Below are positions 1 through 64,000 of a DNA stretch of 64,000 nt, piece by piece. Source of the stretch: Desulfovibrio sp. TomC (lineage in GTDB: Bacteria; Desulfobacterota; Desulfovibrionia; Desulfovibrionales; Desulfovibrionaceae). The notes under the pieces are model-generated. The model was not told where the DNA came from. It saw only the letters and a program-made list of their open reading frames with translations, and did no database searches. Where the stretch lies: the NCBI RefSeq assembly GCF_000801335.2, contig NZ_JSEH01000005.1, forward strand, positions 1-64,000, read 5' to 3'. A program made the translations under genes and the position numbers. Every line of letters begins with the position of its first letter. The stretch's first letter is position 1.

Positions 1-399
1 CGCCACTCGGCCCTGGCCGTCCTGGCCGAGCCGCCGCAGACCGCCGACGTGGCCGGGCTCGCGGCGTTGGTCCGGGCTGTGGCCCAAGGCCGGGCCGCTG
101 TGGCCGCCCTGGGCCGGCGACAGGCCGTGCAGGCCGCCCTGGCCCTGCCGCCGGACGTCGCCGACGTGCGCCCCCTGGCCGAACTCATGCGGGACCTGAC
201 CGCGGCCCGGACTGCTGTGGCCGCCCACACCGCCGCCCTGGCGGACAGGGAGCGCGCGCTTACCGCCTTTGCCGAGGGCGTTGGCCAGCGTCTGGCCGCC
301 CTTGGGGCCTGCCCGTTGTGCGGCGGCGAACTTTCGGCCGAATCCTTTTTGGGCGGCAGCCACCGCCATCAGCCGTCGGCCGTTTCGGAGGCCTCATGA
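1..399 (+). CDS. Rad50/SbcC-like ATPase, N-terminal half, C-terminal end only (5' truncated by window)
   Basis: The reading frame is open from base 1, so the start and any Walker A motif lie upstream of the window. The visible 132 residues are an Ala/Leu/Arg-rich coiled coil that leads into CPLCGGEL (around residue 104). This is a CxxC zinc hook of the type found at the apex of Rad50/SbcC coiled coils. The protein stops only about 24 residues after the hook, where a normal Rad50 would turn back into a second coil. Its TGA overlaps the ATG of the nuclease gene (ATGA), which implies translational coupling. I infer that it is the N-terminal half of a split Rad50 whose other half is encoded after the nuclease. 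Family assignment rests on the hook and context because the ATPase domain is not in view. Confidence 0.7.
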   Translation, partial: RHSALAVLAEPPQTADVAGLAALVRAVAQGRAAVAALGRRQAVQAALALPPDVADVRPLAELMRDLTAARTAVAAHTAALADRERALTAFAEGVGQRLAALGACPLCGGELSAESFLGGSHRHQPSAVSEAS

Positions 400-1349
400 C
401 CCTGCCGGTGCGCCGGGCTGGCGGCCTGCTCCTTATTCCCGATCCCCATGTGGCGGCCACACCGCCCATGCAGCGGCTCGATTCCTACATGGACGACGTG
501 CTGGCCAAGTTGGCTGCCTGTCTGGACCAGGCCGCAGCCGAGGATCTCGTGCCGGTGGTCCTGGGCGATCTGTTCCACTGGCCGCGCGAAAATCCCAACG
601 TGGTCATGGTGGCGCTTATTGAGCTTTTCCGCGACCACCATCCTTACGTGCTGGTCGGCAACCACGACAAATATCAGGCCCGGTTCACGGCCGACACCTC
701 GCTTGCCGTCCTGCGCGCCGCCGGAGTGTGCGAGGTCCTGGACGAGCCCGGGCTCTTTTTGCGCCTGGAGACGCCGACCGGTCCGGCGGTGATCGGCGCG
801 TCCCCGGATGGCGCGGCCATCCCGCTTTCCGTGGACAAGGCAGACGGGGAGGAGAGCGTGTGGCTCACCCACCACAACGTGGGTTTTCCGGACTTTTTGG
901 ACAAGCACGTCAAGATCCGGGAGATCCCGGGCCTGGATTGGCTCATTAACGGCCACATCCACCGGCCCCAGCCGACGGTTGCGGCCGGCTGCACCCGTTG
1001 GGCCAATCCCGGCAACGTGACCCGGCTCAAATTTACCCGCAGCGCCGTGACGCGCGTGCCGGCCGCGGCCGTCTGGCGGCCCGGGGCAGCGGACCTTGTC
1101 CACTGGACCGTGCCGTACCGCCCCTTTGCCGAGGTGTTCCCGGACCAGGAATTCCCGCCCGAAGACAGCGCCCCGGCCGAGGTCCAGTCGCGCTTTCTCG
1201 AAGGCCTGGCCCGGCTGGCCTGGAAGCGCACCCGGGAGGGGGCCGGTCTGGGTGAATTTTTGCGCGCCAACCTCAACCCCGAGCACCCGGAGTCTGCCGT
1301 CATCTGGGAGCTGTACCGCGAGGTCACCGATCATGCCGATGCCGACTAA
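396..1349 (+). CDS. Mre11/SbcD-type metallophosphoesterase
   Basis: This 317-residue protein carries the calcineurin-like phosphoesterase motifs in order: DPHVA near residue 17 (D-x-H), GDLFHW (GD), GNHDK (GNHD), THHN and NGHIHRP (GHxH). Together these bind the two-metal centre. The partner genes on both sides encode Rad50-like pieces, so a Mre11/SbcD-type nuclease role in a DNA end-processing complex is the best inference. It is shorter than E. coli SbcD, with only a brief C-terminal tail, predicted to be helical, that could clamp the ATPase. I chose the ATG at 396 because it overlaps the upstream stop codon (ATGA); an in-frame ATG at 318 would run deep into the previous gene. Its own 3' end overlaps the next start by 17 nt. 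Confidence 0.85.
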   Translation: MTLPVRRAGGLLLIPDPHVAATPPMQRLDSYMDDVLAKLAACLDQAAAEDLVPVVLGDLFHWPRENPNVVMVALIELFRDHHPYVLVGNHDKYQARFTADTSLAVLRAAGVCEVLDEPGLFLRLETPTGPAVIGASPDGAAIPLSVDKADGEESVWLTHHNVGFPDFLDKHVKIREIPGLDWLINGHIHRPQPTVAAGCTRWANPGNVTRLKFTRSAVTRVPAAAVWRPGAADLVHWTVPYRPFAEVFPDQEFPPEDSAPAEVQSRFLEGLARLAWKRTREGAGLGEFLRANLNPEHPESAVIWELYREVTDHADAD

Positions 1350-1650
1350 AGTTGTTGCCGCCGATGCCGACGCCAGCCTGGAACGCGAACTGGCCGGACT
1401 CAAAACCGCTTATGAGCGGTTGCGGGACGACAAGGTGCGCACCGAACAGGATTTGCGCCACCAGCAGACCCAGCTGGCCGAACTGGAAGCCAAGGCCCGG
1501 GCCGATTACGGCACGGCCGATCCCGAAGCCCTGGCCCGGCTTTTGGAAGAAAAACGCCAGGAAAACGCCCGGCTGGTGGCCGAATACCGTGAGCACATTG
1601 CGGCGGTCAGGCGCGATCTCGAGGCCGTGGAGCAGGATTTTGCCGGCTGA
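1333..1650 (+). CDS. Short coiled-coil protein, probable return coil of the split Rad50
   Basis: The 105 residues are almost wholly heptad-like and charged (KTAYERLRDDKVRTEQDLR is typical), with no globular domain. It begins with ATG inside the last codons of the nuclease gene. It ends in a TGA that lies 10 nt past a TTG start in the +1 frame, just before a run of seven T. The following frame continues as coiled coil and then an ATPase domain, so the two frames may be one protein interrupted by a frameshift (real, programmed or a sequencing error). They may also be two separately translated subunits. I cannot decide between these from one sequence. Confidence 0.6.
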   Translation: MPMPTKVVAADADASLERELAGLKTAYERLRDDKVRTEQDLRHQQTQLAELEAKARADYGTADPEALARLLEEKRQENARLVAEYREHIAAVRRDLEAVEQDFAG

Positions 1651-2413
1651 TTTTTTTGAAGCTGCAGGTGGTCAAACATCGCAAGCATCGCCGGATCTGG
1701 CTGCCCTGGTCGAGGAGCGCCAGGACCTGACGCGCCGCCTGGATCGGCTCTCCGGGCAGGCCTCGGCCAAGGCCGAGGCCTTTATCGAGTCGCGCCGCCA
1801 ACTCCTGGCTGCCGAGGCCTTTCTCGACCTTGCTCCCCGGGCGGCGGCGCGCCTGGAAGACCTGACCCGGGAACTTTTTGGCGAGGTGCTCGATGAGATC
1901 GAAACCGACCTGACCCATGCCGTGCGCGAAATCCTTGGCCAAAACCGTACCGTGGTCACCCGGCGCGAGGTCAAAAACGGCAAGCTCTTCATTGAATTCG
2001 AGATGGAGCAGGACGGCAGGACCGAGGACATCTACGTCGGCCAGGGCGGGTCGGTGTGCAACATCCTGTCCGTCGGCCTGCGGCTGGTCGCCCTGTCCCA
2101 GCTCGACCCCGACCGGCACAGGCCCTTTCTGGTGCTCGATGAACAAGACTGCTGGCTGCGCCCGGACCTCGTGCCCGGGTTCGTGCGCCTGATTGCCGCC
2201 ATCGCCGACCGGCTCGGCATTCAGGTGCTTTATATCAGCCACCACCCGGTCGATCTGTTTGCCCTGGAGGCCCGGCGCGTGTTCGGCCTGCGCCCGGGGC
2301 GCGAAAACGGCCCGACCCTGACGATCCTGGCCGATCGAACGGCCGGCGCTGCCGGTGCGGCCGAGCTTGCGGCTCCGTACGCCGAGGGCCGGACGGCCCC
2401 GGGCGGCGAATAA
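1640..2413 (+). CDS. Rad50-like ATPase, C-terminal half
   Basis: After some 70 residues of coiled coil the protein has a divergent ABC signature (GQGGSVCNILSVGLR), a Walker B with catalytic Glu (FLVLDEQD) and a switch histidine region (YISHHP). This is the order of a Rad50 C-terminal lobe. The signature fits the GxGG...SxxLR form I recall from phage-type Rad50 relatives better than the classic LSGGE. There is no Walker A in this frame, so it needs the N-terminal half encoded before 399. No ATG exists in the real part of the frame; the TTG at 1640 is the only plausible start near the open end, and ribosome-site support is weak. A frameshift joining it to the preceding ORF is the alternative. 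Confidence 0.7.
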   Translation: MPADFFEAAGGQTSQASPDLAALVEERQDLTRRLDRLSGQASAKAEAFIESRRQLLAAEAFLDLAPRAAARLEDLTRELFGEVLDEIETDLTHAVREILGQNRTVVTRREVKNGKLFIEFEMEQDGRTEDIYVGQGGSVCNILSVGLRLVALSQLDPDRHRPFLVLDEQDCWLRPDLVPGFVRLIAAIADRLGIQVLYISHHPVDLFALEARRVFGLRPGRENGPTLTILADRTAGAAGAAELAAPYAEGRTAPGGE

Positions 2414-2834
2414 GCGACTTGTCCTGACGCTTCCCGGCCTGGGCCAACCGTCTCCCGTTTGGGCCGGGAGGGGGCCGCCTCATTGCTTCCCACCGGTCAG
2501 GAGCCGCAGCAGGTTCCCCAAAGACGCCACGCGCTGGCCGTTGGAGCGCGACCCGGCGGGGCTTGGACCGTTGTTCACCCCCACGTTCCGACGCTGAGAC
2601 AGCCCAACCCGTCTCTTTCCCCCTGCCTCGGCCAGTCCCTGCACGGCGCGTCGGCCGGTTGGCCATGCCTTGGCGGGTTTTGTGAAGCGCCCGCCCGCCG
2701 TGGCTTTGCGACTGTAGGATCGGTTCAAGCCGCTTTCTTTTCCCCGTGTAAGCAGGTATGAATACGATAGTGCGATTTGCCTGTATACGAGACGGGGTGA
2801 GTGTCCTGTAAACTTCAAAGAGTGGGGGGAAGAT
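2414..2834. other. Gene-free stretch after the Rad50-like module
   Basis: Open frames on both strands here have compositions typical of chance frames in GC-rich DNA, and none has a good ribosome site or a recognisable protein. A short inverted repeat (TCCCGGCC and GGCCGGGA around 2433-2468) may end the upstream transcript. The last 130 bases become AT-richer and probably hold the promoter of the next gene, but I see no convincing -35/-10 pair. Confidence 0.5.
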
Positions 2835-3338
2835 ATGAAAAGAACCGTATTTGTTCTGGTTTTGCTGGCGTTCACGGCGACTGCCGGTTGGGCCATGGAT
2901 TTGCATGAGGGGTTTGACGGGAAGAAATGGGGTGGGGAGTGTAGTGAATATTTTTCCGCTCCGGAATGGAAAATATATCACGCAAATCCAATCTGGAATA
3001 AAAAGAATAGGACGCTAACCCTGTCTTTTGATGAGGCCAATGCTGCAAAGTCAAAGTTTATCTTGAAATATTACCAGACGCAGAAGGTCAAATTCGAAGA
3101 TTTTTCTTTGCTGAATGTGTACTATGGATGCAGCAAGGATACAAATAAACTTTCTCTTGTTGTTGTCAGGTATTCTGTCCCGTCGTCAAAGGCCATTTTG
3201 GCCAAGCTCATCGAGCGTCTTGGCCAGCCTACGACAAAAAATATTGCTCAAACCATCTGGGATTTGGATGATATTTATGTTCAATTTGAACAATCTATAA
3301 TTATTTTCTACTGGAAGCAGGCGGGTTTGCCCAACTGA
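2835..3338 (+). CDS. Secreted protein of unknown function
   Basis: The 167-residue product starts with a clear signal peptide (MKRTVFVLVLLAFTATAG, cleavage probably after GWA). The mature part is about 147 residues, rich in Lys, Asn, Tyr and Ile, and I do not recognise it. A GGGGGA ribosome site sits just before the ATG. Base composition is distinctly more AT-rich than the neighbours, which suggests recent acquisition. It stands alone, followed by a strong hairpin terminator. It is probably a periplasmic protein; no membrane segment follows the signal. Confidence 0.8.
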   Translation: MKRTVFVLVLLAFTATAGWAMDLHEGFDGKKWGGECSEYFSAPEWKIYHANPIWNKKNRTLTLSFDEANAAKSKFILKYYQTQKVKFEDFSLLNVYYGCSKDTNKLSLVVVRYSVPSSKAILAKLIERLGQPTTKNIAQTIWDLDDIYVQFEQSIIIFYWKQAGLPN

Positions 3339-3375
3339 TTTCTTGCCTGTGCGTCTGTCCTCAGGCCATCAAGCG

Positions 3376-3418
3376 AAGCGCTTCGCAACACAGAACGAAT
3401 GTGTTGCGAGGCGCTTTT
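3376..3418 (+). terminator. Rho-independent terminator of the secreted orphan
   Basis: The arms 3376-3392 and 3400-3416 form a 17-bp stem with one G-U pair and a 7-nt loop. A short T run overlaps the end of the right arm. It lies 38 nt after the stop codon. Confidence 0.75.
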
Positions 3419-3490
3419 GCAATACGACCGATCGCATGGAAGAAGCGCATGGTCCCAAATGCTCACGCCTCTTCCTGTCTCTTCTTGCCA

Positions 3491-3585
3491 CTGGCGCGCA
3501 TCGGACTTGGCAACGCGCCCGGTCAAATCCAACGGACCCCAGGTGGGATTCCAAAGGGCTCAGCCCTTTGGCCGCCGGAGGCTCT
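3491..3585. repeat. Palindromic repeat, type A, copy 1
   Basis: The core at 3537-3582 contains a 21-nt perfect hairpin (CCAAAGGGCT and its complement around one base) next to GGCCGCCGGAGGC. Read in reverse, it matches the copy at 4846-4940 over roughly 95 bases including the flank. It sits between two convergent genes. Confidence 0.8.
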
Positions 3586-3614
3586 CTTTTCTCCGCTCCT
3601 CGCGCTCTCCCCCA

Positions 3615-3800
3615 TCATCCGCAACTGAAGCAGTTGCAGCTCGGGCAGGCCGGGCAGCTGCAGCCCAGGCAGCTTTGGGGCGAGGTCGCCAGTTCTTCGC
3701 TGTAGGCCGCAAACGCCGCCGCCGGCACGGCCCGGGTCACGGCAAAAAGTGAACCGGTGAGGATGACGGCCAGGACCGCGCAACAGACAACCGCGCGCAT
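3615..3800 (-). CDS. Small exported or membrane-anchored cysteine-rich protein
   Basis: The protein has 61 residues. An N-terminal hydrophobic segment (MRAVVCCAVLAVILTGSLF) acts as signal or anchor. The last 18 residues pack seven cysteines as CLGCSCPACPSCNCFSCG. Such spacing suits metal or cluster binding, but I know no named family. A strong ribosome site (AAGGAGT) precedes the ATG, which supports a real gene despite its size. It follows the CBS-domain gene on the same strand with a 12-nt gap, so the two are probably co-transcribed. Confidence 0.75.
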   Translation of the reverse strand: MRAVVCCAVLAVILTGSLFAVTRAVPAAAFAAYSEELATSPQSCLGCSCPACPSCNCFSCG

Positions 3801-3812
3801 ACTTCGTACTCC

Positions 3813-4274
3813 TTACATATTTTTGACGAGAAATTGCAGGATCATGCGGCGGCTGATCTCGCCGACCAGGACGCCGTTGGGATCGATGACCGGCACGGCC
3901 GGGATGCCCCGTTCCACAATCAGTTCGTTGGCCATGACGAACAGGTCTTCGGGGTGGGCAAAGGGATAATCCGAGTCCATGATGTCGCCGACCGGCGTAT
4001 CGGAGATGGCGGCCATGTTGTGGCGCAGGGCGTCGAGCAGTTCCTCGCGCCCGTCGAGCAGCCCGGCCTTGGCCTGGGCCGTGATCTGGGGCGAGACGAT
4101 GGTGGAGAGAAACGAGTGGATGGTCACCACTCCGAGCAGCCGGTCGCAGTGGTCCACCACATAGGTGTTGCGAAACACGTGGGTCATGCCGCCGTACCAG
4201 ATGAGCACATGGCCGACCGGCGCTTCCGGGCGGACTTTGATGACAGTCGTGCGCATGATGTCGGCGATCTGCAT
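3813..4274 (-). CDS. CBS-domain protein
   Basis: This 153-residue protein consists of a tandem pair of CBS motifs. The first is near the N-terminus (MQIADIMRT... then GVVTIHSF) and the second near the C-terminus (GDIMDSDY... VPVIDPNGVLVGEISRRMI). CBS pairs bind adenosine nucleotides and act as energy or ionic sensors. Here there is no attached enzyme or channel domain, so it is probably a free regulatory module. The start is the ATG before QIADIM, because upstream in-frame codons look non-coding and overlap the cupin promoter region. It is divergent from the cupin gene and leads the Cys-rich gene. Confidence 0.85.
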   Translation of the reverse strand: MQIADIMRTTVIKVRPEAPVGHVLIWYGGMTHVFRNTYVVDHCDRLLGVVTIHSFLSTIVSPQITAQAKAGLLDGREELLDALRHNMAAISDTPVGDIMDSDYPFAHPEDLFVMANELIVERGIPAVPVIDPNGVLVGEISRRMILQFLVKNM

Positions 4275-4426
4275 TGGGGCCCTCGGGTGTCGTTTGTGAA
4301 AAAAAGTACGAAAAACATACCATCGCCCGCCAGCCCCGTAAAGGCATTCCAGCCGTGAACAAGGCAGGATCGTACAAGAATTTTCCCGGCCGCCCGGCCA
4401 TGGTGCCCGAAACATCGGAGGAAGCC

Positions 4427-4819
4427 ATGGACACAAATCCGCAGACCGCATTGGCAACAGGCCGCACCATCCACACCGCGACCGGCAGCCGCCAGGCTGC
4501 CGACATCCCCTGGAAAGACCACCCGGCCTTTGCCGGGGTGGCCCTGCGCCATCTCGTTACCGCCGCCGATACCGAGGGGGCGCTGAGCTGCCATCTCGTG
4601 CGCCTTGATCCCGGGGCCAGCCTTGCCAGCCACGTCCATGACGGGCAATGGGAACTCCATGAGGTGGTGGCAGGCTCGGGGACGGCAAGCTTAAACGGCG
4701 CACCGGCCGACTATCTCCCGGGCGTGGCCGCCGTCATCCCCCGGAGCGTGCCCCACGAGGTCACGGCCGGCGAGCAGGGCCTCACTCTCTACGCCAAGTT
4801 CTTTCCGGCGCTGCTGTAG
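4427..4819 (+). CDS. Single-domain cupin protein
   Basis: The 130-residue product has the cupin pattern, with a first motif around SHVHDGQWELHEVVAGSG (His, His and Glu ligands) and a second around IPRSVPHEV. Substrate or ligand is unknown. The ATG at 4427 is preceded by GGAGGAA at a good distance; an earlier ATG at 4400 lacks such a site. The AraC regulator downstream also begins with a cupin-like sensing domain, so a functional link is possible but unproven. Confidence 0.8.
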   Translation: MDTNPQTALATGRTIHTATGSRQAADIPWKDHPAFAGVALRHLVTAADTEGALSCHLVRLDPGASLASHVHDGQWELHEVVAGSGTASLNGAPADYLPGVAAVIPRSVPHEVTAGEQGLTLYAKFFPALL

Positions 4820-4845
4820 CAATGGGGGAGCGGGAAGACGGGGGG

Positions 4846-4940
4846 AGTGCCTCCGGCGGCCAAAGGGCTGAGCCCTTTGGAATCCCACCTGGGGGGCGTT
4901 TGATTTGCCCGAGTGCGTTGCCACGTCGATGCGCGCAAGG
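4846..4940. repeat. Palindromic repeat, type A, copy 2
   Basis: The core at 4849-4894 is GCCTCCGGCGGCC, then a 21-nt perfect hairpin with the same stem as copy 1. It is followed by a flank that also matches copy 1 in reverse. It lies between the cupin and the AraC gene. Confidence 0.8.
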
Positions 4941-5029
4941 GGAACAGGAAAAGATCGGAAGACGTGTATAAACGAGTTGGTGGCGTTGTTTTGCAGGACG
5001 GGAGTAGAAACCCTGCAAAGGAGTTGCAG

Positions 5030-5875
5030 ATGGCCGTAGCACCCATCCTGACCGTCGCCCGGCATCCGGCTATGCCGGGACTTGAGGCCGTGACCGGGAT
5101 GGGTGTGGCCGCCGACATCGTGGCCCATGCCCACATGGCCGTGGTGGTGGGGCTGTGTTTGAACGGCGGACGACGCATCCTGTCCGGGGGCGGCCAGTGG
5201 CCCATCGAGGCCGGGCAAGGCTTTGTGGTGCCGGCCGGGGTCCGCCACAGCTGTTCGCCGCTGGATGCGGCCGGGCACGCCTATCTGGCCCTGGCCATCC
5301 GGCCGGAAGCGTTGCTGCGGGCCGGGGTGGCGTCAGGCGCGCCGGAAGTCTGGGTGCGCTCGTGGCAGGGGCGGGAGCCGGCCGCATTGGTTGAGCGGCT
5401 GGCCGGCCTCCTGGCCGGGGAAGGGGACGGAGCCGGCGAGGCCCTGGAGATACTGGCCGCCCTGGCCGCCAGCCTTGGCCTCAAACCGGGCATTGCCCTG
5501 CCGCCCCATCCGGCCACGCTGCGGGCCAGGGCGGCCATGGACGCCGATCCGGCCGCTGCCCACAGCCTGTCTGCCCTGGCCCGGCTGGCCGGGGTCGGGG
5601 AAACCTATCTGGAGCGGGTTTTTGCCCGCGATGTCGGAATGCCCGTGGGCCAATATCTGCTCACCCGCCGGGTCCGGCTGGCCGCCTCGCGCATTGCCGA
5701 CGGCGAACCCCTGGCCGAGGCCGCCCTGGCCGCCGGCTTTTACGACCAGAGCCACCTGACCCGCCATTTTAAGCAACGCATGGGCGTCCCCCCGGGGGGG
5801 TATAGCGAGGAGAGACGGGAAGAGCCGGCGGCCGGGGATAAAGGCAGAAGATGCCTCCGGCGGCCAAAGGGGTGA
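5030..5875 (+). CDS. AraC-family transcriptional regulator
   Basis: This 281-residue protein has an N-terminal cupin-like sensing region (GFVVPAGVRHSC) and a C-terminal pair of helix-turn-helix motifs. The first is LSALARLAGVGETYLERVF and the second is AEAALAAGFYDQSHLTRHFK, followed by GVPPGGY. The start at 5030 follows AAAGGAG; longer frames upstream would be translated from repeat DNA. Its C-terminal tail (RRCLRRPKG) is encoded by a palindromic repeat that begins inside the gene at 5853 and supplies the stop codon. The native C-terminus was therefore probably a little shorter. The target genes are unknown; the cupin upstream is a candidate. Confidence 0.88.
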   Translation: MAVAPILTVARHPAMPGLEAVTGMGVAADIVAHAHMAVVVGLCLNGGRRILSGGGQWPIEAGQGFVVPAGVRHSCSPLDAAGHAYLALAIRPEALLRAGVASGAPEVWVRSWQGREPAALVERLAGLLAGEGDGAGEALEILAALAASLGLKPGIALPPHPATLRARAAMDADPAAAHSLSALARLAGVGETYLERVFARDVGMPVGQYLLTRRVRLAASRIADGEPLAEAALAAGFYDQSHLTRHFKQRMGVPPGGYSEERREEPAAGDKGRRCLRRPKG

Positions 5876-5987
5876 CCCCTTTGGAATCCCTCTTGGAAGG
5901 CAAGCTGTCAGGGGGGTGACGCCTGCACCTTGAAAACTTTCCCCATTGCAGGGGTCCGGGGGGATGATCCCCCCGGCCGCCGGAGGC
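5853..5987. repeat. Composite palindromic element (type A plus type B) with inverted ends
   Basis: The left part carries a 21-nt perfect hairpin whose stem is CCAAAGGGGT, differing from other type A copies by compensated bases. The right part (5950-5987) is a type B unit with its own 21-nt hairpin (CCGGGGGGAT stem). The outer ends, GCCTCCGGCGGCC at 5853 and GGCCGCCGGAGGC at 5975, are 13-bp inverted repeats, so the 135-bp unit looks like a small mobile cassette. It lies between convergent genes and overlaps the end of the AraC gene. Confidence 0.75.
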
Positions 5988-6014
5988 ATCTCCGAGAGAA
6001 AGCCGGCTACGACG

Positions 6015-6767
6015 TTACGGCGCAGGCGTCGTCGGCGCGGCCGGGGCTGTTGCAACGGCGTCCGGCCGGCACCAGGCGCTGGTCTTGTCGTCAAACAGGC
6101 CGGACAGGGGCAGCAGCAGCACAAAGGTGATGGCCAGAAGCGACAGCCAGGTTTCGTACTTGCGGTTGTCGGCCGGTGCTGCGGCGGCGCTGAGCAGGCC
6201 AACGGCCGTGCAGCCGATGGCCATGTCCAGGCAGGCGTTTATGGGCGAGAGCTTGGGCACGGCCACCAACGGTATGAACAGCGCCCCGAGCACGGCTCCG
6301 CCGGCCAGAAAGAGCAGGGTTTTGCGGGGATGGCCCGGTTCGCTTTGCCCGGCGGCGGCAGCGGCCAGGACCGCTGCCGCGCCAAGGGCCACGCCAAGCG
6401 GCAGCAGGCCGGCCGCCAGCCCGGCGATGAGGCCCGGAGGGAGAAACGTGCCGCTGCCTGTGCTGACAAACCCCCGCTCCAGCCGGGAAAGGAGCAGGGC
6501 CGCCGGCAGGGCCACGGCGACAAGGCCCATGGCCGGGGCCAGACAATCGGCTGGATTGCTGTCGCGGGACAGCCGGCGGACAAGGCGCGTGCCGAGAAAC
6601 AGGCCAAGGCCCAGGCAGACCAGGGCCAGGACAATGACGATGGCCGTGTGGTCGGGGTAGGCCCCGCATATTTCGCGGCCGATAAGCACAAGCAGGGCCG
6701 CGCCGGCAAAGCCGATTGCGCCGAGGACCGGCAGGGGCCGGCCGTGGCGGAGAGGGGGTGTTTTCAT
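6015..6767 (-). CDS. Polytopic membrane protein of unknown function
   Basis: This 250-residue protein contains roughly seven or eight hydrophobic segments separated by short Arg-rich loops. I do not recognise a family. The ATG overlaps the stop codon of the MscS-like gene (ATGA), so translation is coupled and the two proteins probably work together in the inner membrane. The C-terminal 25 residues are Ala/Pro-rich. It could be an accessory subunit or an unrelated transporter-like protein. Confidence 0.7.
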   Translation of the reverse strand: MKTPPLRHGRPLPVLGAIGFAGAALLVLIGREICGAYPDHTAIVIVLALVCLGLGLFLGTRLVRRLSRDSNPADCLAPAMGLVAVALPAALLLSRLERGFVSTGSGTFLPPGLIAGLAAGLLPLGVALGAAAVLAAAAAGQSEPGHPRKTLLFLAGGAVLGALFIPLVAVPKLSPINACLDMAIGCTAVGLLSAAAAPADNRKYETWLSLLAITFVLLLPLSGLFDDKTSAWCRPDAVATAPAAPTTPAP

Positions 6768-8260
6768 AGAAACAGGTTCCTGAACCGGGCGAAAAGGCTC
6801 ATCGCCTCGGCGGTTGCGTCGGGGTTGGAGGAGGCGTGGTTGGCGGCGGCCCGGGTCTCGAAAATGGCCCGCACGCGGTCGACCACCACGGGATGGCGGG
6901 CCAGGACCATGCGGAAGCCCTCGCGGTCGACCACCAGACACACGGTTGGTTCCAGGGCGCGTACATCGGCCTGCCGGGGTTCACCGGTCAGAAGCGCCAT
7001 TTCGCCGAAAATCTGCCCGGCCGACAGTCGGGCCAGTTCCCGATCGTTTAAGTACACCCCGACCAGTCCGGACAGGATGATGTTCATGGTGGTGCCGGTC
7101 TCGCCCTTGGCCATGACCGTCTGGCCCGGGGAAAACGTCCGGGACACCGAAGCCCGCATGAGCAGACGCCGGTCCGCTTCGGCCATGCCGGCGAGCAGCC
7201 CCACCTCGGCCAAGGCGGCGAGCTGTTCCGGGGAGGCCACGGTTTGGGTCGCGGGCTTGGTCATGACGATCTGGCGCAGGGGGGGCGGGATGGGGATGCC
7301 CTGCTCCATGAACTGGTACCAGACGGCGGACAGGACGGCGTCGATGGAGGCCAGCCGGGCGTTGAAGGCGGCGATGTAGTAGACGGCGACGTAGACGATG
7401 CGGTCAGCCTGGATTTCCTGGAGCCGGGCGGCCGGGGCCGGGTCGCGCAGCACGCCCTCGGCCCGGCGAAGGGCAGTCAGGATGGCCGATTTGACGGCCA
7501 CGGGCGGCGCATCCACCGGGGCCGGAATACTGATGATCTGGCGCAGATGGGAGGCCGGCCGGTCGTAGTTGACCAGACGTTCCTTGGCCACGGTGTTGTT
7601 GGGCAACAGCACGGCGTTGGCGTCCAGGGTCACGACCTTGGTATAGCGCCAGGTCACCTCGGTCACCTTGCCTTCCACATCGCCCACGCGAATCCAGTCG
7701 CCCTCCTGGAAGGGCTTTTCCATTTGCAGGAGCAGGCCGGAAAAGAGACTGCCGATGGTGTCCTGCATGGACAGGCCGATGACGGCGGTCAAGATGGCCG
7801 AGGAGGTGAGCAGCGGTCCGAGCTGAATGTCGAGAATGTCCCGCATGCCCCAGCCGGCCAGGACCGCCAGGATGAGAAACTTGGTAAGATCCTGGAGGAT
7901 GTGGCGGCCGGGTTTGCCGTCGCCCCGGACCGGAGAAATTTTTAAGAAGAAAAAGTCCACGCCGTGGCGGGCGATCATCCAGAGGATGACCAGGGCGGCC
8001 AGGGAAAAGGCGGTTTGCCCCTTGCCGGTCGCGCCGTCCGGCAGGCTCCACTGGAGCAGCCACAAAAGTCCAAGTCCGCAAAGCCACTTGACGAGCCCCC
8101 CCAACGAGCAGCTAATGACGTTGCGGCGGCAAAGCAGGCGAAGGGCCAGGGTCACGGCCAGAAAGACGGCCAGGGCGGCGGCCAGGCGCGCGCCGAGGGC
8201 CACAACGGCGTGGCTCAGGCCAGTCAGGCTGGCCAGCAGGGACAAAGGGCCAGTGGGCAA
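6764..8260 (-). CDS. MscS-family channel with C-terminal cyclic-nucleotide-binding domain
   Basis: The 498 residues begin with about four membrane segments. The MscS pore and beta domain follow around residues 145-290 (LLTSSAILTAVIGLSMQDT, then GDWIRVGDVEGKVTEVTWR and LLPNNTVAKE). From about residue 360 there is a CAP-type cyclic-nucleotide-binding fold (FSPGQTVMAKGE, then GQIFGEMALLTGEPRQADVRA). The RQADVRA stretch corresponds to the phosphate-binding cassette. Such fusions belong to the cyclic-nucleotide-gated MscS subgroup, where ligand may gate or tune the channel. The gene is coupled to the membrane protein downstream and divergent from tatD. The nucleotide ligand is not deducible here. 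Confidence 0.92.
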   Translation of the reverse strand: MPTGPLSLLASLTGLSHAVVALGARLAAALAVFLAVTLALRLLCRRNVISCSLGGLVKWLCGLGLLWLLQWSLPDGATGKGQTAFSLAALVILWMIARHGVDFFFLKISPVRGDGKPGRHILQDLTKFLILAVLAGWGMRDILDIQLGPLLTSSAILTAVIGLSMQDTIGSLFSGLLLQMEKPFQEGDWIRVGDVEGKVTEVTWRYTKVVTLDANAVLLPNNTVAKERLVNYDRPASHLRQIISIPAPVDAPPVAVKSAILTALRRAEGVLRDPAPAARLQEIQADRIVYVAVYYIAAFNARLASIDAVLSAVWYQFMEQGIPIPPPLRQIVMTKPATQTVASPEQLAALAEVGLLAGMAEADRRLLMRASVSRTFSPGQTVMAKGETGTTMNIILSGLVGVYLNDRELARLSAGQIFGEMALLTGEPRQADVRALEPTVCLVVDREGFRMVLARHPVVVDRVRAIFETRAAANHASSNPDATAEAMSLFARFRNLFL

Positions 8261-8368
8261 GGGCCGGACCTCCTTGGACGACGAAGTTCCCCAAAAACGA
8301 TCCCACTCCTACGTGCCGGGCGCTCGGGCGTCAACGCGGCAGCCATAGTGCGCAACAGGACGGTCTCC

Positions 8369-9193
8369 GTGTCGAAGAAAAAAGCAGAACGCCCTGATCC
8401 GACAAGCCTCGGTCTGGCCCGGGTGGGGGTGGAAAGCCATGCCCACCTCGACGGCGAGGACTTTTCGCCCGAGGAACTCGGGGACGTCCTTGACCGGGCG
8501 GCGGCGGCCGGTCTGGCCCAGGTGGGCAACGTGTTTCTGGGGCCGGCGGCCTATCAGGCCAACCGGGGGCTGTTTGCCAACCGGCCCGAGGTCTTTTTCC
8601 TGATGGGCATCCACCCCTGCGATGCGGCTAAGGCCCCGGCCGGGGCGGTTGCAGCCATGGAAGCGGCTTTTCGGGCCGATCCCAACCTGCGGGCCGTGGG
8701 CGAGATCGGACTCGACTACCACTGGGACGCCACCACGGCCGAGCTGCAAAAGGCGCTTTTTCGGGACCAGCTGGCCCTGGCCCGGGAGCGTAACCTGCCG
8801 GTCGCCGTCCACAGCCGCGAGGCCGAGGCCGACACCCTGGCCATCCTCGACGACCTGGGCTTTCCCGGCCGGCCGCTGGTGTGGCACTGCTTTGGCGGCG
8901 ACGCCGCCCTGGCCCGGGAAATCACCTCGCGCGGCTACCATATCTCCATTCCCGGTCCCGTGACCTATCGCAAGAACACCGCCCTGGCCGAGGCCGTGGC
9001 CGGCCTGGATACGGCCCGTCTGCTCCTTGAGACCGATGCCCCGTACCTGACGCCCGAACCCTGGCGCGGCAAACGCAACGAACCGGCCCTGATCGTGTTT
9101 ACGGCCCGGCGCGTGGCCGAATTGCTGGACCTGCCCGTGGCCGATCTCTGGCAGTTGGCCGGGGACAATGCCCGGGCTTTTTTCCGGTTGTGA
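8369..9193 (+). CDS. tatD: TatD-family metal-dependent hydrolase
   Basis: This 274-residue TIM-barrel hydrolase has the metal ligand motifs SHAHLD (replacing the more common DTHCHL), GEIGLDYH, VHSREAE, WHCFGG and LLETDAPYL. These are typical of TatD/YcfH DNase-like enzymes. The start is taken as GTG at 8369 with AGGA eight nt upstream. An in-frame GTG at 8348 is possible, and much longer frames run antisense into the MscS gene. The gene stands alone, divergent from the channel. The biochemical substrate of this family (DNA 3' ends or D-aminoacyl bonds) is not settled by sequence. Confidence 0.88.
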   Translation: MSKKKAERPDPTSLGLARVGVESHAHLDGEDFSPEELGDVLDRAAAAGLAQVGNVFLGPAAYQANRGLFANRPEVFFLMGIHPCDAAKAPAGAVAAMEAAFRADPNLRAVGEIGLDYHWDATTAELQKALFRDQLALARERNLPVAVHSREAEADTLAILDDLGFPGRPLVWHCFGGDAALAREITSRGYHISIPGPVTYRKNTALAEAVAGLDTARLLLETDAPYLTPEPWRGKRNEPALIVFTARRVAELLDLPVADLWQLAGDNARAFFRL

Positions 9194-9295
9194 CGGCGGC
9201 GTGGCTGGGGCCAAAGGCTCCGCGGCTTGCCCAAAAGCCGGTGGCGCGCTAGGGTTGCTCCATGTCCTTTTGACCAAAACGGGAGACCCGAAGCT

Positions 9296-9937
9296 ATGGC
9301 CCTCGAAATCACGACCCAGGGCGACATCGACCAGATTGTCGTCTCCTCGCTGTCCCGCGCCTTTGTGCAGAAAATTTATCGGCACTGCTGGGGCAAGAAC
9401 AATACGCCCTATTTTGCCGGCAACTGCTTCAAGGGCGTGCTCTATTTCGACGAACGCCTGGCCATCAAATACGCCGAGGACGTGGGATTCCCCTGGCGGG
9501 GCTGGCTGTCTGCGCCAAAGTTCCACCATCGCACCGGGGCCAGCCTGGACCATAGCCTGGGCCTGACCGTTCGCCACGACCAGGGCGAGCTGGATCTCTC
9601 GGCCATGGGGACGGCGCTGGTGGAAAACCGGCTGCGCCTTGACGGGTTCCTGGAACTGCTTGGCGAAGACGAGGTCCTGGCCGTGCTTGGCGCTGTGGAC
9701 AAGGGCGAGATGGTCTTTTCCCTGCCGGATTTCACCGGACCCTTTGATCCGGAAAAGCTGACCATTGCCGTGGACCGGCTGTCGGATCTGTACTGCGAGG
9801 AGACCGTGGTCACGGGGATGCTCTACGACGGGCGCACCATGAGCATGGAAACCGGGGAATCCCGGGGCAAGAGCATGGTCGATCCGCTGCTGATCGGCCG
9901 CGACGGCAAACTGCTCGACATGTACGATTTCGGCTAG
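9296..9937 (+). CDS. Conserved-looking protein of unknown function
   Basis: This 213-residue soluble protein is acidic, with no signal peptide or membrane segment, and I recognise no domain. Codon use is like that of its neighbours and GGGAGA precedes the ATG, so the gene is very likely real. Notable stretches are KIYRHCWGKNNTPYFAGNCF near the N-terminus and MLYDGRTMSMETGESRG near the C-terminus. It lies between tatD and a response regulator without overlap, so context gives no role. Confidence 0.8.
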   Translation: MALEITTQGDIDQIVVSSLSRAFVQKIYRHCWGKNNTPYFAGNCFKGVLYFDERLAIKYAEDVGFPWRGWLSAPKFHHRTGASLDHSLGLTVRHDQGELDLSAMGTALVENRLRLDGFLELLGEDEVLAVLGAVDKGEMVFSLPDFTGPFDPEKLTIAVDRLSDLYCEETVVTGMLYDGRTMSMETGESRGKSMVDPLLIGRDGKLLDMYDFG

Positions 9938-9966
9938 CGCTGCACAGGGGGCGGGAACGGGAGTGC

Positions 9967-9995
9967 TTGACGTCGTACCCCGGGCCTCTTATGAA
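9967..9995 (+). promoter_or_regulatory. Sigma70-type promoter for the response regulator
   Basis: TTGACG at 9967-9972 and TATGAA at 9990-9995 are separated by 17 bp. They lie about 65 bp before the GTG start at 10061. Confidence 0.55.
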
Positions 9996-10060
9996 AATAC
10001 GATCTCTGTTTCCCGTGTGACGCCGGCGCCGCGCAAACCGATTCCGGAGGAAGAGGCACC

Positions 10061-10438
10061 GTGAAATCCGTACTGGTTGTGGACGATGATCCGAGTATCC
10101 GGGCGTTGATCCGGTTGTATCTGGAGAGCACCGGCTATGGCGTTATCGAGGCTGCCGACGGGCGACGGGCCATGGCGGTCCTGGACGGGCAGGCCGTGGA
10201 CCTGGTTATTCTCGACATCTTCATGCCGGAGATGGATGGGTTGGAAGTCTTGCAGGTGCTGCGCGGCCACAGCGAGAGCTGCAAGGTCATGGCCATCTCG
10301 GGCGGATCCGCCAAGATCGGCATGGACCTGCTTGGCCATGCCACCATTTTCGGGGCCGACGCCGTGCTGGAAAAACCCTTCGGCGAGGCCACACTGCTTG
10401 GCAAAGTGGCCGGGCTGATCGGACCGGCGGCCGAGTAG
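10061..10438 (+). CDS. Single-domain CheY-like response regulator
   Basis: The 125 residues form one receiver domain. The acidic pocket is VDDDPS, the phosphoacceptor Asp is in LVILDIFMPEMDG, and the conserved Lys is in LEKPFGE near the C-terminus. There is no output domain, so it must act by protein contact or in a phosphorelay. The start is GTG with a strong GGAGGAAGAGG site upstream. A convergent gene encodes a receiver plus Hpt protein; the two could form parts of one relay, but no kinase is adjacent. Confidence 0.9.
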   Translation: MKSVLVVDDDPSIRALIRLYLESTGYGVIEAADGRRAMAVLDGQAVDLVILDIFMPEMDGLEVLQVLRGHSESCKVMAISGGSAKIGMDLLGHATIFGADAVLEKPFGEATLLGKVAGLIGPAAE

Positions 10439-10467
10439 GCCACAACCAGGCATCGGAGACGGCCGCC

Positions 10468-11190
10468 TCAGGCCGGCCAGTCGAGGCGGGCCTTGGCGAG
10501 CAGGGCCGACGCCCACTCCCAGGCCGTGCCGGCGGCAACCCTGTCTCCCTGCTCTCCGGCCCGTTCCAGGGCGGCGCCGGCCTGGGCCAGTTCGGAAAAG
10601 CCGTACGAACCGGCTGATCCCTTGAGCCTGTGCCCCTGGGCGCGGACCGCCTCCAGGTCGCCGGCGCGCAGCGCCGTCTGGACCGCCTCCAGAGCCTGCC
10701 GGGAAACATCGTAAAAGACAGGCAGCAGTGCCGCCAGCCGGGCTGGATCCGGGGCGTCGCCGCGCGTGGCTGCATCGGGTTGGACCGGCAGTGGTTCGTT
10801 CCGTCCGAGGTGGCCCAGCAATACACCCAGCATGGCCGCTTTGCGGACCGGTTTGACCAGAAAATCGGTAAAGCCCGCCTCCTGGCAGCGCAGCCGGTGT
10901 TCGTCCAGGGCATGGGCCGTCAGGGCCAGGATGGGCACGGGCGTAGTGCCCCGGGCCTGCTCCAAGGCCCGGATGCGCCGGGTGGCCTCATAGCCGTCGA
11001 CAATCGGCATCTCCAGATCCATCAGCACCAGATCGTAGGCATTGGCCGTGAAAAGCTCCACCGCCCGGGCGCCGTTTACCGCCTCATCGATGCTGAAGTG
11101 GTCGCTTTCCAGAAACAGGCGGATAAGCGCCAGATTGTCGCGGTTGTCGTCAACAATGAGGAGTCTGGGTGGGGCGAGAGTTTGGGACAT
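10468..11190 (-). CDS. Response regulator with C-terminal Hpt domain
   Basis: The receiver domain occupies about residues 8-125 (IVDDNRDN, phosphoacceptor in LVLMDLEMPIVDG, Lys in FLVKPVRK). It is followed by a linker and a histidine phosphotransfer domain with the motif AQGHRLKGSAGSYGF, where His is the phosphorylation site. This receiver-Hpt pairing is typical of the tail of hybrid kinases such as BarA-type relays, here as a free-standing 240-residue protein. No sensor kinase lies next to it. Confidence 0.9.
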   Translation of the reverse strand: MSQTLAPPRLLIVDDNRDNLALIRLFLESDHFSIDEAVNGARAVELFTANAYDLVLMDLEMPIVDGYEATRRIRALEQARGTTPVPILALTAHALDEHRLRCQEAGFTDFLVKPVRKAAMLGVLLGHLGRNEPLPVQPDAATRGDAPDPARLAALLPVFYDVSRQALEAVQTALRAGDLEAVRAQGHRLKGSAGSYGFSELAQAGAALERAGEQGDRVAAGTAWEWASALLAKARLDWPA

Positions 11191-11294
11191 GGCAGATCAC
11201 CAGGGCCGGTCTGGCCGGTCACAGGGCTCATTTCCATTGAAATCAAATATGGAAATTGCCTGTTTGCCATGGAAAAGGCAATGAGAAATGCCCG

Positions 11295-11564
11295 TTACGG
11301 GCGCAGGCAGATCGTGGCTTCCGGGCACATGTCGGTTAAATCGCGCAGAAAGCCTTCCACCCGGCCGGCCTCGTCCGGGCTGTAGAGGAGGCGCACCACG
11401 GCGGCGAAACGGTCCACCACCGTGGGCACGGCCAGATTGTCCTCGGCCTGGAGCAGAAAGGTGAGTAGCGCCACATGTTTGGGGAGCAGGCGCACATAGA
11501 GCCGGGCCGAGATGACTGGCGTCGGATGGCGGCGGCGGCGCAGCGGCCGGTTGCGACGGCTCAC
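11295..11564 (-). CDS. Small protein resembling DUF4911
   Basis: This 89-residue protein starts at a GTG that overlaps the peptidase stop codon (GTGA), giving tight coupling. After a basic N-terminus it has a compact alpha/beta-looking region (RLYVRLLPKHVALLTFLLQA, then a second half ending PEATICLRP). The pattern is reminiscent of the DUF4911 family often found beside similar genes, but I could not check this. Its function is unknown. Confidence 0.6.
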   Translation of the reverse strand: MSRRNRPLRRRRHPTPVISARLYVRLLPKHVALLTFLLQAEDNLAVPTVVDRFAAVVRLLYSPDEAGRVEGFLRDLTDMCPEATICLRP

Positions 11565-12643
11565 AGGGTCTCGCAGCCGGTTTCGGTGATAAGGGCCATA
11601 TGCTCCCACCGGGCGCCGCCCCACTCGGGATAGTACAACCCCGGCTCCACCGTCACCACCATGCCCGGTTCGAGCAGGCCGTCGGCCGAAGGGTTGAGGC
11701 TTGGCCCCTCGTGGGTCTCCAGGCCAATGCCGTGCCCCAGGGAGTGGGTGAACCGCTCGGCCACGCCTTCCCGGACAAAGACTTCCCGGGCCAGGGCATA
11801 GGCCTCCCGAAAGCTCATGCCCGGCCCGAGCCGGTCCAGGGCTGCGGCCTGGGCGGCCTTGACCCGGGAGAGCATGGTGGCAAAACGCTCGGGCGGCGTA
11901 TCTCCCACCCAGACGGTGCGGGTCTGGTCCGAACAGTAGTCAAAGGCCCGGCCGCCCACATCCACCAGGACCAGACAGCCGTCGGCGATGACGGTCTCGC
12001 CCGGAATGGCGTGGGGCAGGGCGGCGTTGGCGTCGACGGCCACAATGGGGGCAAAGGCCAGTTCGCTGGCCCCAAGGTCCCGAAAGCGCTTCTCGATTTC
12101 CCAGGCGGCCTGTCCTTCGGTGCGCCCCGGCAGGAGGATGCCCGGCAGGCTGGCCATGACCCCGTGGTTGATGGCGGCCGAGCGGCGCATTCGCTCGATC
12201 TCGCCGGCATCTTTGCGCAGGCGAAGCGGCTCGACCAGCATCCCGGCAGCTTGCAGCGGGATCTGCTCGGCCAGTCGGGCGTGGGTGTCAAAGGACAGGC
12301 TCGAGGCCTCAAAGGCCAGCCGGCGCACGCCCCGATCCTTGAGAAAACCGGCAATGGCGGCAAAGCGGCCGGCCCCGTAGATGCATAGATCAGCCTCGGG
12401 CCACAGGCGCAGAGCCGCGTCCCGGTAGCGGGCGTCGGTAAAAAGAAAATCCGGACCGTCGGCCGTGACGCACAGGTAGCCGGCCGATTCGTTGCATTGG
12501 GGATCGTGGAGCTCAAAACCGCTCAGGTAATAGCGGTTGGCGGCGTGGGAAATAAGCAGGGCCTCATGGCCCAAGGCTCCGAGGGTGCGGCGCAGGCGGT
12601 CGCGCCGGGCGGCGTACAGGGCGCTGTCGGAAGGGATGTTCAC
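11561..12643 (-). CDS. M24 metallopeptidase, Xaa-Pro aminopeptidase type
   Basis: The 360-residue protein has a creatinase-like N-terminal domain (residues 1-130) and a pita-bread catalytic domain. The five metal ligands are visible: Asp in LVLVDVGG, Asp in CSDQTRT, His in [14 protein letters not shown], Glu in TVEPGLYY and Glu in ARWEHMALI. The length fits short bacterial Xaa-Pro peptidases. The start is GTG with AAGGAG upstream at a rather long distance. It lies between the FAD enzyme and the DUF4911-like gene on the same strand and is coupled to the latter. Confidence 0.9.
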
Positions 12644-12727
12644 GGGTGTCGATGCTCCTTGGGGCGGGATGCTGGTCCTGCCGGGGAGGTGTTTCAGATC
12701 AGGCCGCCGGCGTCAACCGGGCCGGAC

Positions 12728-14107
12728 TCACAGGGTATAGACGGTTTCCGGCCGGCCAAGCGCCAGCCGTTCGGCCCACTCGATGCCCTGCATGATGGAA
12801 TGGTCCATGTTGCCGACCTCGTATTTCCAGCCGCCAAAGCGCCCCCGGGACTGGATGCCCCGGCGCTCCAATTCCGGCTGGAGCACGGCCAGGGCGGCGT
12901 CGCGGTCCAGGCAGGGAATGGGGTAGGCATAGTCCACCCGCATCTCCCAGGTGGCCTTGCGCCGAGCCAGATCCTCGGGGGCGATGAGGGTGGTGGCCAC
13001 CAGCCCTTCCAGGGTCCTGGCCGTCAGCGTGGCCGGATCGGCCGGCTTGTAGGCGGAAAAGCTCGTCTCGGTCATCAGCGCCCGGCTGCGCGCGGTCAGG
13101 CCGTCCGGGTCCGGGGTGTTGTTGGGCGAATAGATGTGAAAGTTGGTGACCCGGTAAAAGGGACAGTCCGCTTCCGGGAAATACATCCAGCAGCGGGGAT
13201 CGGGGCTGGCTCCGGCAAAGCCCAGGCCGTGGATGTGGGAGCCGCTGTGCTTGAGGTGGGCTGCGGCCCGGCGCATGGTTTCGCTGGCGTCGGTCAGTTG
13301 CTCGGCGACCAGCATGTCCAGAGGGCCGGTGGAGAGGAGATGGTCGTAGGCGACGGTCTCGCCCGAGCCGGTCAGTACGGTTTTGCCGGCTGCGTCGATG
13401 CGCCGGACCGGTTCGCCCAGGCGCAGCCGGTCGGCAAACCGTGCGCCCAGGCGGCGAAAAATCTCGCCGGTGCCGCCGGACAGGGGAAAGCTGAAGGTGT
13501 TGTTGGGACCCCAGGCCACGTCGTCGGCGGCATAGATGATGTTTTTGATCACCCGGGCGGCGTCCACCACCGACACCCGTTCGCCGATCCAACGGTGGGA
13601 CATGGTCTCGGCCGGATGGGCCCAGACTTTGAAATTATAGGGGGTCATGAACAGCCGGGCGATGCCCGGACCAAACACCCGGTCAATCCATTCCCCGAAA
13701 TGGGCCGGTGGGGCAGAGTGGACGCCTGTTTGGGCCTCGCGTCCGGCGGCCAGCAGGCCTTCGACGCATTCCCAAACCAGATCGGGCGGCAGGCGGCGGA
13801 TGTTGTTTTGGAAAGGGTAGGGGACAAAAGTCTGGGCCACGCGAATCCAGGATTCGCGCTGGTGGCGCAGGATTTCGTCGCCAAGCAGTTCCTCGAGCAA
13901 TCGGTCAAAGGCCTGATAGTGGGAAAAAACCACGTGCCCGCCCACGTCCCAGGTGAAGCCGGCCGGGTCGGTGAAGCTGGCGGCCAGTCCGCCGACGTAG
14001 GGCTGGCGCTCCAGGACCAGGAAGTCGTTTTCGCCGAGCTCGGCCAGCCGGTTGGCCGCGCCTAGGCCGGTCGGTCCGGCTCCGATGATCAGATATTTGA
14101 CGTGCAT
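12728..14107 (-). CDS. FAD-dependent protein of the UDP-galactopyranose mutase / amine oxidase fold
   Basis: The 459-residue protein opens with a dinucleotide-binding motif (YLIIGAGPTGLGAANRLAE) followed by VLERQPYVGGLAASF. This is the layout of FAD enzymes such as protoporphyrinogen oxidase, phytoene desaturase and UDP-galactopyranose mutase. FSFPLSGGTGEIFRRLGARF and RGRFGGWKYEVGNMDHS further resemble the mutase-like group used in surface glycan synthesis. No glycosyltransferase is nearby, so the substrate is open. The ATG before HVKYLII is chosen because upstream codons are proline/glycine noise. Confidence 0.8.
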   Translation of the reverse strand: MHVKYLIIGAGPTGLGAANRLAELGENDFLVLERQPYVGGLAASFTDPAGFTWDVGGHVVFSHYQAFDRLLEELLGDEILRHQRESWIRVAQTFVPYPFQNNIRRLPPDLVWECVEGLLAAGREAQTGVHSAPPAHFGEWIDRVFGPGIARLFMTPYNFKVWAHPAETMSHRWIGERVSVVDAARVIKNIIYAADDVAWGPNNTFSFPLSGGTGEIFRRLGARFADRLRLGEPVRRIDAAGKTVLTGSGETVAYDHLLSTGPLDMLVAEQLTDASETMRRAAAHLKHSGSHIHGLGFAGASPDPRCWMYFPEADCPFYRVTNFHIYSPNNTPDPDGLTARSRALMTETSFSAYKPADPATLTARTLEGLVATTLIAPEDLARRKATWEMRVDYAYPIPCLDRDAALAVLQPELERRGIQSRGRFGGWKYEVGNMDHSIMQGIEWAERLALGRPETVYTL

Positions 14108-14164
14108 GGATGCCTCCGGGGGACTGGCGGCAGGCAGGCAAGAACAGGGCCAGCCGGGCCTGTC

Positions 14165-14200
14165 AAAAAAAATCCCGGGTCCGGATAGGCCGGACCCGGG
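14165..14200 (-). terminator. Rho-independent terminator after the RRM gene
   Basis: The arms 14174-14184 and 14190-14200 pair perfectly over 11 bp with a 5-nt loop. On the minus strand they are followed by eight T (14172-14165). It ends the RRM transcript and isolates it from the FAD gene. Confidence 0.9.
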
Positions 14201-14223
14201 AGGAAACATGGTTTGCCGGGCGA

Positions 14224-14502
14224 TTACCAGTCCGGGCGGCGGGGGGGACGCGGAGCGCGGGGTTTGGCCTCGTTGACCTTGAGGCTGCGACCCTCGAACT
14301 CGGCCCCGTCCAGAGCCTGGATAGCCTCGTTGGCGGCGTTGTCGTCATCCATCTCCACGAATCCGAAGCCGCGCGGTTTGCCAGTCTCGCGGTCGGAAAT
14401 CAGTTTGACGGATTGCACGGCCCCATAACGGCCAAACAGGTCACGGACACTTTCCTCGGTGGTGCGGAAGGGCAGGTTGCCAACATAGATGTTTTTGGAC
14501 AT
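14224..14502 (-). CDS. RRM-domain RNA-binding protein
   Basis: The 92 residues are a single RRM. RNP2 is IYVGNLPF (residues 5-12) and RNP1 is KPRGFGFVEM. A short basic, proline-rich tail (KPRAPRPPRRPDW) follows. Small RRM proteins of this kind bind single-stranded RNA and are often cold-induced in cyanobacteria and proteobacteria. The start is the ATG of MSKNIYVG, with GGGAG upstream. The gene stands alone, with its own terminator and a long upstream region that could be a regulated leader. Confidence 0.92.
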   Translation of the reverse strand: MSKNIYVGNLPFRTTEESVRDLFGRYGAVQSVKLISDRETGKPRGFGFVEMDDDNAANEAIQALDGAEFEGRSLKVNEAKPRAPRPPRRPDW

Positions 14503-15020
14503 GAGACACGGACTCCCAAAACGGTTGACGTCAGCGAACGCGAAGCGTGGACGGAGGACGGCTACCCGCCGGCTACGCTCCTCCCCAGGACGATCCCATC
14601 GGCCGCAGGGCCGTGATAGGCCTGACATTGGAGTGCATCCGTCGGCTATGACGGCAGGATGAGAGAAAGCAGTCTGTGTGCACTCGGTGTTAAGACTCCG
14701 TCAGCATCGCGTCGCACAAGGTCCCGGGAGGAAGTTCACGCACCACACGCGGTATCGTCACGGGTTTGAGCGAATATTGGAAAGAATATCGGACCCCGCA
14801 AGGGCTGGCAAGAAAAAATTGTTCCTTACTGCCCTTATCCCTTGAATTTTTACATCTTTCAGCGGCGTTGCCGAGACGTTTCCGACCCTTGTGGGCTGGA
14901 GACCAGGCTGCCGGTCCGCGAGGGCCGGTGTGTGATGCATCCGACACGAAATCATGCTATTTGTTAGTGGTGCGACAGCGCGTTTCTGCAGCTGTTGTTA
15001 TTTGGATGGCTGGAGGATGT
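14503..15020. other. 518-bp divergent intergenic region, RRM to TPR gene
   Basis: No open frame here looks coding. The region must hold the promoters of both divergent genes. It contains a short inverted repeat (CATCC...GGATG around 14636-14661) and an AT-richer part at 14760-14860. Its length would allow a long structured leader for the RRM gene, as in cold-shock genes, but I see no known riboswitch. Confidence 0.4.
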
Positions 15021-15800
15021 ATGGCAGCCAAGCTGGAAGCAGAGCGTTTTGCCGTGGCCGCGTCGCTTCGGGAGTCCTACAAGATGGGGATCGGGACCAC
15101 CACCAAGGAAGGTGAGCGGGTGCTGTATTACTATGCCGAAAAAACACCCGAGACCGGTATCCGGATTCAGGCCTTAAACGGCAACAGCGTGCCCAGCGGC
15201 GAAGTGACGCCAGTGACCGAGGAGGAGTTTTTAAGCAAGTTCAAGCCCGAGCCTCTGCTGTACTACAATCTGGTCAAGCCGCGCATGGAGTCCATGCAGC
15301 TGGAGCTGGCGCGCGGCGAGAAGCACCTGGAGGCCGGGCGGCTGGAGCGGGCCGAGGAATCGTTTCAAAAGGCCCTGGAATATGATGCGGAGAACCTGCG
15401 GGCCATTTTCGGCCTGGGCAACGCCTATCTGGCCGGGGGCAAGCTCGACGAGGCCCGGGAGATTTTCGACAAGATCATGGGCATTGATCTGGCCTTTGGG
15501 CCGGACAATAAATTTCTGTTCAATGAATTCGGCATCCGGATGCGCAAGGCCGGCCTGCTGCCCCTGGCCCGGGATTATTACCGCAAGGCGCTTTCGGTCA
15601 GCGAGAACGACGAAAACCTGCTGTTCAACTTTGGCCGGGTGCTCTACGAGTTGCAAGAATTTACCGGGGCGGTGGAGGCGGCCGAGCAGTGTCTGGCCAT
15701 CAACCCGGGGTTCCTTATTGCCGGCAAACTGGCCAAGGCCGCCCGCAAGGCGGCTGTCGCTGCGGCTCAGGCCATGGGCGACGCGCCGTCCGGGGCCTGA
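15021..15800 (+). CDS. TPR-repeat protein (paralogue of the protein at 22344-23078)
   Basis: This 259-residue soluble protein has an N-terminal part of about 100 residues (FAVAASLRESYKMGIGTT) and at least three TPR motifs. One is AEESFQKALEYDAENLRAIF and another is ARDYYRKALSVSENDENLLF. I chose ATG 15021 because GGAGG lies just before it; the ATG at 15006 is possible. The segment FGIRMRKAG...YYRKALS...NFGRVLYE matches the eno-linked TPR protein closely, so the two are paralogues. It is probably a scaffold; its function is unknown. Confidence 0.82.
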   Translation: MAAKLEAERFAVAASLRESYKMGIGTTTKEGERVLYYYAEKTPETGIRIQALNGNSVPSGEVTPVTEEEFLSKFKPEPLLYYNLVKPRMESMQLELARGEKHLEAGRLERAEESFQKALEYDAENLRAIFGLGNAYLAGGKLDEAREIFDKIMGIDLAFGPDNKFLFNEFGIRMRKAGLLPLARDYYRKALSVSENDENLLFNFGRVLYELQEFTGAVEAAEQCLAINPGFLIAGKLAKAARKAAVAAAQAMGDAPSGA

Positions 15801-15846
15801 CGCGGCAATACCGGCTACGGGCGGCGCCACGACAGGCTGCCCCCCA

Positions 15847-16056
15847 GCCGACCGTCTTGTCGGTCGGTGCCCAAAACCTCTTGTACAAACTTCTCCCAGT
15901 GGAGGGGTCCGGGGTTGTGCAATCGGCCGTCGGAGCAAAGGTGGTTCCCGGCAAACCCGTTTTTTTCTCGCTCCCGCTCACCGTCGCGGCAACGCCGCCA
16001 CCCCCCTTAACCCCGTTGAGGGGTCCGGGGGGATCATCCCCCCGGCCGCCGGAGGC
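15847..16056. repeat. Type B palindromic repeats between convergent genes
   Basis: Three pieces are visible. The first is a small hairpin CCGACCG/CGGTCGG near 15848. The second is a partial type B unit at 15881-15914. The third is a full type B unit at 16018-16056 with the 21-nt hairpin (CCGGGGGGAT stem) followed by GGCCGCCGGAGGC. The 287-bp gap between the TPR gene and lplA holds nothing else I can support. Confidence 0.75.
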
Positions 16057-16087
16057 ACTCTTCCTGCCTTTTCCCCCTCCCCCTTGC

Positions 16088-17065
16088 CTAAAACAAACAA
16101 TCGATCAACTCGTCCGTCCCCACCCCCAGCAGATAGTCTCCCAAGGCCACGTCGCTTAGGTGTTGGGCCAGGGCGCTGCGGTCGTGGCGGCAGCCGGCGA
16201 GGCGCGTCTCCAGTTCGGCCACGTCGCGCCGGCCGAAATAGTCTCCCAAAAGCCGCACGGCCCGGATGACGCCGCCGGCCACATCTACGTGGGCCTCGAC
16301 CAGCCCTCCGGGGGTGCGGCTGGTCCGGGTCAGGGCGTAGTCGGGCGAGGCTCCGAAATTCCAGTCGTAGCGGCGGTAGCGGCTTTCGGCCAGTTCGGCT
16401 GCGCCCTGGAGCTCTTCGGGACGAAGGCCGAGGGCTTCCCGGGGAGCGCCGGCCAGGACATGGTCCATGATGCGGTCCATGAATTCGGTCACGCCCATGG
16501 GGGCGGGCAGGTGGGCGGCGATGTTGGTGACCCGTTTGGCCACGCTTTTGACGGCCTTGTCCCGGTATTTTTCCGGGTCCACCCGCAGCGCGCCGGACAG
16601 GTCGGCCACGGCGGCGGAAAAGAGCAGCGTGCCGTGGTGGAGCACCCGGTCGCGCCAGATGTGCTGGGCATTGCCGGAGAATTTTTGCCCGTTGATGACC
16701 AGATCGTTTCGGCCTTCAAAGGCGCAGGGCACGCCCAGATCGGCGATGGCCGTCAGGATGGGGGTGGTGAAGCGCTGGAAATCCAGGCCGGTGCCGCCGC
16801 TGCCAAGGCTTATGAAGGTGAAATTGACGTTGCCGAGATCGTGAAAGACCGCGCCGCCGCCGCTTAAGCGGCGCACCACCGGGATGTTGCGGCTTCGGAC
16901 GTAGCGTTCGTCGATCTGGGCCAGGGTGTTCTGGTTGCGCCCGACAATGACGGCCGGGGCATTTCGCCAGAGCATGAAGATGTCGCGGTCGGTGTGGCGC
17001 AAGAGCCATTCTTCGGTGGCCAGATTGAGGGCCGGGTCGGTGGCGGCCAGGACAATGGGACGCAC
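16088..17065 (-). CDS. lplA: Lipoate-protein ligase A family
   Basis: The 325-residue protein has the lipoate ligase motifs RRLSGGGAVFHDLGNVNFTF (residues 65-84) and FSGNAQ, with the catalytic Lys in INGQKFSG. A C-terminal accessory domain follows, as in full-length LplA. It attaches lipoate to proteins such as glycine cleavage H protein or 2-oxoacid dehydrogenases. The best start is GTG at 17065, with AAAGGA seven nt upstream; a TTG two codons earlier sits too close to that site. It is last in the folD-ubiB-lplA run, 20 nt after the kinase gene. Confidence 0.93.
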   Translation of the reverse strand: MRPIVLAATDPALNLATEEWLLRHTDRDIFMLWRNAPAVIVGRNQNTLAQIDERYVRSRNIPVVRRLSGGGAVFHDLGNVNFTFISLGSGGTGLDFQRFTTPILTAIADLGVPCAFEGRNDLVINGQKFSGNAQHIWRDRVLHHGTLLFSAAVADLSGALRVDPEKYRDKAVKSVAKRVTNIAAHLPAPMGVTEFMDRIMDHVLAGAPREALGLRPEELQGAAELAESRYRRYDWNFGASPDYALTRTSRTPGGLVEAHVDVAGGVIRAVRLLGDYFGRRDVAELETRLAGCRHDRSALAQHLSDVALGDYLLGVGTDELIDCLF

Positions 17066-17085
17066 GGGCAATCCTTTTGACCCGA

Positions 17086-18759
17086 TCAGGCGTCGGGGCC
17101 GAGTTCGCCGGAACGCTTGATGGCCCGCAACAGCCGCAGCCCAAGCAGGATGGCCCCAACACAGCCAAGCGCCCCGAACAGGGAGATGTCAAAGAGCAGC
17201 GGCGGCACCCGGTTGGCCAACACCTGGCAGGAACCGAGAAAGAGCGCCGCCGTGACAATGCCGTAGACCAGCCGGTTGACCGTGGCGTCGAGGCCCCGGT
17301 GGGAGAGCTGGACGTCGAGCCGGCCTTCGCGCGCCCGGCGCAGGATTTCGGCCGCATCCCGGGGGAAGCTTTCGAAAAGCCCGTTCCAGTCGCGCCAGTT
17401 GCGCCGCAGCCGGGTGAAAAGCGCCCCGGGCGAGAGGCGGCGGGCGATGATTTTCCCGGCATAGGGGGCGATCACTTCGAGCAGGGAAAAGCCCGGGGCG
17501 AGCGAGCGCGACGCGCCTTCGAGCACCACGAAGACCTTGATGAGATGGGCCACCACCGGCGGCAGCAGGATGCCGTGGCGGCGCACCAGGGCGGCCACGT
17601 CGGTCAGTGCGCCGCTTAAATCGAACGCGCCCATGGGCTGGTCGGCGTAGTCGGCCACGAAATCCTCGACATCGGCCCGAAGGGCCGGGCGGTCGAGTCC
17701 GGGCGGCAGATGCCCCAGGCGCATGACCTGTTCGGTAAGCCCCTCGGCGTCGCCTTCGGCCACGGCCAACAGCGCGTCTTCCAGGGCGCGCCGGGTCCGC
17801 TCGTCAATGCGTCCGACCATGCCGCAGTCCATAAGGCCCAGGCGATCCCCGGACAGGACGCGCAGGTTGCCCGGATGGGGGTCGGCGTGGAAAAAGTTGT
17901 CGCGGAAAATCATTTCCAGGAAGGCGTCGGCCGCAATGCGCGCCAGTTCCTCGCGCCGGTGCAAGGCTTCGGGGCTTCGGGCCTCGGCCAGGGAGGACAA
18001 TGGTTCCCCGACCAGTTCCTCCATGGTCAACACCCGCCGGGCGCTGCGCTCGGGGTAGGTCCTGGGGAAGACGATGCGCGGCTCGCCGGCGAAATTGGCG
18101 GCGAAATGGCGCAGGTTGCGTTCTTCGCGCACAAAGTCGAGTTCGTGCAGGATGGTGCGGCGCATCTCGGCGGCCACGGCCAGGGGCTGGTAGAGGCGAA
18201 GTTCGACGATGCCGCGTTCGGCCAGATCGGCCAGTCCCATGAGGATATCGAGGTCGGCCCGGACCGTGTCCTCGATGCCGGCGTGCTGCACCTTGACCAC
18301 CACGGCCGTGCCGTCCGCCAGCGTGGCCCGGTGGACCTGGCCGATGGAGGCCGAGGCCAGGGGGGTGGGCTCGAAGGCGGCAAAGAGGGTTTCGGTCGGC
18401 GCGCCGAGTTCGGCGGCAATGGTGGCGGCCACGACGTCCGGGGCGTCCGGGGCGGTGTCCGCCCGAAGCTTGCAAAGTTCGGCCGCCACCTCGGGACCGA
18501 CGATGTCGGAGCGGGTGCTTAGAATCTGGCCGAGCTTGATGGCCGTGGCCCCGAGTTCGGTCAGCGCCAGGCGCAGACGTTCCTCCCGGCGCATGGCGGT
18601 CAGGCTTCCCCCGGCCGGCCCGACCAGGACGTCCTTTAAAAAGGCCGGATCGGAGGCGGCCAGAAATTCGGCCAGACCATAGCGGGCCAAAACGCCGGCG
18701 ATTTCACGAAATCGCCGGGCGTTTCGGGCAAAATGGGGGATCGAGGCCAGGGAGAACAC
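17086..18759 (-). CDS. ABC1/UbiB-family atypical kinase
   Basis: This 557-residue protein has the UbiB signatures: KLGQ motif in GATAIKLGQILSTRSDIVG (around residue 95), ASASIGQVH, Lys of VVVKVQ, and HADPHPGNLR. The C-terminus has two membrane segments (VYGIVTAALFLGSC; FGALGCVGAILLGLRLL). Members support isoprenoid quinone synthesis as ATPases or kinases; in an anaerobe this would be menaquinone or another lipid. The start is GTG, 13 nt after folD. A second, divergent UbiB homologue is at 43218-44768. Confidence 0.9.
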   Translation of the reverse strand: MFSLASIPHFARNARRFREIAGVLARYGLAEFLAASDPAFLKDVLVGPAGGSLTAMRREERLRLALTELGATAIKLGQILSTRSDIVGPEVAAELCKLRADTAPDAPDVVAATIAAELGAPTETLFAAFEPTPLASASIGQVHRATLADGTAVVVKVQHAGIEDTVRADLDILMGLADLAERGIVELRLYQPLAVAAEMRRTILHELDFVREERNLRHFAANFAGEPRIVFPRTYPERSARRVLTMEELVGEPLSSLAEARSPEALHRREELARIAADAFLEMIFRDNFFHADPHPGNLRVLSGDRLGLMDCGMVGRIDERTRRALEDALLAVAEGDAEGLTEQVMRLGHLPPGLDRPALRADVEDFVADYADQPMGAFDLSGALTDVAALVRRHGILLPPVVAHLIKVFVVLEGASRSLAPGFSLLEVIAPYAGKIIARRLSPGALFTRLRRNWRDWNGLFESFPRDAAEILRRAREGRLDVQLSHRGLDATVNRLVYGIVTAALFLGSCQVLANRVPPLLFDISLFGALGCVGAILLGLRLLRAIKRSGELGPDA

Positions 18760-18772
18760 GGCGTGTTCCCGC

Positions 18773-19654
18773 CTACTCCACGGGGCACAGCGGCGCTTCG
18801 CGCCGCCAGCGGTAGGCCTCGATGGTGTTGCTCATGAGCGTGGCGATGGTCATGGGGCCGACGCCGCCGGGCACCGGGGTGATGGCCGAGACGACGTCGA
18901 CGACGTTGTCATAGTCCACGTCGCCGCACAGCTTGCCGTCGGGCAGCCGGTTCATGCCCACGTCCACGATGACCGCGCCGGGTTTGACCATGTCCCGGGT
19001 AATGAGGCGGGGCCTGCCGATGGCCGGCACGATGAAATCGGCCTCGCGGCACACGGCCGCCAGATCCGGGGTGCGGGAATGGCAGATGGTCACGGTGGCG
19101 TTGCCAAAGGGCGAGGCCGTGGCCAGGAGCATGGCCATGGGCTTGCCCACGATGTTGCTGCGCCCGACCACCACCGCCCGTTTGCCGGCCGGGGACAGGC
19201 CGTAATATTCCAGCAGCTTGATCACGCCGTAGGGCGTGCAGGGCTTGAGACAGGGCAGGCCGATGGACAGGCGGCCGACGTTTTCCGGGTGGAAGCCGTC
19301 CACGTCCTTTTTGGGATCAACCAGGGCCAGGCAGCGGCTGGCGTCCAGGCCCCTTGGCAGGGGGAGCTGGAGCAGGATGCCGTCGATGTCGTCGCTGTGG
19401 GACAGCTCGGTCAAGAGCTTTTCCAGGCCGCACTGGGTGATGCCGCCGTCGAGCCGCCAGATGCGCGACACGATGCCCACTTCCTCGCAGGCTTTTTCCT
19501 TGTAGCGCACGTAGACCTGGGAGGCGGGATCTTCGCCGACGAGGATGACGGCCAGATGCGGGGCGCGGCCAAACTGGCGCACCAGGGCGTCCACGTCGTT
19601 TTTCACGCGCTGGCGCAGATCGGCCGCGACTTTTTTGCCGTCAATAAGCAGCAT
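18773..19654 (-). CDS. folD: FolD: methylenetetrahydrofolate dehydrogenase/cyclohydrolase
   Basis: The 293-residue product contains the FolD motifs [14 protein letters not shown] with the catalytic Lys, [31 protein letters not shown], and the NADP-binding [13 protein letters not shown], ending [13 protein letters not shown]. It interconverts methylene-, methenyl- and formyl-tetrahydrofolate in the cytosol. A good site (GAAGGAG) precedes the ATG. It leads a minus-strand run with the UbiB-like gene and lplA; purU elsewhere in the window draws on the same formyl-folate pool. Confidence 0.97.
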
Positions 19655-19798
19655 AGTGGAGTCTCCTTCAGAGGTCGGGAGCGGGGATGCGTCCGCTCTC
19701 CGGAAACGCTTAGCCGGTTGTCCCGGCTGCCGTCCAGGGCAATACGGTGCCCGGGGCGGGGGCGCAAGGCCTGGGTCCCGGTCTTTTCCGGCCTGGAC

Positions 19799-20566
19799 TC
19801 ACTGCCGGGCGGGGAGCAGGTATTGCCGCAGGAAGGCCAGGGTCAGCTGCTGCGCTTTGGCCGCATCCGGGCCTTTGCTGAACCCATGCCCGGCCCCCGG
19901 GAAAACGGCCAGTTCGGCCGGCTGGCCCAGTTTGCGTCCCAGGGCGACCAGGGCCTGGCCTTCCGACAGGGGGACGACGGTGTCGGCGTCGCCGTGCAGG
20001 GCCAAAAGCGGCGGCAGATGGGTGATCGAATCCCGGTACAGGCCGGGTATCCCTCCGTAGAAGACCGCCAGCGCGGTGATGCGCGGGTCCTGGCCGGCCA
20101 CGGCGGTGGCCAGGAAACCGCCCTGGGAAAAGCCGAGCAGCCCGATCGATCCCGAGCATTCCTTGCGGGCCAGGGCCTCGGTGACCACGGCGTGCACGAG
20201 CTGGGACCAGGCCTTGACCCGTCCGGCAAAAAACGCCTGTCGGACCGTCTTGTCTTCGGCGTTGGCCTGCTCTTTCTCCGTGCCGTCGTAATAGGACAGG
20301 AGGTAGGCGTCCATTCCCGCGCCGGCGACGGCCCGGGCAAATTGTTCGTAGTAGCCGGGGAAACGGTCAAGCCCTTGCCGGCCATGCAGGAGGATGACGG
20401 CCGGGCGTTTGCCTGTTCCCGGGGCGGAAAACAGTTGGGCCTCGACCGGATGCTCGGGAGTGGGGATGGTCACGGCGCGAGCGGCGACGTCGGCGGCCCA
20501 GGCGGGCCGGGGGAGCAGGATCGGACACAGCAGAACAAGTGAAAGAAAGGCTGCGAGTCTGTTCAT
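19799..20566 (-). CDS. Exported dienelactone-hydrolase-family alpha/beta hydrolase
   Basis: The 255-residue precursor has a signal peptide (MNRLAAFLSLVLLCPILL, cleaved near PAWA). The alpha/beta hydrolase motifs are VILLHGRQG, the nucleophile elbow GFSQGG (Ser), GDADTVVP (Asp) and GAGHGF (His). The family cleaves esters or lactones; this substrate is unknown. Export suggests a periplasmic role. It is downstream of eno but separated by about 300 bp and a strong hairpin, so it is probably transcribed on its own. Confidence 0.85.
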   Translation of the reverse strand: MNRLAAFLSLVLLCPILLPRPAWAADVAARAVTIPTPEHPVEAQLFSAPGTGKRPAVILLHGRQGLDRFPGYYEQFARAVAGAGMDAYLLSYYDGTEKEQANAEDKTVRQAFFAGRVKAWSQLVHAVVTEALARKECSGSIGLLGFSQGGFLATAVAGQDPRITALAVFYGGIPGLYRDSITHLPPLLALHGDADTVVPLSEGQALVALGRKLGQPAELAVFPGAGHGFSKGPDAAKAQQLTLAFLRQYLLPARQ

Positions 20567-20806
20567 GGTCGGTGGGGTCCGGCGCGGCGCGGCTTGGGGG
20601 CGTCCGGGACTCGCCGCCTGTATCGACCGGCGGTCGCTCCGCTCCCAGGTGGCCGCAGGCTTGGGTTGGTTGGCCGCCCGTTTTGAGTGGCGTCCGCTGC
20701 GCTCCAGGGGGGCAAAGGGGCGCGGGCTGGCGGCGCGTTCGGGGCGTGCCGGCGCAATTGCCGCTGTTGGCCTGGTTCTGCCGTGGTTGCGGGGTTGCGT
20801 GGTTGC
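20567..20806. other. Intergenic region between eno and the hydrolase
   Basis: No credible gene is present. Two loosely similar stretches (CGGTCGCTCCGCTCC and GCGTCCGCTGCGCTCC, about 65 bp apart) suggest degenerate direct repeats. The region probably holds the promoter of the hydrolase. Confidence 0.35.
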
Positions 20807-20837
20807 GGTTCCGGGGAGGCCGCGCCTCCCCGGAACC
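20807..20837 (-). terminator. Strong hairpin after eno
   Basis: The arms 20807-20819 and 20825-20837 form a perfect 13-bp GC-rich stem with a 5-nt loop, 28 bp past the eno stop codon. There is no T tract on the minus strand, so it may protect the 3' end or terminate with help. Confidence 0.6.
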
Positions 20838-20864
20838 AGTGTAGGGGCGTTCCCCCTGACGGTC

Positions 20865-22274
<1,410 letters not shown>

Positions 22275-22343
22275 TTATAAGCCCCGGTTGCGGCGTATTT
22301 CCAGCCAGTCACGGGGATATGCGGGTCTGTCGCCAAGGTTTCG

Positions 22344-23078
22344 TCAAATTGTGATGTCTGGAAAATCGTCGTCGCGGGCGACATTGTTCCGGCGTTTGAG
22401 ATAGCGCAGGAAGGCCTTGGCCTCGGCGAAATCCGGATCGGTGGCCAGGGCCTGTTCCAGGAGCTGGCTGCAGGCCGGGGCATCGCCTTTCTCATAGAGC
22501 ACCCGGGCCAGATTGAACATGATGCGCTCGTCGTTCGGGGCCAGTTCCAGGGCCTTGCGGTAAAAGGTGGCGGCGGTGTCGAACTCGCCGCGTTTGCGCA
22601 GGCTGATGCCAAAGGCGTTTATCGTCAGCTTCTGGGCTTCCGGGGACAGCCCGCCGCCAGCCGCCGTAACCACGTCAAGCGGGGCGCTGCCGGTATCCGG
22701 CACCCCGGCGGCGGCCAGGGCGGCCAGGACCACCACGAACAGCGCCCGCTCGGCATCAGGCAGGGTCTTGTGGTCAAGGTCGGGGCCGACGTCGCGGAGA
22801 AGCCGGGCCAGCACCACGGCCGCCGGACCAAGGCGCTCGGTGAAAAGGAGCGGGGCCGGCACGAAGTGGAGGAGGAATTCCTCCGGGGTGACGATTTTTT
22901 GCAGCGGCAGCGGCAGATGCCCCTCGTCCAGGGGAAAGATCAGGATACGGGCCGTATCCAGACGCAAGGCCAGCCAGTCGATGCGCTGGGTGAAATCGCG
23001 GCCCGAGCCGCCCTTGCCGCCCATCTTTTCGCGTTTCTGGGACTGGTAGCAGCCAAGTATTTCCGGCAGATCGGGCAT
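22344..23078 (-). CDS. TPR-repeat protein (paralogue of the protein at 15021-15800)
   Basis: The 244-residue protein has an N-terminal region that begins MPDLPEILGCYQSQKREKMG. The C-terminal TPRs are FGISLRKRGEFDTAATFYRK followed by NDERIMFNLARVLYEKGD. The start follows AAGGAG. It lies 14 nt after coaX and upstream of eno. The N-terminal half (FTQRIDWLALRLDTARILIF) is unlike the other TPR protein, so only the repeat region is shared. Its role is unknown; it is probably cytosolic. Confidence 0.82.
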   Translation of the reverse strand: MPDLPEILGCYQSQKREKMGGKGGSGRDFTQRIDWLALRLDTARILIFPLDEGHLPLPLQKIVTPEEFLLHFVPAPLLFTERLGPAAVVLARLLRDVGPDLDHKTLPDAERALFVVVLAALAAAGVPDTGSAPLDVVTAAGGGLSPEAQKLTINAFGISLRKRGEFDTAATFYRKALELAPNDERIMFNLARVLYEKGDAPACSQLLEQALATDPDFAEAKAFLRYLKRRNNVARDDDFPDITI

Positions 23079-23092
23079 GTCTGGCTCCTTGG

Positions 23093-23866
23093 CTAGCGCG
23101 CGGCCAACCACAATTGCCGCAGCCCTTCGAGCAAAAGCTCAGGGCGCACGTCGCGGATGACCGGGCAGATGGGGGCGAGTTTCTCGGCGAAACCGCCTGT
23201 GGCCAGCACGTGGACATCGCCGCCGAGATGGGCTTTCAAGCGCGCGGTCACGCCCTGGACCATGTCGGCGAACCCGAAAACGAATCCCTGATTGATGCAG
23301 TCGGTGGTGGAGCGGCCAATCGACAATGCCCCGTCGCCCGGGTCCAGGGCCACATGGGGCAGCTTGGCTGTCTTGCTGACCAGCCCGGACAGCGAGGTCA
23401 TCATGCCCGGACAGATAAGCCCGCCCAAGAAGGCGTCGTCCTGGACGCAGTCGAAATTGGTGGCCGTGCCGAAATCCACCACGATGACCGAGGTCGCCCC
23501 AACGGCCCGGCGGCCGGCAAAGGCCGTGACCAGCCGGTCGGCTCCGACCTCGTGGGGCCGGCCGTACAGGTTTTTAAGCGGTATCGGGATGTCGGTCGGC
23601 ACAAAGCGCAGGCGCACGCCGAGATAGCGGGAAACGGCCTGTTCGATGACGGGATTAAGCGGCGGCACAACGCTTGAGGCCACGGCCGCCTCGACGTCCG
23701 TGGTCCGGCAGCCGTGGAAGGGCAGGGCCGTCACCAGGGCCAGCCCCAGGCTGTCCGGCGTGGCCGAGCGGTCGGTTGGCAGGGCAAAGGACGCGATAAG
23801 GCCGTGGCGCTCGGCCAGACCGAACTTGATGTTGGTGTTGCCGATGTCGATTAAAAGGGCTGGCAT
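23093..23866 (-). CDS. coaX: Type III pantothenate kinase
   Basis: The 257-residue product shows the ASKHA-type motifs of CoaX: LLIDIGNTNIKFG at the N-terminus, NLYGRPHEVGADRL, VVDFGTATNFD and GGLICPGMMTS, then LATGGFAE. It phosphorylates pantothenate in the first step of coenzyme A synthesis. It sits 6 nt after the tesA-like gene and 14 nt before the TPR gene, so these three are probably one transcript. Confidence 0.95.
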   Translation of the reverse strand: MPALLIDIGNTNIKFGLAERHGLIASFALPTDRSATPDSLGLALVTALPFHGCRTTDVEAAVASSVVPPLNPVIEQAVSRYLGVRLRFVPTDIPIPLKNLYGRPHEVGADRLVTAFAGRRAVGATSVIVVDFGTATNFDCVQDDAFLGGLICPGMMTSLSGLVSKTAKLPHVALDPGDGALSIGRSTTDCINQGFVFGFADMVQGVTARLKAHLGGDVHVLATGGFAEKLAPICPVIRDVRPELLLEGLRQLWLAAR

Positions 23867-23872
23867 GGCGGG

Positions 23873-24605
23873 TCAGGGCGCGGCCCGGGTGGTCCCCAGG
23901 CGGGCGAGAAAGGTTTCAACCGTGGGCAGGCTTCGCCGCACCATCTCGGCCACGCCCTCGGCCGTGGGATGCAGGCCGTCGGGCAGGGTCATGCCCGGGA
24001 CGCCGGTCACGCCGTCAAGAAAGGAGGGATAGAGCACGGCGTCGTACTTCTTGGCCAGCTCGACATAGACGGCTTCCAGCTCCACGGCGTAGGCCCGGCC
24101 GTAGTTGCGCATGGCCCGGATGCCGCAGAGCAGGACCGGGATATGGGCGTCGCGCAGGCGCTGCATGATGGCGTCGAGGTTGTCCCGGGGAACGGCCGGG
24201 TCCATGCCGCGCAGCATGTCGTTGGCCCCAAGCTCCAGGATGACCCCGTCCGGGGCGGCGGCCAGGACCATGCCCAGCCGGGCCAGGCCGCCGGCGGTGG
24301 TGTCGCCGGAGATGCCGAAATTGAGGATTTCCACGGTCCGGCCCTTATCGGCCAGGACGCGGGCCAGCTTCGCGGGGTAGGCGTCGGCGGCGGGCAGGCC
24401 CCAGCCGGCGGTCAGGCTGTCGCCCAGGGCCGCCAGTTTGAGCGCCAGGGCCGGGTGCGGCATGAGGACTCCCAAGGCCAGGGCCACGGCCAGGACAAGC
24501 CGGCAGAGCCTGGAGGCGGTTTGTCTTTTCCGGCCAAGCTGGTATCCTGGCCGGGACGGTCGGCAACGGCTCGCCTGCGTACCAGCGGGGACGGGCGGAG
24601 TGGGT

Positions 24606-24622
<17 letters not shown>
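23873..24622 (-). CDS. tesA: TesA-like SGNH/GDSL esterase
   Basis: The SGNH hydrolase blocks are visible: ALGDSLTAGWG (Ser), GISGDTTAGGLARL (Gly), ELGANDMLRG (Asn) and PDGLHPTAEG (Asp, His). The family includes the periplasmic lysophospholipase/acyl-thioesterase TesA. A hydrophobic segment (LVLAVALALGVLMPHPALA) before the catalytic domain is the signal peptide core. The only good start is ATG 24622 with AAGGAA upstream, giving a long n-region. That start overlaps the start of the divergent ABC gene by about 17 bp. Confidence 0.88.
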
Positions 24623-25288
<666 letters not shown>

Positions 25289-25292
<4 letters not shown>

Positions 25293-25825
25293 AACGCCTT
25301 TTTTTCATGCCGCGCGGCCGCCGTCCCCTGGAGCGGGCCGTGCGCGGGCTGCTGGTGGCGGGCATCTTTGCCGCGGCCATTGTCGCTTACCAGAAAAATT
25401 TCCAAAGCGTCATCGAGCGGGTGCAGGCCAAGGGGACGGTTGCCGACCCCGGGGGCCTTTTGACCGGGACCGACCGGCTGTGGCTGCTTGAGCAGGCGGC
25501 CTTCCTGCGCGCCCGGTTCGGGCTGGAACTGGCTGTGCGCATCGGCAGCGCGTCGCAACCGGCCGGCGGGTACCCGGCTCCTGATCCGGACGATCCGAAA
25601 AAAGTGTTTTTCTATTTCGACCCGGGCTGCCAAGCCTCCCGGGCGGCGGTGCCGCCGCTGGTCGCCTCGGGCCTGCCGCCCGGCTTTGCTGCAGATCTGG
25701 GCCGCGCCCACCTGGACGCCGCCTGCCGTCAGGGCCGGGGGCGGGAAGGGGTGCTGGCCGCCGTGGGACTACTTATCGACGCCCTGGGGCAGGCTGCCCA
25801 GCGGGCCAAAGGAGAGGATTCGTGA
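25289..25825 (+). CDS. TPM-domain membrane-anchored protein
   Basis: The 178-residue protein has one N-terminal membrane segment (ERAVRGLLVAGIFAAAIVAY) followed by a TPM-like domain (GTVADPGGLLTGTDRLWLLE, then VFFYFDPGCQ). TPM domains occur in YgcG/Psb32-type proteins linked to membrane protein repair. The gene overlaps the ABC gene (ATGA) and rnhA (GTGA), so all three are translationally coupled. The domain call is from pattern only. It may take the place of a transporter subunit, but one segment cannot make a permease. Confidence 0.65.
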
Positions 25826-26310
25826 CCGAAGAAACCAAGACCGCGCCGAAAACCATCATGATCTATACCGACGGGGCCTGCCTCGGCAATCCCGGACCCG
25901 GCGGCTATGGCGCGGTGATCGACTGCAACGGCGAACGCCAGGAGATTTCCGGCGGACGCAAGCTCACCACCAACAACCGCATGGAACTCCTGGCCGTCAT
26001 CGAAGCCCTGGAAAACCTGCCGCAACCGTCCATCGTGTCCCTGGTGACCGATTCGCGCTACGTCCACGACGCCATCGAAAAGCGCTGGCTGGCCTCGTGG
26101 ATCAAAAAGGGCTGGGTCAATTCCGAGCGCAAACCGGTGAAAAACCAGGACCTCTGGCAGCGCATGATCCCGCTTTTAGCCCGCCACAAGGTCAAGTTCA
26201 ACTGGGTGCGCGGCCACACCGGCCACCCGGAAAACGAACGCTGCGACGTCCTGGCCCGCACGGCGGCCACCTCGCGGGGGTTGCTGGCCGACGAAGGGTA
26301 CCCGGGGTAG
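25822..26310 (+). CDS. rnhA: Ribonuclease HI
   Basis: The 162-residue enzyme contains the RNase HI catalytic residues: Asp in IYTDGACLGNPGPGGYG, Glu in NNRMELLAVIEAL, Asp in VTDSRYV, and Asp in NERCDVLAR after WVRGHTGHPEN. It removes RNA from RNA-DNA hybrids. The start is GTG, overlapping the preceding stop codon. It is the last gene before a sharp fall in GC content. Confidence 0.96.
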   Translation: MTEETKTAPKTIMIYTDGACLGNPGPGGYGAVIDCNGERQEISGGRKLTTNNRMELLAVIEALENLPQPSIVSLVTDSRYVHDAIEKRWLASWIKKGWVNSERKPVKNQDLWQRMIPLLARHKVKFNWVRGHTGHPENERCDVLARTAATSRGLLADEGYPG

Positions 26311-26324
26311 CGGGGACGAGGGGT

Positions 26325-26369
26325 TGGAGCATCGGATTTCTATTCTCAGAAGCGGGATACGATGCTCCA
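26325..26369. repeat. Inverted repeat at the edge of the AT-rich patch
   Basis: TGGAGCATCG at 26325-26334 and CGATGCTCCA at 26360-26369 are perfect 10-bp complements around 25 bp. They lie exactly where composition changes after rnhA. It may be a loose terminator or a scar of insertion. Confidence 0.5.
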
Positions 26370-26422
26370 GCCGAAGCAATATTGATATATGCTACTCGTT
26401 TGATTGCCGTCTTTGTTTCGCC

Positions 26423-26451
26423 TTGCTATAGTTGCACTAAATTTATATATT
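26423..26451 (+). promoter_or_regulatory. Sigma70-type promoter in the AT-rich patch
   Basis: TTGCTA at 26423-26428 and TATATT at 26446-26451 are spaced by 17 bp. They lie 100 bp upstream of the membrane orphan. Confidence 0.5.
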
Positions 26452-26550
26452 TTTGTTTAGGATGTTCGTCAACGCGAACGCAGATTTCGCTTGGCCGTAC
26501 CACCTGAGTAGTTGTGTATTTTGTATGAATTTCATTTGCTAGAGGCGTTT

Positions 26551-26925
26551 ATGTATTATGTAATGAAGCTGCTTATTGTCTTGTGTGTTGTTGGTACTTT
26601 GTTTGGATTGTGTCTTGGAGTGTATGCAAAAAAGGAATTTGACAAGTTATATCCGAAAGAATGCAGTGAAAAAGGAATGTTGGGATTTGGATCAGAATTT
26701 TTATTGTATGATAAGTCTGTACCGTATTCTACGCAAAAGATTTTTTTGACTTCTAATATTTTGCTTTTGACGGCTATAGTGTCGGGATTGGTTGCTTCTC
26801 TTTATTTTAAAAATTACGGATGGACAAAAGTGTTTCCATTCCCATTATTTTTATCTGCTTATACAGTAAGTAGGCACTTGTATTTTTTTTGTAAATCAAA
26901 TAGAAAATCTGCAAACGGTACATAA
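26551..26925 (+). CDS. Small membrane protein of unknown function in AT-rich DNA
   Basis: The 124-residue protein has three hydrophobic segments: LLIVLCVVGTLFGLCLGVYA near the N-terminus, a middle one (NILLLTAIVSGLVASLYF), and a C-terminal one (VFPFPLFLSAYTV). I recognise no family. Base composition is far more AT-rich than anything around it (many TTT, AAA and ATT codons), so it was probably acquired recently. The start at 26551 follows AGAGG; an upstream in-frame ATG at 26512 lacks a site. Confidence 0.7.
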   Translation: MYYVMKLLIVLCVVGTLFGLCLGVYAKKEFDKLYPKECSEKGMLGFGSEFLLYDKSVPYSTQKIFLTSNILLLTAIVSGLVASLYFKNYGWTKVFPFPLFLSAYTVSRHLYFFCKSNRKSANGT

Positions 26926-27098
26926 AGTCTAGATAGGTTTTTTAGAAAGCTCTCGAACTTTGCCGTCAGAATGGAAAAAATGTATCGATATCGTTTTTTT
27001 TACTAGATGTCATCGATAAAATTCAAACAGCTAGCGTCATCAACGGATCGCCTTCCGTGAGTTATTAACTTCACGTTGGTTCCGTGGTGCTGAAAACA

Positions 27099-27133
27099 AC
27101 AGGGGATACGCTTAGAATAAGCGTATCCCCTGT
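27099..27133 (-). terminator. 16-bp hairpin terminator after the nitroreductase
   Basis: The arms 27099-27114 and 27118-27133 pair perfectly with a 3-nt loop. On the minus strand they are followed by GTTGTTTTC. It also marks the downstream edge of the AT-rich patch. The 295-bp gap between 26925 and 27221 shows no other feature. Confidence 0.75.
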
Positions 27134-27220
27134 GAAATGTTAAATGAGTAGCGTAAAATGGCGGCGGCTGTTCACCCTATGCGCGAAGCAGAGCTGACCG
27201 GTCCGCCGCTGGCCTACACG

Positions 27221-27877
27221 CTACACTTTCGGATAGCCCACGCATTGGGCCATGATGACCCGCTGGTTGGCGGCCAGTCCCATGGCCTTGGACAGGGCCG
27301 GGTAGTCGATGCTGGCCCGCACCACCGTGCCAAGACCCATGACAGCGCAGTAGAGATAGACGTTCTGGCTGATGTACCCGGTGTCGGCCCAGGCCAGATT
27401 GGACTTTTCTTCCTCGGTCTTGCCCGCGACCTTGCCCATGTCCGCGACATAGATCAGATCGAGCGGGGCCGTGGGCACGTAGCTCTGGGTGCCGGTCAGC
27501 GCCCGGATGTCCGCGTCGCCCTTGCGGACGAGGGCATGGTCCTTGGCATCGTACAGAAACACGCCGTCCTTCTTGGCCACCCAGACATCGATTTCCTGTT
27601 TGTTGACCGCGCTTGGCGCGGTTCGCTTGCCGGTTTCCTTGCGGTTGACGCCGCAGGCGGCCCAGAGCAGTCCCGAAAGCACCTCGCCCGGCACGTCCTG
27701 TTCCGAGTAGCTTCGGATCGATTGCCTGGCCCGCAGGGCTTCCTCCAGGGTTTTGCTCCCGGGCAGGGACGGCGGCGGCAAAATATCGCTTTTCTGCGCG
27801 AAGGCCGCTTCATTGCCGACAAGTCCCAGGCCGACGCAGAGCGTTCCCGCTGTCCGTATGAATGATCTTCTGTCCAC
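27221..27877 (-). CDS. Exported nitroreductase-family protein with twin-arginine signal
   Basis: The nitroreductase fold is indicated by RARQSIRSYSEQDVP, LLWAACGVNR and the late NLAWADTGYISQNVYL. I place the start at GTG 27877, because AAAAGGAG lies six nt before it and the product then begins DRRSFIRTAG, a twin-arginine signal. An ATG seven codons upstream would have the ribosome site inside the coding region. That gives 218 residues. Such signal-bearing nitroreductases (SagB/ThcOx-like) bind FMN and are folded before export. The substrate is unknown. Confidence 0.85.
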   Translation of the reverse strand: MDRRSFIRTAGTLCVGLGLVGNEAAFAQKSDILPPPSLPGSKTLEEALRARQSIRSYSEQDVPGEVLSGLLWAACGVNRKETGKRTAPSAVNKQEIDVWVAKKDGVFLYDAKDHALVRKGDADIRALTGTQSYVPTAPLDLIYVADMGKVAGKTEEEKSNLAWADTGYISQNVYLYCAVMGLGTVVRASIDYPALSKAMGLAANQRVIMAQCVGYPKV

Positions 27878-28320
27878 GCGGTACTCCTTTTGAGGCATGG
27901 CCTGCCTCTTGCTCGCAGGGTAGAAGGCCTGCGGCAGGATGTCCAGCCGTGCAGGAGGGGTGCGGCGTATGGACGAGTGGGCTTGCAACGCTGCCGTGTT
28001 TCGTAATCTTTGCTGGAAAGCGCAATGATTTCAGAGAATGGAGTGTCACACAAGGCGTGGCTGACGGCTGGTTGCAGTCGCGTATGAATTCTTTGTAAGG
28101 CAAAGGCTGGTTCCGGCCCCCGAAGAAGCTGTGGTTCCCGTCAAGCTTAAGCACCAACCAGTTGCAGTCCCAGTCTTTTTTCGTCTTTTCTTGCGCAATG
28201 TCCGCTTCCCGGCTCGGTAATGGGCATGGGCAAATCAAGCCAACCCCAGGTGGGATTCCAAAGGGCACTGCCCTTTGGCCGCCGGAGGCCTCTTCCCTTC
28301 CCTTCTCCTCCCCCTCTCCC
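27878..28320. other. 443-bp intergenic region with a type A repeat
   Basis: No gene is credible here. The AT-richer part at 27980-28190 probably carries the nitroreductase promoter on the minus strand. The right part is occupied by the palindromic repeat at 28244-28289 next to the HD-GYP stop codon. Confidence 0.45.
28244..28289. repeat. Palindromic repeat, type A, copy 4
   Basis: It contains the 21-nt perfect hairpin with stem CCAAAGGGCA, where the tenth pair is changed on both sides relative to the copies at 3537 and 4849. GGCCGCCGGAGGC follows. It lies 32 bp past the stop codon of the HD-GYP gene. Confidence 0.8.
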
Positions 28321-29385
28321 CTACGCGCTCTCCGCGCCGCCGGTCGGCTCTTGCGGCGGCAATTCCCCTTTTTGGGCCGCAGCGCCGCCGCCTTTGAGCA
28401 GCTCGGCATCGGCCAGGATCATGATCAGCCGCTTGAACATGGCCCGGTCGAAGGTCTCCTTTTTTGCTTCCATCTTGCGCAGCGCCTCAAAGGGCGGATA
28501 GGCCGGCCGCCAGACGCAGGCCCGGGTCAGGGCGTCGTAGGTGTTGCAGACCGTGAGCGCCTTGACGAAATAGGGGATGCCGGCGGCCGGCATGCCGGCC
28601 GGGAAGCCTTTGCCGTCCTCCTGCTCGTGGTGGAAAAGAATGCAGTGGAGGGTTTCCGTGGGCAGCGGCAGATTGACGAGCAGGCCCACGCCCATGGCCG
28701 GGTGGGACCGGAACAACGCCTCTTCTTCGGGCGTCCAGGCGTCGGGCCGCCGATCGATGAGGCCTTCGGGCAGTCCGGTTTTGCCCACGTCGTGCAACAG
28801 CGCCCCCACCCCGATTTTGACCAGCAGGTCTTCGGTCATGCCCTTGTGGTCCATGAGCATGATGGAGGTGAGCACCATGGAGGCCAGCCCGTGCTGGTAG
28901 TCCTGATAGCCCTTGCTGATGAGCTGGGCCACGTTCTGCATGGCTCCGGGCGCTTGCAGAAACCCGATGGACTGGCGCACGAGCTTGCCCACCTGATCGA
29001 ACCGGGCGCGGCTGATGGAATGGGGCAGTTTTTCTTCCAGCACCCCGCGCACCAGGGTGGTGGCGCTGGCGTGCCAGACCTCGGCCCGGTCGGTGAGCGC
29101 AATGGATTCATCGAGAAGGATTTCGCCCAGGTTGTCGCGCAGATAGTTCTCAAAGTGGCGCAACTCGCCGGTGTGGATGTAGACCGTCTCGATATTGGCA
29201 GCCTTGAGCCGGCGGACCTGCTCCTGGGTGAAAGCCGCCCCGCGCGAGGCGTAAAGCACCAGCCCCTGGCCCTTGCGCACGTACAGGGAAAACCGGCCCG
29301 TGCCCCAGGGGCGCAGGCAGGCCGTCTTGATCGGGGAATAGGCTTTCAGGTCCGGGGCCGCGACGACGTCGGGAGTGGCCGTCAT
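28321..29385 (-). CDS. HD-GYP-type cyclic-di-GMP phosphodiesterase-like protein
   Basis: The 354-residue protein has an N-terminal regulatory part (to about residue 130) and an HD domain with ALLHDVGKTGLPEGLI and FHHEQEDGKGFPAGMP. The second motif is the HHExxDGxGYP signature with Phe in place of Tyr. HD-GYP enzymes hydrolyse cyclic-di-GMP. ATG 29385 overlaps the stop codon of the Pat-like gene (ATGA), so translation is coupled. The link between a second-messenger enzyme and a CoA-dependent protein is unusual. Activity is inferred, not shown. Confidence 0.88.
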   Translation of the reverse strand: MTATPDVVAAPDLKAYSPIKTACLRPWGTGRFSLYVRKGQGLVLYASRGAAFTQEQVRRLKAANIETVYIHTGELRHFENYLRDNLGEILLDESIALTDRAEVWHASATTLVRGVLEEKLPHSISRARFDQVGKLVRQSIGFLQAPGAMQNVAQLISKGYQDYQHGLASMVLTSIMLMDHKGMTEDLLVKIGVGALLHDVGKTGLPEGLIDRRPDAWTPEEEALFRSHPAMGVGLLVNLPLPTETLHCILFHHEQEDGKGFPAGMPAAGIPYFVKALTVCNTYDALTRACVWRPAYPPFEALRKMEAKKETFDRAMFKRLIMILADAELLKGGGAAAQKGELPPQEPTGGAESA

Positions 29386-32081
29386 GGCCGTCCCGTCCCG
29401 TCGGTCGGCGATTCCTGGAGCGGCAGGCGCATTTCCGCCACCTCGTCGTCGTAGTTGCGCACCACGGAAAAGCCGAGTTTCTCGGCCAGTCCCTGCATCC
29501 CGCCGTTTTCCATAAGCGCCTGCCCGGTCAGTTCCTTGGTGCCGCGTCCGCGGCAATAGCGGATGATTTTTTCCATGAGCATCCGGCCAAGGCCGGCTCC
29601 CTTTTGATCCGAGCGCACGATGACGGCAAATTCCGCCGTGGCGTTGTCCGGCCGGGTGGAGGCCCGCACCACGCCAAGGGTCTCGGGCCGGCCGTCAGGA
29701 CCCGGCGCGGTGGCGATAAAGGCCATTTCGCGCTCGTAGTCGATCTGGGTGAGCTTGGCCATTTCGGTATGGGACAGGTCGCGCACCACGCCGAAGAACC
29801 GGAAGCGCAGGTCCTCGGCCGAGAGGTGCTTGAAGAAGTCGTAATGGGCCGGTTCGTCCTCGGGGCGGATGGGCCGAAGAAGCACGGGGCGGCCGTTTCG
29901 CAGCACGGCTTTTTCTTCCAGTTCCCGGGGATAGGGGCGGATTGCCAGCCGGTGGGGGTCGGGCTGGGGTTCGGGCGAGAGCCGGATGGTCGCGCCGATG
30001 ACGGTGACGCCGTCGGGATGGGCCAGCACGGGGTTGACGTCGATGGCGGCCACGCGCTCCAGGTCGGCCACGCACTGGGAAATCTGATTCAGCGTCAGGC
30101 ACAGGGCGTCGAGGTCCACGGCCGGCTGGCCGCCGCCGCCGGTCAGGGCCGCGGCCACCCGGGTGCGGCAGACCAGATCCCTGGCCAGGGACATGTTAAG
30201 CGGGGTCAGCGCCACGGCCTTGTCCCGGGTGACCCTGGCGGCCAGGCCGCCCTGGCCGAAGATGACGTAGGGGCCAAAGACCGGGTCCACCCGGGCCTGG
30301 ATGGTTACCTCGTGGGCTCCGGCCCGCCGACCCATCTCCTGGATGACGTAGCCTTCGATGCGCGCGCCCGGCACATGGTCGAGCGCCCGCTGCCGGGCGG
30401 CGGCGGCCGCTTCGCGCACGGCCTCGGGACCAGGGACGTCCAGGACTATGCCGCCGACGTCAAAGGGCTTGGGGATGTCCGGGGAAATGATTTTGACGGC
30501 TACGGGATAGCCCAGGGCGTCGGCTGCGGCCACGGCGTCGTCGATGTCCTCGGTGATGTGCGAGGCAATGGCCCGCACGCCGTAATAGCCGAGGACTTCC
30601 TTGGCTTCGGGGTCGGTGAGGGTCAGGCGGCCCTCGCTATAGGCCCGCTCCACCACGGCCCGGGCCGCGTCCGGGTCGGGGGCATAGGCGTCGGGCAGGC
30701 TGGCCGGCATCTCCATCAGGAGTTCCTGGTTTTTGCGGTAGCGGGCCAGTTGGACAAAGGCCGAGACGGCCTGGTCCGGGGTGGCGTAGGTGGGCACGCC
30801 GGCCTTGTTTAAAATGTGGAGCGCCTCGCCGCCGGCCGGATTGTAGCCCATGAAGCAGGCCAGCACGGTGCGGCTGGTCTTGGCGGCGACTTCGGCCACG
30901 GCCCGGGCCGTCTCCTCGGGGGAGACCCCGGGAAAGGGCACATGGACCACCAGGACGGCGTTGGCTCCGGGGGCGCGCAACAGCGCCCGCAGCGATTCGG
31001 CGTACAGGGCCGGGGCCGCGTCCACGCCCATGTCGACCACGCCTTGGCGCTGCCAGTTGGGGCCGAGCACGGCGGACAGGGCGGTTGTCGTGTCGGCGTC
31101 AAAAGGGGCCAGCCGGCCGCCGCCGTCGAGCAGGGCGTCGGCGGCCATGATGCCCATGGACCCGCCGTTGGTCAAAACGGCCAGATGGTCGCCGGAGAGC
31201 GGCCTGGCCCGGGCCAGGGTTTCGGCCGCGTCAAAAAGGGTGTCGATTTCGCCCACCCGCAGCATGCCGGCCCGGCGAAAGGCCTCGTCATAGACCTCGT
31301 CGCGGCCCTCGCTCGGACCGGGTGGGAAAAGCGTCCAGAGCTTGCGCCCGGGTTTGACCACGAGCAGGGGCTTGTTGCGGGCGGCCGCCCGGGAGGCGCT
31401 CATAAACGACCGGGCGTCGGTGACCGTCTCGACATAGAGCAGGATCGAGCGGGTGTTGGGATCGGAGGCCATGTAGTCGAGGATGTCGGCGTACTTGAGA
31501 TCGACCCGGTCGCCCAGCGACAGGATGTGGGAAAAGCCGATGCCCTTGGTGTCGGCCCAGTCAAGGACGGCGGTAAAAAGCGAAGCGGACTGGGAAATAA
31601 AGGCCATGCGCCCGGGATTGGCGTCGCGGTTGGCCAGGGAGCAGTTAAGCCCGATGCCGGGCACGACCAGCCCCATGCCGGAGGGGCCGAGGATGCGGAT
31701 GCCGGATGGGGAGGCCGCTTCGAGCATCCGGGCTTGCAGGCTGCGTTTGGCCTCGGGAGCGAGTTTGGCATAGCCCGGCGGCAGCACCACGGCCGCGCCG
31801 ACGCCGCGCCGGCCGAGTTCGCGCAGGGTTTCCGGCACGGAGTCGGGGCTGGTGCAGATGACGGCCAGATCCGGGGTCAGCGGCAGGGTGTCGACGGACT
31901 TGTAGCAGGTGATGCCGTCGATCTCGGCCAGATCCGGGGCCACGGGCATAACCGGTCCCAGAAACTTGCCGCCAAGCAGGTTTCGCATGATGACCGCGCC
32001 CACGTGGCCGGGGTCGGCCGAGGCGCCGACAACAGCCACGGAATTGGGACGGAACAAGGCGTCCAGGCTTCGGGCGCTCAA
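29382..32081 (-). CDS. Bifunctional acyl-CoA synthetase (NDP-forming)/GNAT acetyltransferase, Pat-like
   Basis: The 899-residue protein has a CoA-binding Rossmann domain (SVAVVGASADPGHVGAVIM) and a succinyl-CoA-synthetase-like middle part (FISQSASLFTAVLDWA). An ATP-grasp domain follows (YPVAVKIISPDIPKPFDVGG) and a C-terminal GNAT domain (RSDQKGAGLGRMLMEKII). This order is that of PatZ/YfiQ protein lysine acetyltransferases. The start is TTG 32081, with AAGGGGGA eight nt before it; a TTG 22 codons earlier lacks a site. The gene precedes and is coupled to the HD-GYP gene. Confidence 0.92.
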   Translation of the reverse strand: MSARSLDALFRPNSVAVVGASADPGHVGAVIMRNLLGGKFLGPVMPVAPDLAEIDGITCYKSVDTLPLTPDLAVICTSPDSVPETLRELGRRGVGAAVVLPPGYAKLAPEAKRSLQARMLEAASPSGIRILGPSGMGLVVPGIGLNCSLANRDANPGRMAFISQSASLFTAVLDWADTKGIGFSHILSLGDRVDLKYADILDYMASDPNTRSILLYVETVTDARSFMSASRAAARNKPLLVVKPGRKLWTLFPPGPSEGRDEVYDEAFRRAGMLRVGEIDTLFDAAETLARARPLSGDHLAVLTNGGSMGIMAADALLDGGGRLAPFDADTTTALSAVLGPNWQRQGVVDMGVDAAPALYAESLRALLRAPGANAVLVVHVPFPGVSPEETARAVAEVAAKTSRTVLACFMGYNPAGGEALHILNKAGVPTYATPDQAVSAFVQLARYRKNQELLMEMPASLPDAYAPDPDAARAVVERAYSEGRLTLTDPEAKEVLGYYGVRAIASHITEDIDDAVAAADALGYPVAVKIISPDIPKPFDVGGIVLDVPGPEAVREAAAAARQRALDHVPGARIEGYVIQEMGRRAGAHEVTIQARVDPVFGPYVIFGQGGLAARVTRDKAVALTPLNMSLARDLVCRTRVAAALTGGGGQPAVDLDALCLTLNQISQCVADLERVAAIDVNPVLAHPDGVTVIGATIRLSPEPQPDPHRLAIRPYPRELEEKAVLRNGRPVLLRPIRPEDEPAHYDFFKHLSAEDLRFRFFGVVRDLSHTEMAKLTQIDYEREMAFIATAPGPDGRPETLGVVRASTRPDNATAEFAVIVRSDQKGAGLGRMLMEKIIRYCRGRGTKELTGQALMENGGMQGLAEKLGFSVVRNYDDEVAEMRLPLQESPTDGTGRP

Positions 32082-32266
32082 TGCAATGGTCCCCCTTGGC
32101 GAGTTGAAAGTTTGGGTAAGGATAGAGGCCTCTTGGGGCCAAGGCAAGGGGTTTTGCGGTCGGGGCGCACTCCTTGGCGCGGCTTCGCCCAGGCCGCCGT
32201 GTTGACAGGAACTCCCTGGACTGGCACGGTTTTCTGTATCGGCACAGGGCCGTTACGGAGGACGTC

Positions 32267-33070
32267 ATGGAAGTCACGACCAGCCTTGTCACGGATAATG
32301 AATTTTTCTCAGCCGAGCGCCGCGACGCCATGCTCTTGGTGCGCGGCAAGCCGCATTTTGCCCGCCACGCCGGGGATCTCAAAAAGATAGACACCTTTTT
32401 CGACCACTTGGAGATCATCTCCCGCACTGAAGAAGTGAATGTGGTGACGTTTATCGGGGCGTCGGAAAAATCCGGCGGCGACGAAACGCTGGAGTTCTTC
32501 GAATCCCTGCTCGCCTCGCGCCGTGAGGATTACCTGCTCCAAAGACTGCTCAATCTCGTCAACAATTACACCGTCACCATGGCCGGTTTAAACAAGGTGA
32601 CGATTAACGCCGACTGCGGGCGCATCTCCCTGTTTCATCTCAACATGGCCCTGGCCTGCGACTACCGCATCGTTTCCGAGCACACCGTGTTTGAAAACGT
32701 CTTTGCCGAGCTCGGCACCGTGCCCAAGGGCGGCGGCGGCTATTTTCTGTCGCGGATGCTTGGGGCCGGCAAGGCGGCCGAGGTGCTCCAGTGGCCGCGC
32801 TTCACGGCTGAAGAGGCGCTTAAGCTCGGCATTGTGGACAAGATTGTGCCCGAGGCCAAGGTTGAGGAAGCGGCCCTGACCATCGCCGACTACTACCAGG
32901 AGCGGCAGGTGGCGACCATGCTGGCCATCCGCAAATTGCTCAAAAGCGACCTCAACGAGCTGCGCCGGTCCCTTGAGACCGAGGATATGCTGCTGCTCAA
33001 CCGGGTCAATTCCCCGGCGTTTCGCACCGCTCTGGAAGAGTGCCGGGCCGTCCGGAACGCCAGGTCGTAG
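32267..33070 (+). CDS. Enoyl-CoA hydratase/isomerase family protein
   Basis: The 267-residue crotonase-fold protein shows FHLNMALACDYRIVSEHTVF, then FAELGTVPKGGGGYFLSRML and AEEALKLGIVDKIVPE, the usual order in this family. The oxyanion-hole region near residue 60 (VVTFIGASEKSGG) is atypical. Substrate is unknown; it may not be a standard hydratase. GGAGG precedes the ATG. It is divergent from the Pat-like gene by 185 bp. Confidence 0.85.
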   Translation: MEVTTSLVTDNEFFSAERRDAMLLVRGKPHFARHAGDLKKIDTFFDHLEIISRTEEVNVVTFIGASEKSGGDETLEFFESLLASRREDYLLQRLLNLVNNYTVTMAGLNKVTINADCGRISLFHLNMALACDYRIVSEHTVFENVFAELGTVPKGGGGYFLSRMLGAGKAAEVLQWPRFTAEEALKLGIVDKIVPEAKVEEAALTIADYYQERQVATMLAIRKLLKSDLNELRRSLETEDMLLLNRVNSPAFRTALEECRAVRNARS

Positions 33071-33133
33071 CCGGCCGCCGTTTGGAGCTTTCGGCTCCCG
33101 CGGCAGACGGCGCGGTGGGACGGCTGTCCGGGC

Positions 33134-35422
33134 TCAGGCCGGGGGCAGGCCGATCACCGTGACGGTGGTCAGGCCCGGGCGCGAGGCGTCGAGGGTGACG
33201 TCGCCGCCAAAGGCCCGGGCAATGCGCCGGGCGCTGTAGGCCCCAAGCCCGGCGCCGCCCGGCTTGCCGGACGTGGCGTATTTTTCGAAAAACCGGTCGC
33301 GCACGTCGGGCGGCACCTCGCCTGGGTTGGTGATGGCCACGCGGGGTGCGCCGGGATCGGACACGGCCACGGTGACTGCTCCTGCCCCTGCCGCCGCCTC
33401 CAGGGCGTTTTTGAACAGATTGACCCACAGCGACAGCAGCAGCGTGGGCTCACCCAGGACGACAAAGGCCCCGGGCGGCGCATCATAGGCAATGTCCAGG
33501 CGACCGCCGGCAGACAGAAACGGGGCCAGCTCCAGCCGGGCATCCTCCAGCAGCCGGGCCAGGGGCGCCGGGCCAGGGGTCAGGCGCAGGCTGCCGGCCT
33601 CGATTTTATACAAAGCCAGCGACAGGTTGATGCGCGAGGTCATCTCCGCCACCGTCCGTTCCAGCATGGCGGTCAGCCGCTGTTGGCGTTCGGTCAGCGG
33701 ACCGGCCAGTTCCAGGGCTTCCCGGATGCCGGCGATGGTGGCCAGCGGGCTTTTGAGATCGTGGCGCATGACTTGGTCGATGTCGTTCTTGAGCTGTTCC
33801 AGGCGTCTGGCGTCGCTGACGTCTTCCACAAGGTAGACCGTGCCAAGCTCCGGCCGGGCCGGGTCGAGCAGCCGGCCGGCGGCCCGCAGCGTTCGGCCGG
33901 ACCCGTTTTCCCCAAGCACCACCTCGCGTTCGCTGTCCCGCTCGGCGCTCATGTCCAGGGCGACGCCCAGAAACCGGGCGGCCTGGGGCACGTCGGTCAG
34001 GAGCTGGCCAGCCACGTCGTCGCGGCCCAGATGCCGGGCCAACTGGCGGTTGGCAAACTGGAACCGGCCGTCCTGCACCACGCCGATGCCGAACCGGTGG
34101 TCGTCGAGGACCAGGGCGAGCAGGGTGTTTTCCCGGGCCAGCGTATCGCAGGCCTCGTCGGACCGGGCCTTTTCCACGGCCAGACGCTGGCGTTCCTGGT
34201 CGGCCAGCCGGGCGTGATCGCGCAGTAATTTGATCCGGTAGGCCAGGGCCAGGGACATGATGAAGACTTCCGCTGCCGTACCGACCATGGGGGCGTGGAT
34301 GGTGGCCGGCGTGGCCGCCAGGATGCCGGCCCAGGTCATGGAGTGGACGGCCCCGCACAGGACGTAAAATCCCCAGCCGACCACGAAAATCACGGCTGGG
34401 CGAAAGCCCTGAACGAGCCGGACCACGGCGGCCAGCAAAATGACCACGGCCGTCAGCATGCCGATGGATGGGGCTATGGTAAAACTGGCTTCGATCGGGA
34501 ACAGGAGGTCCAGCGGCACGAGCAGCAAGGCCAGCAGGATTTGTCCGATCAGGATGCGATCGAGGCTGGGGCTGGCCCGGCGCGTGAGCAGAAAAGACCG
34601 GGTGAAAAGGCCCATATTGGCAAAGAGCAGGGCCGCTACAAGATGAAAGCCCCGAAGCAGCCGGTCAAGGGAGGTCCGGGAATCCAGGGGGAGGATATCG
34701 CCGGGCATTCCGGTGGAGAAAAAATAATAGAGGATGAGCAGGGCGGCGTTGGCCACGTAATAGCCATAGCTGGCGTCGCGCAGCGACACAAAAAGAAAGA
34801 GGTTGTAGGCCAGCATCGACCCCAGGAGTCCAAAGAACAGGCCGAGAACCCAGGGGCGCAGCCTTGCCTGGCGGGCGGCGTCCCGGCCGTTCACGATGAC
34901 CGGATTGAGGTTGATGCTGCCATAGCCGGCCAGCCGGATGTAGACGGCAATCTCCCCCGACAGGTGCGGCGGCAGGGGCACCGGGGCGGGCTGATAGAAG
35001 TTCCATTCGCTGCGGGCTGCCGGCATGGCCAGGGGTTGCCCGGGGAGGTAGGCCTGGAGCAGGCGCAAAAATGGCCAGTTGAGGTCCAGGGCGTAGGTTT
35101 GGTCGGCAAGGCCGGGCGGGACGGCAAGCCCGACGCGCAACCAATAGGTCTGCTCCCCCGAAGCGGTGAAGACCTTGTCCGGGAGGCTTAGGAAGCGGCC
35201 GGCCTGGTATTGGTCGATGGCCCAGGCCACGGAGGGAGCGTCCGGCGGGGCGGCCAGGACGGCCAGGCTGGTGATGGTCGGGACCGGGGGTGGTGCGGCC
35301 GCCTGGGCTGCCCCGGCCCCAGCCTGGGGAAAAAGCAGCAGGCAGAGAATGACGGCGGGCCATAGTACGCGGCCTGCCAGGAAAGGCTGGGGGAAAACGG
35401 TCAGGCGGCGACGGGCCGGCAT
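33134..35422 (-). CDS. 7TMR-DISM sensor histidine kinase with PAS-like domain
   Basis: The 762-residue protein has a signal segment, then a periplasmic domain of about 170 residues. Seven membrane helices follow (from LGLFFGLLGSMLAYNLFLFV), in the DISM layout, then a short coiled coil. The cytosolic part has a PAS-like region (LVLDDHRFGIGVVQDGRFQF), a HisKA domain with RHDLKSPLATIAG and an ATPase domain (NLFKNALEA; GLGAYSARRIARAFGG). DISM sensors are thought to bind carbohydrates. The start at 35422 gives a good signal peptide but no strong ribosome site; a TTG 40 codons upstream is possible. No response regulator is adjacent. Confidence 0.88.
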   Translation of the reverse strand: MPARRRLTVFPQPFLAGRVLWPAVILCLLLFPQAGAGAAQAAAPPPVPTITSLAVLAAPPDAPSVAWAIDQYQAGRFLSLPDKVFTASGEQTYWLRVGLAVPPGLADQTYALDLNWPFLRLLQAYLPGQPLAMPAARSEWNFYQPAPVPLPPHLSGEIAVYIRLAGYGSINLNPVIVNGRDAARQARLRPWVLGLFFGLLGSMLAYNLFLFVSLRDASYGYYVANAALLILYYFFSTGMPGDILPLDSRTSLDRLLRGFHLVAALLFANMGLFTRSFLLTRRASPSLDRILIGQILLALLLVPLDLLFPIEASFTIAPSIGMLTAVVILLAAVVRLVQGFRPAVIFVVGWGFYVLCGAVHSMTWAGILAATPATIHAPMVGTAAEVFIMSLALAYRIKLLRDHARLADQERQRLAVEKARSDEACDTLARENTLLALVLDDHRFGIGVVQDGRFQFANRQLARHLGRDDVAGQLLTDVPQAARFLGVALDMSAERDSEREVVLGENGSGRTLRAAGRLLDPARPELGTVYLVEDVSDARRLEQLKNDIDQVMRHDLKSPLATIAGIREALELAGPLTERQQRLTAMLERTVAEMTSRINLSLALYKIEAGSLRLTPGPAPLARLLEDARLELAPFLSAGGRLDIAYDAPPGAFVVLGEPTLLLSLWVNLFKNALEAAAGAGAVTVAVSDPGAPRVAITNPGEVPPDVRDRFFEKYATSGKPGGAGLGAYSARRIARAFGGDVTLDASRPGLTTVTVIGLPPA

Positions 35423-35572
35423 GATCGTTGCGGTTGGCGGCTTGTGTCCCGCAGCCGGCCCTGGGGCCGGGTGGACGAGGGCAGCAAAGGCAAATAGTGT
35501 TTCATTGCCGCCATATCTGCCACGCAATACCGCAGACGGCAAGAGCCATCGGCGATCTGTTGCCGGCCCCGG

Positions 35573-36061
35573 TTAAAAATAGCGCATGCTGACTTTCTTG
35601 AGTTCTTTGAGGCTGAAAAGCATGGCGAAATCATCCAGGCCGGTTTCGGCGGCCAGCGACGTCACCACGGCCTGGCAGTCCTCAGGCGAACGGCCGTGGA
35701 TCATGGTGTAGAGGTTGTACGGCCATTCCATGCAGGTGACGCGGTGGTAGCAGTGGCTGATTTCCTGGCGTTTGGCCATGATCGCGCCCATCCGGTCCAC
35801 GTCTTCCTCATCCACGGACCAAGCCACCATGACGTTGGCCCCGTAGCCGGCCTTCTGGTGCTTGAGGGTCGCTCCGAACCGGCGGATTTCCCCGGTTTCG
35901 GCCATGCGGGCGAGCAGACTGATGACGTGGGCCTCGTCCGTGCCCACGGCGGCGGCGATGTCGGCATAGGGCGTGGCGGAATCGGGCAAGGTGCCCTGGA
36001 CTCGTTTGAGGATGTCCCGGTCGAGTGCGGTCAGCGGGGTGAGACCCGGTGCTTCTGCCAT
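35573..36061 (-). CDS. AsnC/Lrp-fold siroheme decarboxylase subunit, AhbA/AhbB-like
   Basis: The 162-residue protein has an N-terminal winged helix (LDRDILKRVQGTLPDSATPY) and an AsnC-type ligand domain. The segment ISHCYHRVTCMEWPYNLYTM followed by HG matches the haem-binding region of NirD/L/G/H and AhbA/B. These proteins decarboxylate siroheme to didecarboxysiroheme in the alternative haem pathway of sulfate reducers and archaea. Usually two subunits are needed; only one lies in the window. CAGGAG precedes the ATG. It is divergent from gpsA. Confidence 0.85.
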   Translation of the reverse strand: MAEAPGLTPLTALDRDILKRVQGTLPDSATPYADIAAAVGTDEAHVISLLARMAETGEIRRFGATLKHQKAGYGANVMVAWSVDEEDVDRMGAIMAKRQEISHCYHRVTCMEWPYNLYTMIHGRSPEDCQAVVTSLAAETGLDDFAMLFSLKELKKVSMRYF

Positions 36062-36200
36062 GTCGTCTCCTGTTTGGTCGTCTGGAAAGCCTTTGTCCTT
36101 AGCGGCTTTGTATGCTAGAGGCAACCGTGGCGGGTGATCGCCAAACAGCCGCTGCGGGCGGCATTGGCGCAGCCGTTTGGCAGCGCCGGAAGGGAGCACT

Positions 36201-37193
36201 ATGAAAATCGCGGTGATAGGCGGCGGCAGCTGGGGCACCACCCTGGCCGACATGCTGGCCAAAAACGGCCACGAGGCCCGACTTTGGGTGCGCGAACAGA
36301 CCGTTATGAACGAGATTCGCACCACCCGGGAAAATTCCTGGTATCTGCCCGGCCGCAAACTTTCCGATGCCCTCGAAGTCAGCACCGATGCGGCGACAGT
36401 GGCTGACGAAGCCCGGCATTTTATCTTCACCGTGCCGTGCCAGTTCATCCGAAACGCCTACCAGCGTTTCATCAAATATCTGCCCAAACGTCCGGTCATC
36501 ATCTGTGCCAGCAAGGGAATCGAACTCGACAGCCTCATGACCATGTCCCAGGTCTGCGACGACGCCCTGGCCGCGGTCAAACCGCACTTTGCCATGTTGT
36601 CCGGGCCGTCGTTTGCCTACGAGGTCATCCGCGAGATGCCAACGGCCGTGACCCTGGCCTGCAAGGACAAAAAGAGCGGCAAGGACGTGCAGGAAGCCCT
36701 GTCCACGCCGTATTTCCGGGTCTATACGGCCAGTGACGTGCGCGGGGTGGAGCTTGGCGGGGCAATTAAAAACATCATTGCCATTGCTGCCGGCGTGGCC
36801 GACGGACTGGGCTTTGGCGGCAATGCCCGGGCGGCGCTGATCACCCGGGGGCTTCACGAGATGAGTCGGCTTGGCAAGGCCATGGGTGCGGATCGACAGA
36901 CCTTTATGGGCCTGTCCGGCATGGGCGATCTGGTGCTCACCTGCACCGGCGACCTGTCCCGCAACCGGCAGGTCGGCCTGCGGCTGGCCAAGGGGCAAAA
37001 GCTCCTCGACATCCTGGCCGAGATGAAGATGGTGGCCGAAGGGGTCAAAACCACCGAGGCCGTCGAGGCCCTGCGACTCAAGATCGGCGTCGATATGCCC
37101 ATTACCGAGCAGGTCTACGCCATTCTCTACAAGGACAAGGACCCGGGGCAGGCTGTCTACGAGCTTATGACCCGGTCGCTTAAGGACGAATAG
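36201..37193 (+). CDS. gpsA: Glycerol-3-phosphate dehydrogenase (NAD(P)+)
   Basis: The 330-residue enzyme has the N-terminal IAVIGGGSWGTTLADMLA, then CASKGIE, LSGPSFAYEV, the catalytic Lys in ELGGAIKNIIAIAAG, and GLSGMGDLVLTCTGDLSRN. It reduces dihydroxyacetone phosphate to glycerol 3-phosphate for membrane lipid synthesis. The start follows GGAAGGGAG. Its last 37 bp overlap the 3' end of the convergent cbiD gene. Confidence 0.97.
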   Translation: MKIAVIGGGSWGTTLADMLAKNGHEARLWVREQTVMNEIRTTRENSWYLPGRKLSDALEVSTDAATVADEARHFIFTVPCQFIRNAYQRFIKYLPKRPVIICASKGIELDSLMTMSQVCDDALAAVKPHFAMLSGPSFAYEVIREMPTAVTLACKDKKSGKDVQEALSTPYFRVYTASDVRGVELGGAIKNIIAIAAGVADGLGFGGNARAALITRGLHEMSRLGKAMGADRQTFMGLSGMGDLVLTCTGDLSRNRQVGLRLAKGQKLLDILAEMKMVAEGVKTTEAVEALRLKIGVDMPITEQVYAILYKDKDPGQAVYELMTRSLKDE

Positions 37194-38290
37194 GGCTTTT
37201 CTCCAAACCGGCCAAGCAGGCCGCCGTCGAAGTCGAAGACGAGCAGGGTGAGGCTTGGGCCGGGACCGGCAAACCGGCGCATGTGGCCCAGAGCCTCACC
37301 GGCCAGGACTGCGACCAGGGCCGTCTTGGCCGCAGGCGACGGGGCCATCTCCAGGGCGTGGCGGGCGGTATTGGCCGCTGCGGCCTGTTGGGCCAGCCCG
37401 GCCGGCCAGCCGGCGGCCGCGCACCAGCCGGCCAGGGCGGAAAAATCCGTGTCCCCGCGGTGGGCGTGGGTGTTTTGCAGCCCCTGGGCCATCTTGACCA
37501 GCTTGCCGCCAAAGGCCGCCCAGACGATGCGGCCGAAATCCCGTCTGGCCGCCTCGGCCAGGGCAAAAGCAAAAAAATCCGCCGCCTGCATGAGCGCCGT
37601 TTCCGGCAGCTCCGGTTCGGCCGCCCGCAAGAGCGCCTCGCTGCGTCGTCCCGTGGAAAAGCCGACCGTGTCGTGGCCAAGCGCCCGGGCCACGTCCAGG
37701 GACTCGCTGATGGAGGTCTGCCAGGCGTCGTGGCTAAACGGCCGCACGATGCCCGACACGCCGAGGATCGAAATGCCCCCCACGATGCCCAGGCGGGGGT
37801 TGAGCGTCTTTCGGGCCAGCCCCTCGCCGTCCGCCACCGTCACCACCGCCGAAATGCCCCCGTCGTAGCCGGCCAGCCGCATGGCCTCGGCCACGGCCGC
37901 GGCAATTTGCGCTCTCGGGGCGGGATTGATCGCCGCCAGCCCCACCGCCACCGGCAGTCCCGGCAAGGTGACGCGCCCGACCCCTTCGCCGCCGTCCACC
38001 ACCACGCTCCCGTCCGCTGCCCCGATCAGCCGTGACACCCGGCAGCCGATGGCCGCGCCGTGGGTCACGTCCGGGTCGTCGCCGGCGTCCTTGATGATGG
38101 CGGCAACAGCCGTATCGCCGGCAAGATGGGCCTCGGCCACGGGCAGCGCCATGCGTCCGCCGCCGGGGAGGGGCACGTCCACGGTCGGCGGCGCGCTGCC
38201 GGTCAGCAGCAGGAGCGTGGCCGCCTTGGCCGCGCCGGAAGCGGCTGTGCCGGTGGTGAAGCCTTCGCGAAGCGGCTGGTCGCGTTTCAT
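37157..38290 (-). CDS. cbiD: Cobalt-precorrin-5B C1-methyltransferase
   Basis: The 377-residue protein starts LREGFTTGTAASGAAKAATL, the CbiD signature, and has VTLPGLPVAVGLAAINPAPR and GIVGGISILGVSGIVRPFS. It methylates C1 in the anaerobic corrin pathway. Its ATG overlaps the cbiA stop codon (ATGA). The 3' end overlaps gpsA on the other strand by 37 bp. Confidence 0.95.
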   Translation of the reverse strand: MKRDQPLREGFTTGTAASGAAKAATLLLLTGSAPPTVDVPLPGGGRMALPVAEAHLAGDTAVAAIIKDAGDDPDVTHGAAIGCRVSRLIGAADGSVVVDGGEGVGRVTLPGLPVAVGLAAINPAPRAQIAAAVAEAMRLAGYDGGISAVVTVADGEGLARKTLNPRLGIVGGISILGVSGIVRPFSHDAWQTSISESLDVARALGHDTVGFSTGRRSEALLRAAEPELPETALMQAADFFAFALAEAARRDFGRIVWAAFGGKLVKMAQGLQNTHAHRGDTDFSALAGWCAAAGWPAGLAQQAAAANTARHALEMAPSPAAKTALVAVLAGEALGHMRRFAGPGPSLTLLVFDFDGGLLGRFGEKPYSSLSDRVISS

Positions 38291-39831
38291 CGTGCCGCTG
38301 CGCAGGCGGCGGCGAAATGGACCGCCGCGTCAGGGTTGCTGCCAAAATGGAGATGCACGTAGCTGCCAAGCGTTCCGCCGGACACAAAGCCTTCGGGCGC
38401 GTCGAGAACGCCCTTGCGTCCGGTGACCCCGTACACGGCCGCAACGCCGGTCGGCGCGTGCGTCAGGCGCGAATAGTGGAACTCATGGCCGCGAAGCACC
38501 GTGCCGGCCGGGCCAAGGAGCGTCCCCGCCCGGGTGGTCACTTCCCGGTAGCCCAGGGCCGCAAAGCGCGGTCCCATGGCGGCCATGGCCGGGAACACCC
38601 CGGCCATGGGCCAGGGCCGTCCGTCCAGGTCGGTCAGTGACTCCAATAGATACATAAACCCGCCGCACTCGGCATAGACCGGCCGGCCGGTCCTGCAAAA
38701 GTCCTGCACCGCCCGGCGCATGGCCGCATTGCCGGACAAGGCCGCCGCATGGACCTCCGGGTAGCCGCCGCCCAGATACAGGCCGTCACTGCCCGGCGGC
38801 AGCGCCGTATCGGCCAGCGGTGAAAACGGGACCAGCTCCAACCCGGCCGCCTCGAGTCGACGTAGATTTTCGCCGTAATAGAAGCAAAACGCCTGATCGC
38901 GGGCGACGGCTAATATGCAGGGGCGCGGCGACAGGAACCCTCCGGGGGCCAAAAGGGGCGCTGCCCCTTCTGGACTTTCCTGGCAGGGGCGCTGCCCCTG
39001 CACCCCGCCGGGGGGGATCATCCCCCCCGGACCCCCTGGATGGGGGGGGCGGGGATGATGGGGCGGGATGGAAGCGCCTTGAGTCGCGGAGGCTGTGTCG
39101 AAAAGGCCATCTGATGGAGACGGGAACGTGGCCCGGGGGAGGGCGGCCAGACGGGCCGGGAGGTCGATGGCCGCTTCGAGCCAGTCGGCCAGGGCGTCCA
39201 GGCGCGGGGCCGTATCCGGGGCATCTTCGGCCGTGACCAGCCCCAGATGGCGCGAGGGGGTGGCGATGTCGTGTCGGCGCGGCAACACGCCCCAGACCGG
39301 CACATCCGGCAGGGCGACAGCCAAGGCTTCGGCCAACAGCGCCGCATGGGACGGGCTGCCGGCGTTATTAAGGATAACGCCGCAAAAGGTGAGGCCGGGA
39401 TCAAAGCGCACATAGCCAAGCGTCAGGGCCGCTGCCGACCGGGCCATGGAGGCTGCGTCCACCACCAGCAGCACCGGCAGTCCGAGGAGCTTGGCCAGCC
39501 GGGCCGTGCTGCCGGCCTCGTCCGTGGCCGAAAGCCCGTCAAAAAGGCCCATTACGCCCTCGATGACGGCCGCGTCGGCCCCGGCAGCCCAGCGGGCAAA
39601 GATGTCCCGCACGCCTTTTTCCCCGCACATCCAGTCGTCGAGATTGTGGCTGGCCCGGTTGCTGGCCAGGGCGTGATGGCCGGGGTCGATGAAATCCGGT
39701 CCGGCCTTGAAGGCGGCAACGGTGAGGCCGCGTCGGGTGAGCGCCCGCATGAGGCCAAGGGCGACCGACGTCTTGCCGCAGCCGCTTTTCGTGCCGGCCA
39801 CGACCAGGGCCGGGGGGAGGGTGTGCGTCAT
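38287..39831 (-). CDS. cbiA: Cobyrinate a,c-diamide synthase with repeat-derived insertion
   Basis: The N-terminal ATP domain has VVAGTKSGCGKTSVALGLMR, KAGPDFIDPGHH and VMGLFDGLS. The C-terminal glutaminase-like domain has GLYLGGGYPEVHA, the nucleophile in YAECGGFMYL, and GHEFHYS. It amidates two carboxylates of cobyrinate with glutamine and ATP. The protein is 514 residues, roughly 50 longer than usual. The excess is a Pro/Gly-rich stretch around residues 255-305, encoded by a palindromic repeat (38938-39041) that stays in frame between the two domains. The start is ATG 39831. It follows the DUF898-like gene and is coupled to cbiD. Confidence 0.94.
   Translation of the reverse strand: MTHTLPPALVVAGTKSGCGKTSVALGLMRALTRRGLTVAAFKAGPDFIDPGHHALASNRASHNLDDWMCGEKGVRDIFARWAAGADAAVIEGVMGLFDGLSATDEAGSTARLAKLLGLPVLLVVDAASMARSAAALTLGYVRFDPGLTFCGVILNNAGSPSHAALLAEALAVALPDVPVWGVLPRRHDIATPSRHLGLVTAEDAPDTAPRLDALADWLEAAIDLPARLAALPRATFPSPSDGLFDTASATQGASIPPHHPRPPHPGGPGGMIPPGGVQGQRPCQESPEGAAPLLAPGGFLSPRPCILAVARDQAFCFYYGENLRRLEAAGLELVPFSPLADTALPPGSDGLYLGGGYPEVHAAALSGNAAMRRAVQDFCRTGRPVYAECGGFMYLLESLTDLDGRPWPMAGVFPAMAAMGPRFAALGYREVTTRAGTLLGPAGTVLRGHEFHYSRLTHAPTGVAAVYGVTGRKGVLDAPEGFVSGGTLGSYVHLHFGSNPDAAVHFAAACAAAR
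38938..39041. repeat. Palindromic repeat inserted in frame in cbiA
   Basis: The 104-bp unit contains an imperfect stem AAAAGGGGC/GCCCCTTCT, a perfect CAGGGGC/GCCCCTG hairpin, and the type B hairpin with GGGGATCATCCCC at its centre. It has the same building blocks as the intergenic copies but lies within a coding sequence. Confidence 0.85.
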
Positions 39832-39890
39832 GGGGACATGGTAGCCGAGCCGGGCGCGCCAGGCCAGCGCCCGGACGCGCGACCGGGCGA

Positions 39891-40613
39891 TCAGGCCGTG
39901 CCGAAAACCGGGAAATCGTCCGCAACGGCCGGGGCGGCAGTGTGCGTCACCACCAGATTGCCCGCCCACCAGCCGTAGATCGACCGGAACACCCAGGGCA
40001 GGGGAAGAAGCAGCACCATGCCGACCAGCCAGAAAAGGCTTCGCCACAACAGGCCCCAGCCCGTGCCGGTAAAACTGACGACATAGGCCTCGGATTCGAT
40101 GTGGCGGCAAAACCAGCGCTGCATGGCCACGGCGGCCCAGGCCCAGCCAACGACGGTCACGAGGGACAAAAGGAGCAGGGACAGCCAGCCCACATAGCCG
40201 GCATAGGTGGCGGTAAAGCGCGGACGGCCGCCGGGCGTGAGCCGAATATTCTCAATAAACCAGCGGTAAATCGGGAGTTTAAGGGCTGCATCCAACGGGA
40301 ACAGAACCAGGGACAGGGCCAGTTGGATAAACCCTGTTCTGCCGCTCTTGGGCAGCCCGGCCGTGGCGAGGCTTGGCAGATAGGCCAGAAAGGCCAGCCC
40401 GGCCATAAGGACCCAGACCTGTCCGGCCCGGCCGGTGAATTCGGCCCGGGCGCCGTCGTCAAAGGCAAGATGGGCCGTCCACCAGACGGCAAACGGCACA
40501 GCCCCCCAGGCTCCGGGGAGGATCAGGAAAAAAAGGAACAGAAACAGGAAGGAATAGCCAAAGGAAGCCAGCGCCCCACCCGTAAACCGTACCCGCGTCT
40601 GCTGCGTTTCCAT
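39891..40613 (-). CDS. Polytopic membrane protein, DUF898/YjgN-like
   Basis: The 240-residue protein has about five or six membrane segments. It begins with VRFTGGALASFGYSFLFLFL and later has DGARAEFTGRAGQVW and RWFCRHIESEAYVVSFTGTG, a pattern reminiscent of DUF898 (YjgN) proteins of unknown role. It lies 59 nt upstream of cbiA on the same strand, so it may share that transcript, though nothing ties it to cobalamin chemistry. The family call is tentative. Confidence 0.6.
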   Translation of the reverse strand: METQQTRVRFTGGALASFGYSFLFLFLFFLILPGAWGAVPFAVWWTAHLAFDDGARAEFTGRAGQVWVLMAGLAFLAYLPSLATAGLPKSGRTGFIQLALSLVLFPLDAALKLPIYRWFIENIRLTPGGRPRFTATYAGYVGWLSLLLLSLVTVVGWAWAAVAMQRWFCRHIESEAYVVSFTGTGWGLLWRSLFWLVGMVLLLPLPWVFRSIYGWWAGNLVVTHTAAPAVADDFPVFGTA

Positions 40614-40714
40614 GCCGTCCTCCCTGCCTGCGATAGAACCTGTATTGGATCAGCCGGCCCCAAAGGGCAAGGCCCCTTTTGACCGCGCCGCCTGCGCCCG
40701 GTACACACACGGCC

Positions 40715-41956
40715 ATGACGTCACACCTTTCGCCGCCCCCCATCGCCGTCATCGGCTGCGGCCTGGGCCGCCCCTGCCTCGCCCCGGAGGCTGCCGCCGC
40801 CCTGGCCGGAGCCAGTGTCCTGGTTGGCGGATCGCGCCTGCTGGCTGCCTTTCCCGACCATCCCGGCCGGCGTATTCCCATTGCCGGGCCGCTGGCCGCC
40901 GTGCTGGACGCCGTCGAAGCGGCCACGAACGCCGGGCAGGCCGTGGCCGTGCTGGCTGACGGCGACGGCCTGTATTTCGGCATCGGGACGACGCTTTTGA
41001 CCCGCTTTGCCCCCGAACGGCTGCGTTTTTTTCCCAACGTCACCGCTGTGGCCGCCGCCTGCTCCCGCCTTGGCCGGCCCTGGGCCGGCCTGCCCGTCGT
41101 GTCGCTGCACGGCCGTACCGCGTATACGCCGCTGTTTGCCGCCCTGGCCGCCCATGGGGCCGTGGCCGTCTACACCGACGCCGTCAACAGCCCGGCCGCC
41201 ATTGCCGCCCGGGTCCTTGCGCGCGGCGGCGATGGGTTTGCCCTGACCATTTGCGAGGAGTTGCACCTGCCCGGCGAGCGCCTCCGCCGGCTGTCCCTGG
41301 CCGAAGCGGCCGGTGTCACGGCCTCGGCCCTGACCCTGGTTCTGGTCGAACGCACTGTGCCGTCGGCCGTGCCGTTGCACCTGGGCTTACCCGACGAGGC
41401 GCTCCTGCGTCACGACGCGGTTTTTACCAAAGCCCCGGTACGGGCCGTGTCCCTGGCCGCCCTGGCCGTGCGGCCCGGCGACGTCGTCTGGGATGTCGGG
41501 GCCGGCACCGGGTCCGTGGCCCTGGAAGCAAGCCTGCTCAATCCCGGCGGCCCGGTTTTCGCTGTCGAGCGCGACCCGAAACGCCATGCCCTGCTGGTTC
41601 AAAATATCCGGCGCACCGGCGCGCTGACCGTCGCTCCCGTCCTGGCCGAGGCCCCGGACGGGCTTGAGGCCTTGCCCGACCCTGATCGCATCTTTGTCGG
41701 CGGTGGCCTGTCCACCCGGCCCGATCTGCTGCCGACCCTCTGCCGCCGTCTGCGTCCGGGCGGGCGGCTCGTCGTCAATGCCGTGCTGCTCGGCTCGCTG
41801 TGGCAGGCCATGGCCACACTGACCGTCCTGGCCGTCCCGTTTTCGCTGACCCAGTTGCAGGCCGGCCAGTCCGCGCCGCTGGCCGGGGATTTGCGTCTGG
41901 CTGCCGACAATCCGGTTTTTATCCTCACCGCCGCCAAGGAGCCTGCCCATGCCTGA
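40715..41956 (+). CDS. cbiET: Precorrin-6Y methyltransferase/decarboxylase, CbiE-CbiT fusion
   Basis: The 413-residue protein joins a tetrapyrrole methylase domain (residues 1-205, IAVIGCGLGRPCLAPEAAAA, VSLHGR) to an S-adenosylmethionine-dependent domain (VVWDVGAGTGSVALEASLLN, FAVERDP). The first methylates C5; the second methylates C15 and decarboxylates the C12 side chain. The start is ATG 40715; a TTG at 40679 is less likely. It overlaps cbiF by 8 nt and is divergent from the DUF898-cbiA-cbiD genes. Confidence 0.94.
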   Translation: MTSHLSPPPIAVIGCGLGRPCLAPEAAAALAGASVLVGGSRLLAAFPDHPGRRIPIAGPLAAVLDAVEAATNAGQAVAVLADGDGLYFGIGTTLLTRFAPERLRFFPNVTAVAAACSRLGRPWAGLPVVSLHGRTAYTPLFAALAAHGAVAVYTDAVNSPAAIAARVLARGGDGFALTICEELHLPGERLRRLSLAEAAGVTASALTLVLVERTVPSAVPLHLGLPDEALLRHDAVFTKAPVRAVSLAALAVRPGDVVWDVGAGTGSVALEASLLNPGGPVFAVERDPKRHALLVQNIRRTGALTVAPVLAEAPDGLEALPDPDRIFVGGGLSTRPDLLPTLCRRLRPGGRLVVNAVLLGSLWQAMATLTVLAVPFSLTQLQAGQSAPLAGDLRLAADNPVFILTAAKEPAHA

Positions 41957-42734
41957 TGCCGCAGCACCAGACGTTTCCCCTCGGGTCTATTTTATCGGCG
42001 CCGGCCCCGGCGACCCCGATTTGCTGACCGTCAAGGCCAGCCGCCTCATCGCCACCGCCGACCTCGTGCTCTACGCCGGGTCGCTGGTCTCGCCCGGCAT
42101 CGTGGCCCTGGCCAAACCCGCGGCCCGGGTGGTTGATTCCGCGCCGCTGGCTCTGGATGAGACCCACGCCCTCATGGCCGCCGCCGCCCGGGCCGGCAAA
42201 CTCGTGGCCCGGGTCCACACCGGCGATCCCGCCCTGTACGGGGCCATTGCCGAACAAGCCGCGCTGCTTGCGGCCGAACATATCCCCTACGCCGTCATTC
42301 CGGGCGTCACCTCGGCCTCGGCCGCTGCGGCCGCCTTTGCCGTGTCCTTTACCGTGCCCGAGATCACCCAGACGCTGATCCTCACCCGGCTGGCCGGACG
42401 CACGCCCATGCCGCCAGGCGAAACCCTGGCCGATCTGGCCCGGCACCGCTCGGCCATGGCCGTCTATCTCTCGGCCGGGGACCCCGAGGGCGTGGCCCAG
42501 GCGCTCCTTGACGGCGGCTATCCGCCCGAAACCCCGGTCGCCCTGGCCCATCGCCTGGGATGGCCCGGGGAAAAACGCCTCTGGGCCACCATTGCCACCC
42601 TGGCCGAAACCGTGCGCCGCGAAGGCATTGACCGCCAGACCGTCTTTCTCATCCTGCCGGGCCTGGGACAGGCCACCACCTCCAAACTCTACGACGCGAC
42701 CTTCGGCCACGCCTGCCGCCCGGCCCGCAGCTGA
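41949..42734 (+). CDS. cbiF: Cobalt-precorrin-4 C11-methyltransferase
   Basis: The 261-residue protein has the class motifs VYFIGAGPGDPDLLTVKASR, VLYAGSLV, VHTGDPALYGAI and IPGVTSASAAAAA, ending with VFLILPG. LYAGSLV and the TGDP motif fit CbiF/CobM, which methylates C11. It overlaps the cbiET stop codon and precedes yjbQ by 19 nt. Confidence 0.94.
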   Translation: MPDAAAPDVSPRVYFIGAGPGDPDLLTVKASRLIATADLVLYAGSLVSPGIVALAKPAARVVDSAPLALDETHALMAAAARAGKLVARVHTGDPALYGAIAEQAALLAAEHIPYAVIPGVTSASAAAAAFAVSFTVPEITQTLILTRLAGRTPMPPGETLADLARHRSAMAVYLSAGDPEGVAQALLDGGYPPETPVALAHRLGWPGEKRLWATIATLAETVRREGIDRQTVFLILPGLGQATTSKLYDATFGHACRPARS

Positions 42735-42753
42735 CCCGAAAAGGAGAGTCGCC

Positions 42754-43170
42754 ATGGAAACCCTGGAACTGCGCACCCCCTGCCGCGAAGCCCTGGTCCG
42801 CATCACCCCGGCCCTCCGGGAACTGGTTGCGGCCAAGAACTGGCGCGACGGAGCCATTGTCGTCTTTTGCCCCCACACCACCGCCGGCCTGACCGTCAAC
42901 GAGGACGCCGACCCCGACGTGGCCGCGGATATGGTCACGACCATGGCCCGGCTGGTCCCCCGTGATCCCCGCTATCGCCACGCCGAAGGCAACAGCGACG
43001 CTCACGTCAAGACCACCCTGGTCGGTCCCTCGCTGACGCTGCTCGTGGCCGACGGCCAGCTCCGACTCGGGACCTGGCAAGGCGTCTATCTCTGTGAATG
43101 GGATGGACCCAGGACGCGAAACGTCTGGGTGCAGTGGCTGGGGCAGACGCCGCAACAGGGCGCGCCGTAA
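42754..43170 (+). CDS. yjbQ: YjbQ/UPF0047 family protein
   Basis: The 138-residue protein has the family pattern: VVFCPHTTAGLTVNEDADPD with the conserved His and Asn, YRHAEGNSDAHVKTTLVGPS and GTWQGVYLCEWDGPR. YjbQ proteins have weak thiamine-phosphate synthase activity in vitro and their physiological role is unclear. AAGGAGA precedes the ATG. It is last in the cbiET-cbiF-yjbQ run. Confidence 0.92.
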   Translation: METLELRTPCREALVRITPALRELVAAKNWRDGAIVVFCPHTTAGLTVNEDADPDVAADMVTTMARLVPRDPRYRHAEGNSDAHVKTTLVGPSLTLLVADGQLRLGTWQGVYLCEWDGPRTRNVWVQWLGQTPQQGAP

Positions 43171-43175
43171 AGGCA

Positions 43176-43215
43176 GGCCGCCCCCGACTCCCGAAGCAGG
43201 GAGACAGGGGCGGCC
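43176..43215. terminator. Two-part hairpin between convergent yjbQ and the UbiB-like gene
   Basis: The outer arms 43176-43184 and 43207-43215 (GGCCGCCCC/GGGGCGGCC) and the inner arms 43188-43192 and 43199-43203 (CTCCC/GGGAG) form an extended stem-loop. It is just 3' of both genes. It lacks a T tract, so bidirectional termination is plausible but not certain. Confidence 0.55.
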
Positions 43216-43217
43216 GC

Positions 43218-44768
43218 TTACCTGAGTCCCGTCCAGATCCGAAGCGCCCCCAGGCCAAACAAGGCCCAGGACACCGAGGCCGCGTGCTCGCCGAGCGTCA
43301 GCGCGGCCAGGAACGCGGCCGCCATGAGCAGGAGCCCCGTTCCCACCGGGCGCAGGTGGCGGCGCAGGCGTTCGCCGGCGAACTCCATGGTTTCCGGGGA
43401 GAGTTTGACCCGCAGATTGGATTCGCTCAGATCGGTCAGGACGGTTTTGGCCCGGCGCAGGGTCAGCGGCAGGCTCATCAGTTCCGAGCGCAGGGTGGGG
43501 AACAGGCCGGCTTCGTCCTCAAGGGCCCGGGCCATGTTCTGGCGCAGGCGCGGCAGGATGTCTTTGATGCCGTTGAAGTTTTCGATGTAGCTGGTGCCGA
43601 GGCCTTCGATCAGGGTGCTGGCCCGCATGACGTAGACGACGTCCTGGGGCACCTTGAACGGCAGGTCCTTCATGGAGTCGAGGACCGAGAAGGCCAGGGC
43701 CTGCATGGAGGCGGCAGTGAGTCCGGTGTCGGCGAAGATGTCGAACATGCGTTCGGAGAATTCCATCATTTCGCAGGGATTGGCTCCGGCGGCCACGATG
43801 CCCAGGCGTTTGCAGGCGGTGATGAAGCCTTCGTAGTCGCGGTCGTGGGCGGTTTTGGCCACCTCGATCATGGACACGCGGGTATCGGCGGGCAGGCGTT
43901 TGACCATGCCGAAGTCAAGCAGCGTCAGGCCGCCGTCCGGGCGCACGAGAATGTTGCCGGGGTGGGGGTCGGCGTTGAAGTAGCCGCGCACGAGCATTTG
44001 TTCGATATAAAAGTCGATGAGGGCGAAAAGGACGGCGGGGAAGGAGATGTTGGCGGCGGCCAGGGCCGCCTTGTCGTCGATGCGCCAGCCGGTTTCAAAG
44101 CTCATGACCAGGACGTTGACGTTGCTGTACTGGGGGATGGGGACGGGAAAGCGCACCGGGCTGTGGCTGTAGGTCTCGGCGAATTTGCGCAGGTTGGCCA
44201 GTTCCACGGACAGGTCGGCTTCCTTGACGATCATGGCCGAGAATTCGGCCAGCACGGCTTCGACGGAATTCTTGGTGGCGTTGGAAAAAAATGGGGTGAA
44301 GACGCCAAGCATGGCCCGGATCAGGGCTATGTCGGCGCGCACACGGTCTTCGACGCCAAAACGGCGCAGTTTGACGGCGACCTTGGAGCCGTCAGGGAGA
44401 GTGGCGGCATGCACCTGGCCGATGGAGGCGCTGGCAATGGGGGCCTCATCGAAGGTGGCAAAGGGCATGTAGCAGCAAAAGGCCAGATTGAAGGCGGCCT
44501 TGAAGTCGGCGGCGGACATGGGGGCGACTTCGTCATGGATGCCGCGCAGCTCGGCCAGGTAGTCTTCGGTAAAAAAGTCGGCCCGGGTGGCCAGCACCTG
44601 GGCCAGTTTGATAAAGCACACGCCAAGGGCCAGCACGGCCTCCTTGAGCTGGCGCGGCGGCAGGGGGGCGAGGAAGAGAAAGCGGTCCCTGCGCCGCACC
44701 AGCACGAAGACGGTGTGGAGAAAACGGAAGGTCAGCCAGACGCGACGAGGAGTCCGAAGGAACGGCAT
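43218..44768 (-). CDS. Second ABC1/UbiB-family atypical kinase, with altered KxGQ motif
   Basis: The 516-residue protein has APIASASIGQVHAATL, VAVKLRR, YFNADPHPGNILV and LLDFGMVKRL, the UbiB-family nucleotide site. The N-terminal signature reads CFIKLAQVLATRADFF, with Ala where the family has Gly in KxGQ. The C-terminus has hydrophobic segments (GTGLLLMAAAFLAALTL and SWALFGLGALRIW). It is divergent in sequence from the first UbiB homologue. Its ATG overlaps the stop codon of the phasin-like gene, suggesting a paired function. The substrate lipid is unknown. Confidence 0.88.
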   Translation of the reverse strand: MPFLRTPRRVWLTFRFLHTVFVLVRRRDRFLFLAPLPPRQLKEAVLALGVCFIKLAQVLATRADFFTEDYLAELRGIHDEVAPMSAADFKAAFNLAFCCYMPFATFDEAPIASASIGQVHAATLPDGSKVAVKLRRFGVEDRVRADIALIRAMLGVFTPFFSNATKNSVEAVLAEFSAMIVKEADLSVELANLRKFAETYSHSPVRFPVPIPQYSNVNVLVMSFETGWRIDDKAALAAANISFPAVLFALIDFYIEQMLVRGYFNADPHPGNILVRPDGGLTLLDFGMVKRLPADTRVSMIEVAKTAHDRDYEGFITACKRLGIVAAGANPCEMMEFSERMFDIFADTGLTAASMQALAFSVLDSMKDLPFKVPQDVVYVMRASTLIEGLGTSYIENFNGIKDILPRLRQNMARALEDEAGLFPTLRSELMSLPLTLRRAKTVLTDLSESNLRVKLSPETMEFAGERLRRHLRPVGTGLLLMAAAFLAALTLGEHAASVSWALFGLGALRIWTGLR

Positions 44769-45046
44769 CAGGCGGATTTTTTCTTGAGCAGGGCCTTTAA
44801 TTCCGCGATGTCGTCCTTGGTGGCCAGTCCCATGTCGCTGATGACTTTCTTGACTTCTTCGCGCACGCGGGCGGCAACGGCTTCCTCTTCCTGTTTCGCC
44901 CGGGATTTGGCGTCGTCCAGGAAACGCTTGGCGTCATCCCGGGAAACTTCGCCGCGTTTTTCCAGATCCTCAAGGACTTCGCCGAGTTTGTCCTTGGCCA
45001 GAAAGGCCGCGCCAAGGCCCATGGAGAGCAGATCGACCGGTTTCAT
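44768..45046 (-). CDS. Phasin-like helical protein
   Basis: The 92-residue protein starts with a short hydrophobic helix (VDLLSMGLGAAFLAKDK), then a charged helix, ending AELKALLKKKSA. It resembles small phasin or PhaI-type proteins that coat storage granules, but no PHA gene is near. The stop overlaps the start of the UbiB-like gene (TGATG), so the two are translated together. ATG 45046 has GAGG upstream. Confidence 0.75.
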   Translation of the reverse strand: MKPVDLLSMGLGAAFLAKDKLGEVLEDLEKRGEVSRDDAKRFLDDAKSRAKQEEEAVAARVREEVKKVISDMGLATKDDIAELKALLKKKSA

Positions 45047-45161
45047 ACGCACCTCGTTGGGGTTATTCCAACCAAACTATGGGATGTTGGCCGGCCGGAG
45101 TCAAGGGATGCGTTGCCCCGCGCCAAGCGTTCTGCCGGAGATGGCGGCTTCTTGTATCCAG

Positions 45162-45184
45162 GGCCGGGGCGTGTTTCCCCGGCC
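45162..45184. repeat. Hairpin in the leader before the DUF1269 gene
   Basis: GGCCGGGG at 45162-45169 and CCCCGGCC at 45177-45184 pair perfectly around 7 nt. It may be a terminator or leader structure. No other feature is visible between 45047 and 45302. Confidence 0.45.
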
Positions 45185-45302
45185 GGACTGATCGGGCCTC
45201 GACGCTTCCCGGTTGCCACAACGGCCGAAATCAGTCACATACAAGAATAGGACGACCCGGAACCGGTGCGTCGCAACACCCAGCCACCAAGGAGCATCCC
45301 AG

Positions 45303-45800
45303 ATGAGTGATCTGATTGTCGTCGGCTATGATGATATTTTCAAGGCTGAAGAAGTTCGGCTCAAACTCCTTAAAATGCAGAAAGAGTATCTGGTCGACCT
45401 GGAAGACGCCGTGGTTGCCGTCAAAAAGGGCGACGGCAAGGTCAAACTGAACCAGATGTACCATCTGGCCGCCTCCGGAGCGGTTGGCGGCGGCTTCTGG
45501 GGCATGCTGATCGGCCTGATCTTTTTAAACCCCATCCTGGGAGCCGTGGTCGGAGCCGGGGCCGGGGCGGCGGCCGGAGCCTTGTCCGATGTCGGCATCG
45601 ACGACGATTTCATGAAAAAACTGGCGGAACATTTGCAACCCAACACCTCGGTGCTGTTTGTGCTCATCCGCAAGATGACGGCGGACAAGGTCCTGGCCGA
45701 GCTGTCCGGCACCGGCGGCAAGGTGCTCCAGACCTCGTTGTCCCACGAGGACGAGAGCAAGCTGCAGACCGCCCTGGACGCGGCCAAAGCCTCGGCCTAG
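45303..45800 (+). CDS. DUF1269-family protein with a glycine-zipper membrane segment
   Basis: The 165-residue protein has an N-terminal alpha/beta part (LIVVGYDDIFKAEEVRLKL) and a Gly/Ala-rich hydrophobic stretch (GGGFWGMLIGLIFLNPILGA, then AVVGAGAGAAAGA). The C-terminal part contains SVLFVLIRKMTADKVLAEL. This is the DUF1269 layout, of unknown function, probably membrane-associated. AAGGAG lies nine nt before the ATG. It stands alone and is followed by a strong terminator. Confidence 0.88.
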   Translation: MSDLIVVGYDDIFKAEEVRLKLLKMQKEYLVDLEDAVVAVKKGDGKVKLNQMYHLAASGAVGGGFWGMLIGLIFLNPILGAVVGAGAGAAAGALSDVGIDDDFMKKLAEHLQPNTSVLFVLIRKMTADKVLAELSGTGGKVLQTSLSHEDESKLQTALDAAKASA

Positions 45801-45819
45801 CCGATTTGCAACGCGAAAC

Positions 45820-45855
45820 AAAACGCCCGCCGGGCAACCGGCGGGGCGTTTTGTT
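45820..45855 (+). terminator. Rho-independent terminator after the DUF1269 gene
   Basis: AAAACGCCCGCCGG pairs with CCGGCGGGGCGTTTT, with one bulged base and a short loop, and runs into TTTTGTTT. Confidence 0.9.
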
Positions 45856-45964
45856 TGGGGCGCAGGGCAGTATGGGATAGGGTACCGGCGCACTGGAAAG
45901 TGCGTGCTTGCGCTGCCGGGACGCCCGGAGCATAGCCTGGGCAAAAGCCTGTGGAGGGATGCCC

Positions 45965-46993
45965 ATGAAGACATTGTTTGACGCCACGACCATCAAGGGC
46001 CGAACACTCAAAAACCGGCTGTTTCGTTCCGCCACCTGGGAACGGCTGGCCGACGGCGACGGCCGGCTCACGCCGCAACTCCTTGCCGTCTATGAGGAGC
46101 TGGCCCAAGGCGGGGTGGGGGCCATCATCACCAGCGCCCTGTACCTCCAGGCCACGGCCAGGTCGTTGCCCGGCCAGCTCGGCCTCTATGACGCCGCCGG
46201 CCTGGACGGGCACCGGCGTCTCGTGGCGACGGCCCATGGGAACGGAGCGTTGCTCCTGGGCCAACTGGCTTTTGCCGGCCGCGACGGCGTCATGTGGACG
46301 GCCAATGATCCGAGCACCGCAGTCCTGGACGAACTGCCGCAGTACTATGCCCGGGGAGCGGCCCTGGCCCGGGAGGCGGGCTACGACGGGGTGCAGGTCC
46401 ACGCAGCCCACGGCTATTTCTTAAGCCAGTTCCTCAGTCCTGCGGCCAACGGCCGCACCGACGCCTACGGCGGATCGTCCGAAGGCCGCCGGGCCTTGCT
46501 CATGGCCATCTATGCGGCCGTTCGCCGGGAGGTCGGGGAGGATTTCCTGCTGTCCGTCAAGCTGGACTGCCGCGATATGCATGAAACGCCGGGCGTTTTC
46601 GAGGAATGCCTCGGCGCGGCCACGGCCCTGGACGCGGCCGGCATCGATCTGGTCGAAGTGAGCGGCCTTGGCGGCAACAAGGGGATTTGCGGCGGCAAGA
46701 AGCAAGCGCAGTCCGTGTTTCGCCCTGAGGCGGCGGCCGTGGCCGAGGCCATTGCCGCGCCAGTCATTTTGGTCGGGGCCAACCGGTCGCCGGCGACCAT
46801 GGAAGCCATCGCCAACGAGACGGCCATCGCCTATTTCGCCCTGTCCCGACCGCTTCTGCGCCAGCCGGATCTGCCGGCCCGCTGGCAGGGCGGATCAACG
46901 GAGACGGCGCGTTGCGTGTCGTGCGGGAAATGTTACGACGAGGCCGGGAACAACTGCTTTTTTGTCCGGCGCGCGGCCGCCGGCGAGGCCTGA
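45965..46993 (+). CDS. Old-yellow-enzyme family NADH:flavin oxidoreductase
   Basis: The 342-residue TIM-barrel flavoprotein begins with KGRTLKNRLFRSATWE and has the substrate motif VHAAHGYFLSQFLSPAANGR (His and His replacing the common His/Asn pair), then DAYGGSSEGRR. A late Cys-rich segment (CVSCGKCYDEAGNNCFF) is unusual for a short OYE and could bind a metal or cluster. The start is ATG 45965, six nt after GGAGGG; an ATG two codons earlier overlaps that site. The substrate is unknown. Confidence 0.88.
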   Translation: MKTLFDATTIKGRTLKNRLFRSATWERLADGDGRLTPQLLAVYEELAQGGVGAIITSALYLQATARSLPGQLGLYDAAGLDGHRRLVATAHGNGALLLGQLAFAGRDGVMWTANDPSTAVLDELPQYYARGAALAREAGYDGVQVHAAHGYFLSQFLSPAANGRTDAYGGSSEGRRALLMAIYAAVRREVGEDFLLSVKLDCRDMHETPGVFEECLGAATALDAAGIDLVEVSGLGGNKGICGGKKQAQSVFRPEAAAVAEAIAAPVILVGANRSPATMEAIANETAIAYFALSRPLLRQPDLPARWQGGSTETARCVSCGKCYDEAGNNCFFVRRAAAGEA

Positions 46994-47171
46994 CGCCGGG
47001 GCTTCAGGCTCCCGCAGCCGGCCGTGGCCGCCATACGCCCGGGTCGCCGCTGGCTGCGGCAACGAACAAATACCCTAGCCGGCGTCCGGGAATACCCGGA
47101 CGCCGGCCCAAGGGGGAAACTGCCAAGCCCGCCGTTGCCGGCCGGGCCTGGCTTTGGCGCAGGACGAAGGA

Positions 47172-47660
47172 TCAGGCGTCTTCGATGGGGCCGTTGAAGA
47201 CGATGGAGATGATTTCGTAGTTGATCTTGCCGCGCGGGGCATCCACCGTGATTTCATCACCCACGGACTTGCCCAGAAGGGCCAATCCCACAGGGGAAAG
47301 GAGCGAAATGGAGCCTTTGCTCGGTTCCGCTTCGTCGGGACCAAGCAGGGTGTACTTTTTGATGTCGCCGGTATCGACGTCTTCGATCTCAACCGTAGCC
47401 CCGAAGATGACTTGGTCGCCACCTAACGTATTGAGATCGATGACGTTAAAGCGCGACATGCGGGATTCGATGTAGTTGATGCGGGCTTCGAGCATGCCCT
47501 GGCGTTCACGGGCGGCTTCGTAGCCGGCGTTTTCGCGCAGGTCGCCTTCTTCACGCGCTTCCTTGATGGCCAAAATAACGCCCGGGCGTTCTTTCTTCAG
47601 CCGTTCAAGCTCGCGTTCCAGCCGTCTGAAGCCTTCAACGGTAATAGGAATGCTTTCCAT
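47172..47660 (-). CDS. greA: Transcription elongation factor GreA
   Basis: The 162-residue protein has the coiled-coil N-terminus (GFRRLERELERLKKERPGVI), the acidic tip region EAREEGDLRENAGYEAARER and a C-terminal domain ending DEITVDAPRGKINYEIISI. It rescues backtracked RNA polymerase by stimulating transcript cleavage. Start 47660 follows AAGGT by six nt; the ATG two codons earlier abuts that site. Confidence 0.96.
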   Translation of the reverse strand: MESIPITVEGFRRLERELERLKKERPGVILAIKEAREEGDLRENAGYEAARERQGMLEARINYIESRMSRFNVIDLNTLGGDQVIFGATVEIEDVDTGDIKKYTLLGPDEAEPSKGSISLLSPVGLALLGKSVGDEITVDAPRGKINYEIISIVFNGPIEDA

Positions 47661-47894
47661 CGTCATACCTTGCAATCGAGAGATGTTGGAGTGTCGGGGC
47701 GCCAACGACAGCGGCCCCGCCCAGGATGGGCGCGGCCGCCAAGTGGTCGTGGAAGTCATACGGACACGGACACTTGACTGGTTAGTCCATACACGGCTTG
47801 TGGTCAAGACGGGAGTTGTCCGGCGGCCCTGCCATCGGCTATAGCGGGACTGGGCCGACGGAATCACATCCATATTGCCTGAGAGGAGATCAGT

Positions 47895-48338
47895 ATGCGC
47901 GTCTATCTCGCGGGACCGCTTTTTACCCTGGCCGAGCGCCGCTTTATGGCCGAGTTGCGCGATCTGGCCGCAGTCTTGCCCGGCGTTGCGCCGCTGTGGC
48001 CCGGGGATCTGTTTGTCAACGATGATCTGGCCGGCATGGGGCATACCGCCAAAAGCCATATCTTCCGGGGCTGCCTGTCGGCTCTGGATGGCTGTGATCT
48101 CGTGGTCGCGGTCCTGGACGGTCCGGCCGTCGATGACGGCACGGCCTGGGAAGTCGGCTATGCCTACGCCCGGGGCATCCCGGCCTGGGGGCTGCGCACG
48201 GATTTTCGCAGCGCCGGGGATACCAGCCAGTCCCTGGTCAACTGTATGATTGAATGCTCCTGCACCGAGATCTTCCGCGATGTCGAGCCATTGCTCGCCG
48301 CCTTGGGTCGCCGGGCCGCAACGTCGGACCTTGTCTAA
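47895..48338 (+). CDS. Nucleoside 2-deoxyribosyltransferase family protein
   Basis: The 147-residue protein has the N-terminal VYLAGPLFTLAERRFM, then LDGPAVDDGTAWEVGYAYAR, where the Glu is the likely nucleophile. The fold transfers deoxyribose between bases, or hydrolyses deoxynucleoside monophosphates in the DNPH/RCL branch. It is short, like those in purine-salvage loci. A site (GAGAGGAG) precedes the ATG. The 234-bp gap from greA shows no clear promoter. Confidence 0.88.
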   Translation: MRVYLAGPLFTLAERRFMAELRDLAAVLPGVAPLWPGDLFVNDDLAGMGHTAKSHIFRGCLSALDGCDLVVAVLDGPAVDDGTAWEVGYAYARGIPAWGLRTDFRSAGDTSQSLVNCMIECSCTEIFRDVEPLLAALGRRAATSDLV

Positions 48339-48431
48339 CCAAACTTTCATTTGCGCCTCTGTGAGGCTTGGCCTATTTCTGGCTGCACGCTTGGACTGTT
48401 GCCTCTGTCTTTAAACCGCAACCAGGGGTGG

Positions 48432-48716
48432 ATGGCAGTCATGTTGGAAGCTTGTCAGGATCCGCTCGCCTACTTGGTGGACCAGTTGTGTTGCCGGGTG
48501 TATCTCGACGGCGCCGGGAACGTGCGCCTGGGCTTTTCCCGCCGCCACGACCTGACGGACATGATGACCGCCCAGGGGATTGCCCGGTCCAATGCCGGGG
48601 AATTGCGCGCCCGTCTGCGCCAGTCCCAGGGCGGCTCCGACGCCGCCAGACCGGAGCCGGCCGAGACCTCCATGGTCGAGCACGTCGCCCTTGGCGCATT
48701 TTGTCCCCTCGTCTGA
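48432..48716 (+). CDS. Possible small protein, unknown
   Basis: The 94-residue frame (MAVMLEACQDPLAYLVDQLC...) has an amphipathic start and a basic middle part. Codon use is ordinary and AGGGGTGG sits upstream, so a real gene is plausible, but I see no domain. The C-terminal third is loosely composed. It could equally be an accidental frame in GC-rich DNA. Confidence 0.4.
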   Translation: MAVMLEACQDPLAYLVDQLCCRVYLDGAGNVRLGFSRRHDLTDMMTAQGIARSNAGELRARLRQSQGGSDAARPEPAETSMVEHVALGAFCPLV

Positions 48717-48920
48717 ATTCTGCTTTCGCTTTTTTCCCTGCAAACGCCTTTTCCCTGAGACCCTGTTTCCCAGGCCATTACGGCTCTGGGACCTTCCTTT
48801 GCGGGCCATCCTGCCCGGGCGACGTCCCCAGGTCCGGCTGGCCGGGCCTGGTCGTGGGCTGTGCCCCATGGCCGAAGGCTCGGGCGGCAGCGATTTTGGG
48901 AAAAGAAGCGGCATTGCCGG
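48717..48920. other. Gene-free stretch before the feo promoter
   Basis: The segment is GC-rich with several CCTTTTCCC-like runs and no convincing open frame or hairpin. It separates the doubtful small ORF from the Fur-controlled promoter. Confidence 0.4.
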
Positions 48921-48950
48921 TTGACATTGATATTGAATATCATTTACAAG
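48921..48950 (+). promoter_or_regulatory. feoAB promoter with embedded Fur box
   Basis: TTGACA at 48921-48926 serves as -35, and TACAAG at 48945-48950 as a possible -10 (18-bp spacer). Between them, 48928-48942 is TGATATT-G-AATATCA, a perfect 7-1-7 palindrome like the Fur consensus. Fur bound with iron would block polymerase here. The untranslated leader to the feoA start is about 180 nt. Confidence 0.8.
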
Positions 48951-49137
48951 ACGCCCGGATGCGGACGCCGCGCCCGGAGCGCGTTGTTCCGGCAACGGAA
49001 CCGGGCCGGTGCGGCAAGTGCCGCGTCAGGACCCGTCAGCGGGCCGGCCGGTGGCCGGCCGGCAGTTGGAATCTTATTTTGAAGTGATACGCTTGCCTTG
49101 GCCACGACGGCCGGCGGGCTTGCCAAGGAGGAACGGC

Positions 49138-49368
49138 ATGGTAGTGTCTTTGCGAAAACTGGCCGTCAATCAGAAAGGCTGCATTCGGGCCGTCACGGCC
49201 AATGGCGAGATGGGGCGGCGCATCCGCGACATGGGCCTTGTGCCCGGTACCCAGATCATGGTGGTCGGACGCGCCCCGCTGGTCGATCCGGTTGCCCTGC
49301 GGATGCGCGGGTTCACCTTGTCGCTTCGCAACGCCGAAGCCGACTATATTACGGTGGAGGCGCTCTAA
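49138..49368 (+). CDS. feoA: Ferrous iron transport protein FeoA
   Basis: The 76-residue protein is an SH3-like FeoA domain (LRKLAVNQKGCIRAVTANGE, then RDMGLVPGTQIMVVGRAPLV). It is a cytosolic accessory of the iron transporter FeoB. A strong site (AAGGAGGA) precedes ATG 49138. It ends 2 nt before feoB, so the two are coupled. Confidence 0.96.
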   Translation: MVVSLRKLAVNQKGCIRAVTANGEMGRRIRDMGLVPGTQIMVVGRAPLVDPVALRMRGFTLSLRNAEADYITVEAL

Positions 49369-49370
49369 CG

Positions 49371-51557
49371 ATGGGCACGACCATCCGCGTGGCTGTATCC
49401 GGCCAGCCCAACTGCGGCAAATCCACGATGTTTAACGCCATTACCGGCGGCTCGGCCCGGGTGGGCAACTACCCCGGCATTACCGTCGACCGCCTGGAAG
49501 GGCTGTATCGGCAAAACGGCTATGACATCCATTTGGTGGACCTCCCCGGCACCTACTCCCTGACCTCCTATTCCCTGGAGGAGCTGGTCGCCCGCAACGT
49601 CATCGTGGACGAACATCCCGACGTGGTCATCAACATGATCGACGCCACGGCCCTGGAGCGCAGCCTCTATCTGGCCGTGCAGTTCATGGAAATCGGCGCG
49701 CCCATGGTCCTTGGCCTCAACATGATGGACGAGGTCAAGCGCAACGGGGTGACCATCGACGTCCAGAAGCTGTCCCAGCTTCTGGGCGTGCCGGTCATTC
49801 CCTGCGTGGCCCGGATGGGGCAGGGCCGCGAGGAACTCATGCAGGCCGTGGCGGCCGCCTACAAGGAAGGGGGCGGGACCTGGAAGCCCATCCGCCTGTC
49901 CTACGGCCCGGAACTTGATCCGGTCATCGAGCGCATGACCAGGATCATCGAGGAAGACGGGTTCCTGACCAGTCGCCATGATCCTCGCTGGGTGGCCATA
50001 AAATATCTTGAAGCCGACGAGCAGGTCATGGCCGAAGGCCGGGCCGCCGGCGCGACGGCGGAGCGGTTGGAAGCCATCTGCAAAGAGGCCGAAATCCACA
50101 CCCGCCAGCACTGCGCCGCCACTCCTGACGCCATCATCGCCGACTGGCGCTACGGCTTCATCAACGGCCTGCTCAAACAGGGGGTCGTGACCGGCGGCGA
50201 CGAACTGCGCCGCACCTCGTCCGATTCCATTGACCGCATTGTGACCCACAAGGTGTTTGGTCCCGTCATCATGCTGGCCGTCTTGTGGTTCATGTTCCAG
50301 ATCACCTTCACCATCGGGGCCTATCCCCAGAGCTGGGTGAAAGCCGGCTTTGAGTGGCTGGCCGGCCTGGGCACGACGTATCTCCCGGAAGGCAATCTGC
50401 AATCCCTGATCGTTTCCGGCATGATCGGCGGCGTGGGATCGGTTTTGGGTTTCACACCGCTTATCTGCATCATGTTCGCTATGCTCGTGTTCCTGGAAGA
50501 CCTCGGCTACATGGCCCGGGTGGCCTATATGATGGACCGTGTGCTGCGGATTTTCGGCCTGCACGGCATGTCGGTCATGCCGTTGATCATGTCCGGCGGC
50601 ATCCCTGGCGGCTGCGCCGTGCCGGGCGTCATGAGCGCCCGGACCCTGCGCAGTCCCCGGGAGCGTCTGGCCACCATCCTGACCGCGCCGTTTATGGTCT
50701 GCGGGGCCAAAACCACGGCTTACCTCATGCTCGTGGCCGCTTTTTTCCCGGACAATCCGACCCAGGCCATGTTCTTCGTGGTCCTGGCCGCCTGGGGTTT
50801 CGTCCTGATCGTGTCGCGGCTTCTGCGCTGGACCGTGATCAAGGGCGAGTCCACGCCCTTTGTCATGGAGATTCCGCCCTATCGCCTGCCCACGCTGCGC
50901 GGCGTGGCCACCCACACGCTGGAGCGGGTCTGGCAGTATGTCAAAAAGGCCGGCACCGTGATTCTGGCCGTGTCCATCCTCATGTGGGCGATTATGACCT
51001 TTCCCAAGCTGTCTGCGGAAACCGTGGCCGGCTTTGACGCAAAGCGGTTGGAGGCGGTGGAGCAGATCAAGGCGGCCAATCCTGAGGCCTCCCAGGAGGA
51101 ACTGACGGCTTTGACCGAGGACGCCACCAAGGCAATTGACGACCAGCAAAACGAAGAGGCCCTTAAAAACTCCGTGGGCGGACGGATGAGTGCGTTCGTG
51201 CGCCCGGTCACCGATCTGGCCGGCTTCCCCTGGCAGGCCAATGTGGCGCTGCTGGGCGGGTTTGCGGCCAAGGAGGTCTTTGTCTCCACCATGGCCACGG
51301 CCTATTCCATGGGCGCGGTGGACCCGGAGCAGTCGGATTCGCTCAGCGAGCGGCTGGCCGCTGATCCGGCCTGGAGCCTGCCGGCCATCTTAAGCGTCTT
51401 TACCTTCATGCTGCTCTATACGCCCTGCATGGTCACGGTGGTGGCCATTGCCAGGGAAACCAACTGGAAGTGGGCCGCCTTCTCGGTGTTTGGTTCCATG
51501 ACCTTTGCCTTTATCATGGCCGCTGCCGTCTACCGCCTTGCCGGACTCTTTGCCTGA
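49371..51557 (+). CDS. feoB: Ferrous iron transporter FeoB
   Basis: The 728-residue protein has an N-terminal G domain: G1 GQPNCGKST, G2 GNYPGITVD, G3 DLPG and G4 NMMD. A helical domain and about ten membrane helices with two Gate motifs follow (for example SGGIPGGCAVPGVMSARTLR). It imports Fe2+ in a GTP-dependent manner. It is the second gene of the Fur-controlled operon. No FeoC is present. A strong terminator follows. Confidence 0.97.
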   Translation: MGTTIRVAVSGQPNCGKSTMFNAITGGSARVGNYPGITVDRLEGLYRQNGYDIHLVDLPGTYSLTSYSLEELVARNVIVDEHPDVVINMIDATALERSLYLAVQFMEIGAPMVLGLNMMDEVKRNGVTIDVQKLSQLLGVPVIPCVARMGQGREELMQAVAAAYKEGGGTWKPIRLSYGPELDPVIERMTRIIEEDGFLTSRHDPRWVAIKYLEADEQVMAEGRAAGATAERLEAICKEAEIHTRQHCAATPDAIIADWRYGFINGLLKQGVVTGGDELRRTSSDSIDRIVTHKVFGPVIMLAVLWFMFQITFTIGAYPQSWVKAGFEWLAGLGTTYLPEGNLQSLIVSGMIGGVGSVLGFTPLICIMFAMLVFLEDLGYMARVAYMMDRVLRIFGLHGMSVMPLIMSGGIPGGCAVPGVMSARTLRSPRERLATILTAPFMVCGAKTTAYLMLVAAFFPDNPTQAMFFVVLAAWGFVLIVSRLLRWTVIKGESTPFVMEIPPYRLPTLRGVATHTLERVWQYVKKAGTVILAVSILMWAIMTFPKLSAETVAGFDAKRLEAVEQIKAANPEASQEELTALTEDATKAIDDQQNEEALKNSVGGRMSAFVRPVTDLAGFPWQANVALLGGFAAKEVFVSTMATAYSMGAVDPEQSDSLSERLAADPAWSLPAILSVFTFMLLYTPCMVTVVAIARETNWKWAAFSVFGSMTFAFIMAAAVYRLAGLFA

Positions 51558-51584
51558 CGCTTCGGCCTGACGGATTACCGACGC

Positions 51585-51621
51585 ACAAAGCGCCCGGGGA
51601 GAAGTTCCCCGGGCGCTTTGT
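51585..51621 (+). terminator. Terminator after feoB
   Basis: The arms 51585-51599 and 51607-51621 form a perfect 15-bp stem (ACAAAGCGCCCGGGG and its complement) with a 7-nt loop, and the right arm ends in TTTGT. Confidence 0.85.
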
Positions 51622-51790
51622 TGTGTGGAAACGACAGATGGACCCATGGGCCGGTGTGTTTGCAACCCCGGCGGAGGGCCAAAAGCGGGCAGGGCCGTTG
51701 CCGCCGCAGCAACGGCGGTTGTCGTCAAGGCTGGACTGCGGCTGCCCCGGTCCGCAGCCGACCGATGCCAGCCCGCGCCAAACACCCCTT

Positions 51791-51869
51791 AAAAAGCTTC
51801 TCCCGTCGAGGGGTCCGGGGGGATCATCCCCCCGGTGGGGTCCGGGGCAAAGCCCCGGCCGCCGGAGGC
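51791..51869. repeat. Type B palindromic repeat between feoB and purU
   Basis: It has the shared lead-in AAGCTTCTCCC, the 21-nt CCGGGGGGAT hairpin and a second stem CCGGGGC/GCCCCGG, and it ends GGCCGCCGGAGGC. It lies between convergent genes. The rest of the 338-bp gap, apart from the terminator, is featureless. Confidence 0.8.
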
Positions 51870-51895
51870 ATTCTTCCGTCTTTTCTCTCTTTATC

Positions 51896-52753
51896 CTACC
51901 GAAATACCACGGTCTTGTTCCCAAAAACGATAACCCGGTCTTCCAGGTGCCAGGTGACGGCCCGGGCCAGGACGGTGCGTTCCAGTTCGCTGCCCATGGC
52001 CTTGAGGTCGGCCACGCTGTGGCGGTGGGTCACCCGGGCCGTGTCCTGTTCGATGATCGGCCCGGCGTCGAGTTCGGCGGTCACGTAATGGGCCGTGGCC
52101 CCGATCAGCTTCACGCCTTTTTCGTGGGCCTGGCGGTAGGGATCGGCGCCGACAAAGGCCGGCAGGAAGGAATGGTGAATATTGATCACCCGGGTTTCGT
52201 AGGGCCGCAGGAAGTCGGCCGACAGGACGCGCATGTAACGGGCCAGGACCACGAGATCGATGTCCGGGCCAAGCAGTTCGGCCATGCGGCCTTCGGCCTC
52301 GGCCATGCCGCCGTCGCCGACCGGCACGCAGTGGTAGGGCACGCCGAACTGTTCCACGGCTTCGCGCGGGTCCTCGTGGTTGCCGATGACCATGGACAGC
52401 CGGCAGGGCAGTTCCTGGCGGGCGTAGCGCCACAGCAGTTCCATGAGGCAGTGGTCGTGGCGCGAGACCAGGATGGCCGTGCGCTTGGGTTCGTCGGAAT
52501 ACGACAGCCGCCAGTCCATGGCAAAGCGGTTGCCCACCACTTCACCGAAAGCCGTTTCCAAGGCGGTCCGGGACACATCCATATAGGGCGTATAAAACTC
52601 CAGGCGCATGAAGAAGGTGCCGCCTTCGGGGTCGGTGGAGTGCTGGTCCAGGTCGATAATGTTGGCCCCGTGGGTGTACAGAAACGTGGTGACGGCAGAA
52701 ACAATGCCGGGTCGGTCCGGGCAGGTGATGCGCAGGCGGGCGGTTGCGGCCAT
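51896..52753 (-). CDS. purU: Formyltetrahydrofolate deformylase
   Basis: The 285-residue protein has an N-terminal ACT domain ([20 protein letters not shown]) and a formyltransferase-fold catalytic domain ([37 protein letters not shown]). It hydrolyses 10-formyltetrahydrofolate to formate and tetrahydrofolate. AAAAGGA precedes the ATG. It is divergent from ald. Confidence 0.96.
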
Positions 52754-52981
52754 GGATTTATGTCCTTTTGGTGAGTCTGGCCCGGGAAAACCGGGAAAAA
52801 GGGCATACCGCAGAACGGTTTCGGAGGCCAGACCGGGGCCACCAAATATTATTCGGACAATATTGTCAAAAGCCGCAAATTATTTTACAGATTGCCTGCC
52901 TAAGCGAGCGCGCCCCCGCTTCGAGTGCGCCAAGGCCGAAGGGAAGCCAAACTTACCAAACGCTGTTTGCGAGGTATTCTT

Positions 52982-54088
52982 ATGATTATCGGGATCCCAA
53001 AAGAAATTAAGACCCTGGAAAATCGCGTGGCCATGACCCCGGGCGCGGTGGAAACGCTGGTGCGCCGGGGCCATGCCGTGCTGGTGGAAACCGGAGCCGG
53101 CCAGGGCTCGGGCCTGACCGACGAGCAGTACGCGGCCGCCGGGGCCAAGCTCGTTGGCGTCGCCGAAGCCTGGGGCGGGGATATGGTCATCAAGGTCAAG
53201 GAGCCGATTGCTTGTGAATACAAGTATCTGCGCAAGGGGCTGCTCCTTTTTACCTACCTCCATCTGGCGGCGGACCGGGCGCTGACCGAAGCGCTTTTGT
53301 CCTCGGGCGTCACGGGCGTGGCCTATGAAACCGTGCAGCTGGCCGACGGCACCCTGCCGCTGCTCGTGCCCATGAGCGAAGTGGCCGGGCGCATGGCCCC
53401 CCAGGTGGGCGCCCACGCCCTGGAAAAATCCCAGGGCGGGCGCGGCGTGCTGCTTGGCGGCGTGCCGGGCGTGCCGCAGGCCTCGGTGGTGGTGGTCGGG
53501 GCCGGCGTGGTCGGTTCCAACGCGGCCAAGATCGCCGTGGGCATGGGCGCGCAGGTGACGGTCCTTGACGTCAACCACGCCCGCCTCCAGTACCTTGACG
53601 ACATCTACCAGGGCCGCATCGTCACTTCGGCCAGCAACGAGGCCAATATCCGCAAGGCCGTGACCTACGCCGATCTGGTCATCGGCGCAGTGCTCATCCC
53701 CGGGGCCAAGGCCCCGCACCTGGTCACCCGGGACATGCTGCCCACCATGAAGGAAGGCTCGGTCATCGTGGACGTGGCCGTGGACCAGGGTGGTTGTGTG
53801 GAGACGATCAAGGCCACCACCCACGACGCGCCCACCTACGTTATTGACGGCGTGGTCCACTACGGCGTGGCCAACATGCCGGGGGCCGTGCCGCGCACCT
53901 CCACCTACGCCCTGTGCAACCAGACCCTGCCCTATGCCCTGAAACTGGCGGCCAAGGGCGTTGAGGCCTTGCGCGGGGACGCTGCCCTGGCGGCGGGACT
54001 CAACACCATCGACGGCAAGTTGACCTATGCCGGCGTGGCTGAGGCCCTGGGGCTGGAGCTGACGCCGCTGTCGGCTGCTTTGGCGTAA
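52982..54088 (+). CDS. ald: Alanine dehydrogenase
   Basis: The 368-residue enzyme has [20 protein letters not shown] with the substrate Arg, Lys in [14 protein letters not shown] and the NAD site [20 protein letters not shown]. It also has VDQGGCVET and [13 protein letters not shown]. It interconverts alanine and pyruvate plus ammonia. The start is the ATG before IIGIPKE, with GAGGT upstream. In the spacer from purU, AATATT at about 52845 and 52860 forms a short inverted repeat that could be an operator. Confidence 0.97.
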
Positions 54089-54256
54089 ATTTCCAATAGT
54101 TCCGGCAGTCCCGCGAACGGTGGGGCTGCCGGAGTTTCACAAAAATGTTGCATATCTCGAATCGGGGGATTCCCTTTGGGGCAAAGTTCAGGTATTGCCA
54201 GAGCACTCAGAGTTCCCGTGTAAGTACTTGAAATTGACTGCAAACAGGAGGCGTTC

Positions 54257-55423
54257 ATGAAGAGGTCCTGGCTGATTGCCCTTTTTTGCGTTCTCGGGCT
54301 GGCTGCGCCGGCTCTGGCGGCCGACACCATCAAATTGGGCTTCAATATCCCGCTGACCGGCGATATCCCGGACGTGGGCGAGTCGTCCAAGAACGCCGCC
54401 GAAATGCTCAAGAAAAAAATCAACGATGCCGGCGGACTCAGAGTCGGCGACAAAAGCTACATGCTCGAATTCGTCTATGAGGACAATGAATCCAAGGCCG
54501 AGTCGGCCCTGTCCGCCACCCGCAAGCTCATCACCCAGGACAACGTGCTCGGCATGGTCGGTCCCCAGTCCAGCAAGCAGGCCGTGCCCGCCGCTGAAGC
54601 CGCCAACGAGCTGAAGACCCCCATGATGGCCCCCTGGTCCACCAACCCCAACACCACCAAGGCCCGGCCCTTTGTCTTCCGCGGCTGCTTCCTGGACACC
54701 TTCCAGGGCCCCACCGCCGCCAAGTTCGCCTCCGAGGAATTCAAGGCCAAAAAGGCCGCGGTCCTCTACGACATCGCCTCGGACTATCCCAAGGGACTGG
54801 CCGAAGACTTCAAGACCGCTTTCGAAAAGATCAACGGCCCCGGCTCCGTGGTGGCCTTTGAAACCTTTACCACCAAGGACGTCGACTTCTCGGCCCAGCT
54901 GACCAACATCGCCAAGTCCGGCGCCGAGGTCCTGTTCGTTCCCCAGTACTACAACGAAGTGCCGCTGATCGTGCAGCAGGCCAAGTCGCTCGGCTTCAAC
55001 AAGCCCGTGCTCGGCAGCGACTCCTGGGGCTCCGGCGACCTGATGGGCCTTTGCGGCGACACCTGCAAGGGCTTTTTCTTCGTCACCCACTACGCCGCCG
55101 CCGGCGCCAAGGGCAAGACCAAGGAATTCATCGACGCCTACACCACCCAGTACAAGAAGACCCCGGACGACGTGGCCGCCCTGACCTGGGACAGCGCCAA
55201 CCTGATGCTGGCCGCCGTCCAGTCCATGGGCGCGCTTTCCGGCGACATGGCCAAGGACCGCGAGGGCCTCATGAAGGCCATGGCCGGCATCAAGAAGTTT
55301 GAAGGCATCACCGGCGACATGTCCTACCCGGCCACCGGCGACCATGATCCCATCAAGTGCGCCGTGGTCGTCAAGATCGACGACGCCGGCAAGTTCGCCT
55401 TCTACAAGTCTGTTTGCCCGTAA
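54257..55423 (+). CDS. livK: Branched-chain amino acid ABC transporter, periplasmic binding protein
   Basis: The 388-residue precursor has a signal peptide ending APALAA and the mature start DTIKLGFNIPLTGDIP. The body is the type I periplasmic binding fold (GMVGPQSSKQAVPAAEAANE; FDAYTTQYKKTPD-like). A good site (AGGAGG) precedes the ATG. It leads the livKHMGF operon. The exact amino acid bound cannot be read from sequence. Confidence 0.95.
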   Translation: MKRSWLIALFCVLGLAAPALAADTIKLGFNIPLTGDIPDVGESSKNAAEMLKKKINDAGGLRVGDKSYMLEFVYEDNESKAESALSATRKLITQDNVLGMVGPQSSKQAVPAAEAANELKTPMMAPWSTNPNTTKARPFVFRGCFLDTFQGPTAAKFASEEFKAKKAAVLYDIASDYPKGLAEDFKTAFEKINGPGSVVAFETFTTKDVDFSAQLTNIAKSGAEVLFVPQYYNEVPLIVQQAKSLGFNKPVLGSDSWGSGDLMGLCGDTCKGFFFVTHYAAAGAKGKTKEFIDAYTTQYKKTPDDVAALTWDSANLMLAAVQSMGALSGDMAKDREGLMKAMAGIKKFEGITGDMSYPATGDHDPIKCAVVVKIDDAGKFAFYKSVCP

Positions 55424-55510
55424 ACACATCGACTTCGACCTGATCCTGCGCGCGGCCCGGGCCAGCTCCGGGCCGCGCGTCCCCAACGTCGTGTCATAAG
55501 GGGGTCCGCG

Positions 55511-56434
55511 TTGCTGCAAAGTTTCCTGCAAAACATCCTAAATGCCCTGCAGTGGGGAAGCTTTTATTCCCTCATCGCCCTGGGCTATTGCCTGGTCTAC
55601 GGCGTTTTGCTGCTGATCAATTTCGCCCATGGCGACATTTTCATGGTCGGGGCCTATCTGGCCTTTTTCGTGAGCATGGTGCTTTTAGGCAAATATGGGG
55701 CCATTGCCGGCCTGCCGGGCTGGATGGTGCTTTCCCTGGCCGTGCCGCTGACCATGATCCTCACCGCCGTGGTCGGCGTGACCCTGGAACGCATCGCCTA
55801 CCGGCCGCTTCGCCGCAAGGGCGTCAACCGCCTTTACGTCGTCATCACGGCGCTCATGTGCGGGCTGATCCTGGAAAACGGCAACCTGGCCCTGCTTGGC
55901 GCAAGCCGCAAAAGTTTTCCCACCCTGATCCCCATCCAGGTGTTTGACTTTCATGGCATCATCGTGACCAACCTCAAATTGATGGTCATCGGCGTCGCCA
56001 TCCTGTCCTTCCTCCTGCTCCATTTCATCGTCACCCGGACCAAGATGGGCATGGCCATGCGGGCCATCTCCTATGACCGTTTCGCCGTGCCGCTCATGGG
56101 CATTCCGGCGGATACGGTCATCGTCTTCACCTTTGTCCTGGGTTCGGGCTTTGCAGGACTGGCCGGGCTTTTCTTCGCCATGACCTATCCGGTCATCGAC
56201 CCCTACATGGGGGCGCTTATCGGCTGGAAAGCCTTTATCGCAGCCGTCGTCGGCGGCATCGGTTCCATTGCCGGGGCGTTTGCCGGGGGATTTTTGCTGG
56301 GGTTCGTGGAGATCATGGTGGTGGCCTTTTTCCCCTCCACCTACCGCGATCTGATCGCGTTTTCCATTTTGCTGCTCATCCTGTCCATCCGGCCGACCGG
56401 TCTCTTCGGTGTCGCCCGGCGGACAAAAATCTAA
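55511..56434 (+). CDS. livH: Branched-chain amino acid ABC transporter permease LivH
   Basis: The 307-residue integral membrane protein has about eight helices with the LivH motif LIALGYCLVYGVLLLINFAH near the N-terminus and a late YMGALIGWKAFIAAVVGGIG. It starts with TTG, preceded by AAGGGGG, 87 nt after livK. It forms the channel with LivM. Confidence 0.95.
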   Translation: MLQSFLQNILNALQWGSFYSLIALGYCLVYGVLLLINFAHGDIFMVGAYLAFFVSMVLLGKYGAIAGLPGWMVLSLAVPLTMILTAVVGVTLERIAYRPLRRKGVNRLYVVITALMCGLILENGNLALLGASRKSFPTLIPIQVFDFHGIIVTNLKLMVIGVAILSFLLLHFIVTRTKMGMAMRAISYDRFAVPLMGIPADTVIVFTFVLGSGFAGLAGLFFAMTYPVIDPYMGALIGWKAFIAAVVGGIGSIAGAFAGGFLLGFVEIMVVAFFPSTYRDLIAFSILLLILSIRPTGLFGVARRTKI

Positions 56435-56455
56435 GGCCGAAAAGGGGGATATCGC

Positions 56456-57535
56456 ATGAAGCGCCTGACTGTTCCCGTCCTTTTGGCCGGCCTGTTCGGG
56501 GTAATGCTCTGGGTCTCGATGGCCGGGATCTTAAACTCCTATTGGCAGTCCGTGCTGATGTTCATGGGCGTCAACATCATCCTGGCCACGAGTCTGAACA
56601 TCATTAACGGCAACATGGGGGAGTTCTCCTGCGGCCACGCCGGCTTCATGGCGGTCGGGGCATACGTCTCCTCGCTGATCTCGGTGGCTCTTTTTACCAA
56701 AAGCGCGACCTTTGGCGAACCGCTGCTGTCGCCGGATCTGGCCGTATGGCTCTTTCCGCTGGTCCTTCTGGCCGGGTCCCTGGCCGCCTCGGTGGTGGGC
56801 CTGCTCGTGGCCATCCCATCCTTTAAGACCCGCGGTGATTATCTGGCCATTATCACCATTGCCGCCAGCTACATCGTCAAATCCACCATCGAGAACATCG
56901 GCGCCATCGGCGGGGCCAGAGGCTTCATGGGCATGAGCGGCGTCATGAACGCCATGAACGCCACGGCCGATTTGCCCTGGATTCTGATCTGGGTGTTTTT
57001 GGGCACGGTTTTCTCCGTGTGCGTCATCCGCCGGTTCATCTATTCGACCTTTGGCAAGGGCGTGGACGCCATCTGCCAGGACGAGATTGCCGCCGAGATC
57101 ATGAGCGTCAACACCGACCGGGTCAAACTGGTGGCCTTCATGGTCTCCTGCGGCCTGGCTGGCCTTGCCGGCGGACTGTTTGCCCACATCCTTGGCTACG
57201 TCAATCCGGGCACGTTTACGATTTTGAAATCCACCGAGATCATGGTCATGGTCTATCTCGGCGGCATGGGGTCGATCTCCGGCTCGGTGCTGGCCGCCAT
57301 CCTCATGACGCTTCTTATTGAATATCTGCGCGACGCCTTCGGCTTTATCAATACCTTCCTGCACTACATCTCCATCATCCCGGATTCCTACGAGGTGACG
57401 CAGGTCTGGAAGTGGGTGCTGATTCCGCTGCTCCTGGTGCTCCTCATGCAGTTTCGACCGGAAGGCATCATGGGACGCCGCGAACTGGCCGACGTGTTCC
57501 CGGGGCTTCGTAAATTCTATAAGTTCAAGGGGTAG
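56456..57535 (+). CDS. livM: Branched-chain amino acid ABC transporter permease LivM
   Basis: The 359-residue protein has an N-terminal helix pair, then the LivM pattern ATSLNIINGNMGEFSCGHAG and IAAEIMSVNTDRVKLVAFMV, with YLGGMGSISGSVLAAILMTL late. AAAAGGGGGA precedes the ATG. It is 21 nt after livH. Confidence 0.95.
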   Translation: MKRLTVPVLLAGLFGVMLWVSMAGILNSYWQSVLMFMGVNIILATSLNIINGNMGEFSCGHAGFMAVGAYVSSLISVALFTKSATFGEPLLSPDLAVWLFPLVLLAGSLAASVVGLLVAIPSFKTRGDYLAIITIAASYIVKSTIENIGAIGGARGFMGMSGVMNAMNATADLPWILIWVFLGTVFSVCVIRRFIYSTFGKGVDAICQDEIAAEIMSVNTDRVKLVAFMVSCGLAGLAGGLFAHILGYVNPGTFTILKSTEIMVMVYLGGMGSISGSVLAAILMTLLIEYLRDAFGFINTFLHYISIIPDSYEVTQVWKWVLIPLLLVLLMQFRPEGIMGRRELADVFPGLRKFYKFKG

Positions 57536-57538
57536 GCC

Positions 57539-58306
57539 GTGGCGCTTTTGGACGTGAAGGAAATGACCCAGTACTTCGGCGGTCTGTGCGCCGTGTCGGA
57601 GTTTTCCGTGTCCCTGGAGCAGGGCCAGATGGTGGCTCTGATCGGTCCCAACGGCGCGGGCAAGACCACGGTGTTTAACCTGATAAGCGGTTTCTACAAG
57701 CCGACGCGGGGCGATATCCTGTTCAAGGGCCGGTCCATCAAGGGCTTAAAACCCCATGAAGTGACCTCGCGCGGCATCGCCCGCACCTTCCAGAACATCC
57801 GGCTGTGGTTCGAGATGACGGTGCTCGACAACATCCGCATTGCCCAGCATCATGCCCTGGGCTACGGCCTGTGGGACTGCTTTTTGCGTACGCCGCGCTA
57901 CATGCAAAGCGAGCGCGACATCGAAGACCACGCCATGGATGTGCTCACCCGCCTGGGCCTTGCCGACGTGGTCAATGAACAGCCGAAAAATCTGCCCTAT
58001 GGCGTGCAGCGGCTGGTGGAGATCGCCCGGGCCTTGTCCGTCCGTCCGGCCCTGCTGATGCTCGACGAACCGGCCGCCGGACTCAACTCCTCGGACGTCG
58101 AGGGGCTGATCAAGCTGGTTGGCGATATCCACAAGGACTTCGGACTGGCTGTCTGGATGATCGAACACCAGATGGATGTGGTCATGTCGCTGTGTTCGTG
58201 GATCAAGGTCATCGATTTCGGGGCCACCATTGCCGAAGGCACGCCGACGGAAATTCAAAACAGCCCCGAAGTCATTAAAGCCTATCTGGGAGATGATACA
58301 ATCTGA
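57539..58306 (+). CDS. livG: Branched-chain amino acid ABC transporter ATPase LivG
   Basis: The 255-residue ATPase has Walker A GPNGAGKTTVFN, Q-loop RTFQNIRLW, Walker B LLMLDEPAAGLN and H-loop IEHQMD. The signature region reads LPYGVQRLVEIARALSV, where LivG proteins usually have SYGxQR. It starts with GTG 3 nt after livM. Its stop overlaps the livF start (TGATG). Confidence 0.95.
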   Translation: MALLDVKEMTQYFGGLCAVSEFSVSLEQGQMVALIGPNGAGKTTVFNLISGFYKPTRGDILFKGRSIKGLKPHEVTSRGIARTFQNIRLWFEMTVLDNIRIAQHHALGYGLWDCFLRTPRYMQSERDIEDHAMDVLTRLGLADVVNEQPKNLPYGVQRLVEIARALSVRPALLMLDEPAAGLNSSDVEGLIKLVGDIHKDFGLAVWMIEHQMDVVMSLCSWIKVIDFGATIAEGTPTEIQNSPEVIKAYLGDDTI

Positions 58307-59034
58307 TGCTGCTCGAAGTCAAAAACCTCCGGGTCAAGTACGGCAACATCGAGGCCCTGCACGGCATCTCCTTCCACGTCAACCGTGGGGAGATCGTGAC
58401 GCTGATCGGGGCCAACGGTGCAGGGAAAACCACGACGCTCCTGTCCATCATGCGCCTGCCCCCGCCCGAGGCCCCCAAGGTGGTCGAAGGCGACATCCTC
58501 TACGAGGGCAAGTCCATCCTCGGCATGGAACCCCACGACGTGGTGCGAAAACTCCATATGGACCTCTCGCCCGAGGGCCGGCGGATTTTCGGCAACCTGA
58601 CGGTCATGGAAAACCTGGTGCTGGCCACCTACGCCCGAAAGGACGGCGACGAGATCATTGCCCGGGACCTTGACCGGGTGTTGTCGCTGTTTCCCCGGCT
58701 CTCCGAACGGCGCAAGCAGCGCAGCGAATCGCTCTCCGGCGGCGAGCAGCAGATGCTGGCCGTTGGCCGGGCCATCATGACCGGATGCGATTTCATCCTG
58801 CTCGACGAGCCGAGCATGGGGCTGGCCCCGCTTCTCATGTACGAGATGTTTCGCACGCTTAAAAAACTCAACGAACTGGGCCTGACCATCCTTTTGATTG
58901 AGCAAAACGCCAAGGTGGCGCTCAATTTCGCCCACCGGGGCTATGTGCTCGATACCGGCGAGATCAAGACCTCGGGCACGGCCGAGGAACTCAAGCACGA
59001 TCCGGAAGTGAAAAAGGCCTACCTCGGCGGCTGA
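58306..59034 (+). CDS. livF: Branched-chain amino acid ABC transporter ATPase LivF
   Basis: The 242-residue ATPase has GANGAGKTTTLLSIM, LSPEGRRIFGNLTVMENL, signature LSGGEQQMLAVGRAIM and LLDEPSMGLAP, which are LivF hallmarks. It is coupled to livG by a TGATG overlap and closes the operon. Confidence 0.96.
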   Translation: MLLEVKNLRVKYGNIEALHGISFHVNRGEIVTLIGANGAGKTTTLLSIMRLPPPEAPKVVEGDILYEGKSILGMEPHDVVRKLHMDLSPEGRRIFGNLTVMENLVLATYARKDGDEIIARDLDRVLSLFPRLSERRKQRSESLSGGEQQMLAVGRAIMTGCDFILLDEPSMGLAPLLMYEMFRTLKKLNELGLTILLIEQNAKVALNFAHRGYVLDTGEIKTSGTAEELKHDPEVKKAYLGG

Positions 59035-59058
59035 TTTGTCATGGCATGGTCGAGACTG

Positions 59059-59093
59059 CGCCCGGTCGGGAAATTCCCGGCCGGGCGTTTTTT
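59059..59093 (+). terminator. Terminator of the liv operon
   Basis: The arms 59059-59070 and 59076-59087 pair over 12 bp with one G-U, loop of five, followed by six T. Confidence 0.92.
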
Positions 59094-59257
59094 ATGCTGG
59101 CCCGATTATTGCCCGTAACCGGATGCGGCCGTTCTTCGTCGGCGTTTTTTTCCTGGTAGGGCGGGGCGTTGGCCCCTCAAACGGCACGTCTCTTGCCTAA
59201 ACATGCCTGGGGAGCGTTTCGCCCGGCAAAATTTTCCCGCTCCCAGGAGGCCCGGAC

Positions 59258-60364
59258 ATGAGCGTCCAATCCATAGGGCAAGACACCACAAACAGTTGGT
59301 TGAGTCAGCTTCTGGCCAGCTACGGACAGCAGTCCACGGCCAGCCAATCATCCATTTCCAGCCTGTTGGGGCTCAGTGACGCCACCAGCGACGCGACTGC
59401 GGCAACTTCTTCCGGGTCAACCAGCAGCGCCGGATCGAGCGTCGGCAGTTTCAACGACATCCTGACGGCCCTCTTGTCCGGCGACAGTTCGCTTTCCTAC
59501 GACATGTCGACCGGGACGCTCACCGACCTGAGCTCGTCCAGCCAGTCCGACGACATGCCGCCGCCGCCCATGGAAGGCAGCGACGGCCTGAAGCGCGAAG
59601 TGAGTGAAACCGATAATGCCGACGGCAGTTCGTCCCGGTCCGTCACCATGACCGATGCCGACGGCAACGTGGTCGGCACCGAGAAGACCACGCAAAACGC
59701 CGACGGCAGTTTCAGTTCGGTCATTACCATGACCGACCCGAACGGCCACACGACAACCCGCACCATCACCGGTGAAAACACCGAGGACGGCGGGTTCTCC
59801 GTGACGAGTTCCCTGACCGACGCCAGCGGCAATGTCCTGGAGACCGGGCAGGAGTTGACGGCCGCCGATGGCTCGACCAGCTACACCGTGACCCGCAACA
59901 CCCCGGACGGCGAGACCATGACCGAGTCGGAGTCCTATGACGCCGACGGGAATCTGGTCAGTTCGACCACCTCCTCGACCGTGGCGGCGGCATCGACCAC
60001 CGGCTCCAGCGCAAGCTCCTCGTCCAGCTCGTCTTCGTCCGAGAGCGCCAGCGGATCTTCCGGCAGTTCGGACAGCGAAGAGACCACCACCACGGTGACG
60101 ACCTCCTTTTCCTCGGAAGGCCTGGTGCAGACCACCACGGTGACCGATGCCGACGGCAAGATTGTCAGTCAGACCGTCAAGGACATCCCGTTTTCCGCCG
60201 ACGCCAAGGGTCAATCCTTGGGGGCCTCAGAAGGCAGCAAGAAGGGCCTGTCCGGCCTGGTCGACCAGTATGCGGCCAATCGGTACGGGGCCAGCCAGTA
60301 TGCCGCCCAGGAGGCAGCCTTAAACCTGGGCTCGCAAGGGAGCGGGGTTTCGGTCGAGGCGTAG
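59258..60364 (+). CDS. Ser/Thr-rich repeat protein of unknown function
   Basis: The 368-residue protein has no signal peptide. An N-terminal segment (MSVQSIGQDTTNSWLSQLLA) is followed by a Ser-rich linker. Four or five loose repeats of about 30 residues then occur, in the form DADGNVV...T...ADGS...T. A poly-Ser run follows near residues 250-265, and a mixed C-terminus (GLSGLVDQYAANRYGASQYA) ends it. The DxDGxxx units recall calcium-loop or beta-roll patterns. It may be exported by a leaderless or C-terminal route. AGGAGG precedes the ATG. Confidence 0.8.
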   Translation: MSVQSIGQDTTNSWLSQLLASYGQQSTASQSSISSLLGLSDATSDATAATSSGSTSSAGSSVGSFNDILTALLSGDSSLSYDMSTGTLTDLSSSSQSDDMPPPPMEGSDGLKREVSETDNADGSSSRSVTMTDADGNVVGTEKTTQNADGSFSSVITMTDPNGHTTTRTITGENTEDGGFSVTSSLTDASGNVLETGQELTAADGSTSYTVTRNTPDGETMTESESYDADGNLVSSTTSSTVAAASTTGSSASSSSSSSSSESASGSSGSSDSEETTTTVTTSFSSEGLVQTTTVTDADGKIVSQTVKDIPFSADAKGQSLGASEGSKKGLSGLVDQYAANRYGASQYAAQEAALNLGSQGSGVSVEA

Positions 60365-60396
60365 ACGCTATCCGGTTTTGAAGCGGGCGTATGGAC

Positions 60397-60420
60397 AAGG
60401 CGGTCTTCGGGCCGCCTTTT
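60397..60420 (+). terminator. Terminator after the Ser/Thr-rich repeat gene
   Basis: AAGGCGGTC at 60397-60405 pairs with GGCCGCCTT at 60410-60418 around a TTCG tetraloop and ends in four T. Confidence 0.88.
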
Positions 60421-60734
60421 CGTCTTGTCGGTCTTTTGAGCGCGCAGGGAGCGCGCGAAGGCCGGGCCATGGACAGGCATTCACCGGCGAAAGGGAGGTG
60501 CTTGGAAGCGTCGGAGGCCGCACGAGGGCAGGGGCGGAAAAGCGGGGCGCAGGGGCTGCCCCAGGCCCGGGGCGGCTGCCCTGAAGTCCTGCCGGTCCAG
60601 GTCGGCCGGGCAGGGTGGGGCGGGCAGCCTCAGGCTTGGCCCAGACAGCGGACCTGTCGGGAAACCGGCGGCAGACAGATCCAGCCATGCTGCCGGCTGG
60701 GGGCGGAGGGCCGTCAGGGGCCAGGGGCGAAAGG
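60421..60734. other. GC-rich gap, no gene seen
   Basis: The 314 bases between the terminator and the helical-protein gene have open frames on several tracks but no plausible protein or ribosome site. I see no repeat of the palindromic family here. Confidence 0.45.
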
Positions 60735-61019
60735 CTAGAACTTGTCTTTGGCCTTGGCAAAAGCGCTCTTGAGATCGGTCAACGCGTGCTCGACCCCGTG
60801 GCGCAATTCAACCAGGGCGTCGCCGCTGCCCTTGCGCAACAACGTCAGCTTATAGCGGGCCTTGTCATATTTTTCGAGGAGGTGCTCAAGGTCGCCGGAC
60901 CAGCGGTCGAAAAAATCCTGCCCCTTGTCCTTGGCCTCGGCCCTGGCGGCCTCGATTTTGGCTTTGTAGGCGGCCAGCTGTTGTTCCATGCTGACCCCGA
61001 ACTGATCCTTGTCGACCAT
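60735..61019 (-). CDS. Small helical protein of unknown function
   Basis: The 94-residue protein is highly charged and almost entirely helical (EQQLAAYKAKIEAARAEAKD is typical), with no membrane segment. AGGAGG precedes the ATG. It resembles small coiled-coil stress proteins but I cannot assign a family. It is on the opposite strand to both neighbours. Confidence 0.75.
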   Translation of the reverse strand: MVDKDQFGVSMEQQLAAYKAKIEAARAEAKDKGQDFFDRWSGDLEHLLEKYDKARYKLTLLRKGSGDALVELRHGVEHALTDLKSAFAKAKDKF

Positions 61020-61325
61020 GGTCGCCTCCTGTGGCTGACGCGCCGGATGAGGCAACGTAGCCTAAGGACGCGTCCGGGGCAAGATGGGGATGCCCGTACA
61101 ATTTCTTGCTTCTGTTCACGGGCTTTGCTAAAGACCGGTTTAGTTGTGCCGGGCGGACCGACGCGTGGGGGAGAATTCGTCAGTCCGCCTCTGGTCAAGG
61201 CCCGAAGGCGTCTTATGATTTAGTGAATGGCGCGTCCCGAGGGACGAAGGACCGTCGAAAAGGACGCGGCTATCTGCGCCAACGGAATTTGTAGGACACC
61301 ATATGTATTTGTAAGGAGGAAGGCC

Positions 61326-61943
61326 ATGTACGCGCAGTTTAATAAGATTTGGGTGCTTTTGTTGGCCTTGTGCATTGGATTTGCAGCCCTGCCGGCCAAG
61401 TCCAACGCCATGGGCGAAGCTGGCACGATGCATGTGACCCCGGAATTCGGTTATTACGGAACCGGGCAGAAGGCAGTCAATTCCATCCTGACCTTTGGTG
61501 CCAGCGGCGGCTATTTCGTCATGGACGGGCTGTCGATCGGCCTGGAGGCCCTGGCCTATTCGTTTGACGTTCGCAAGATCGATCGCACCGGACCGGTGAC
61601 CAACTTCATTTACACCGCCGCCAGCAATGACGGCTATTCGTCCAACCCCTGGGCCTTTGGCGCCAACGCCCTGATCCGGTACTATCCGGTGCACACCGAC
61701 AAGGCGGCCTTCTTCATCGGCACCGGTATCGGCGGCCTGTTCTCCGGCGACCGTATTCCCTATTATGAGAACGGCGGCCGTGGAAATTACGCCAACCCGA
61801 CCCTGCCTGTTGACCTGGGCTTTGCCGTCAATCTGACCCAGAATGTGGCGTTTGAGCTGACCGGCCGCTACCAGCGCATCGGCTTTGACAATCACGGCCT
61901 GGACGCCTGGGGTGGTCACGGCGGAATTCGCATCACTTTCTAG
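61326..61943 (+). CDS. Outer-membrane beta-barrel protein
   Basis: The 205-residue precursor has a signal peptide (MYAQFNKIWVLLLALCIGFA, cleaved near SNA). Alternating hydrophobic strands follow (HVTPEFGYYGTGQK, LTFGASGGYFVMDGLSIGLE) and the end is Phe (GGIRITF), typical of BAM-assembled barrels. About eight strands fit the OmpA/OmpW-like small barrel class. AAGGAGGAA precedes the ATG. It is followed by a terminator and stands alone. Confidence 0.85.
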   Translation: MYAQFNKIWVLLLALCIGFAALPAKSNAMGEAGTMHVTPEFGYYGTGQKAVNSILTFGASGGYFVMDGLSIGLEALAYSFDVRKIDRTGPVTNFIYTAASNDGYSSNPWAFGANALIRYYPVHTDKAAFFIGTGIGGLFSGDRIPYYENGGRGNYANPTLPVDLGFAVNLTQNVAFELTGRYQRIGFDNHGLDAWGGHGGIRITF

Positions 61944-61976
61944 GCGACAAGCGTTTCAAACTCGTGTAGAGGATAA

Positions 61977-62016
61977 GACCCTCCCGCCCGCACCGGGTGG
62001 GGGGGTCAGTTTTTTT
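61977..62016 (+). terminator. Terminator of the beta-barrel gene
   Basis: The arms 61977-61989 and 61995-62007 pair over 13 bp with two G-U pairs and a 5-nt loop, followed by seven T. Confidence 0.9.
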
Positions 62017-62038
62017 CCCGAGGCCAACCCATTGCAGC

Positions 62039-62067
62039 TTGACATAGCGAGTCAGTGGGTCTATAGG
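62039..62067 (+). promoter_or_regulatory. Sigma70 promoter of the str operon
   Basis: TTGACA at 62039-62044 and TATAGG at 62062-62067, 17-bp spacer, about 47 bp before the rpsL start. Confidence 0.8.
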
Positions 62068-62113
62068 CCTCTGTCTTTGCCATACACTACGATTTTTTCG
62101 AACGGAGACGGCT

Positions 62114-62485
62114 ATGCCCACGATCAACCAGCTCATCCGCAAGGAACGGGCTAAAGTGTCCAAACGGCGCAAGACGCCGGCCCTGCAGGCCTGCCCGCAG
62201 CGCCGGGGCGTGTGCACTCGTGTGTACACCACCACGCCCAAAAAGCCGAACTCGGCCTTGCGTAAGGTCGCCCGCGTGCGCCTGACCAACGGTATCGAGG
62301 TGACTTCCTACATCCCGGGCGAAGGCCATAACCTGCAAGAGCACTCGGTCGTTATGATCCGGGGCGGTCGCGTAAAAGACCTTCCCGGTGTTCGGTACCA
62401 TATCATCCGTGGCACGCTCGATACGTCCGGCGTGTCTGATCGCCGCCAGAGCCGTTCCAAGTACGGCGCCAAGCGGCCCAAGTAA
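62114..62485 (+). CDS. rpsL: Ribosomal protein S12
   Basis: The 123-residue protein has the invariant [20 protein letters not shown], then [20 protein letters not shown] and the late [26 protein letters not shown], with Lys at the streptomycin-sensitive position, is intact. It is first in the str operon, 22 nt before rpsG. Confidence 0.99.
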
Positions 62486-62506
62486 TTTCGGTGCAAGGAG
62501 ACGCGT

Positions 62507-62977
62507 ATGCCGCGTAAAGGTCCAGTTTCCAAAAGGTCTGTGCTGCCCGATCCCAAGTACGGCAGCCATCTGATGACCAAGTTCATCAATCGGCTCATGC
62601 ACGATGGGAAGAAAGGCGTGGCCGAAAACCTGTTTTACCAGGCCGTGGACGTGCTGGCCGACAAGTCCGGCGAAGATCCGCTGAAGGCTTTTGAAAAGGC
62701 CATCGGCAACGTCAAGCCGCACATGGAAGTCAAGCCCCGCCGGGTCGGCGGCGCCACCTACCAGGTTCCCATGGAGGTGCGCCCCGAGCGCCAGGTCACC
62801 CTGGCTCTGCGTTGGCTGATCAATCAGGCCCGGGCCCGCGGCGAAAAGGGCATGGCAGACAAGTTGTCGGGCGAGCTTCTGGACGCCTATAATAATCGCG
62901 GCGGCGCCGTGAAAAAGAAAGAGGATACGCACCGCATGGCCGACGCTAACAAAGCGTTCGCCCATTACCGGTGGTAG
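62507..62977 (+). CDS. rpsG: Ribosomal protein S7
   Basis: The 156-residue protein starts [20 protein letters not shown] and has [20 protein letters not shown] and [20 protein letters not shown], typical of S7. It nucleates the 30S head and can regulate the operon. AAGGAGA precedes the ATG. Confidence 0.99.
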
Positions 62978-62996
62978 TCGCCTAAAGGATATCGTC

Positions 62997-64000
<1,004 letters not shown>

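Follow-up and report, generated by a model that had tools for sequence, protein, structure and literature searches.

Rad50/SMC machines are understood as one chain, in which the arm is made of two halves zipped together. The locus described here raises the question of whether a Rad50-type ATPase is encoded in separate pieces that end at the zinc hook, and of what such a set of genes does. The window analysed is a stretch of 64,000 nucleotides, bases 1-64000 of contig C5, from a 5.07-Mb genome in 84 contigs. At the left end of this contig (1-2413), a check of reading frames and junctions shows four genes, named N, M, S and C (Table 1). The original prediction described three parts, an N-terminal Rad50 half with the hook, an Mre11-like nuclease and a C-terminal half. 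The split stands, and the gene number changes to four because the coil protein (S) and the C-lobe (C) are encoded by separate genes.

Table 1. Genes and motifs of the four-gene locus at the left end of contig C5.
Feature	Position	Strand	Basis or remark
N, 3' end of Rad50-type N-half (arm and zinc hook)	1..399	+	Reading frame; family profile
CPLC zinc-hook motif of N	310..321	+	25 residues from last Cys to stop
M, Mre11/SbcD-type metallophosphoesterase, 317 aa	396..1349	+	Pfam Metallophos, SbcD/Mre11 structure matches, motifs
S, coil protein, 105 aa	1333..1650	+	Likeness to returning coil of SbcC
C, Rad50-type C-lobe, 257 aa with the TTG at 1640 taken as start	1640..2413	+	Signature, Walker B, H-loop
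Divergent ABC signature GQGGSVCNILSVGLR of C	2039..2083	+	Aligned motifs
Walker B FLVLDEQ of C	2126..2146	+	Aligned motifs

The split at the hook and its conservation

N had been expected to stop about 24 residues past its CPLC hook, which agrees with the distance found, and the frames bear out the ATGA overlap between N and M as well as the overlapping junctions downstream of it: the start of S lies inside the end of M, and C overlaps S on the basis of its inferred TTG start, which is preceded by GGAG seven bases before. The Walker A part of N is outside the window, since the first base of the window is also the first base of contig C5. The 5' part of the gene, with the ATPase N-lobe that had been predicted for it, is at the end of contig C22 of the same genome (G000:C22:2-874, minus strand), and this piece shows 64% identity to residues 1-289 of the full-length N of a congener, which contains GPNNTGKS. 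On contig C22 the gene directly upstream of N is relA/spoT and not a full-length separate SbcC, in keeping with the prediction.

An assembly or frameshift error, or the decay of an SbcC gene, might produce a similar picture, given that the first base of the window falls within N at the edge of a contig and that, of the 18 related genomes with the set, 6 have an N gene interrupted by a contig end; the internal 39-residue repeats of N may account for these interruptions. However, the same four frames are present in a relative assembled as one contig (G004) and in three relatives with 3-6 contigs (G005, G008 and G010), and the split is conserved in many genera with the motifs kept. Another relative (G013), whose M is 94% identical, shows N as one continuous gene upstream of M. 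Since the single-contig relative has the same split, an artefact or a decaying gene has practically no chance of being the explanation. The split of Rad50 at the hook is real and is conserved across many genera. A programmed frameshift joining S to C or N to M was also ruled out, because the junctions vary and C sits kilobases away in some genomes.

M is present in 20 and C in 18 of 40 genomes comprising the window's own and its relatives. Both occur in the window's genome and in each of the 13 other genomes of its genus that were searched, four of them assembled in 1-6 contigs. The host's order, with 247 genomes, contains M in 88 and C in 85, all 85 among the 88; the three genomes with M and no C (G023, G207 and G026) show a shorter M match. 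A scan with the C profile, using one genome per species, gave 124 relatives, of which 80 loci were kept. They extend across Desulfobacterota, Planctomycetota and Bacillota, and include Desulfovibrionaceae, Syntrophobacteraceae, Desulfacinum, Desulfobacca, Desulfobacterales and two Bacillota bins. According to HMMs for the four proteins, 66 of the 80 loci show N-M-S-C on one strand, the order expected of homologues; four show M-S-C, one shows S-C and nine show C alone. In these 66 loci N, S and C are encoded separately and not as parts of one chain that turns back at the hook, and no fused genes were found with the four HMMs among the 80. Odd or interrupted frames occur in two of the 66 loci, L201 (in N) and L220 (in M, S and C). 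Junctions overlap in 57 of 66 cases for N-M, 63 of 68 for M-S and 41 of 70 for S-C. Among the nine genomes with C alone, seven have M elsewhere and no M was found in the other two. C is also apart from the other three genes in G004 and G011 (about 5.5 kb off, on the opposite strand), in G009 (after a gap of 1.4 kb) and in G018 (on another contig). A sample of the planctomycete phylum, with 392 genomes, shows a C match at E<=1e-3 in 22, 17 of them with E below 1e-80.

Trees of the N-lobe, M and C, made from 50 loci after 30 of the 80 were dropped for missing or odd parts, recover the same groups, which were assigned by hand, and the distances of N, M and C are concordant (r 0.83-0.95). Two Desulfobacterales are placed inside the planctomycete branch in all three trees (support of 0.74 for N, 0.96 for M and 0.15 for C), as if the set had moved as a unit.

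The four proteins compared with SbcC and SbcD

The reference for canonical SbcC consists of seven intact single frames from the same order, of 957-1230 aa, with a mid-chain CPxC and LSGGE; six of them were aligned. N matches the SbcC of this order with an hhalign probability of 96%. Its family profile finds Smc6 as the best solved structure (E=8.6e-10), Rad50 N-lobe structures at E=2.7e-8 and Rad50 hook structures at E values of 8.8e-6 (6zff) and 9.1e-5. The Walker A motif (GPNN.GKS) and the segment HxGNQR.P.FLL, containing the Q-loop, are conserved in 49 aligned N sequences, and Walker A and both Cys of the hook are invariant. The first hook Cys is 18-38 residues from the C-terminal end in all 52 N proteins of 395-570 aa (median length 448 aa), a set chosen from 66 N frames of which 14 were dropped by length, one (L201) without CxxC. 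The fragment of N in the window scores 12.1 bits with the Pfam hook model, under its cut-off of 24.3. The arm of N shows PP every 38-40 residues in 98 of 114 spacings, with two to six PP marks per arm in the proteins examined, and the lag-39 signal exceeds that of 200 shuffles by 46 standard deviations. No likeness of this arm to the coil of SbcC was seen when the two were compared.

M matches Pfam Metallophos with E=1.4e-7, and its family profile finds no solved structures other than SbcD/Mre11 proteins up to E=0.01 (best 1.2e-6). The family retains all five phosphoesterase motifs (DxH, GD, GNHD, HH and GHxH), with D16, H18, G57-D58, GNHD at 88-91, H159 and GH.H at 186-189 invariant in 44 sequences. 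M is under the NCBIfam cut-off for SbcD (15.2 bits versus 77.65), its best NCBIfam match is PdeM, also far under the cut-off (23.4 of 150 bits), and the hhalign probability with SbcD of the same order is 8.8% over 80 columns. Judged by these profile comparisons, M is only distantly related to ordinary SbcD. The conserved C-terminal tail of M is absent in two aligned orphan M proteins.

C has the signature, Walker B and H-loop present and collinear, and the divergent signature that had been predicted is found as GQGGSVCNILSVGLR in place of LSGGE. The alignment of C with the canonical C-lobes of SbcC runs end to end and brings Walker B and the H-loop into register, with a divergent signature and an hhalign probability of only 3.8% (E=0.011). 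The solved structures matched by the C profile are of SMC-Scc1 (1.2e-4) and of an ABC transporter (0.0022), and none of the Pfam matches of C is over the cut-off.

In a profile alignment S scores 33.5 with the returning coil of SbcC, in comparison with 16.9 for the outgoing coil, 24.2 for the best of 30 column shuffles and up to 20.0 for reversed or rotated S. Its YGTxD turn is aligned on FGxKDP of SbcC, and S may form a helical hairpin with this turn and two helices of about one 39-residue unit each. The match probability of 25-37% is suggestive of S being a detached piece of the returning coil. Rad50 is not among the matches of S to solved structures, which are weak and to other families (best E=0.0049). 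An unrelated small ORF was ruled out, as S is conserved in more than one phylum and lies ahead of C in five of the six plasmids opened.

SbcD complementarity and the plasmid and phage forms

Ordinary SbcD is scarce where the set is present. Within the host's order, any match to SbcD (TIGR00619) is seen in 10 of the 85 genomes that have the set and in 148 of the 162 that lack it, leaving 75 of the 85 genomes with M and C in which it is absent; matches over the cut-off are found in 1 of 85 versus 48 of 162, and by genus the counts are 4 of 17 versus 33 of 33, all of them figures that are confounded and inflated by shared ancestry. Among 34 genomes with the set that were chosen from beyond the order, 16 show some SbcD-like match, one of them over the cut-off. 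The search for SbcC was confined to the window's genome, and neither an intact SbcC nor an intact SbcD was found in its 84 contigs. This genome contains a short remnant with the start of sbcD and the end of sbcC, located beside a gene that is presumably RloC-like, and two matches to the N-lobe only.

A plasmid search with C gives 21 records of 253-1324 kb, in Vibrio, Pseudomonas, Variovorax, Bosea, Alteromonas, Aeromonas, Rhizobium and other hosts. All six large proteobacterial plasmids opened encode a fusion with the C-lobe placed ahead of the N-lobe, and the whole fused protein of Bosea, used as query, matches all 21 records as single pieces spanning both lobes. CxxC is near the chain end in each of the five plasmid arms examined, in which the regular 39-residue PP spacing was not seen. 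Its order of domains makes the C-N fusion a circular permutant of Rad50, and here, too, the chain stops at the hook. An M-like match follows the fusion with E values of 5e-63 to 1e-5 in five plasmids and of 0.09 in Aeromonas, and two of these genes are annotated as metallophosphoesterase. An S-like match precedes the fusion in five of the six; Alteromonas has a gene of 531 bp there instead.

Bacillus phage vB_BboS-125 shows a hook-ending N, an AP2 gene, a gene for a 78-aa coil-like protein, C and, further on, M. N and C are annotated separately as exonuclease and ATPase, the M frame is unannotated, and the S model gives no match on the 78-aa protein. Scans of viral contigs with C or with the fused plasmid protein gave no relative, and with M they gave four weak matches of 24-42% identity. 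Phage tblastn gave no match with M, C or the fused protein, three records with N, two of which are the same phage, and four with the phage C-lobe. From the plasmid and phage forms it follows that the hook-split design is wider than the family at 1-2413.

Predicted function and relation to known systems

The locus most likely encodes a chromosomal Mre11-Rad50 DNA-end-processing complex of the SbcCD type, built of the four chains N, S, C and M, and in these lineages the set probably fills the role of SbcCD. N would provide the N-terminal ATPase lobe, the repeat arm and, at its very C-terminus, the zinc hook; C would provide the lobe with the signature and Walker B, S a short detached piece of the returning coil, and M the predicted nuclease. 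N and C would pair into one ABC half-site, two N-C units would dimerise on ATP, and the hook would join two arms through zinc, with S packed on the base or the arm of N. M would bind via its conserved C-terminal tail and would cut blocked or hairpin ends. Complex formation, ATPase activity, zinc binding and nuclease action are expected from the protein families, on a base of sequence evidence comprising the parts, their motifs, the conserved order, the co-inheritance and the permuted C-N chain of the plasmids. A stoichiometric complex of the four predicted proteins, proposed earlier from the overlapping junctions, is plausible, and in some genomes C is kilobases from the other genes.

A DNA tether or loader similar to SMC proteins, whose phosphoesterase would be regulatory or inactive and which would lack an end-processing nuclease, is unlikely. 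It would fit the best solved match of N, which is Smc6, the distance of the C signature from LSGGE, the repeats of an arm without likeness to the coil of SbcC, and the distant relation of M to SbcD. However, all the metal-binding motifs are kept in the 44 aligned members of the M family, and N ends in a zinc hook of the Rad50 type and not in an SMC hinge.

The original prediction left the choice between a housekeeping variant of SbcCD and an anti-phage system. In the latter, a Rad50-like sensor with an Mre11-like nuclease would attack the DNA ends of invaders. tRNases and JetD- or LmuA-like proteins are partners in RloC and SMC-like defence systems; no such partner is recognised here, and the PADLOC matches of the set itself are weak, the best being that of C to mad8 (E=7e-4). 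PADLOC was also run at E<=1e-10 on 97 flanking proteins from 34 loci (122 extracted), with the 40 other genes of the window as control. The flanking proteins include mad2 in six cases, PDC-S05 (7e-143) and PDC-S23 (2.7e-49), which together with the relatives on large plasmids and in a phage would suit a defence role. However, all families but mad2 among the 25 of 39 PADLOC families listed match one flanking protein each, and the control genes also match mad3 (two), mad2 (one) and mad8 (one). The neighbours include relA/spoT, transport proteins, MurJ and malate synthase, and the Pfam families of the flanking proteins (best 25 of 127) belong mostly to metabolism, transport and signalling. The proposed location in defence islands is thus not borne out: these flanks are read here as no defence island, though isolated candidates exist. 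Wadjet and Lamassu are among the defence systems that contain SMC-like ATPases, according to the parts consulted of PMC10586767, and the Rad50-like region of RloC includes a zinc hook, as the title of a cited reference states; the set shares the Rad50/SMC-like ATPase with the three systems and the hook with RloC. Since M and C are present in all the congeners searched, SbcD is complementary and the flanks are mostly housekeeping, the housekeeping variant is favoured; the concordant distances of N, M and C also speak against a defence role, which is not supported and is very improbable.

The four-chain set shares with SbcCD an N-lobe with Walker A, a CxxC hook and an Mre11-type phosphoesterase encoded next to them, and probably also a C-lobe, to judge by the signature, Walker B and H-loop motifs of C. 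It differs in that Rad50 consists of three chains instead of the one found in the intact SbcC frames of the order, the M gene lies between the Rad50 halves, the arm of N has 39-residue PP repeats, and the signature is not LSGGE. The gp46 protein of phage T4 is one chain, whereas N and C are separate genes in vB_BboS-125. This phage, with its N, C-lobe and M, resembles other phages carrying an ATPase and a nuclease, such as the Rad50/Mre11 pair gp46/gp47 of T4 (mentioned in the accessible part of PMC3175470) and the SbcC/SbcD of jumbo phages (mentioned in that of PMC7824862). The Mre11/Rad50 fusions described by Yoshida et al. (2011, PMC3175470, in its accessible part) are likewise rearranged layouts of both activities, also on plasmids and in phages. 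In those fusions Mre11 is joined to Rad50, whereas here Rad50 is cut and the plasmid form is permuted to C-lobe-N-lobe. Two of the fusions are without one P-loop segment of SbcC and, as far as that part of the paper goes, they may represent the same phenomenon as the hook-split Rad50. No description of a four-chain, hook-split Rad50 was found in titles and abstract starts of the open-access literature, a scope outside which subscription papers and preprints fall, nor was the set found described in the accessible parts of PMC3175470, PMC7824862, PMC9389158, PMC12153180 and PMC10586767.

A broader reading is offered tentatively, as a possibility with the balance against it: these proteins might be a distinct class of Rad50 of chromosomes, large plasmids and phages, whose chain would always end at the hook and whose arm would not be the ordinary antiparallel two-strand coil. 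The arm of the N-M-S-C sets would be a modular stalk of 39-residue units, with S docked like a light chain on a lever arm, and the natural circular permutants would mean that Rad50 can function without its lobe-hook-lobe order.

Recurring in several phyla, the four-gene set looks like a real, unrecognised way to build an Mre11-Rad50 machine for processing DNA breaks, which usually consists of two proteins. The separate halves and the natural permutant would show which chain links are needed, and the arm, hook and lobes could be swapped or removed as separate proteins. The set would also account for the ability of many Desulfovibrionaceae to do without a recognisable SbcD.

Arrangement of the C-lobe gene and relatives of M

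In the related genomes G004 and G011, which carry the four-gene set (loci L055 and L056), the gene encoding the Rad50-type C-lobe (C) is located about 5.5 kb from those encoding the N-half (N), the Mre11/SbcD-type phosphoesterase (M) and the short coil protein (S), on the opposite strand; therefore, a single transcript is not required for N, M, S and C. Neither N, S nor C was found near two orphan M relatives in the fetched stretches of their loci, L062 and L063. In the record of Bacillus phage vB_BboS-125 (L237), the stretch containing the Mre11-like frame shows no annotated gene.

Repeated element in the window

The window contains four copies of a 29-base element at 0-2 mismatches, versus none in 100 shuffles. 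The element (AAGGGCTCAGCCCTTTGG...) includes a short palindrome and looks like a dispersed repeat.

Coordinates of the M relatives and the 29-base element
Feature	Location	Strand	Remark
Mre11-like frame, 326 aa	L237 8223-9203		Bacillus phage vB_BboS-125
Orphan M relative	L062 ~9117-9944	-	C-terminal tail absent
Orphan M relative	L063 12460-13245	+	C-terminal tail absent
29-base element, copy 1	window 3554-3582	+	
29-base element, copy 2	window 4849-4877	-	
29-base element, copy 3	window 5853-5881	-	
29-base element, copy 4	window 28261-28289	+	

Remnant of sbcCD in the window's genome

Contig C14 of the window's genome (G000) holds, at ~137.1-137.5 kb (stretches L043 and L096), a remnant in which a canonical sbcD keeps its start and a canonical sbcC its end, a large share of both genes being absent between the retained parts; the adjoining gene appears RloC-like. 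This remnant suggests that an ordinary SbcCD was once present in the G000 lineage and was later lost.
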